In this document: positions 1 through 34,877 of the stretch, in pieces | Layout of the letters: each line of letters starts with the position of its first letter | How positions within the stretch are numbered: the stretch's first letter is position 1 | From: Pseudoxanthobacter soli DSM 19599 | Lineage (GTDB): Bacteria > Pseudomonadota > Alphaproteobacteria > Rhizobiales > Segnochrobactraceae | Direction of reading: 5' to 3' | DNA length: 34,877 nt | Assembly (NCBI GenBank): GCA_945898215.1 | Contig: CAMDHY010000039.1 | Span: 1-34,877 of the forward strand | The notes under the pieces: generated by a model | Seen by the model: the letters and a program-made list of their open reading frames with translations, nothing else | The model's database searches: none | What the model was told of the DNA's origin: nothing | Made by a program: the position numbers and the translations under genes

Positions 1-266
1 AGGCGTGGTCGGAGATCTTCGCGGCGTCCCTTGGCCTGACGCTCGAGGTGCCGGCCGGCAGCGAGTTCGGGGCACGCGGCGCGGCACTCGTCGCCGGCGC
101 CGTCATCGGCCGCTTCGCCTCGCCCGCGGCGGCCGCCGCTGACACCCGCATCGATCGTGTCATCGCGCCCGACCCGATGCTGCGCGCCCGCCTCGACCGC
201 CGTTACGCCGCCTACCGCACCCTGATCGATACCCTCGCCCCCGCCTGGAAGGAGGTCGCACCATGA
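1..266 (+). CDS. FGGY-family carbohydrate kinase, C-terminal fragment
   Basis: The reading frame is open from the left edge (first full codon at base 3) to the TGA at 264-266, so only the last ~87 residues are present. The glycine/alanine-rich stretch [16 protein letters not shown], followed by a region ending [19 protein letters not shown], is typical of the C-terminal ATPase lobe of FGGY kinases (xylulokinase, ribulokinase, polyol kinases), which phosphorylate a sugar or polyol after import. Its stop overlaps the start of the ABC ATPase gene (ATGA), so the two are translationally coupled and the kinase probably acts on the sugar taken up by that transporter. The substrate cannot be told from the fragment. 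Confidence 0.8.
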
Positions 267-1828
267 CGGCCACCGACGCTCCGCGCCCCGCTCCGGCCTC
301 CGCCGGCGTGCCGGTGCTCGAAATGCGCGGCATCTCCAAGACCTTCCCCGGCGTCAAGGCGCTGTCGGGCGTCTCCTTTGCAGCCTATGGCGGCGAGATC
401 CACGCGCTGATGGGCGAGAACGGCGCCGGCAAGTCGACCTTGATGAAGATCCTGTCGGGCGCCTACCAGGCCGATCCCGGCGGCGAGATCTGGATCGGCG
501 GCCAGAAGGCGATGATCGACGGTCCCCTCGCCGGCCGCCGTAACGGCATCGCCATCATCTACCAGGAGCTCGCGCTTTCCCCGAACCTCACGGTCGCCGA
601 GAACATGTTCCTCGGCGAGGAGATGTCGAAGAACGGCCTGATCGACCGCAAGGCGATGGCGGCGGCGGCGGCGCCGGTGCTCGCCCGCCTCGATGCGCCC
701 TTCCTGCCGACCACCAAGGTCGGCGATCTGTCGATCGCCGAGCGCCAGCTCGTCGAAATCGCCCGCGCCGTGGCGGCGCGCTCGCGCATCCTCGTCATGG
801 ACGAGCCGACCACGTCACTGTCGACCCACGAGACCGAGCGGCTGTTCGCGGTGATCCGGCAGCTGAAGTCGGAAGGCATCGCTATCATCTACATCAGCCA
901 CCGGATGGGCGAGGTCTACGAGCTGTCCGACCGCGTCAGCGTGCTGCGCGACGGCACCTATATCGGCACCCTCGGCCGCGCCGAGATCAGCGCCGACAAG
1001 CTCGTCCGCATGATGGTCGGCCGCGAGCTATCGTCCTTCTTCGCCAAGGAGCACCGCGCCCCGCCACACGACCGGGCGGTGCTGTTGAAGGTGGAGGGTG
1101 TCGGCGACGGCCGGCGCATCCACGACTGCTCGTTCGAGGTTTGGGCGGGGGAGGTGGTCGGCCTGTCCGGTCTCGTCGGCTCCGGGCGCACCGAACTCGC
1201 CCGCCTCGTCTGCGGCGCCGACCGCAAGACGACCGGCCGCGTCTTCATCGACGGCCGCGCGTGCCGCATCGACGGCCCCCTCGACGCCGTCGAGGCCGGC
1301 CTCGTCTACCTGACCGAGGACCGCAAGGCGCTCGGCGTCTTCCTCGACATGACGATCCGCGAGAACATCACCCTCGAGGTGATCGCCCGAGACGCCCGGC
1401 CGGGCGGCTTCCTCAACCGCAGCAAGGCGCGCGAGCGCGCCGACGCGGCGATGAAGGCGCTGTCGATCCGGGCGCCGCACACCAACCTCAATGTCGGGGC
1501 GCTGTCGGGCGGCAACCAGCAGAAGGTGCTGTTGTCGCGGCTGCTCGAGACGAAGCCGAAGGTGCTGATCCTCGACGAGCCGACGCGCGGCATCGACATC
1601 GGCGCGAAGTCGGAGATCTACCGGCTGATCGACGCCCTCGCCCGCGCCGGCAACGGCATCGTCGTCATCTCGAGCGAGCTGCCGGAGATCCTCGGCACCT
1701 GCGACCGCGTGCTCGTCATGCGCGACGGCACCATCGCCGGCGAGGTGACCGGCACGCCGGAGGCGCCGATCACCCAGGAGGCGATCATGGCGGTGGCGAC
1801 GGGGGCGGACGTGCAGCGGGCGGCCTGA
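263..1828 (+). CDS. Sugar ABC transporter, double ATP-binding subunit (RbsA/XylG type)
   Basis: This 521-residue protein carries two ABC domains in tandem, the hallmark of RbsA/XylG/AraG/MglA subunits that energise import of pentoses, hexoses or polyols. The first half has a clean Walker [10 protein letters not shown] (residues 51-59) and a Walker [12 protein letters not shown]. The second half has the degenerate P-loop GLVGSGRTE expected in this family, then the signature LSGGNQQKV and Walker [12 protein letters not shown]. The start ATG lies in the end of the kinase gene (ATGA overlap) with GGAGG just upstream at 250-255. It is the first transporter gene of a kinase-ATPase-permease-binding protein operon. 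The sugar is not determinable from sequence alone. Confidence 0.95.
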
Positions 1829-1899
1829 GGCGACGGCGAGGCACGCCACCAGATCGAAAGAACGCCCGAAAAGGGCGACGGACGCAGGAGGGGACGAGG

Positions 1900-2913
1900 A
1901 TGGCGGAGATGCGCAGCGGGGGCGCGGGCGACACTGCGAAGGCGGCGGCGTTGCAGGAGTCGCGGCGCGGCTCGATGCGCCAGATGATCCAGGTGCTCGG
2001 CATGCTGCCGGTGCTGATCATCATCTGCATCGCCTTCGAGCTGATGAGCGGCCGCTTCATGAGCTGGCAGAACCTCTCGATCGTCGCGCAGCAGGCCTCC
2101 ATCAACGTCGTGCTCGCCGCCGGCATGACCTTCGTCATCCTCACCGGCGGCATCGACCTGTCGGTCGGCTCGATCCTCGCCGCCTCGGCGATGGTCGCCA
2201 TCATGGGCTCGCTGATTCCGGACTGGGGGATGCTCGGCGTGCCCGCGGCGCTCGCCGTCGGCCTCGGCTTCGGGCTCCTGAACGGCGCCCTGATCGCGCT
2301 GGCAAACCTTCCACCGTTCATCGTGACACTGGGATCGCTGACGGCCGTGCGCGGCGTCGCGCGTCTGCTCGGCGAGGACACCACCGTGTTCAATCCCGAG
2401 CTGCCGTTCGCCTTCATCGGCAACGGCACGCTGTTCGGCGTGCCCTGGCTCGTCATCATCGCGCTCGCCGTCGTGGTGATCTCGTGGATCATCCTCAGGC
2501 GCACCGTGCTCGGCACCCGCATCTACGCCGTCGGCGGCAATCCCGACGCGGCGCGGCTCGCCGGCATCAAGGTCTGGCAGATCCTGCTGTTCGTCTATGG
2601 CGCCGCCGGGCTGCTCGCCGGCCTCGGCGGCGTGATGGCGGCGGCCCGCCTCTATGCGGCGAACGGCCTGCAGCTCGGCATGAGCTACGAGCTCGACGCC
2701 ATCGCCGCCGTCATCCTCGGCGGCACCTCCTTCACCGGCGGCATCGGCTCGATCTGGGGGACGCTGATCGGCGCGCTGATCATCGCCATTCTGACGAACG
2801 GGCTCATCCTCGTCGGCGTCTCGGACATCTGGCAGTACATCATCAAGGGCTTGGTGATCATCGGGGCGGTCGCACTCGACCGCTACCGCCTCAGCCACGG
2901 CGGGCGGACCTGA
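1900..2913 (+). CDS. Sugar ABC transporter permease (RbsC type)
   Basis: A 337-residue inner-membrane permease with about eight to ten hydrophobic segments. It contains the RbsC-family landmarks GMTFVILTGGIDLSVGS, GLLNGALIA, LPPFIVTLG and AAVILGGTSFTGGIGS. The ATG at 1900 is chosen because AGGAGGGG stands 7-14 bases upstream, and because the N-terminal stretch (soluble, then MRQMIQVLGMLPVLIII) fits the family; the same frame is open much further upstream only because of high GC. It lies 71 bp downstream of the ATPase gene and forms the membrane pore of the same importer. Confidence 0.95.
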   Translation: MAEMRSGGAGDTAKAAALQESRRGSMRQMIQVLGMLPVLIIICIAFELMSGRFMSWQNLSIVAQQASINVVLAAGMTFVILTGGIDLSVGSILAASAMVAIMGSLIPDWGMLGVPAALAVGLGFGLLNGALIALANLPPFIVTLGSLTAVRGVARLLGEDTTVFNPELPFAFIGNGTLFGVPWLVIIALAVVVISWIILRRTVLGTRIYAVGGNPDAARLAGIKVWQILLFVYGAAGLLAGLGGVMAAARLYAANGLQLGMSYELDAIAAVILGGTSFTGGIGSIWGTLIGALIIAILTNGLILVGVSDIWQYIIKGLVIIGAVALDRYRLSHGGRT

Positions 2914-3028
2914 TCGTCACCCGGACGGACGGCGGTCGCGCACCGCGCGGCCGTCGCAAGGACCACGAAGCGAGGCGAACCCCGCGCCAAGGCGGGCCGC
3001 CGCACATCACCACCGGAGGAGACAGAAG

Positions 3029-3964
3029 ATGACGCTTTCCCGCATCGCGATCGGCCTCGCCGTCGCCGCCGCCATGGCGGCCCCGGCCGCCGCCAAGGAC
3101 CTGAACACCGTCGGCATCTCGGTCGGCTCGCTCGGCAACCCGTTCTTCGTCGCCACCATCAAGGGCATCGAGGCGAACGCCCGGAAGATCAATCCCGACG
3201 CGAACTTCACCAACACCTCGTCCGACTACGACCTCAACAAGCAGTTCACCCAGATCGACAACTTCATCGCCGCCGGCGTCGACATCATCATGATCAACGC
3301 CGTCGATCCGGTGGCGATCGAGCCGGCGATCAAGAAGGCGCAGGCGGCCGGCATCGTCGTCGGCGCCTTCGACGTGTCGGCGAAGGGCGCCGACGTCACG
3401 GTGATGACCGACAACGTCAAGGCCGGTGCCATCGCCTGCCAGTATCTCGCCGACCACCTGAAGGGGAAGGGCGAGGTCATCATCGTCAACGGGCCGCAGG
3501 TGTCGTCGATCGTCGACCGCGTCAACGGTTGCAAGGAGACCTTCGCCAAGTATCCCGACATCAAGATCCTGTCGGACAACCAGGACGCCAAGGGTTCGCG
3601 CGACGGCGGCTTCGCGGTCGGCCAGTCGCTGCTCACCCGCTTCCCGAAGGTCGACGCGATCTTCGCCATCAACGATCCGACCGCGATCGGCGTCAATCTC
3701 GCGGCCAAGCAGCTCGGCCGCAGCGAGTTCATCATCACGGCCGTCGACGGCGCCCCGGACATCGAGGCGGAGCTGAAGTCCGGCACCTCGCTGATCAAGG
3801 CGTCCGCCTCGCAGGACCCCTACGTCATGGCCGGCCAGGCGATGACCATGGCCGCCGAGGTGCTGAAGGGCAACAAGCCGGCCGAGGCCGTCGTGCTGCT
3901 CGAGCCGAAGCTGATCACCTCGGAGAACCTCGCCGACTACCAGGGCTGGACCGCGGCGCGCTGA
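3029..3964 (+). CDS. Periplasmic sugar-binding protein of ABC transporter (RbsB type)
   Basis: The 311-residue product begins with a signal peptide (MTLSRIAIGLAVAAAMAAPAAA, cleavage near AAA-KD). The mature part is a two-lobe type I periplasmic binding fold with typical motifs VGISVGSLGNPFF, NAVDPVAIEPAIKKAQAAGI, GAIACQYLADHLKGKG and AIFAINDPTAIGVNLAAK. It captures the sugar for the RbsA/RbsC-like subunits encoded just upstream. The 115-bp gap from the permease gene ends in a strong GGAGGAGA ribosome site, and such spacing often goes with higher expression of the binding protein. It belongs to the ribose/xylose/polyol group, but the exact ligand is not evident. Confidence 0.95.
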   Translation: MTLSRIAIGLAVAAAMAAPAAAKDLNTVGISVGSLGNPFFVATIKGIEANARKINPDANFTNTSSDYDLNKQFTQIDNFIAAGVDIIMINAVDPVAIEPAIKKAQAAGIVVGAFDVSAKGADVTVMTDNVKAGAIACQYLADHLKGKGEVIIVNGPQVSSIVDRVNGCKETFAKYPDIKILSDNQDAKGSRDGGFAVGQSLLTRFPKVDAIFAINDPTAIGVNLAAKQLGRSEFIITAVDGAPDIEAELKSGTSLIKASASQDPYVMAGQAMTMAAEVLKGNKPAEAVVLLEPKLITSENLADYQGWTAAR

Positions 3965-3995
3965 GCCGCCGCCGATCCATCCTTCCAGACACGAG

Positions 3996-4025
3996 AACGC
4001 CGGCCGGAGCGATCCGGCCGGCGTT
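3996..4025 (+). terminator. Perfect 13-bp hairpin after the sugar transporter operon
   Basis: Bases 3996-4008 (AACGCCGGCCGGA) pair perfectly with 4013-4025 around a GCGA loop, 32 bases after the binding-protein stop. There is no long T tract, only TTGTCC, so it may terminate weakly or act as a 3' stabilising structure. It also separates the operon from the convergent ohr gene. Confidence 0.7.
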
Positions 4026-4083
4026 GTCCGTGTCCCGTCTCCCGCTCGCCGGGCTGCCGTGGGCGGGAGCCCGAAAGCTCCGC

Positions 4084-4503
4084 TCAGGCGAGCGTGATGC
4101 GGACGGGGATGTTGCCCTTCGTCGCGTGGGCGTAGGGGCAGACGATCTCGGCGTCGTGCAGGAGCTTCTCCGCCGTCGCCTTGTCGAGGCCCGGCAGCGA
4201 TACCTTGAGGTCGACCTCAAGGCCGAAGCCGGTGCCGTCGTCGCGCGGACCGATACCGACGTGGCCGGTCACCTTGGCGTCAGACGGAACGGTGATCTTG
4301 TCCTTGCCGGCGACGTACTTCACCGCGCCCAGGAAACAGGCGGAGAACCCGGCCGCGAACAGCTGCTCGGGGTTGGCGCCGTCGCCACCGCCGCCCATCT
4401 GCTTCGGCACCGCGAGCTTCAGATCGACGACGCCGTCGCTCGAGACGGCGCGGCCGTCGCGGCCGCCGGTGGCTGAGGCTTCCGCCGTATAGACGATGGC
4501 CAT
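4084..4503 (-). CDS. ohr: Organic hydroperoxide resistance protein, OsmC/Ohr family
   Basis: This 139-residue thiol peroxidase reduces organic hydroperoxides using two reactive cysteines. These are visible as Cys56 in FAAGFSACFLGAVKYVA and Cys122 in AEIVCPYAHATKGN. The supporting residues Arg16 (GGRDGRA) and Glu47 (NPEQLFAAG) are in place, and length and motifs match Ohr rather than general OsmC. The start at 4503 (MAIVYTAEAS) is chosen because it matches the family and has AAGGGAGA 7-14 bases upstream; the frame could extend to 4572 but that would cover the promoter. The gene is divergent from a MarR-family regulator, the classic ohr/ohrR arrangement, so induction by organic peroxides is likely. 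Confidence 0.95.
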   Translation of the reverse strand: MAIVYTAEASATGGRDGRAVSSDGVVDLKLAVPKQMGGGGDGANPEQLFAAGFSACFLGAVKYVAGKDKITVPSDAKVTGHVGIGPRDDGTGFGLEVDLKVSLPGLDKATAEKLLHDAEIVCPYAHATKGNIPVRITLA

Positions 4504-4561
4504 GTGACATCTCCCTTTTCGTTTCGGCCGGGCGTGAGGGCGCTTCCGGCCATGCATTTTC

Positions 4562-4573
4562 ATTGTGCGCAAT
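4562..4573. promoter_or_regulatory. Candidate OhrR operator, copy 1
   Basis: ATTGTGCGCAAT is near-palindromic and differs at only one position from a second copy at 4618-4629. It lies about 59 bp upstream of the ohr start in the divergent ohr/ohrR promoter region, where OhrR dimers bind AT-rich dyads in related bacteria. The assignment to OhrR is inference. Confidence 0.55.
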
Positions 4574-4617
4574 TTAATCGGGTGCTGTCAAGTCTGTTCG
4601 AGGCAGCTTGCAATGGG

Positions 4618-4629
4618 ATTTTGCGCAAT
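4618..4629. promoter_or_regulatory. Candidate OhrR operator, copy 2
   Basis: ATTTTGCGCAAT repeats the 4562 site with 11 of 12 identical bases, 56 bp away. It lies 42 bp before the preferred ohrR start, where bound OhrR would autoregulate. A partial TTGCAAT stands between the two at 4608-4614. Confidence 0.5.
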
Positions 4630-4671
4630 CGAAATGGCCGCGCTATGACGGTGGCGAGAGGGTCCCATCCG

Positions 4672-5202
4672 ATGCCGCACGCCGACGAGATCGCCACCCC
4701 CGCACCGATGCCCGAGGCGGGCGCGCTGGCGCTCGACAACCAGCTCTGCTTCGCCGTCTACGCGGCCTCGCACGCCTTCGCCCGCACCTACCGCCCGCTG
4801 CTCGAACGGCTGGGGCTCACCTATCCGCAATATCTGGTGATGCTGGTGCTTTGGGAGCGTGACGGGCTGACGGTGAAGGCGATCGGCGAGCGCCTCGGCC
4901 TTGATTCCGGCACCCTGACGCCGCTCCTGAAGCGCCTCGCCACCGCCGGCCTGGTGACGCGCAGCCGCGACGCCGAGGACGAGCGGCAGGTCCGCATTTC
5001 CCTCAGCGATGCCGGCCGGGCGCTGCGGGCCGAGGCGGCGGGACTGCCGACGGTCATCGCCGGCCGGCTCGGCCTCGATGCCGGTGAACTGAAGCGCCTG
5101 CGCCGCGAGATCGACGGGCTGCGGCTCGCCCTCGACGCCGCGATCGAGGGCGCCGAGGCGGCCTCCAAGACGGATGCTGGCGAGACCGACGCCGTCGCCT
5201 GA
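4672..5202 (+). CDS. ohrR: MarR-family transcriptional regulator, OhrR type
   Basis: A 176-residue winged-helix repressor. The N-terminal motif [16 protein letters not shown] holds the peroxide-sensing cysteine (Cys26 with this start), followed by [23 protein letters not shown] and the DNA-binding segment [21 protein letters not shown] with the wing [14 protein letters not shown]. OhrR represses ohr until its cysteine is oxidised by an organic peroxide. The start at 4672 (MPHADEI) is preferred because GAGAGGG lies 9-15 bases upstream; the ATG at 4645 in the same frame is an alternative that would add nine residues and nearly touch the second operator-like repeat. Confidence 0.9.
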
Positions 5203-5214
5203 CGGGGGCGCCGC

Positions 5215-5958
5215 TCAGCCGCCGGACGAACGCCGCCCGACTGTCGGCCGCCCCGGCTCCTGCCGCGCGGCATCCGACGCCAGCGCCTCGATCAGCGCCA
5301 CCGTCTCCTGGTGCACGGCGCTGTCCGGATCGCGGAAATCCGCCGCCGTGTGCCGGCGGCCGAGGGCGGACAGGCGGACGAGGGCGCGTGCCCGCTGGCG
5401 GCGCGTCCGCTTCAGCTCGCTTGGCTGGTAGCGGAAGAACACCCGGAAGAGCTCGCCGTCGCCGAGCAGGCCCGCCACTTCGGCGGCCGTGCAGTAGAGC
5501 AGGAACAGCACCAGGATCCAGGTCTGGATGAACAGGAACCGGTTCCACGAGAAGTGCTCGGCGAGGTGCAGGCCAAAGCCGCCCACCCCGCCCGTCTCGA
5601 AGACGTAGTGGACGAGGGCCTCGAGCAGCCGGGCGATGAACACGAAGAGCCAGTAGACCAGTGTCTTGAACAGGATCGGCGCGATCAGCGGCGCGTGGTC
5701 GAAGACGCGCAGGAACGGCATCTTGTCGGCGACGAGTACCGCCTTGCCGACCACCAGCGCCATCACCACGGCGACGAGGTAGCCGGAGAAGGCGATCTCG
5801 TACTCGGCGAGGATCAGGTGCTGGGTGAAGACGATGATGGTGAAGCCGACGGCGAAGAAGATCGTCGGCGGCAGCACCTGGCGGAACTCGTGCAGGAAGA
5901 ACGCGAGCGCGCGCGCGCCGAAGCTGCGCGGCGCCGTGCCTGCGGCGGGACTGTGCAT
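5215..5958 (-). CDS. Conserved-looking membrane protein of unknown function, last gene of the urease operon
   Basis: I do not recognise this 247-residue protein as a named family. It has about four hydrophobic helices (near [57 protein letters not shown] and [21 protein letters not shown]), short soluble ends and a basic C-terminal tail ([19 protein letters not shown]). It starts 44 bp after ureG on the same strand, so it is probably co-transcribed with urease. It is not UreJ/HupE, UreI or a nickel permease by any motif I can see: there is no His-rich HX4DH or HAXDADH signature. It meets ohrR tail to tail. Confidence 0.75.
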
Positions 5959-6002
5959 TCTGCTGGCCTCTCCCCGGGCCGACCCGCCGTCCCCCGACGC
6001 CG

Positions 6003-6665
6003 TCAGCCGAGCCCGCCGGCAGTCTCCACGAAGCCGACGACGGCGTCGACACCCTCGCCGGATTTCACGTTGGTGAAGACGAACGGCCGCGCTCCCCGCA
6101 TCCTGCGGGCGTCGCGGTCCATCACCTCGAGCGAGGCGCCGACCATCGGCGCGAGGTCGATCTTGTTGATGACGAGGAGGTCCGACCGCGTGATCCCGGG
6201 CCCGCCCTTGCGGGGGATCTTGTCGCCGGCCGAGACGTCGATGACGTAGATCGTGATGTCGGCGAGTGCCGGCGAGAACGTCGCCGCGAGGTTGTCGCCG
6301 CCGGATTCGATCAGGATGAGGTCGAGGCCGGGAAAGCGGGCGTTGAGGTCGGCGACGGCGGCGAGGTTGATCGAGGCGTCCTCGCGGATCGCCGTGTGCG
6401 GACAGCCGCCGGTCTCGACGCCCAGGATGCGCTCCGGCGCCAGCGCCCCGGAGCGGGTGAGGAACTCGGCGTCCTCCTTGGTGTAGATGTCGTTGGTGAT
6501 GGCGGCGAGCTCGAAGCGGTCGCGCAGGCGCTTGCAGAGCGCGTCCATCAGCGCCGTCTTGCCGGAGCCGACCGGGCCGCCGACGCCGACGCGGAGCGGC
6601 CCGTGCGGCGACTTCACCGGGCGGACAGGGAACGGGGTCGGCGCGAACGACGCAACGTCGGTCAT
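6003..6665 (-). CDS. ureG: Urease accessory GTPase UreG
   Basis: A 220-residue SIMIBI-class GTPase that drives nickel insertion into apo-urease. It shows the P-loop GGPVGSGKT (residues 29-37), the nickel-binding Cys-Pro-His motif in [18 protein letters not shown], the Walker B region [17 protein letters not shown] and the guanine-specificity motif NKIDL. It begins with its ATG overlapping the end of ureF (ATGA at 6662-6665), indicating coupled translation. It works with UreE, UreF and UreD, all encoded upstream. Confidence 0.97.
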
Positions 6666-7474
6666 GAGCGGAACAGCCTCGTGTACTGGGTCTCGTGGCG
6701 GGCGGAGGCGATGTCGGCGCGCAGGCTCGCGCCGCCGATGTCGTCGAGAGTGGCCGTTTCCACCTCGGCGGCCACAGTGACTACCACCGGCATCAGCGCG
6801 GCGACGGCGCGCTGGCCGTCGGTCTGGCCGAGCGGCACCAGCCGAACCGCGGCGGAAGAAAGATTAGCCACAAAAGCAATGAGTGCAGATGCGATCGTAG
6901 CCGGCAAAGCAAGGCCGTGGGCTGCGGAAATTGTCCCCACCGCGACCGGCAGCGCTGCCTGAAGCCCGGCGTCTGCGAGGGTCGCCACCACCCTCTCCAC
7001 CGCCTCGCCCGGCCACGTCTGCCGCACCGCCTTGAGGAAGGCCTCGCCCTGGGCGAGCGATTCGAGCCGCCGCTCGCGGGTCGGCTGCGAAGCCGCGGCG
7101 AGTTCCGCGACGCGCACGAGCCCCTCTTCGTCGCCGGCCTCGACGGCGCGCCAGGCGTGGGCGAGCAGGATCATGTCGGATCGCCCGGCACCGTGGCGGA
7201 CGACCCCGTCGAGCCAGGCGACAAGGCTGGCGAGATCGCGGACGGTGCCGTCCTCCACCGCCCATTCGAGCCCGTGGCTGTAGGCGAAGGCGCCGACGGG
7301 GAAGGCCGGCGACAGCCAGGTCTGCAGGATCAGCGTCTGCAGGATCGCCGACGGGGCATCCGGGCCACCCGCACGCAACGAAGGCACGCCCGCGGCTGGC
7401 GGGTCCGGCAAGGGCGAAACCATTGCCACACCACCGCCGGGCGTCGTGTCGGCCGGCTCAGCCCCCGTGCGCAT
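6662..7474 (-). CDS. ureF: Urease accessory protein UreF
   Basis: A 270-residue (or 253-residue) all-helical chaperone that bridges UreD and UreG during nickel delivery. The family core starts at [29 protein letters not shown] and continues with the conserved [13 protein letters not shown] end. The ATG at 7474 overlaps the ureE stop by 17 bases; an in-frame ATG at 7423 (MVSPLPD) would avoid the overlap and remove a low-complexity leader. Neither start has a strong ribosome site, so the choice is uncertain. Confidence 0.95.
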
Positions 7475-8279
7475 GGCCGCCGCCGCAGCGTCCCCCGGTC
7501 GCCTCGTCGGGCGCGCAATAGCCGTGGTCGTCGTGGTCCGGGATGATCGCCACCGTCACGCGCTCCGCGGCCACCGTCAGCGGCGCCACCGGCTCACGCC
7601 TCGGCGACGCGCTGTGGGAGTGGGCGTGGTGATGGGCGTCGTCATGGGCGTGGCCGCGATCGTCGCCATCGGGGTGGTGATGGTCGTGACCCGCCGGGTG
7701 ATGGTGGTCGTGGTCGCCGTGATCGTGGTGGTGCCCGTGATTGTCGCCGTGGTGATGGTCGCCGTGGTGATGATCACCCCGCGCATGCCCGTGCGGCTCA
7801 TGCTCATGGCCATGATCATGGGAACCATGCTCGTGGCCGTGCACCGCACCGAGGCCGTACGCCCCGCCCTCGGGCCGGAAGGCGGCGCGCGCCGGGGCCA
7901 GCCGGCCGCCGAGGCCTTCCACCATCGCCTCGATGACGTGGTCGCGGCGGATCACCAGCCGGTCGGGGCGGAGTTCCGTCGGCAGGTGGCGGTTGCCGAG
8001 GTGCCAGGCGATGCGCACGAGCTCGGCCGGCGAGGCGGCAGTGATCGCCACCACGTCCTCCTCCGCCGCGCGAACCCGCACGATCCGGCCATCCTCCAGC
8101 ACCAGCCCGTCGCCGTCCTGCAGCACCGTCGCCTCGGCGAGATCGAGCAGGAAGGCGAGCCCGCCCTCGCCCGTCATCGCCATGCGGCGGCGGTGGCGGT
8201 CCTCGCGATCGAGCACCACCGTGTCGGCGACGGCGGCGGCGTCGAAGCTTCCGGCAGGCGAAACGGCGTGGGCGTGCAT
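7458..8279 (-). CDS. ureE: Urease nickel chaperone UreE with very long His-rich C-terminus
   Basis: This 273-residue protein has the normal two UreE domains in its first ~145 residues, with the conserved metal-site region [16 protein letters not shown]. It then carries an exceptional tail: about 35 histidines in roughly 80 residues ([34 protein letters not shown] and so on), a 35-residue non-His linker, and a second metal-rich end [12 protein letters not shown]...[10 protein letters not shown] with two cysteines. Typical UreE proteins are 150-200 residues. UreE stores nickel and donates it to the UreDFG-apourease complex; the tail should bind many metal ions. The gene sits 13 bp downstream of ureC in the urease operon. 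Confidence 0.95.
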
Positions 8280-8292
8280 GGCGGCGCCCCGC

Positions 8293-10005
<1,713 letters not shown>

Positions 10006-10018
10006 AGGCGGTGCCTCG

Positions 10019-10417
10019 TCAGGCGGTGAGGAGCGTGAAGCCCGGTGCGTCCCGGGCGTCCGTGTCAAAGGTGTAGGTCGTCGTGGCGCCGGCCGTGCGG
10101 CCCAGTTCGGCGATCAGGTAGTCCGAGAAGTCCGCCTTGCCGGACCGGAAATGGCCGAGCGCCACCTCGACGGCGTCAACCGACTCGATCAGCACGTCGG
10201 GACGAAGCAGCAGCGTCTCCAGTTCCGCGACGACGGTCTCCCGGGGCACCTTCTTCTGGCGGATCAGGGTCCACACGAACTCCACCAGCACGACGACGCT
10301 GAGGAACACCGGCTCCTCCGGGCTCGCCCGTAGTGCGAGCGCATGGGCGACCGGAGATTGCCTCTCGTCATCCGAAAGGAAGATGCGCAGGAGAATGTTG
10401 GTGTCGAAGGCGATCAC
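10019..10417 (-). CDS. vapC: PIN-domain toxin, VapC type
   Basis: A 132-residue PIN-domain ribonuclease. The acidic catalytic set is complete: Asp5 ([11 protein letters not shown]), Glu46 (VVLVEFVW), Asp96/Asp99 ([10 protein letters not shown]) and Asp118/Asp120 (TFDTDA). VapC toxins cleave specific tRNAs or rRNA and are held inactive by the antitoxin encoded next to them. It follows the antitoxin gene by 12 bp and is embedded between ureB and ureC, reading in the operon direction. The intact active site and intact partner argue that it is functional and not a relic. Confidence 0.92.
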
Positions 10418-10429
10418 CCCGCCATTCCC

Positions 10430-10699
10430 CTAGCGCCGGCTGCGCGCGTCCTGCTCGGCCATGGCCGCATCTATTGCCGCCACCGTCTCGTCAGTCCGCG
10501 AAGTCGGTCCACCGCCATAGTCCGCCAGCGAGCCGAAGTGGTCGGCTAGGCGGCCGGACTTCTTACGGAGCGTAGCCTGTCCATCGTCCTCCACGATGAT
10601 CTCCAACTGATCACCGGGTTCGGCCCGGACCAGACGGCGATATCCAGCCGGCAGCGTCACCTGACCCTTCGATGTCACCGTCATTGCAAAGCGCCGCAT
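10430..10699 (-). CDS. vapB: AbrB/MazE-fold antitoxin, VapB type
   Basis: This 89-residue protein begins with the swapped-hairpin DNA-binding fold shared by AbrB, MazE and VapB: MTVTSKGQVTLPAGYRRLVRAEPGDQLEIIVEDDG. A polar C-terminal segment (SGRLADHFGSLADYGG...AAIDAAMAEQDARSRR) would wrap around the toxin. The antitoxin-then-toxin order and 12-bp spacing are standard. The start could also be the internal ATG at the M of MTVTSKG. A perfect inverted repeat directly upstream (10717-10740) is the likely autoregulatory operator. Confidence 0.9.
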   Translation of the reverse strand: MRRFAMTVTSKGQVTLPAGYRRLVRAEPGDQLEIIVEDDGQATLRKKSGRLADHFGSLADYGGGPTSRTDETVAAIDAAMAEQDARSRR

Positions 10700-10716
10700 T
10701 GGCTCAACCCCAGATC

Positions 10717-10740
10717 CCTTACATTCCCAAAAATGTAAGG
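10717..10740. promoter_or_regulatory. Perfect 9-bp inverted repeat, probable VapBC operator
   Basis: CCTTACATT, a 6-bp spacer CCCAAA, and AATGTAAGG form a perfect dyad ending 17 bp before the vapB start. The block is AT-rich against a very GC-rich background. VapB-VapC complexes repress their own promoter at such dyads, so this probably marks an internal promoter inside the urease operon. It lies between the ureB stop and vapB. Confidence 0.75.
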
Positions 10741-10763
10741 CGAATACGGCCCAAAAACAATCA

Positions 10764-11069
10764 TCACAGCGCCCCCATCACCCCCTGCCGAAATCCGTAG
10801 ACCTTCCGCAGGCCGCGATAGGGCACCAGCGTCACGGTCCGCGACTGGCCGGGTTCGAAACGGACCGCGGTGCCGGCGGGGATATCGAGGCGGAAGCCGC
10901 GGGCCTGGTCGCGGTCGAAGGCGAGCGCCGGGTTGGTCTCGAAGAAGTGGTAGTGGCTGCCGACCTGCACCGGCCGGTCGCCGGTGTTGGCGACCTCGAT
11001 CGTCACCGTCGGCTGACCGGCATTGAGCTCGATCTCGCCCTCGGCGGGCATCAGTTCACCGGGGATCAT
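10764..11069 (-). CDS. ureB: Urease beta subunit
   Basis: A 101-residue structural subunit that packs around UreC in the urease trimer. It has the family markers [56 protein letters not shown] and YGFRQGVMG. The ATG at 11069 is the conserved MIPGE start with GGAGA upstream. Its partner ureC, normally next, is separated from it by the vapBC pair; the N-terminal partner ureA lies two genes upstream. Confidence 0.97.
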
Positions 11070-11148
11070 GGCAGTCTCCTCTCGGGCAGATCGGGTCTCG
11101 GGCGAAGCATCGGCACACGGACGCAGCGAGGTATCATCGACAGACTGG

Positions 11149-11400
11149 TCACGCCGCGCGGCTGCCGCAGGGGGCCGCCCGCAGCACGCGCTCGGTGGAG
11201 GCCGGGAAGCGCGCGAGCTTGGCGGCGGGGCGCACCGGCCGGCGGACGAGTTCGCCGCCGCAGTTCGGGCAGAGCCCACCGAATTCGCGGGCGGCGCAAT
11301 CGGCGCAGAAGGTGCATTCGAAGGTGCAGATCATCGCGTTCGCGGCGTCCGGCGGCAGGTCGCGGTCGCAGCACTCGCAGTTCGGCCGAAGCTCCAGCAT
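11149..11400 (-). CDS. DUF1272-type small zinc protein
   Basis: An 83-residue protein with nine cysteines in its first 47 residues (Cys8, 10, 11, 25, 29, 32, 35, 44, 47), in the pattern [41 protein letters not shown]. This matches the DUF1272 family, whose function is unknown and which likely binds one or two zinc ions as a ribbon. The start at 11400 has a GGGAGGGGA site upstream. It sits between ureA and ureB, 79 bp before ureB. A role in metal handling for urease is only inference from position. Confidence 0.85.
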
Positions 11401-11522
11401 CCCACATCCCCTCCCGTCGGCGGCAGCGCCGCATGCAAGTTTCGTCCCGATCCCGGGCTCTGGCCCAGCCCAAATCTCGGCTCAGCCCAGACTCCGCTCA
11501 GAGACAGGCGCGGTTCTGCGCA

Positions 11523-12467
11523 CTACGGCGCCGTTGCCGCCACGGTCTCGCTGAGCGTCCGCCACAGCGGCTTCGTCTTCGGCACCATCTCCTCGGCGAA
11601 GTACCACCAGAAAAAGCCGCCGACGAAGCGCGGCCCAAGACCGTCCCGGCCACGCTCCATCCCGTAGAAGTCCCGCACCATCCGCGCCTTGGCGGCGCGC
11701 GGCGCCGTGCTGTCGCGGCCGATCTCGCCGAAGCCGAGCTTTGCCGTCGGAAACACCGTCCGCAGCCGGGTAAACACCGCCGGCCAGTCCGGCGTCACGC
11801 CGCGGCAATCGTCCGGGTACCAGCTGACGAACACGTAATCGAGGCCGGCCTTCATCTCCGCCGGCACGTTCTTCTCGGTCCACGAAAACATCTCGTGGTC
11901 GCGCTTCTCCCAGCAATCCTGGTTGAAATAGAGCGTCATCGCCGTCCGCCCGCCGCGCCTCTCGACGTGGCGGAAGGCGGCGCGCAGCTTGGCGACGACG
12001 TCCTTGGTCGGGCCGAGCCACTCGCCGTTCACCTCGTTGCCGATCTCCCACAGGTCGATCTGGTCGTGCAGGGCGCCGAAGTAGCTGCGCGTGCGGTCGC
12101 GGTAGGCGGCGAGCGAGTAGCGGCGGAAATCGGAGGAATCGACGAGCTCGCCCATCAGGTAGGCGACCGGGCGGAGCTCTTCGACGGCGGCGGTGTAGGT
12201 CCCGACCGGCCCGCGGTCGAAGACGATGCGCGCCACCGGCATCACCGGCAGGGCGGCGAGCGCCTCGATCGTCTCGGGCAGGTGCTCGACGGTGTCGAGG
12301 GTGACGCCGACCATCGGCGTCGGAAGCTTGCGCGGCCCGTCCACCGCGGCTCGTGCCGGCCCGCTCCCGCAGCCGATCACCAGCATCAAAGCCGCCGCCA
12401 TCGCGACCACGGCCGGCGCCCACAGAGGCGTCCGACGGCGCGGCGCGGGATGGTGACGGCGCGTCAT
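11523..12467 (-). CDS. Exported glycoside-hydrolase-like (TIM barrel) protein inside the urease operon
   Basis: This 314-residue protein has an export signal (APAVVAMAAALMLVIGCGS; either a lipoprotein cysteine at 33 or cleavage after ARA near 40). The rest reads like a clan-A glycosidase barrel: Asn144-Glu145 in DLWEIGNEVNGEW as acid/base, Glu248 in KLGFGEIG as nucleophile, and aromatic FFWWYF near the last strand. I cannot assign a GH family or substrate. It starts 7 bp after the ureA stop, with AGGACGGGG as ribosome site, so it is co-transcribed with urease subunit genes although it has no known link to urea metabolism. Confidence 0.75.
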   Translation of the reverse strand: MTRRHHPAPRRRTPLWAPAVVAMAAALMLVIGCGSGPARAAVDGPRKLPTPMVGVTLDTVEHLPETIEALAALPVMPVARIVFDRGPVGTYTAAVEELRPVAYLMGELVDSSDFRRYSLAAYRDRTRSYFGALHDQIDLWEIGNEVNGEWLGPTKDVVAKLRAAFRHVERRGGRTAMTLYFNQDCWEKRDHEMFSWTEKNVPAEMKAGLDYVFVSWYPDDCRGVTPDWPAVFTRLRTVFPTAKLGFGEIGRDSTAPRAAKARMVRDFYGMERGRDGLGPRFVGGFFWWYFAEEMVPKTKPLWRTLSETVAATAP

Positions 12468-12474
12468 CCCCGTC

Positions 12475-12777
12475 CTAGCGGATCGGGTGGTGGACGGTGA
12501 CGAGCTTCGTCCCGTCGGGGAACGTCGCCTCCACCTGCACGTCGTGGATCATCTCGGCGATGCCCTCCATCACCTGCGCGCGGCCAACGACGTGGGCGCC
12601 GGCCTCCATCAGGTCGGCGACGGAGCGGCCGTCACGGGCGCCCTCGACGACATAGTCGGAGATCAGCGCGATCGCCTCCGGGTAGTTCAGCTTGACGCCG
12701 CGCTCGAGCCGCCGGCGCGCCACCATCGCCGCCATCGAAATCAGAAGCTTGTCCTTCTCGCGGGGCGTCAGGTTCAT
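12475..12777 (-). CDS. ureA: Urease gamma subunit
   Basis: A 100-residue subunit matching UreA end to end: [47 protein letters not shown], then [32 protein letters not shown]. With UreB and UreC it forms the urease core. Its length is normal. It follows ureD by 124 bp and precedes the glycosidase-like gene, not ureB as usual. Confidence 0.97.
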
Positions 12778-12901
12778 CCGCGTCGCTCCACCATCATCCG
12801 CCTCGCTCCAGCTTCATCGGCGTCGCCCGGGCGTCCGGCCCGGCCCCACCCATTCCGTGTCGGCCGGGCGTGCCCGTCCGGCGGGCACACTAGCCACGTT
12901 T

Positions 12902-13792
12902 TCAGCACGACCACACCCTCGGCAACGGCCGGCCCTCGAGCGCGGCGAGGAGCCGCGCCAGCGTCACCCGCAGCGGTGTCGCCGAGCTTGCGATCAGGCG
13001 CGCCACGACGACGCCGTCGAGCGCGCTCGCCCCCGCCTCGACGCCGCCGCCGACCGCCGTCACCGCCGCCTCGATCGCGCCGCGCACCGCGTCCAGCCGC
13101 TCCGCCGCGCCGGCGCCGGCGAGCACCAGCGTCGCGAAGGCCCGGGCGCCGCCGCCGGTCGCCGGCCCGGCGAGGATCGCCTCGGCGTCGCCGACGAGCC
13201 GCAGCCGGTCGGCGAAGACGAGCCGGCCATCGATGGTGATGTCCCAGCGGTCGCGCACCTCGACGGTGCGCACCGTCTCGCCCATCGCCGCGCGGCCGAG
13301 CACGATCGCCTCGCAGGCGATGAACTGCGCCCCGGCGCCGATCGAGACGTCCAGCGAGCGCACCAGCCCGGCCCCGTCGAAGCCGATGGTCTCCTGCGGC
13401 AGCCAGGAGAGCCGCGCGCCGCGGCCGACCGTCAACCGCGTCTCGACCCGCGCCGTGCCGGTGAGCCGCCGATAGACCCGCTCGGCCGCCTGCGTCGTCA
13501 CCACCGCCGCGGCCCCATCGCCGATCGACACCTCGGTGAGGAATTTGTCGCCGCCGGTAAGGCCGCCGGCGGTATTGAGCAGCACCGCCAGCGGCGGCGC
13601 GCCGGCCGGTGCCCGCGGCAGCCGCGCCTTGCCGGCACCGGCCTGGTAGAGCGTCGTCAGCCGCGTCGCGCCGTCCGCGTCGGCGACGAAGCCAAGCCGC
13701 ACGATGCCCCGCGCCCGCTGCAGCGCGGTGGCGTCCGGGTCAGCGGCGTCCGGGGCGGTGCTGGGCGGCGGGCTGGCCAAAGCGAGGGTCAT
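12902..13792 (-). CDS. ureD: Urease accessory protein UreD
   Basis: A 296-residue scaffold protein that binds apo-urease and recruits UreF and UreG. Family motifs include RARGIVRLGFVADADGATRLTTLYQAG, PLAVLLNTAGGLTGGDKF, TTQAAERVYRR, LSWLPQETIGFDGA and ARLIASSATPLRVTLARLL. The start MTLALAS at 13792 is preferred; the frame runs upstream to 13879, but the extra 29 residues are unlike the family. As first gene of the operon it should carry the main urease promoter, which lies in the 283-bp gap shared with the divergent DUF3108 gene. Confidence 0.95.
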   Translation of the reverse strand: MTLALASPPPSTAPDAADPDATALQRARGIVRLGFVADADGATRLTTLYQAGAGKARLPRAPAGAPPLAVLLNTAGGLTGGDKFLTEVSIGDGAAAVVTTQAAERVYRRLTGTARVETRLTVGRGARLSWLPQETIGFDGAGLVRSLDVSIGAGAQFIACEAIVLGRAAMGETVRTVEVRDRWDITIDGRLVFADRLRLVGDAEAILAGPATGGGARAFATLVLAGAGAAERLDAVRGAIEAAVTAVGGGVEAGASALDGVVVARLIASSATPLRVTLARLLAALEGRPLPRVWSC

Positions 13793-14075
13793 GCAGGTCC
13801 GGATTTCGCCCCGGTGGGCACGGGCGGAAGGGGTCCCCGCTTGGGTGGATGTCGCGGGGCGGAGATCGCGTCTCGGCAAGCAAGATCGCCGCCACCGGCC
13901 GCCGAAGTCGAGAGGCCTCGTTGCCCCGCCTGCTCGCGTAGGCGTGACTATCGTGCAACGTTAACCCGACGCTTACCATGCCGGCTGCAATGCTGGAGCC
14001 CAACATTCGGCGCATTCAGGCCGGACCGTCGGTCTTTCGGGGGCAGCCCCGTCGCCGGCGACAGCGGAGGACACA
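13793..14075. other. Divergent intergenic region between ureD and the DUF3108 gene
   Basis: No gene of convincing length is present. It must hold the promoters for urease (minus) and the DUF3108 protein (plus). The only AT-rich part is around 13949-13977 (GACTATCGTGCAACG, TTAACC, then CTTACC), which could contain a plus-strand promoter. I see no strong operator dyad, and no NtrC or sigma-54 type site that I can defend. Confidence 0.4.
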
Positions 14076-14960
14076 GTGGTCACTCGTCATCCTCGGCTCC
14101 CCGCCGCCTCGAGGGCGGTCCGGCGCTTTTCGGTCGCCGCCGTCGCGGTGTCCGCGGCTGCGGCTTTGTCCTCGCTCGCCACCGCCCCGGCCCGCGCCGA
14201 CAGCGCCAAGGTCGGCGCCATCTACGACATCTCCTTCGGCGGCATGTCGTTCGCCCAGGGCAAGCTCTCGCTCGTCGTCGACGGCAACGCCTATTCCGCC
14301 AAAGTGGCCATGCGGCCGGCCTCGCTCGCGCGCATCTTCTCCTCGGAAAAGGTCGATGCCCAGTCCGCCGGCTGGCTGCGCGGCGGCGCGGTGCTGCCGA
14401 CCCGCTACACGATGGAGGCGAGCAACAGCGAGAAGTCGAGCTCGGTGCGCATGGACCTTTCGTCCGGCACGCTGAAGTCGGTCTCCGCCGACCCGCCGAC
14501 GAAGCCGCACCGCGACGTCGTGCCGATCCAGTCGAAGCACTGGAAGGGCGTGCTCGATCCGGTCAGCGCCGTCGTCATGCCGGTGCGCAACGCCGACGAC
14601 GCCACGGGGCCTGCCGCCTGCGCCCGCACGCTGCCGATCTTCGACGGCTGGACGCGTTTCGACGTGCCGCTGTCCTACCAGGGCACCAAGACGGTCGACA
14701 CGAAGTCCTACAAGGGAACCGTCGTCGTCTGCTCCGCCCGCTGGGTGCCGGTGTCGGGCCACAAGCGCAACAAGGACTCGGTGCGCTACATGCAGAACAA
14801 CCGCGCCCTCGAAGCGTGGCTGGCGCCGATCCCCGGCACCACCCTGCTCGTGCCCTACCGCGTCTCCGTCGGCACCATGCGCGGCACCCTGGTCGTCGAG
14901 GCGACCGACCTCAAGATCACCGGCGCGACCGTCACCGCCATCACCAGCAGCGCCGACTGA
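14076..14960 (+). CDS. Secreted DUF3108-type protein
   Basis: A 294-residue exported protein with a twin-part signal region (RAVRRFSVAAVAVSAAAALSSLATAPARA, cleavage after ARA). The mature part has features of the DUF3108 family of periplasmic or outer-membrane associated beta-rich proteins: YDISFGGMSFAQGKLSLVV near the start, a central DPVSAVVMPVR motif and a C-terminal LVPYRVSVGTMRGTLVVEAT. The function is unknown. GTG at 14076 is the start because AGCGGAGG lies 6-13 bases upstream. It is monocistronic, followed by a hairpin at 14971-14996. Confidence 0.8.
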   Translation: MVTRHPRLPAASRAVRRFSVAAVAVSAAAALSSLATAPARADSAKVGAIYDISFGGMSFAQGKLSLVVDGNAYSAKVAMRPASLARIFSSEKVDAQSAGWLRGGAVLPTRYTMEASNSEKSSSVRMDLSSGTLKSVSADPPTKPHRDVVPIQSKHWKGVLDPVSAVVMPVRNADDATGPAACARTLPIFDGWTRFDVPLSYQGTKTVDTKSYKGTVVVCSARWVPVSGHKRNKDSVRYMQNNRALEAWLAPIPGTTLLVPYRVSVGTMRGTLVVEATDLKITGATVTAITSSAD

Positions 14961-14970
14961 CCCGCGCGAC

Positions 14971-14996
14971 GCTCGATCGGCGAGCGGATCGAGCGC
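14971..14996 (+). terminator. Hairpin after the DUF3108 gene
   Basis: CGCTCGATC (14971-14979) pairs perfectly with GATCGAGCG (14988-14996) around an 8-base loop, 10 bp after the stop, with further GC pairing on both sides. It lacks a T tract, so it is a possible but unproven terminator. Confidence 0.5.
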
Positions 14997-15021
14997 GCGC
15001 CGACGATGATTTCGGCCGCTT

Positions 15022-15210
15022 GACTCACGCGACGATCGGAGTCCTTGCGACAACTCGTCCGCTGCCACCGAGTCGTTCGCCGGGCAAACCGAGAAAACGC
15101 AAGATATCGTGGGTGGGCCCCGAGTCTTTCCCAAGTCTCGTAGGGAACAAAGCCGGACTCGGGGCGAGTCGTCGATTCGGGCCGGATTCGTTCGGGACTC
15201 GTTCCGATTC
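15022..15210. promoter_or_regulatory. Cluster of ten GANTC (CcrM) sites upstream of the helicase gene
   Basis: GANTC begins at 15022, 15039, 15070, 15122, 15156, 15166, 15174, 15185, 15196 and 15206. The last six are spaced 10, 8, 11, 11 and 10 bp and all read GANTCG, while the middle base varies (C, G, T, T, C, T). At about 68% GC fewer than one site would be expected in 189 bp. In alphaproteobacteria CcrM methylates the adenine in GANTC, and GcrA, encoded 4.4 kb downstream, recognises such sites. The cluster fills the 411-bp gap before the helicase start and contains no credible gene. The regulatory role is inference. Confidence 0.75.
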
Positions 15211-15371
15211 GCCGCGTCGCGCGTTGTACTGTCGGCGGTGCGGTGCACTGGAGCGAACGTGGACACCCACGAGAGCCCCTCTATCGCTGGAGCGCCGCCG
15301 CCCGGCCGTGCTATGAGGCAGCCGTGCCCTCCACCCGCCGCCCGGGTCCAACCGGCCGGCCTGGGAAGTCG

Positions 15372-18300
15372 ATGAACGTCGAGCCGAGATCCGCGTCCGC
15401 CTCCGTCGTCCGTTCGCGTTCGGTCACCGCCGTCCTCGGGCCGACCAACACCGGCAAGACACACCTCGCGATCGAGCGCATGATCGCGCACGGCAGCGGC
15501 CTCATCGGCCTGCCGCTGCGGCTCCTCGCCCGCGAGGTTTACAACCGCGTCGCCGCCCGTGTCGGCCCGGACGCCGTCGCCCTCGTCACCGGCGAGGAGC
15601 GCATCGTGCCGCCGTCGCCGCGCTTCACCGTCTGCACGGTCGAGGCGATGCCGCGCGACGCCGACGTGTCGTTCCTGGCGGTCGACGAGGTGCAACTCGC
15701 CGGCGACCTCGAGCGAGGCCGCGTCTTCACCGACCGCATCCTGAATGCCCGCGGCCGCGACGAGACGCTGCTGCTCGGCGCCACCACCGTCCGGCCAATG
15801 CTGGAAAAGCTCATCCCCGGCCTCAACGTGGTGACCAGGCCGCGCATGTCGGTTCTCGCCTATGCGGGCTCGAAGAAGATCACCCGCCTGCCGGCCCGCA
15901 GCGCCATCGTCGCCTTCTCCGCCGACGAGGTCTACGCCATTGCCGAGCTGATCCGCCGCCAGCGCGGCGGCGCGGCGGTGGTGCTCGGCTCGCTCTCGCC
16001 GCGCACCCGCAACGCCCAGGTCGAGCTCTTCCAGGCCGGCGACGTCGAGTTCCTCGTCGCCACAGACGCCATCGGCATGGGACTCAATCTCGACGTCGAC
16101 CACGTCGCGTTTGCCGGCGACCGCAAGTTCGACGGCTACCAGTACCGGGCGCTGAACGCCGCCGAGCTCGGCCAGATCGCCGGGCGCGCCGGCCGCCACA
16201 TGCGCGACGGCACCTTCGGCGTCACCGGCCGCGTCTCCCCCTTCGACAACGAGATGGTCGAGGCGCTGGAGAGCCACCGCTTCCAGTCGCTGCGGGTCCT
16301 GCAGTGGCGCAACCCGGATCTCGATTTCGCCTCCCTCGACGCGCTCCGCCGCTCGCTCGACGAGCCGCCGCGCCAGGAGGGCCTGACGCGGGCGCCGCAG
16401 GCCGAGGATTCCGTCAGCCTCGACTATGCCGCCCGCGACCCGGACATCCGCGCGCTCGCCTCGACGCGGGCCCGCGTCTCGCTGCTCTGGGACATCTGCC
16501 AGGTGCCCGACTACCGGCGCATCGCCCCGGCCAATCATGCCGATCTGGTGCTCGCCCTCTACGGTTTCATCGCCCGGTCGGGTAGGATACCGGACGACTG
16601 GTTCGCCCGGCAGGTCGACCAGTCGGACCGCACCGACGGCGATATCGATGCGCTTTCCAACCGGATCGCGCACGTTCGGACATGGACTTATGTCGCCAAT
16701 CGTGGAGATTGGCTCGCCGATCCCGCGCACTGGCGCGGAGTCACACGAGATGTCGAGGATCGACTCTCCGACGCCCTCCACGAACGGCTGATCGGCCGCT
16801 TCGTCGACCGGCGAACGAGCGTCCTGATGAAACGCCTGAGAGAAAACGCGATGCTCGAAGCGGAGATCACGCCGGCGGGAGACGTCTCCGTCGAGGGCCA
16901 GCACGTCGGACGCCTCGCCGGCTTCCGCTTCGTCGCCGACACTGGCGGCGGCGGCGGCGGCGACGGCCCGGAGGTCAAGGCGCTGCGCAGCGCCGCCGCC
17001 AAGGCGCTCGCCGGCGAGATCGAGGCGCGCGCCGACCGCCTCGGCCGCGCGACCGACACCGACCTGGTGCTGGCTGCCGACGGCGCGATCCGCTGGCTCG
17101 GCGAGCCGGTGGCGAAGCTCATCCCCGGCGACGACGTGCTGACGCCCGGCTTCGTCGTGCTCGCCGACGACCAGCTTACCGGTCCGGCCCGCGAGCGGGT
17201 GCAGGCGCGGCTCGCCACTTGGCTCAAGACCCAGGTCGAGACGCTGCTGAAGCCGCTCATCGACCTGCGCAACGCCACCGAACTGCCCGGTCTGCCGCGC
17301 GGCATCGCCTTCCGCATCGCCGAGGCGCTCGGCGTCGTCGAGCGGCCGGCGATCGCCGACGACGTCAAGGGCCTCGACCAGGCGGCTCGCGCTGGCCTGC
17401 GCTCGCTCGGCGTGCGCTTCGGCGCCTACCATCTGTTCGTGCCGGCCCTCCTGAAGCCGGCACCGAGCCGGCTCCTCGCCGAGCTCTGGGCGCTGAAGCA
17501 CGCGAGCCTCGACGTGCCGGGCCTCCTTGAGGTGCCGCAGCTCTCCGCCTCCGGGCGGACCTCCATCCCGGTCGACCCGGCCGTGCCGGTCGATCTCTAC
17601 CGCGTCTGCGGCTTCAAGGCCTGCGGCGGGCGTGCCGTGCGCCTCGACATCCTCGAGCGCCTCGCCGACCTCATCCGACCGATCCTCGCCTGGCGGCCCG
17701 GCCCCGAGGCGGGGCCGATGCCCGACGGCGCGCACCCGGCCGGCGGCTTCATGGCCACCGTCCGCATGACGTCGCTGGTCGGCTGCTCCGGCGAGGACTT
17801 CGCCTCCATCCTGCGCGGCCTCGGCTACCGCATGGACCGCCGCCCGCTGCCCGTCCGCCCGCCGGAGGCCCCGGCCGCCGCGGTGACGCCGCCGACGGCG
17901 GATGCCGCCACCGCCCCGGAGGCCGTCGAGGCTGACGGGGCGGATACCGCGACCGAGCCCACCTTCGACACCGCCGTCGACGCCCCGATGGAGGCCGAGG
18001 CCGCCACGCCGGACGACGTCGGCACCGAGGCTGCCGATGCCATCGAAGCGTCGGCCACGCCCGAGGAAGATCGCGAGCCGCCGGTGGCGACAGAGAGCGC
18101 CGAGGGCCCGGGCGCCGAGGCGGCGGAAGCCGCTGAGGGTAACGCCGACCCGTCGGAAGCCGCCGAGATGGAAGCCGCGTCCGAGGAGTTCGAGCCGAAG
18201 GTCGACCCCGACGACGCCGCAGCATCCACCGAGGCGCCCGAGGTCGAGGCGGTCGCCGCTCCGGTCGATGCCGCCGACGAGGCGTCTGCGTCCGACGAGG

Positions 18301-18965
18301 CCCCCGCATCCGAGATCACCGACGCGACTGAAGAAGCCGCTGCAGCCGCAGACGTCGCCGTCTCCGAGGAGACCGCCGCTGCCGAGGCCGTGTCTGTCGC
18401 CGCCGCAGAGGCGTCCGACGGCGAGCCGGTCGCGGCCGCCGAGCCGGTGCTGGTCGAGGTCTGGCGTCCCGGCCGTCCCGAGCGGCGTGGCGAGCCGCGG
18501 CAGCGCGGTAACCGCGACCGCCAGCCGGACCGTCAGGCCGACCGCCGCAGCGATCGTGGCCCGCGCCGGGCCGAGAACGCCCCGGCCGCCGCCGTTGCCC
18601 CCAGCGAGGCACCCGCCGCAGGCGAGGCGCGCCCGGACCGCCGTCCAGACCGTCCCCGCGGCGACGACCGCCGCGGACGTCCGCCGCAGGGCCAGGGCCG
18701 TCCGGCGGAAGGCCGCAGTGGCGGCCGTCCCGGCGGTGATCGGCCCGAGGGTCAGCGGGCGCGCGACGACCGTCCGCACAACGACCGTCCACGCGACGAT
18801 CGCCCCCGGGACGAGCGTCCGCGCAACGACCGGCCGCGCGAGGATCGCCCCCGCGACGACCGCCCGCGCGACAGTGGCCGCGGCCGCCAGCCCGATCCGA
18901 ACTCGCCCTTCGCCGCCCTCGCGGCCTTGAAGGCCGATCTCGAGCGGCGGGCGAAGGAGCGGTGA
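15372..18965 (+). CDS. SUV3-like DEAD/DExH RNA helicase with acidic and RD-repeat tails
   Basis: A 1197-residue protein. The first ~830 residues are an SF2 helicase of the SUV3 type: GPTNTGKT (residues 23-30), DEVQ in LAVDEVQLAGDLERG, LLGATTV, and QIAGRAGRH as motif VI. Such enzymes unwind RNA and work with exoribonucleases in RNA turnover. Next comes a ~200-residue acidic Ala/Glu/Asp-rich linker, then a basic tail of Arg/Asp/Pro repeats from about residue 1040 (seven 5-residue DRPRD-type units at 1133-1167). The start at 15372 (MNVEPRS) is chosen because the family P-loop comes about 20 residues in. An upstream extension to 15243 is open but its sequence looks random. The S4 protein gene follows in 58 bp. 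Confidence 0.9.
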   Translation: MNVEPRSASASVVRSRSVTAVLGPTNTGKTHLAIERMIAHGSGLIGLPLRLLAREVYNRVAARVGPDAVALVTGEERIVPPSPRFTVCTVEAMPRDADVSFLAVDEVQLAGDLERGRVFTDRILNARGRDETLLLGATTVRPMLEKLIPGLNVVTRPRMSVLAYAGSKKITRLPARSAIVAFSADEVYAIAELIRRQRGGAAVVLGSLSPRTRNAQVELFQAGDVEFLVATDAIGMGLNLDVDHVAFAGDRKFDGYQYRALNAAELGQIAGRAGRHMRDGTFGVTGRVSPFDNEMVEALESHRFQSLRVLQWRNPDLDFASLDALRRSLDEPPRQEGLTRAPQAEDSVSLDYAARDPDIRALASTRARVSLLWDICQVPDYRRIAPANHADLVLALYGFIARSGRIPDDWFARQVDQSDRTDGDIDALSNRIAHVRTWTYVANRGDWLADPAHWRGVTRDVEDRLSDALHERLIGRFVDRRTSVLMKRLRENAMLEAEITPAGDVSVEGQHVGRLAGFRFVADTGGGGGGDGPEVKALRSAAAKALAGEIEARADRLGRATDTDLVLAADGAIRWLGEPVAKLIPGDDVLTPGFVVLADDQLTGPARERVQARLATWLKTQVETLLKPLIDLRNATELPGLPRGIAFRIAEALGVVERPAIADDVKGLDQAARAGLRSLGVRFGAYHLFVPALLKPAPSRLLAELWALKHASLDVPGLLEVPQLSASGRTSIPVDPAVPVDLYRVCGFKACGGRAVRLDILERLADLIRPILAWRPGPEAGPMPDGAHPAGGFMATVRMTSLVGCSGEDFASILRGLGYRMDRRPLPVRPPEAPAAAVTPPTADAATAPEAVEADGADTATEPTFDTAVDAPMEAEAATPDDVGTEAADAIEASATPEEDREPPVATESAEGPGAEAAEAAEGNADPSEAAEMEAASEEFEPKVDPDDAAASTEAPEVEAVAAPVDAADEASASDEAPASEITDATEEAAAAADVAVSEETAAAEAVSVAAAEASDGEPVAAAEPVLVEVWRPGRPERRGEPRQRGNRDRQPDRQADRRSDRGPRRAENAPAAAVAPSEAPAAGEARPDRRPDRPRGDDRRGRPPQGQGRPAEGRSGGRPGGDRPEGQRARDDRPHNDRPRDDRPRDERPRNDRPREDRPRDDRPRDSGRGRQPDPNSPFAALAALKADLERRAKER
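18768..18872 (+). repeat. Seven 15-bp tandem repeats coding for (D/E)RP(R/H)(D/N/E)
   Basis: Seven consecutive units encode DRPHN, DRPRD, DRPRD, ERPRN, DRPRE, DRPRD and DRPRD in the helicase tail. Arg is CGT, CGC or CGG and Pro is CCG, CCA or CCC between units, so the peptide pattern is kept while codons drift. This suggests selection for a flexible charged RNA-binding tail. Confidence 0.85.
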
Positions 18966-19023
18966 CCCGCCGCTCCGCCTCGTGAGCGTCGCCGCGTGAT
19001 GCTCGCGCCATGACGATTGCGCC

Positions 19024-19341
19024 ATGACGATCGCGGCGCAGCGTCTCGACAAATGGCTGTGGTTCGCCCGCGTGGTGAAGACACGACCGCTCGCCAAGGC
19101 GCTCGTCGAGGCGGGCAAGGTGCGCGTCAACCGCGACCGCGTCACCAGCGCCGACCGGCTGGTGCGCCCCGGCGACGTGCTCACCGTCGTCGTCGGCAGC
19201 CGGGTGCGGGTGCTGGAGGTCATCGGCTTCGCCGAGCGCCGGGGCGACGCCGCTTCCGTCGCATCCCTCGCCCTCGATCGCTCGCCGGCCCCGCCGGGTT
19301 CAGTTGCGGGCGACGAGGGCACCGACGACGAAGGCGAGTGA
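19024..19341 (+). CDS. S4-domain RNA-binding protein (HslR/Hsp15-like)
   Basis: A 105-residue protein with an N-terminal S4 domain: QRLDKWLWFARVVKTRPLAKALVEAGKVRVNRDRVTSADRLVRPGDVLTV. It ends in an acidic low-complexity tail (GDEGTDDEGE). S4 proteins of this type bind rRNA; Hsp15 recycles stalled 50S subunits. It is close behind the SUV3-like helicase, a pairing I know from other alphaproteobacteria, pointing to a shared role in RNA or ribosome maintenance. The ATG at 19024 is favoured over a nearby out-of-frame ATG at 19010. Confidence 0.92.
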   Translation: MTIAAQRLDKWLWFARVVKTRPLAKALVEAGKVRVNRDRVTSADRLVRPGDVLTVVVGSRVRVLEVIGFAERRGDAASVASLALDRSPAPPGSVAGDEGTDDEGE

Positions 19342-19575
19342 ACGACTCGCCGAACTGACCTTGGCTGGGGAAAACCCCCTTCGCCCCGTCACAGTCGGCC
19401 GCCGACTCTTGTCAGAGAGTCACGGCATATTGTAGCGTCCGGGCGTACAGACACGACATATCGTGTCCGTCGCACTCGAAAGTTCCCGACACCACCCCTG
19501 CAGCGTCAGGCGGGCTCCCGTCGCCCGGCGCTCTCGGATTCGGAGTCCGGTTTCGATACGGAAGGATGAGGCGAC
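19342..19575. promoter_or_regulatory. gcrA promoter region with five GANTC sites
   Basis: GANTC occurs at 19344, 19394, 19407, 19537 and 19543, far more than the one or fewer expected at this GC content. The last two overlap by sharing base pairs around GATTCGGAGTC, 29-39 bp before the gcrA start. A GACACGA/TCGTGTC dyad lies at 19450-19467. GGAAGGATGAGG precedes the ATG. Control of gcrA by CcrM methylation is plausible but not shown by sequence alone. Confidence 0.65.
19450..19467. promoter_or_regulatory. Inverted repeat upstream of gcrA
   Basis: GACACGA (19450-19456), CATA, TCGTGTC (19461-19467) is a perfect 7-bp dyad with a 4-bp centre, 108 bp before the gcrA ATG. It looks like a protein-binding operator and not a terminator, since no T tract follows. 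The binding protein is unknown. Confidence 0.5.
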
Positions 19576-20091
19576 ATGTCCTGGACCGACGAGCGGGTCG
19601 ATACGCTGAAGCGCCTGTGGACGGACGGCCTCAGCGCCAGCCAGATCGCCGCCTCCCTCGGCGAGGTGACGCGCAACGCCGTGATCGGCAAGATCCACCG
19701 GCTGGGCCTGTCCGGCCGCGCCCGCACCGGCCAGCCCTCGATGGCGCCGGCCCACAAGACGAAGCCGGCGCCGGTCGTCCGGCGCAGCGCCCGCCCGACG
19801 GTCGCCACCGTCGGCAACACGGCGCTCGCCACGGCCGAGCCCGCCTACGTGGTGGCGACGCGGCCCGAGCCGGAGCCGATGGGCGAGGTGGTCTCGATCG
19901 GCCAGCGCGTCACCATCATGATGCTGACCGAGCAGACCTGCCGCTGGCCGATCGGCGATCCCGGCAGCGAGGGCTTCACCTTCTGCGGCCGCCGCTCGGA
20001 CACCGGCGTGCCCTACTGCACCGCCCATGCCCGCATCGCCTACCAGCCGGCCGAGCGCCGCCGCGACCGCGGCCACCACCGCGATCACTGA
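19576..20091 (+). CDS. gcrA: GcrA cell-cycle regulator
   Basis: A 171-residue protein. The N-terminal helix-turn-helix MSWTDERVDTLKRLWTDGLSASQIAASLGEVTRNAVIGKIHRLGLSGR is diagnostic of GcrA, the alphaproteobacterial factor that binds sigma-70 RNA polymerase and reads CcrM-methylated GANTC promoters. A Pro/Ala-rich linker leads to the C-terminal sigma-interacting domain with the conserved TCRWPIGDPGSEGFTFCG and the CTAHARIAYQ end. Placement directly behind the helicase-S4 pair is notable. It is preceded by its own GANTC-rich region. Confidence 0.96.
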   Translation: MSWTDERVDTLKRLWTDGLSASQIAASLGEVTRNAVIGKIHRLGLSGRARTGQPSMAPAHKTKPAPVVRRSARPTVATVGNTALATAEPAYVVATRPEPEPMGEVVSIGQRVTIMMLTEQTCRWPIGDPGSEGFTFCGRRSDTGVPYCTAHARIAYQPAERRRDRGHHRDH

Positions 20092-20156
20092 TCACGGATC
20101 ACGCCCGCCGCCCCAACGCCGGCGTGACCTGGGTTACGACCGTGATCACGGATCAC
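20089..20156. repeat. Two copies of TGATCACGGATCAC after gcrA
   Basis: The 14-bp sequence occurs at 20089-20102, overlapping the gcrA stop codon, and again at 20143-20156. Each copy contains the dyad TGATC-ACG-GATCA. The first copy is also preceded by GATCAC in the other phase. These may form alternative hairpins ending gcrA transcription, or be protein sites. No T tract is present. Confidence 0.6.
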
Positions 20157-20235
20157 TGTCGGGTCTCTGCCCCTCGCCGCCGATACCGGCCGGCGAGGCC
20201 TGGTGGTGCGGGCGTGCGCCGCCCGATCCGGCGGG

Positions 20236-20814
20236 CTACTGCGGCCCCGGCCAGATCTGCTCGCGCAGGCACTCGACATCGGGTGCGCGCTGAGTGAGGC
20301 CCGGCTTGGTCGGGTCCTTGATCGCCATCTTGGCGACGCAGGTGGTCACGTAGCTCGCCACCACGTCCTCGCCATCATAGGCGAGCGAGGAATAGGACAG
20401 CGACGAATAGGCGAACGGCCGTTCCCCGGCCGCCGTCGCCGCAGAAACGTCGCCGATGCAGGAGTGCTCGAGGTTCTCCGGCAGGATCGGCGTCTCGGTG
20501 CACTGCTCGCCGAGCACGATCGTGTTCGAGTTGCCGTCGCTTGCCGTCGCAGGCGACAGGTTGGTGCAGGCGCGCAGGCCGTCGTCCCGCCACGACCAGG
20601 TGAACACCGTGAGATCGTTGGAGATCTGGCGCACCGACCCGTCACCCAGGATGAAGCGGGCGTTGCGCTCGAACGAGGTCGCCGCCGATCCGACATACTG
20701 CCAGTACGGCTGCGGCTCGCACTGGCCCGCGGCCAGCGCCATGCCGGCGCCGCCACACAGCCCGGCGGCGGCCACGAGCCCTGCCACCATCCTCGTCCGC
20801 ATGGATGCGGTCAT
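20236..20814 (-). CDS. Secreted protein of unknown function
   Basis: I do not recognise this 192-residue protein with confidence. It has a signal peptide (MRTRMVAGLVAAAGLCGGAGMALA) and a mature part with six cysteines, so up to three disulfides are possible in the periplasm. Two short motifs, LGDGSVRQIS and SDGNSNTIVLGEQ, resemble those of DUF1559 pseudopilin-like proteins but occur in the opposite order. The start at 20814 is chosen because GGGGGAGG lies 6-13 bases upstream; the longer frame to 20991 would run into the terminator of the gene upstream. It converges with gcrA. Confidence 0.7.
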   Translation of the reverse strand: MTASMRTRMVAGLVAAAGLCGGAGMALAAGQCEPQPYWQYVGSAATSFERNARFILGDGSVRQISNDLTVFTWSWRDDGLRACTNLSPATASDGNSNTIVLGEQCTETPILPENLEHSCIGDVSAATAAGERPFAYSSLSYSSLAYDGEDVVASYVTTCVAKMAIKDPTKPGLTQRAPDVECLREQIWPGPQ

Positions 20815-20982
20815 TGCCGGCCTCCCCCTCGACGCCTCTCTCGATCCGGCGACGGCTTCGCCGTTCGTTGCCGCCACTCTCCGCTTCGCCCGCCGCTCAC
20901 GGCAAGTCACGTCGCGGTCATCGCGGCGGGGGGCATCGGGGCGGAGCCCGCGGGTCACGACGGCGCGCACACGCCGCAGAGA

Positions 20983-21016
20983 CAAAAACACGCCCGCCCG
21001 GCACCGGACGGGCGTT
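20983..21016 (-). terminator. Rho-independent terminator of the 56-aa gene
   Basis: Read on the minus strand, ACGCCCGTCCGG and CCGGGCGGGCGT form a long stem with one G-U pair, followed by GTTTTTGT. It lies 35 bp after the stop of the small secreted-protein gene at 21052. It is the clearest intrinsic terminator in the window. Confidence 0.85.
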
Positions 21017-21051
21017 CTCGTCTCAGGCCGCCGCGGAAGGCGGCGAAACGA

Positions 21052-21222
21052 CTACTGCGCGGTGGTGGTCGGCACCGGCGTCATCGGGCCCTGCGCCGTG
21101 GTGATCGGCGCGGTCGGGCCGGACGCGGTGGTCTCGGCCTTGCCGTAGGGGCAGGCGACGGCCGGCACGGAGGCCGCGGCGAGCAGTGCGAGGGCAGCAA
21201 GTGGGGCGGTCAGTCGGGTCAT
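21052..21222 (-). CDS. Small secreted protein, 56 residues
   Basis: ATG at 21222 is preceded by a very strong AGGAGGATCGAC ribosome site, and the frame ends with TAG at 21052. The product starts with a signal peptide (MTRLTAPLAALALLAAASVPAVA) and the mature part CPYGKAETTASG... is ~33 residues, Thr/Pro/Ala-rich with one cysteine at its likely first position. It might be exported or lipid-modified, though the lipobox (AVAC) is poor. The ribosome site, signal peptide and intrinsic terminator make it a credible gene. The function is unknown. It is divergent from xerD. Confidence 0.8.
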   Translation of the reverse strand: MTRLTAPLAALALLAAASVPAVACPYGKAETTASGPTAPITTAQGPMTPVPTTTAQ

Positions 21223-21368
21223 GTCGATCCTCCTCCAGATGCGGGCGCCGGCGGTGAAGCGGCGCCGTCGGCCCAGCCTGTGAAAAAGGTAGCACGCCCT
21301 CGCGTTTCGGCAACGCCTCGTTGACCGGAAAGCGGCAATGGTGCGTGAAGCCGAGAGGAACCACCCGC

Positions 21369-22319
21369 GTGCGCGACGGCCATCTGATCGAAAGCTTCCT
21401 GGAGATGATGTCGGCCGAGCGCGGCGCGGCGAAGAATACGCTCGACGCCTATCGCCGCGACCTCGAGGACTTCGCCCGCTTCCTGGCCGACGCTCCGGTT
21501 TCGGGGGCGGCCGCCGATGATGTGCGCGCCTACCTCGCCGACCTTGCCGACCGCGGCTTCGCCGCCACCTCGCAGGCCCGCCGGCTGTCGGCGCTGCGCC
21601 GCTTCCACCGCTTCCTGTTCGCCGAAGGTGTGCGCACCGACGACCCGACCGGCCCGATCGACAGCCCGAAGCGCCGCCGCGCCCTGCCGAAGCTCCTGTC
21701 GGAGGCCGAGATGCGCGCGATCCTCGCCACCGCTGGCGAGCAGGCGGTGGCCGAGGACGCCACCCCCGTGGCGCGGCTGCGTGCGGCGCGGATCGTTGCC
21801 TTGATCGAGACGGCCTACGCCACCGGCCTGCGCGTCTCCGAGCTCGTGGCCCTGCCGGCGGCGGCGGCGCGGCCCGGGCTCGAGGCGCTGGTGGTGCGCG
21901 GCAAGGGCGGCCGCGAGCGCATGGTGCCGCTCAGCCCGCGCTCGAAGGCGGCGATCGTGGCCTTCCGCGGGCTTGCCGGCGGCAAGCCGGGGCGCTGGCT
22001 GTTTCCCTCGCACGGCGAGAGCGGCCACCTCACCCGCCAGGCCTTCGCCCGCGACCTGAAGCGCATCGCGGCGCTGGCCGGCATCCCTTCGGCGCGGGTG
22101 TCGCCGCACGTGCTCCGCCACGCCTTCGCGAGCCACCTGCTCGCCGGCGGCGCGGATCTCCGCTCGTTGCAGGCACTGCTCGGCCATGCCGACATCGCCA
22201 CGACGGAGATCTACACCCACGTCCTCGACGAGCGCCTCACCGCCCTCGTCGGCGAGCATCACCCGCTCGCCGACCTCGCGGCAGCGCCCAGACCGGCACG
22301 GCCGCGGCGGGCCGGCTAG
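21369..22319 (+). CDS. xerD: Site-specific tyrosine recombinase XerD
   Basis: A 316-residue recombinase that with XerC resolves chromosome dimers at dif. The N-terminal SAM-like domain begins [33 protein letters not shown]. The catalytic domain has Arg in [13 protein letters not shown], Lys in [11 protein letters not shown], His-x-x-Arg in [14 protein letters not shown], and His and the nucleophile Tyr in [19 protein letters not shown] at 21369 is chosen because GAGAGGAA lies 8-15 bases upstream and the family N-terminus starts here. No integrase-like cargo is near, which fits the housekeeping role. It meets phnM tail to tail with a 4-bp gap. Confidence 0.93.
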
Positions 22320-22323
22320 TCAA

Positions 22324-23460
22324 TCAGGCGACGCGCACGCCCTCGCGCCACACCGCCCGCACCACCGGCACCGTTCCCGGCGCATGGCGGACGCGCACGA
22401 GGTCGGCGCGCCGGCCGGGCGCGATCGAGCCGCGGTCGTTCAATCCGACCGTCTCCGCCGGCACGCACGTGACGAGGCGGACGGCGCTCGCAAGGTCCAT
22501 CCCTGGCACCGTCTCCGGCAGCTGGAACACCGCCTGCATCAGCGAGAACGGCACGTAGTCCGACGACAGGATGTCGAGCAGGCCGAGGCGCGCGAGATCG
22601 CCGGCGGCGGCGTTGCCGGAGTGGGAACCGCCGCGCACGACGTTCGGCGCCCCCATCAGCACCTTCATGCCGGCCGCACGCGACGCGGCCGCCGCCTCCA
22701 CCGTCGTCGGGAACTCGGCGATGGCGATGCCGTCGGCCGCCGCCTCGTCGACGTGGGCGAGCGTCGCATCGTCGTGGCTCGCGAGGATCGCGCCGCCGGC
22801 GTGCGCCATCGCGACGATCGCCGGCCGGTTCGCCGCGATGATGCGGGCGGCAGCAGCGAGGCGCTCGGCGACGAAGGCGTCCTGCTCGGCCTGGGAGAGG
22901 CGCGCATTCTCCGGGTAGAAGCGGTGGTAGGCGTCGAGCCGCGCGAACTGGCGCTGGCCGGGGGTGTGGTCCATCAGCGAGGCGAGGCGCACCGCGCCGG
23001 TGGAAAACAGCGGCTCGGCGTCGGCGAGGAGCTGCTGCGAGGAGATCTCGCAGCGCACGTGGATGAAGTGGTCGGCCTTCAGCCTGTCCTCGGCACGGGC
23101 GGTGGCGATGGCGTCGGCGAGCAGCAGCGAGTCGCGCCCGAGCGGCCGCTCGTCGGCATCGCCGGCGCGGAGCGCATCGAACACCGTGACGATGCCGGCC
23201 CCGATCACCTGGGCATCGTGGGACTGCAGCGCCGCGATCGGGTTCCAGTGCACGCCCGGCCGCGGCCGGAAGTGGCTCTCGAGGTGGTCGGTGTGGAGCT
23301 CGACGAGGCCCGGCAGCAGGTAGTCGCCGCCGAGGTCCTCGCCGACCGCCGTGCGGCCCTCGTCGATCGCGACGATGACGCCGTCGCGCACCACCACCGC
23401 GCCTTCGACCACGCGGTCGTCGAGGACGACGCGGGCGCCGGAGAGAACCTGCTCGGCCAT
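22324..23460 (-). CDS. phnM: Alpha-D-ribose 1-methylphosphonate 5-triphosphate diphosphatase PhnM
   Basis: A 378-residue amidohydrolase-fold enzyme of the C-P lyase pathway that removes pyrophosphate from the ribosyl-phosphonate triphosphate. Metal-ligand motifs are visible: LLPGLVELHTDHLESHFRPRPGVHW, then SLMDHTPGQRQF and VAMAHAGGAILASHDDATL, and PSVRLVT-like C-terminal ASAVRLVTCVPAETVGL. ATG at 23460 overlaps the stop of the 2H phosphoesterase gene (ATGA), so the two are coupled. No phnGHIJKL genes occur in the window, so the C-P lyase core must lie elsewhere if it exists. Confidence 0.94.
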   Translation of the reverse strand: MAEQVLSGARVVLDDRVVEGAVVVRDGVIVAIDEGRTAVGEDLGGDYLLPGLVELHTDHLESHFRPRPGVHWNPIAALQSHDAQVIGAGIVTVFDALRAGDADERPLGRDSLLLADAIATARAEDRLKADHFIHVRCEISSQQLLADAEPLFSTGAVRLASLMDHTPGQRQFARLDAYHRFYPENARLSQAEQDAFVAERLAAAARIIAANRPAIVAMAHAGGAILASHDDATLAHVDEAAADGIAIAEFPTTVEAAAASRAAGMKVLMGAPNVVRGGSHSGNAAAGDLARLGLLDILSSDYVPFSLMQAVFQLPETVPGMDLASAVRLVTCVPAETVGLNDRGSIAPGRRADLVRVRHAPGTVPVVRAVWREGVRVA

Positions 23461-24182
23461 CAGGCGCCGCCTCCGATGCTGGCGAAGCGGCGCCCGGCGC
23501 CGGCGAGCGGCAGGGCCTTGGCGATCAGGAAGGGAGCGGCAGGCCGCGGCTCGACGAACACGGTGAGCGCGTCGACCAGCACCGGGCGGCCGAGTACCGG
23601 CGCGAAGTGGCGCGTCGCCGCGGCGGCGAGCCGGTCGCCGAGGGCCGGCGGCAGCGCGTCGGTCAGCGTCATGTGGAACTGGAACTCCTCGAAGACGTGG
23701 GGATAGCCCCACTTTTCCAGCATCTCGCGCTGGCGCGGCGAAAGGGTGGCGGGGCGGCGGCGGACGATCTCGTCGGCGTCGGGCGGCGCGCGGAAGCCGT
23801 CGAGATCGGCGACGACACGGCCGGCGAGCGCATCGAGCGCCGGTACCGGCGCCGCCGGCACCAGCGCGACGAAGCCGCCGAGGCGGGCGAGCTCGAGGCC
23901 CGGGATCGTCACCGCTGGCAGGGTCGCGGCGAGGCGTTCGACGGCCGCCTCGAGGTCGGCTGCGGTGTGCCCGGCGGCAAGACGGAAGGGCGGCTTCAGG
24001 GTGGCGTGGAAGCCGTAGCGGCGCGCCGAAGCGGTGGCGGCCTCGAACTCCGGGCCGCTGACGCCGTCGACCTCCGGCTGCTTCAGGGCGCGTCCGTCGG
24101 CGGCGTCGCGGCCGAGCCAGCGGGCACCGAGGCGGGCGATGAGCGCCGTATCGCGCGGCGCATAGTAGACGGCGTGACGCAT
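23460..24182 (-). CDS. DUF1045 phosphonate-metabolism protein (2H phosphoesterase fold)
   Basis: A 240-residue protein matching the DUF1045 family found in phosphonate operons. It has the two His-x-Thr signatures of 2H phosphoesterases: RYGFHATLKPPF and EEFQFHMTLTDAL. It also has the conserved start MRHAVYYAPR and the segment LSPRQREMLEKWGYPHVFEEF. It may hydrolyse cyclic phosphate intermediates formed after C-P bond cleavage, as PhnP does in E. coli; that is inference. It lies between the DMT permease gene and phnM. Confidence 0.9.
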   Translation of the reverse strand: MRHAVYYAPRDTALIARLGARWLGRDAADGRALKQPEVDGVSGPEFEAATASARRYGFHATLKPPFRLAAGHTAADLEAAVERLAATLPAVTIPGLELARLGGFVALVPAAPVPALDALAGRVVADLDGFRAPPDADEIVRRRPATLSPRQREMLEKWGYPHVFEEFQFHMTLTDALPPALGDRLAAAATRHFAPVLGRPVLVDALTVFVEPRPAAPFLIAKALPLAGAGRRFASIGGGA

Positions 24183-24299
24183 CGGGGATCGCGGGCCTCC
24201 TCGCCGGTGCCTTCTGGCCGGTGATCGCCGGCGCGCCCTTCTATCAGGGCAACCGTGACGATGCGACGGGCGGACGAAGGCGCGGCGCGGGTAGCGCGG

Positions 24300-25145
24300 T
24301 CAGCCGCCGGCCTTCACCGCGACGAGGCCGCAGATGACGAAGGCCGCCGCGGCCCAGCGCAGCGCCCCGAAGCGCTCGTGCAGCACGGTCGCGCCGAGCG
24401 CCGCCGCGAACAGCACCGAGGTCTCGCGCACGGCGGAGACGAAGGCGATCGGCGCCACCGTCATCGCCCACAGGGCGAGGCCGTAGGAGACGCCCGACAT
24501 CGTGCCGCCGACGACGCCGACGGCGGCGTGGCGGAGAAGCCGCCTAGCCATCGGCGCGCCTTGGCCGACGAGCGCCCAGGCGGTGTTGGTGACGCCGGAG
24601 GCGAGCGTCACCCAGGCGGCGTAGGTGGCGGCCTCGCCGGAGAGCCGGACGCCGACGCCGTCGACCAGCGTGTAGCTCGCGATGATCGCGGCATTGAGCA
24701 GCGCCGCGCCGAGGGCCGGGCGGCCCGAGCGGCCGGCCCGCAGCCCCTCGAGGCCGAGGGCGATGACGCCGAGCGAGACGAGCCCGATGCCGAGGAAGCC
24801 GACGAGGCCGGTGAATTCCGACAGCACGACGGCGCCGAAGGCGGTGACGAGGATCGGCGCCAGGCCGCGCATCAGCGGGTAGGCGACCGAGAGGTCGGCG
24901 CCACGATAGGCGCGCGCCAGGAGCGCGAAATAGAGGATGTGCACGAGACTGGTGACGACGACGTAGACGAAGGCTTCCGGCGCCATCGGCGGCAGGAACG
25001 GCAACGCCCCGATGGCGACGAGGCCGCCGCCGCCGGCCACCGCGATCGCCGCCGCCTCGCGGTCGTCGACCTTCTTCACCGCGGCGTTCCAGCCGGCGTG
25101 CAGCGCCGCGGCAAAGATCAGCAAGATGAGGACGCCGATGGACAC
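24300..25145 (-). CDS. EamA/DMT-family transporter
   Basis: A 281-residue inner-membrane protein with about ten hydrophobic segments in two repeats, as expected for drug/metabolite transporters. Typical motifs are ALHAGWNAAVKK near the N-terminus, ARAYRGADLSVAYPLMRGLAPILV and the end of the second repeat APIAFVSAVRETSVLFAAALGATVLHERFG. GTG at 25145 is chosen because GGAGGAG stands 9-15 bases upstream. It is the first gene of the set DMT-DUF1045-phnM, divergent from the phnF-type regulator, so it may export or import a phosphonate-related metabolite. Confidence 0.88.
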   Translation of the reverse strand: MSIGVLILLIFAAALHAGWNAAVKKVDDREAAAIAVAGGGGLVAIGALPFLPPMAPEAFVYVVVTSLVHILYFALLARAYRGADLSVAYPLMRGLAPILVTAFGAVVLSEFTGLVGFLGIGLVSLGVIALGLEGLRAGRSGRPALGAALLNAAIIASYTLVDGVGVRLSGEAATYAAWVTLASGVTNTAWALVGQGAPMARRLLRHAAVGVVGGTMSGVSYGLALWAMTVAPIAFVSAVRETSVLFAAALGATVLHERFGALRWAAAAFVICGLVAVKAGG

Positions 25146-25311
25146 CGCGGATACTCCTCCGGCAGCGGCGGCGCGGTCGCCGTCGCGAAACTCGCCCGCG
25201 CCGGGTGACGCCCTTCCGGTGGGCCGCCGCCTAGCTGCGGCCGCTGGGCTGCCGTACCCCGACGCGCGGGCGGGCCGGATGACCGGCACCATGGACGGAC
25301 GGCAAAAATTT

Positions 25312-25322
25312 GTCTATAAGAC
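25312..25322. promoter_or_regulatory. Candidate PhnF operator
   Basis: GTCTATAAGAC is a perfect 4-bp dyad (GTCT-ATA-AGAC) in the AT-rich centre of the divergent DMT/phnF promoter, 40 bp before the regulator start. HutC-subfamily GntR proteins bind sites with a GT...TA...AC layout, so this is the best operator candidate. A second overlapping dyad TCTA-TAAGAC-TAGA runs 25313-25326. Confidence 0.55.
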
Positions 25323-25362
25323 TAGATGAATATTTTTCGCCGGCGAACGAACGGAGACGGTC

Positions 25363-26127
25363 GTGGGGAAGGATGAGTCCGCCGCTGCAGGGCGAGGGCC
25401 GGCCCCGTCGGTGGTGCGCGGCAGCGGCGTCTCGGCCTGGCGGCAGATCGCCGATGCGCTGCGCGACGAGATCGCCTTTGGCGTGCTCGCAGCGGGCGAG
25501 CGGATGCCGACGGAGGCCGAGCTTTCGCTGCGCTTCGGGGTCAACCGCCACACGCTGCGGCGCGCCATCGCGGCGCTCGCCGCCGACGGGCTGGTGCGCG
25601 CCGACCAGGGTCGCGGCACCTTCGTGGCCGAGCGGCCGCTGCCCTATCCGATCGGCCGACGCACGCGCTTCTCGGCCGCCGTTGTCGCGGCGGCGCGTAC
25701 GCCCGGCCGCATCCTGCTCGGCGCCGTCGTCGAGGCGGCGACGCCGGCCCTGGCGCGACGGCTCGCGATCGCCCCCGGCGCGCCGCTGCACCGCATCGAG
25801 ACGATGAGCGTCGTCGACGGCGCGCCGATCTCGGTCGCCACCGGCTGGCTTTCGGCCGACCGTTTCCCGGACTTTCCAGCGCTGATCGCCGAGACGGGCT
25901 CCTACACCGCCGCCTTCGCACGCTGCGGCATCGCCGACTACGTCCGCCTCGAGACGCGCATCCGTGCCGCGGTAGCGGACGCCGACGACGCGCTGCGCCT
26001 CGGTCTTCCCGCCGGGGCGGCGGTGCTGGTGACGGAGAGCGTCGACGGCGACCCGGCCGGCGCACCGCTCGAATGCGGCTACACGCGCTTCGCGGCCGAC
26101 CGCATCGAGCTCACCGTCTCGGCCTGA
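25363..26127 (+). CDS. phnF: GntR-family (HutC subfamily) regulator, PhnF type
   Basis: A 254-residue regulator. The N-terminal winged helix AWRQIADALRDEIAFGVLAAGERMPTEAELSLRFGVNRHTLRRAIAALAADGLVRADQGRGTFVAE is a textbook GntR domain. The C-terminal UTRA effector domain has APGAPLHRIETMSVVDGAPISVATGWLSADRFPDF and ends SVDGDPAGAPLECGYTRFAADRIEL. Phosphonate regulators of this type repress phn genes until phosphonate is present. GTG at 25363 is the likely start with ACGGAGACGG upstream. It is divergent from the DMT-DUF1045-phnM set. The symbol rests on context and domain match. Confidence 0.88.
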   Translation: MGKDESAAAGRGPAPSVVRGSGVSAWRQIADALRDEIAFGVLAAGERMPTEAELSLRFGVNRHTLRRAIAALAADGLVRADQGRGTFVAERPLPYPIGRRTRFSAAVVAAARTPGRILLGAVVEAATPALARRLAIAPGAPLHRIETMSVVDGAPISVATGWLSADRFPDFPALIAETGSYTAAFARCGIADYVRLETRIRAAVADADDALRLGLPAGAAVLVTESVDGDPAGAPLECGYTRFAADRIELTVSA

Positions 26128-26160
26128 TCGCGCGGCCCGACCGCGCCGCGCCGCGGCGCA

Positions 26161-27684
26161 CTACTCGGCGACGATCTTCACCGCCATGCCGGGCTTGAGG
26201 TCGTCGTTCGTCTTCACCGCGTTCATCACCATGAACAGCGGCCGGCGCAGGCCCGCGTCGATGCCGACCATGCGGCCGGCGAGCGCCTCGATGGTGTCGC
26301 CGGCGCCGACGCGGACGATGCGCACCCGCAAGGGCTTGAGATCGGCGATCTGGGCCGGCGTCAGCCGGCGGAAGCTCTTCACCGTCTCCATGAAGCCGGT
26401 CTCCAAGGCACCGGTCGGCGAAGCCGTGGCGAAGATGAAGCGGTAGACGCGCGAGCCCGCCCGCACGACGGCGATACGGAACGACCAGCCCTCGGAGATC
26501 GCCGAGGCGGTGGCGGCCGGCGCGCCGTTCACCTCGAGGGAGCGGACGCTGTCGGGGATGAGGCCCTTCACCCACCCGGAGGCGAGATAGTCCGGCAGCG
26601 ACATCGCCTCCGGCACCTCGACGCCGTCGAAGCGCATGGCGACCTTGCCGCCGTCGCTGGCGAGCACCGCCTTCGAGGTGTTTTCGAGGAAGAAGCCGGC
26701 CGGGACGGTGAAGGCGATGCCGAGTTCGCGGTGCAGGAAGGCGCGGCCGCGGGCGAAGCCCTCGCGCGGGTCGTCGCCGTAGAGCATGCCCTCGAGGCTG
26801 GCGAGGTAGGCGTCGCGGTCGCGCTCGCCGAGGTCCGTGCCGCCGACCTGACGCGCCGCCCGGACGGCGAGCGCGACGCGCTCCGGCGTCGCCGGATGGG
26901 AGGACAGGAAATCGGGCTTGTCGCCGGCGGCGGCGTCCTTCAGCGAGGCGAACCGCGACATCGCCTCGAGGAAGCGCGCGGCGGCGAAGGGATCGAAGCC
27001 GGCGCGGGCGAGCGTCTTCACGCCGATCTGGTCGGCCTCGAGCTCCTGCGCCTGGCTGAAGCGGGCGAGCGACATCTGCGTCGTCGCCATCGTCTCGCGG
27101 GCCACCGTCGGGTCGCCGACGACGGTGGCGGCGACGCGGTTGACCACCGCGGCGGCCTCGGCGCGGCGCTGGCGGGCGATGGCGTGGTTCGCAGTGACGT
27201 GGGCCATCTCGTGGGCGAGCACGGCGGCGAGCTCGGAGGCGTCGTCGGCGAGCGCCAGCAGGCCGCGCGTCACGTAGAGGTAGCCGCCCGGGAGCGCGAA
27301 GGCGTTGATTGCCGGCGAGTTCAGGATGGTGATGCGGTAGGTGCGCGATGGGTCGTCGGAGGCGGCGACCAGCCTGCCGACCACCCGTGCCACGGCCCGC
27401 TCGGCCTTCGGGTCGGAATAGACGCCGCCATAGGCCATCACCAGGCGCGGATGCTCGCGGGCGCCCAGCGTCACGTCGGCGGGGGGTGCGGCGGCGGGAT
27501 CGGCGGTGACCGGCGTGGAGATCGTCGGCTGGCCGACGTCCTGGACGCCGGCGCACCCGGCGAGGCCGAGCACCGTCGCCAGCGCAAGCCTGCGAGCCGC
27601 CGCCGCCAGCCGACCGGCCGGACGGCACGCCCCCTCGGCGACCCAAGAGACGACGTCCCTCACTCGACGCTCACTCGTCCTCAT
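26161..27684 (-). CDS. M48-family zinc metalloprotease, predicted lipoprotein
   Basis: A 507-residue BepA/YfgC-like protease. The zinc site is HEMAH at residues 158-162 with the third ligand in QAQELEADQIG (Glu216), and LSSHPATPERV follows as in periplasmic M48 enzymes. A lipobox LAGC ends at Cys44 after a longer than usual N-terminus, so it is probably anchored in the outer membrane facing the periplasm. The C-terminal part after ~300 is extra; its last ~50 residues (VGAGDTIEALAGRMVGID...LKPGMAVKIVAE) resemble a LysM-like domain. Such enzymes degrade misassembled outer-membrane proteins. The start overlaps the SNase-like gene stop (ATGA). Confidence 0.92.
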   Translation of the reverse strand: MRTSERRVRDVVSWVAEGACRPAGRLAAAARRLALATVLGLAGCAGVQDVGQPTISTPVTADPAAAPPADVTLGAREHPRLVMAYGGVYSDPKAERAVARVVGRLVAASDDPSRTYRITILNSPAINAFALPGGYLYVTRGLLALADDASELAAVLAHEMAHVTANHAIARQRRAEAAAVVNRVAATVVGDPTVARETMATTQMSLARFSQAQELEADQIGVKTLARAGFDPFAAARFLEAMSRFASLKDAAAGDKPDFLSSHPATPERVALAVRAARQVGGTDLGERDRDAYLASLEGMLYGDDPREGFARGRAFLHRELGIAFTVPAGFFLENTSKAVLASDGGKVAMRFDGVEVPEAMSLPDYLASGWVKGLIPDSVRSLEVNGAPAATASAISEGWSFRIAVVRAGSRVYRFIFATASPTGALETGFMETVKSFRRLTPAQIADLKPLRVRIVRVGAGDTIEALAGRMVGIDAGLRRPLFMVMNAVKTNDDLKPGMAVKIVAE

Positions 27685-28484
27685 CGCGGCGCCGGCCCGT
27701 CCGGACGCTCAAGGTCCTCCGGGCGGCCGAGCCGCACGAGTCCCCCGTCGTCCGCTTCGAGCCAGCCGCGCACGCGTACGCGGGAACCCGCCAGCGCATC
27801 GGGGGCGATTCCCCAGCCGCGCGGCCATGCCCCTTCGCTTTCGGCGATCGTGGCGGTGAAATCAAGGCTCCACCGCCGCCCGAAGTTGAGATAGCGCGTC
27901 CGGCCGGCCTTCCCGAGGCCGACGACGCGGCCCTCGACGATCACGTAGCGTCCGGCGCGGGTGACGATCAGCGGGTCGTCGGCGGCGTCCAGCGCGAACG
28001 TGGCGTCCGCCCACAGGCCTCGGCGGGCGACGCGGGCGGCAGCTTCGATGGCGAGCAGGCGGGCGCGACAGGGGCCGTCCGCGACGTCGCGCGGGGCGGG
28101 CCCGACGAGGGCGACGCCGAGGGCCACGAGGCGCTCGCCGAGTTCGGTTCCGTCGATCGCGGCGACGCGGGTGACCCGTCGGCCGTAGCGGTCGACCTGC
28201 GCCGGGGCGGCGTCGAGACGCACCGCGCGGTCGGAGACGAGATCGCGCAGGACTGCGGCTGCGGCTGCCTCGCCTTCGCCCGGGGTGGCGAGGCCGACGG
28301 CGGCCACGCGCACAAGGGTCCCGTCGGCGAGCCGCAGCTCGAACGGCGCCGTCACCGCCGCGACGGCGACAGCGGGGCCCGCCGGCGGCACGCAGACGGG
28401 GACCGGCGCCGTGGCGGCGGGCCCGGAACCGAGCCCGGCCACGAACGCAGACATCACCCCGACGGCGGCACACACGCGCGACAC
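27681..28484 (-). CDS. Secreted SNase-like (thermonuclease-fold) protein
   Basis: A 267-residue protein with a signal peptide (VCAAVGVMSAFVAGLGSGPAATA) and a thermonuclease-like OB-fold: LADGTLVRVAAVGLATPGEGEAAAAAVLRDLVSDRAVRLD, VDRYGRRVTRV, LVALGVALV, then RRGLWAD. The catalytic Arg-Glu-Arg set of staphylococcal nuclease is only partly apparent, so it may not be an active nuclease. The C-terminal third (YVIVEGRVVGLGKAGRTRYLNFGRRWSLDFTATI) is a second OB-like module. It is coupled to the M48 protease gene downstream, and the pair may act together in the envelope. Confidence 0.8.
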   Translation of the reverse strand: MSRVCAAVGVMSAFVAGLGSGPAATAPVPVCVPPAGPAVAVAAVTAPFELRLADGTLVRVAAVGLATPGEGEAAAAAVLRDLVSDRAVRLDAAPAQVDRYGRRVTRVAAIDGTELGERLVALGVALVGPAPRDVADGPCRARLLAIEAAARVARRGLWADATFALDAADDPLIVTRAGRYVIVEGRVVGLGKAGRTRYLNFGRRWSLDFTATIAESEGAWPRGWGIAPDALAGSRVRVRGWLEADDGGLVRLGRPEDLERPDGPAPR

Positions 28485-28628
28485 CGGCGCTCCTCCGCTC
28501 GGACGCCCGTGCGATAGTCTACAGCCGGACGGACCGGCCCGGAAGCGCCGGCCGATCGACCCTCAGGTGCGCTCGAGGGCCAGCGCGACCGCGTCTCAGG
28601 CGCGTTCGACGGCGAGCGCGATGCGGTC

Positions 28629-29831
<1,203 letters not shown>

Positions 29832-29893
29832 GGACTGTCCTCCGGTGTGCCCCGGCCGTCCCCGGTGCCGGGGCTGGCTCGCCGCCGTTCATT

Positions 29894-29909
29894 GACCGAA
29901 CGGTCGGTC
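29894..29909. promoter_or_regulatory. TetR-type operator dyad upstream of the thiolase gene
   Basis: GACCGA-ACGG-TCGGTC is a perfect 6-bp dyad with a 4-bp centre, 63 bp upstream of the thiolase start and 207 bp upstream of the RND adaptor start. Sites of the ACCGNNCGGT type are bound by TetR-family repressors, including those of acyl-CoA and efflux genes. No TetR gene is in the window. Confidence 0.55.
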
Positions 29910-30115
29910 GGCGTTAACGCCTCTCTTAGCGCACGACCGGCCGCGGCTCAACCGCTGCGGCACCGGCGGCCGCGACGGCGCTCCGGGGCGACCGTGACCG
30001 GCCCGCCACAACCGCGCGCCGCGCGGGGTGCCGGCCGGCTTCGCCCGATCTGGCAATTCCCTTTCGCCGCGCTCTTGGCTATCACAGAGGCGATGACCGC
30101 GGGGAGGGTTCGCCG

Positions 30116-31543
30116 GTGTTTCAAAGTGTCCGTGGACGGCGCCAGCGGCAGCCCTTCGAGCGCGGTGCGGCGGCCTCCGTTCTCAGCCCAGGCCACCGCC
30201 GGGTCGCGATCCGCCTCGGAATGCTCGCCGCCGGCCTCGCGCTCTCCGGCCCGGCCCTCGCCCAGACCGCCGCGGCGCCGCCGCCGCCGGCGGTCATCGT
30301 CGCCCCGGTGACGCAGCAGGACGTCACCCAGAGCTTCCAGTATGTCGGCCGCATCCAGGCGATCCAGACCCTGAACCTCGTCGCCCGTGTCGAGGGCTTC
30401 CTCACCGGGGTGCTGTTCCAGGAGGGCTCGCACGTCAAGGCGAACGAGGCGCTCTACACGATCGAGAAGGCGCCCTTCCAGGCGCAGCTCGACCAGGCGA
30501 ACGGCCAGCTCGCCGCCGCCAACGCCCAGCTCGCCGGCGCCAACGCCTCCCTCGCCGAGGCGCAGCTGACCCTCGACCGCCAGAAAGCCCTGGTGAAGTC
30601 GGGTGCCGTCAGCCAGGCGGTGCAGGACACCGCCCAGGCGCAGCGCGACAAGGCCGCGGCCGACGTCGAATCCGCCAAGGCCTCGATCGCCCAGGCGAAT
30701 GCCCAGATCGAGACGGCGAAGCTCAACCTCTCCTACACCGACATCGCCTCCACCATCGACGGGCGCATCGGCAAGACCAACGTCACCCAGGGCAACCTCG
30801 TCAACACCGCCACGGGCACGCTCGCCACGGTGGTGCAGATGGACCCGATGCGGGTGGTCTTCTCGATCTCGGAGGCGCAGTACACCGGCGTCGCCAAGCA
30901 GGTCCAGGCCGCCAACCTGCAGCCCGGCTCGGCGCACCAGACGTTCACGCCGACGGTGCTCTTGTCCGACGGCACCCCCTACGAGCACCCGGGCAAGATC
31001 GCCTTCATCGGCAACGAGATCTCCCAGTCGACCGGCACGCTGCCGATCTACGCCGACTTCCCGAACCCGAACGAGCTGCTGGTTCCCGGCGGCTTCGTCA
31101 CCATCGCGGTGCAGCAGGACACCAAGCAGGAATCGCTGGTGGTGCCGATCGCCGCGGTCCTCGAGGACAAGGACGGCCAGTACGTGCTGACCGTCGACGC
31201 CCAGAACCGGGCGCAGCAGACGCGCCTGACGACCGGCGTGCAGACGGGCACGAACTACACCGTCACCGGCGGCCTGACGGAAGGCCAGGTGATCATCGTC
31301 GAGGGCGTCCAGAAGGTACGCCCCGGCATGGTCGTCGACCCCCGCCAGATGCCGGCGAACCAGACCGCCGGCGGCGTGCCGACGCTCGCCCCGGCAGCCG
31401 CCCCCGCCCCCGCCCCCGCCGCTGCGGCGCCCGCGGCCTCCGGGACGACGGCACCGGCACCCACCACGCCCGCGCCCGCGGCGACGCCGCCCGCAGCACC
31501 CGCGACCGGGACCGCTCAGCCCGCCACCCAGCCGGGGAACTGA
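30116..31543 (+). CDS. RND efflux periplasmic adaptor (membrane fusion protein)
   Basis: A 475-residue AcrA/MexA-type adaptor. A signal region (LGMLAAGLALSGPALAQ) leads to the lipoyl half FLTGVLFQEGSHVKANEALYTIEKAPFQAQLDQA, a long helical hairpin rich in AQLAGANASLAEAQL-type heptads, and the second lipoyl/beta-barrel part with DGRIGKTNVTQGNLVN. The C-terminus adds ~70 Ala/Pro/Thr-rich residues, longer than usual. GTG at 30116 has GGGGAGGG 8-15 bases upstream. It joins the RND pump, encoded 3 bp downstream, to an outer-membrane channel not encoded here. Confidence 0.93.
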   Translation: MFQSVRGRRQRQPFERGAAASVLSPGHRRVAIRLGMLAAGLALSGPALAQTAAAPPPPAVIVAPVTQQDVTQSFQYVGRIQAIQTLNLVARVEGFLTGVLFQEGSHVKANEALYTIEKAPFQAQLDQANGQLAAANAQLAGANASLAEAQLTLDRQKALVKSGAVSQAVQDTAQAQRDKAAADVESAKASIAQANAQIETAKLNLSYTDIASTIDGRIGKTNVTQGNLVNTATGTLATVVQMDPMRVVFSISEAQYTGVAKQVQAANLQPGSAHQTFTPTVLLSDGTPYEHPGKIAFIGNEISQSTGTLPIYADFPNPNELLVPGGFVTIAVQQDTKQESLVVPIAAVLEDKDGQYVLTVDAQNRAQQTRLTTGVQTGTNYTVTGGLTEGQVIIVEGVQKVRPGMVVDPRQMPANQTAGGVPTLAPAAAPAPAPAAAAPAASGTTAPAPTTPAPAATPPAAPATGTAQPATQPGN

Positions 31544-31546
31544 GCC

Positions 31547-34500
31547 ATGCTCTCCGCGACCTTCATCGCACGGCCGCGGCTCTCCGCGGTCATCTCGATC
31601 GTCATCACCATCGCCGGCGCGCTGGCGCTCTATTCGATGCCGGTGGCGCAGTATCCGAACATCGCCCCGCCGGTGGTGCAGGTGTCGGCTACCTATCCGG
31701 GCGCCGACGCCGAGACGATCTTCGAGACGGTGGCGAGCCCGATCGAGCAGCAGGTCAACGGCGTCGAGAACATGCTCTACATGTCCTCGACCTCGACCTC
31801 CTCGGGCACCTATACGCTGCAGGTCTCGTTCGCCATCGGCACCGACCCGGACATCAACCAGGTCAACGTGCAGAACCGCGTTTCTCAGGCGGAATCGCAG
31901 CTTCCCGACGAGGTCATCCAGCAGGGCCTGACGACGCAGCAGCAGTCGACCAACCTCCTGCTGGCGGTCTCGATCGCATCGCCGAACAGTACCTACGACC
32001 CGGTGTTCCTGTCGAACTTCACGACGGTCAACATCCAGAACCCCATCGCCCGCCTCGAGGGCGTCGGCTCAACGACGATCTTCGGCCAGCTCAACTACGC
32101 CATGCGCGTGTGGCTGGTGCCGGACCGGCTGACGGCCCTCGGCATCACCATCGACGAGGTCAAGAGCGCCATCCAGAGCCAGAACATCCAGGCCGCCGTC
32201 GGCCAGATCGGCGGCCCGCCGATCGGCGACGACCAGGTGTTCCAGTACACGATCGAAACCCTCGGCCGCCTCAAGACCACCGAGGAGTTCGGCAACATCA
32301 TCGTGCGCACGGGCACCGACGGCGCCGTCGTGCGCGTCAAAGACCTCGGCCGGGTCGAGCTCGGGGCGCAGGTCTACACGCAGACCTCGACCCTCAACAA
32401 CAAGCCCTCCGTCACCCTCGGCATCTACCAGTCGACGGACGCCAACGCGCTCTCCGTCGCCGCCGAGGTGCGCAAGACGCTCGAGGACCTGAAGTCACGC
32501 TTCCCGGCCGACGTCGAGGCGGAGGTCATCTACGACTCGACCCTGTTCGTGTCGGCCTCGATCGACGAAATCATCAAGACGCTGATCGAGGCGGCGATCA
32601 TCGTGATGATCGTCGTCTTCGTCTTCCTGCAGGACTGGCGGGCGACGATCGTGCCGGCGGTGACGATCCCGGTGTCGCTGATCGGCGTGTTCGTGGTGCT
32701 GTCGGCGGCCGGCTTCTCGCTCAACACGATCGATCTCTTCGCCATCGTGCTCGCCATCGGCCTCGTCGTCGACGACGCCATCGTCGTGGTCGAGAACGTC
32801 CAGCGCGTCATGGAGGAGGAGGGGCTCGGGCCCCGCGAAGCCTCGCTGAAGGCGATGGAGCAGGTCACCGGCCCGATCATCTCGACGACGCTGGTGCTGT
32901 TCGCCGTGTTCGGTCCGGTCGCCTTCCTGCCCGGCATCACCGGCGAGCTCTACAGGCAGTTCGCCGTGACGATCACCGCCGCGGTGGCGATCTCGGCGAT
33001 CAACGCGCTGTCGCTGTCGCCGACGCTGTGCTCGCTGATCCTGCGCAAGCCGAAGGAGCACAAGCGCGGGCCGTTCGCCTGGTTCAACACCGGGCTCAAC
33101 AAGGTCCGCAACGGCTATGTCGGCCTCGTCGGGCTGATCGCCCGGCGGTCGCTGGTGGCGCTCATCATCATCGTCGCGGTCGGCGCCGCCACCGGCGTGC
33201 TGTTCGAGCGCCTGCAGACCGGCTTCCTGCCGGACGAGGACCAGGGCGTGCTGTTCGTCGACGCCTCGCTGTCGCCCGGCTCGGCCCTGCCGCGCACCCA
33301 GAAGGTGATCGGCGACGTCACCGAAATCGCCCTGAAGACCGACGGCGTCACAAACGTCATCGGCATCTCCGGCTATTCGATGCTGACCAGTGCCCCGGCG
33401 GCGAGCTCCGGCTTCGGCATCCTCGTGCTGAAGCCGTGGGACGAGCGTCCGGAGCGAAACCTTTGGGCGAACGGCATCGCCCGCACGCTCTATGGCGGCT
33501 TCCAGACCATCCCAGAGGCGAACCTTTTGCCGTTCGGGCCGCCGCCGATCCCCGGCGTCGGCCAGGCGAACGGCTTCGACTACCGGCTCGAGGCGATCGG
33601 CGGCCAGTCGGGCCAGGAGCTCGCCGCGGTGCTCGGCGGCCTGATCGTCGCCGCCAATCAGGACCACCGCATCTCGCGCGCCTTCTCCACCTTCTCCGCC
33701 TCGGTACCGCGCCTCTACTTCGACCTCGATCGCACCAAGGCCCAGAGCCTCGGCGTTCCGGTCAGCAACGTCTTCCAGATCATGCAGGCCATGCTCGGAT
33801 CGTTGTTCATCAACAACTTCAACCTGAACAACCAGACCTACCAGGTCTACATCGAGGCTGACCAGCAATACCGCAATTCGATCGACGACATCGGCCGTCT
33901 CTACGTTGCCAACAACAACAACGAAATGGTGCCGCTGTCGACGCTGGCCACCGTCACCACCACCGTCGGCTCCGACGTCGTCTACAGCTACAACCTGTTC
34001 CCGGCGGCGCAGATCACCGGCAGCCCGGCCGCCGGCTTCTCCTCGGGCGACACCATCGCGGCGATGAAGGAGATCTCCGAGAAGGTGCTGCCGGCCGGCT
34101 ACACCTACGAATGGTCGTCGATGACCTACCAGGAGGTGGCGGCGGCCGGGAACATCGGCATGATCTTCGCGCTCGCGGTGCTGTTCGGCTACCTGTTCCT
34201 GGTCGCCCAGTACGAGAGCTGGATGATCCCGTTCGCGGTGATGCTGTCGGTGCTGGTGGCGATCCTCGGCGCCGTCATCACGCTGACCGTGACCGGGCTG
34301 CCGAGCGACCTCTACGCCCAGATCGGACTGGTGCTCCTGATCGGCCTCGCCGCCAAGAACGCCATCCTGATCGTCGAGTTCGCCAAGGAGCAGCGCGAGG
34401 CCGGAAGAACACGCTACGACGCGGCGATCGCCGGCGCCCACATGCGCTTCCGCGCCGTGCTGATGACGGCGTTTGCCTTCATCATCGGCCTGTTGCCGCT

Positions 34501-34741
34501 CGCCACGGCAACCGGCGCCGGCGCCAACTCGCGCATCCACCTCGGCATGACGGTGATCGGCGGCATGACGTTCGCCACGATCTTCGGGATCATCGTCATC
34601 CCGGGGCTCTACGTCCTGTTCCAGTGGATGGGCGACAAGACCTTCGGCATCCCCGACGAGGGCATGCGCCACGGCCACGACGACGACGAGCCGCCGGCGA
34701 AGGAAGGCCACGGCGGCCCGGTGCCGGCACCGGCGGTGTGA
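31547..34741 (+). CDS. RND efflux pump, inner-membrane transporter (AcrB/MexB type, HAE1)
   Basis: A 1064-residue proton-driven multidrug pump. The protein starts [42 protein letters not shown] as in HAE1 pumps. The proton relay residues are present: Asp-Asp in [20 protein letters not shown] and Lys in [24 protein letters not shown]. Two large periplasmic loops separate transmembrane helices 1-2 and 7-8. The tail is His/Asp-rich ([10 protein letters not shown]). Its start follows the adaptor stop by 3 bp, so they form one operon. Substrates cannot be read from the sequence. Confidence 0.97.
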
Positions 34742-34747
34742 TCTTCC

Positions 34748-34868
34748 CCTCCCCCCTCGTGGGGGAGGTGGCCGGCGTAGCCGCCCGGAGGGGGCGGCGC
34801 GCGTGAGCGCGCGGCGTGCGGCGTTTCAGAAAATGACGACGCGTCCTCCCCCTGCCAGGGGGGAGGAC
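34748..34868. repeat. GC-rich multi-hairpin intergenic element
   Basis: Right after the pump stop, CCTCCCCC/GGGGGAGG forms a hairpin (34748-34768), followed by GCCGCCC/GGGCGGC (around 34780-34797), CGCGCG/CGCGCG (around 34798-34813) and GTCCTCCCCC/GGGGGAGGAC (34843-34868). The first and last hairpins are also related to each other. This layout, including GGAGGTGGCCGGCGTAGCCG, resembles a family of dispersed palindromic elements common in Hyphomicrobiales intergenic DNA. It may also end the RND operon transcript. Confidence 0.75.
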
Positions 34869-34877
34869 AGCCGCGCC

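Follow-up and report, generated by a model that had tools for sequence, protein, structure and literature searches.

GANTC is the methylation target of CcrM. Among the described systems closest to the locus analysed here, GcrA has the published motif YGAKTCK (PMC7987155), and a GcrA target with three GAnTC sites has been reported (PMC3667746). MucR shields GANTC from CcrM, and at the CCNA_00169 promoter four GANTCs are shielded from CcrM by a bound protein (PMC5172544); according to PMC7987155, MucR has no identified consensus in C. crescentus. Table 1 of PMC5172544 also holds a pair of C. crescentus GANTCs at 738020 and 738031, 11 bp apart between CCNA_00681 and CCNA_00682, which are marked as persistently unmethylated and not as MucR targets. 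LexA boxes of alphaproteobacteria have the form GTTC-N7-GTTC, which readily permits an overlap with GANTC (PMC7987155).

The locus compared with these systems is an intergenic array of ten GANTC sites in Pseudoxanthobacter soli DSM 19599 (4.78 Mb, 224 contigs), found in a stretch of 34,877 nucleotides that was analysed as a whole and is called the window below. It lies between a DUF3108 gene (14076–14960, plus strand, Pfam DUF3108) and the gene for a Suv3-like helicase (15372–18965, plus strand, Pfam DEXQc_Suv3 and Helicase_C, with its ATG at 15372), which is followed by an S4-domain gene ending at 19341 and a gcrA reading frame at 19576–20091, the product of which matches Pfam GcrA at 189 bits. 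The stretch from the end of the S4 gene towards gcrA (19344–19547) is also GANTC-dense for this genome, with sites at 19344, 19404, 19417, 19537 and 19543. A sigma-70 consensus scan of 14900–15400 found no promoter at the array; a promoter-like pair GTGGAC-N17-TATCGC, seen by eye and missing from the consensus scan, lies at 15259–15287, about 50 bp past the array, so that an element at the array would act from upstream.

All ten sites were confirmed at the positions given by the initial annotation, namely 15022, 15039, 15070, 15122, 15156, 15166, 15174, 15185, 15196 and 15206, within 189 bp. The whole window holds 42 GANTCs against 175 expected from shuffles, and 300 kb of the same genome, sampled as 15 stretches of 20 kb, hold 282 (0.94/kb), with seven other words of like make-up at 0.80–2.22/kb in the same sample. 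The sample contains at most four GANTCs per 189 bp and three per 60 bp, compared with ten and six in the array; dinucleotide shuffling of the intergenic region, repeated 2000 times, never reached ten; and the pattern GANTCN{3,7}GANTCN{3,7}GANTC has six forward matches genome-wide, four of them inside the array. The array exceeds every sampled stretch, and a chance origin is ruled out by the sampled densities, the shuffles and the pattern count. A simple tandem repeat of near-identical head-to-tail units, which the same annotation had already doubted, is likewise ruled out by TRF, which reports just 1.9 copies of 11 bp at 15184–15204 (score 35). The claim that the six close-set sites share roughly one face of the helix held for the last four, which fall within about 35 degrees at 10.5 bp per turn; since the second gap is 8 bp, the first two lie about 50–105 degrees off.

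Judged by what is conserved around it, the array belongs to an old and rigid DNA element, which measures about 80 bp, or about 110 bp with an outer box. Model R2 matches this element at 15131–15209 on the plus strand (55.6 bits, E 8.3e-17), its two other matches in the window reaching 6.2 and 3.6 bits. All of the parts that follow are given on the plus strand. The outer box, CAAGATATCG (15100–15109), fits CnAnATnTnG, and the inner box, CCAAGTCTCG (15131–15140 in the R2 alignment), which forms the left end of the element, differs from it by one change. The two boxes are exactly 31 bp apart in the window, and a like outer box at the same 31-bp distance was seen by eye in the Mesorhizobium and Bradyrhizobium-type alignments. 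A left half-site, GAAC (15145–15148, within GGGAACAAA), stands 29 bp before the core GATTCG (15174–15179), and a right half-site, GTTC (15190–15193), inverted with respect to the left one, is repeated 11 bp further on by a second, conserved GTTC (15201–15204). Counted from the core, the remaining close-set GANTCs occupy places -18 (GACTC, 15156–15160), -8 (GAGTC, 15166–15170), +11 (GATTC, 15185–15189, overlapping TTCGTTC), +22 (GACTC, 15196–15200) and +32 (GATTC, 15206–15210). Five of the six close-set sites are conserved places of the element and the sixth, at 15206, is not; the sites within 15022–15074 lie upstream of both the element and its outer box, and the site at 15122 lies between the two boxes.

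The consensus of 46 sequences reads CnAnATnTnG-CnGTGAAC(A/G)AAnCCnGA...GAGTCAGCGATTCGGnCCCGATTCGTTCCAGACTCGTTCCA...TTAA and is almost free of gaps, and the alignments as a whole run nearly gapless across about 80 bp, with 11-bp steps. In two loci (L160 and L161) the sequence surrounding the centre of the element forms a perfect inverted repeat of 12 bp, GCCGTGAACGAA/TTCGTTCACGGC. Coding sequence was set aside by eye, because the variable positions come in blocks and follow no codon pattern. A small-RNA gene or a leader RNA of conserved sequence could account for units that mostly stand 200–290 bp apart in tandem, and for the fold z-scores of -2.0 and -2.2 obtained for L160 and L071; against this, the window gave a z-score of -0.9 and L086 one of 0.1, covariation was absent (no pair changed on both sides among 46 sequences), no Rfam family reached its gathering score in seven loci, with sub-threshold matches only near the window's site, and the class-wide alignment is nearly ungapped. 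We therefore consider an RNA extremely unlikely: a near-gapless stretch of about 80 bp with 11-bp steps and no covariation fits the geometry of DNA, not RNA or protein coding. In the literature searched, no publication on the element was recognised.

To place the element among relatives, we compared the upstream regions of 110 helicase loci, made up of 30 that include the window's own and the best 80 named ones; these are the best helicase matches and not a random sample, and the counts are uncorrected for relatedness. With fixed half-site distances around a GATTCG anchor, the element is present in 101 of the 110. The nine loci in which it was not found are L015, L018, five Pseudovibrio loci (L037–L040 and L042), L048 and L070. 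For the initial annotation, absence of the array from all close relatives would have helped to refute its proposal. The array is in fact kept in most of the related helicase loci compared. The relatives search turned up two genomes from the same family and none from the same genus; of the two, G001 has all five conserved sites and G002 the element with fewer GANTCs. One of the loci without the element, L018 (genome G065), has no GANTC at all in the 900 bp upstream of its helicase and 0.28/kb elsewhere in the locus; this genome has GcrA, and neither model R1 nor model R2 matched it at E<=1.

The 101 loci hold 160 copies, with overlapping anchors 11 bp apart in L010 and L109 counted as one and with GATTCG demanded by the anchor, so that a degenerate copy lacking it in L103 stands outside the count. 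There are 54 loci with one copy, 36 with two, 10 with three and one with four, and 47 of the 59 copy-to-copy distances measure 200–290 bp. Among the 80 named loci all strong matches share the orientation of the helicase, the minus-strand matches being few, weak and either over plus-strand copies or due to chance. Ahead of the distal copy, four of ten rows of Mesorhizobium loci in alignment A2 (L107, L094, L093 and L100) carry TGTGGATAA, which we take to resemble a DnaA box, and TTATCCACA also occurs near the element in L162 and L166.

Of 101 genomes from the order, 87 showed the element in a search with model R1 at E<=1, the best E exceeding 0.001 in 15 of these; because its source loci were picked by GANTC-N3-GATTCG, R1 favours array-bearing copies. 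Searched again with R2, 20 genomes with no or weak matches yielded six at E<=1, one of them strong (G389, 54 bits), and two Pseudovibrio genomes gave no R2 match anywhere at E<=1. In the class as a whole, R1 matched 32 of 289 genomes at E<=0.01, and in 22 of 28 loci newly cut from this search the helicase follows within about 1 kb downstream. In one further genome (G300) it lies about 4.7 kb downstream, in another (G154) the element is present and no helicase was found at E<=1e-30, and the remaining four loci (E 0.001–0.003) are probably chance matches. Alignment A5 brings together 34 sequences, 23 of them from the class search (L173 left out), in which near-identical genomes such as L171 and L172 are not independent and one row, L170, belongs to the window's own order. 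Across all 34, both the left GAAC and the core GATTCG are invariant, and the core is the only GANTC kept class-wide. Among the 23 class-search copies, 13 have GANTC at the core alone and 10 have two or three, with place -18 occupied in four, -8 in five, +11 in six and +22 in none. On these counts +22 looks special to Hyphomicrobiales, and -18, -8 and +11 appear each to have been gained several times or lost several times.

In the 101 nearest copies the GANTC is intact at -18 in 40, at -8 in 79, at +11 in 59, at +22 in 65 and at +32 in 3. For the first four of these places, the corresponding counts among the other 59 copies are 3, 8, 33 and 8. The half-sites GAAC and GTTC and the centre are better kept than these extra GANTCs, with the left GAAC in 89 of the 101 nearest copies, the right GTTC, itself part of the anchor, in 100, and the core GATTCG in all 101 by construction of the anchor. 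In the 47 loci with several copies the proximal copy has more extra GANTCs in 35, equally many in five and fewer in seven, six of the seven being Bradyrhizobium-type loci with the array in the distal copy. The initial annotation had proposed that the motif is selected as GANTC, with a free middle base. Place +22 does look selected in this way, since its middle base varies while GA.TC stays: single changes hit the middle base nine times and another position once (93 near-unique elements, uncorrected for kinship), and a middle base other than C occurs in Breoghania, Tardiphaga, Ciceribacter, Ochrobactrum, Brucella and further loci. As a general rule the proposal was not supported. At -8, 77 of the 79 intact sites carry G in the middle, and at +11 the middle T is found in all 101 nearest copies and the methylatable A in just 65, so that something besides methylation holds this T; class-wide, moreover, the 13 copies with the core alone run against general selection for GANTC. 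A middle base fixed at most places (-8, core and +11) argues for a sequence-specific binder.

The GTTC repeat invites a reading as a LexA operator, in which GTTC-N7-GTTC would be an SOS box and the helicase a DNA-damage gene. The window has a perfect GTTC-N7-GTTC at 15190–15204, as have 91 of the 101 nearest copies; only 7 of the 59 other copies have it, and five class-search rows show GATC or GGTC in place of the second GTTC. The base before the second GTTC also speaks against an SOS box. Among the 91 nearest copies with the repeat, 80 have C there, 8 have T and 3 have G. In this genome, by contrast, the boxes that precede the lexA and recA matches close with TGTTC, and T likewise stands before the second GTTC in 14 of the 15 matches genome-wide whose spacer is A+T-rich (at least 5/7). 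With a C at this position and only 2/7 A/T in its spacer, the element is not of the A+T-rich, TGTTC type of the genome's own lexA and recA boxes. An ordinary LexA box was thus not found at the element, and we regard LexA control as highly unlikely.

A second reading, which goes back to the initial annotation, draws on the GcrA/CcrM system: the helicase promoter would attract GcrA and RNA polymerase through its methylated GANTCs, and the array would tune cell-cycle timing. The core GATTCG, preceded by C, fits the published YGAKTCK (PMC7987155), the free-middle pattern at +22 is as expected under CcrM selection, and the source genome encodes GcrA. Genomes with a GcrA match account, by eye, for all 22 class loci with a helicase within 1 kb, compared with 179 of 289 genomes overall. 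This co-occurrence is confounded by kinship, since with filters off R2 gave E<1e-3 in just 2 of 60 GcrA-positive helicase upstream regions without an R1 match. The 38 GcrA-negative upstream regions, one of them 224 bp long, gave one partial R2 match of 16 bits at E<1e-3 and two from one family at 9–10 bits (E about 0.03). GcrA is present in 13 of 14 genomes of the order that lack an R1 match. The 13 class-search copies in which the core GANTC stands alone, with GAAC kept in all, also tell against this reading. The initial annotation had further tied the array to the gcrA gene nearby, a link that did not hold up: gcrA is not a conserved neighbour of the helicase, tblastn placing it beside 0 of 110 helicase loci, 64 of which, reaching 5 kb downstream, are informative, and in the same-family genomes the two genes are about 533 kb (G001) and 241 kb (G002) apart. 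This non-conserved adjacency rules out the gcrA neighbourhood as the cause of the array. A GcrA/CcrM promoter is, on balance, an unlikely explanation of the element.

Copies away from the helicase raise a third reading, in which the site would serve to organise, replicate or segregate the chromosome and not to control one gene, the helicase neighbourhood being only its usual address. A few genomes carry further element clusters elsewhere. Four tandem short-form copies lie between convergent reading frames at about 2606–3460 of L147 (G066) and three at about 2404–3148 of L148 (G021), one of the convergent frames, which were named by eye, being dehydrogenase E1-like, with cores like GATTCGGACATGGTTCGTTC and GTTAAC. 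Since they sit between convergent frames, these clusters cannot be ordinary promoters. In L152 (G075, 2537–4692), where the helicase and DUF3108 genes enclose a 416-aa frame that matches no Pfam family, copies of the element flank this frame. In L336, part of a MAG (G389), the element follows DUF3108 at 1501–1583 and is itself followed by a frame that looks transposase-like by eye, the helicase being on another contig (L048). The convergent settings in two genomes, the direct tandem copies with 47 of 59 spacings at 200–290 bp, and the retention of the element where the helicase is not found or lies elsewhere (G154 and G389) would all suit a chromosome site. What weighs against it is that the element, wherever strongly matched in the 80 named loci, keeps the orientation of the helicase, that it mostly lies close to this gene, and that its position varies along single-contig genomes. 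We judge a pure chromosome site improbable; at the same time, the copies away from the helicase in two genomes, in G154 and in one MAG mean that a role as helicase operator alone does not account for all copies either, and they leave room for a chromosome-level role.

The reading we prefer starts from what the comparisons give directly, namely the presence, rigid spacing, positional conservation, copy number and kept bases of the element. The spacing stays rigid across almost eight turns of the helix, the half-sites are inverted, the steps measure 11 bp and bases are fixed; together these features suggest an oligomeric, sequence-specific DNA-binding protein, and the element is probably the landing pad of such a putative protein. 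With a probability of about one half, we take it to be a conserved operator to which an oligomeric DNA-binding protein would attach and on which CcrM sites are superimposed, where the binding itself, the control of the helicase and any effect of methylation are inferred from sequence comparison. The look of the array agrees with the binding platform suggested in the initial annotation, the binder itself being putative. In such a scheme the oligomer would bind GNGAAC and GTTCNC, inverted half-sites that stand about 45 bp from each other, plus the centre GATTCG, through helically spaced contacts aided by the CnAnATnTnG boxes, and the element would serve as operator of the Suv3-like helicase gene that follows it. 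Within Hyphomicrobiales, extra GANTCs inside the bound region would as a rule have filled a single copy, mostly the helicase-proximal one. Because these CcrM sites fall within the bound stretch, methylation and binding could affect each other, whether by competing or by cooperating, and a passing replication fork could reset the site.

More tentatively, and with some doubt, the element might have a dedicated binder of its own and represent an old, rigid, often multi-copy nucleoprotein site of an undescribed class, which in Hyphomicrobiales would have become a methylation-sensitive, replication-timed switch through its phased CcrM sites. A rigid non-coding element that Hyphomicrobiales share with part of the rest of the class, and that sits at one gene, points to a strong, unrecognised constraint. 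Its binder, if identified, would reveal by what means CcrM methylation is read, or blocked, at sites other than simple GcrA promoters, and for what reason an RNA helicase of the Suv3 type requires control of this kind. Where tandem copies lie between convergent genes, one may further ask whether the element acts at the level of the chromosome.

Set beside the known systems, the element shares features with three of them. Like the GcrA/CcrM promoters of Caulobacter and Brevundimonas, it places GANTC upstream of a gene and has a core that fits YGAKTCK (PMC7987155); unlike them, it holds its GANTCs within a longer rigid element, the half-sites and boxes of which outlast the loss of GANTC. With the MucR-shielded hypomethylated loci it has in common several GANTCs in one intergenic region (PMC5172544), whereas a strict consensus marks this element and none has been identified for MucR in C. 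crescentus (PMC7987155). It resembles a LexA (SOS) box in its 11-bp direct GTTC repeat, and differs from one in its G+C-rich spacer, in the C before the second GTTC and in being part of a larger inverted arrangement.
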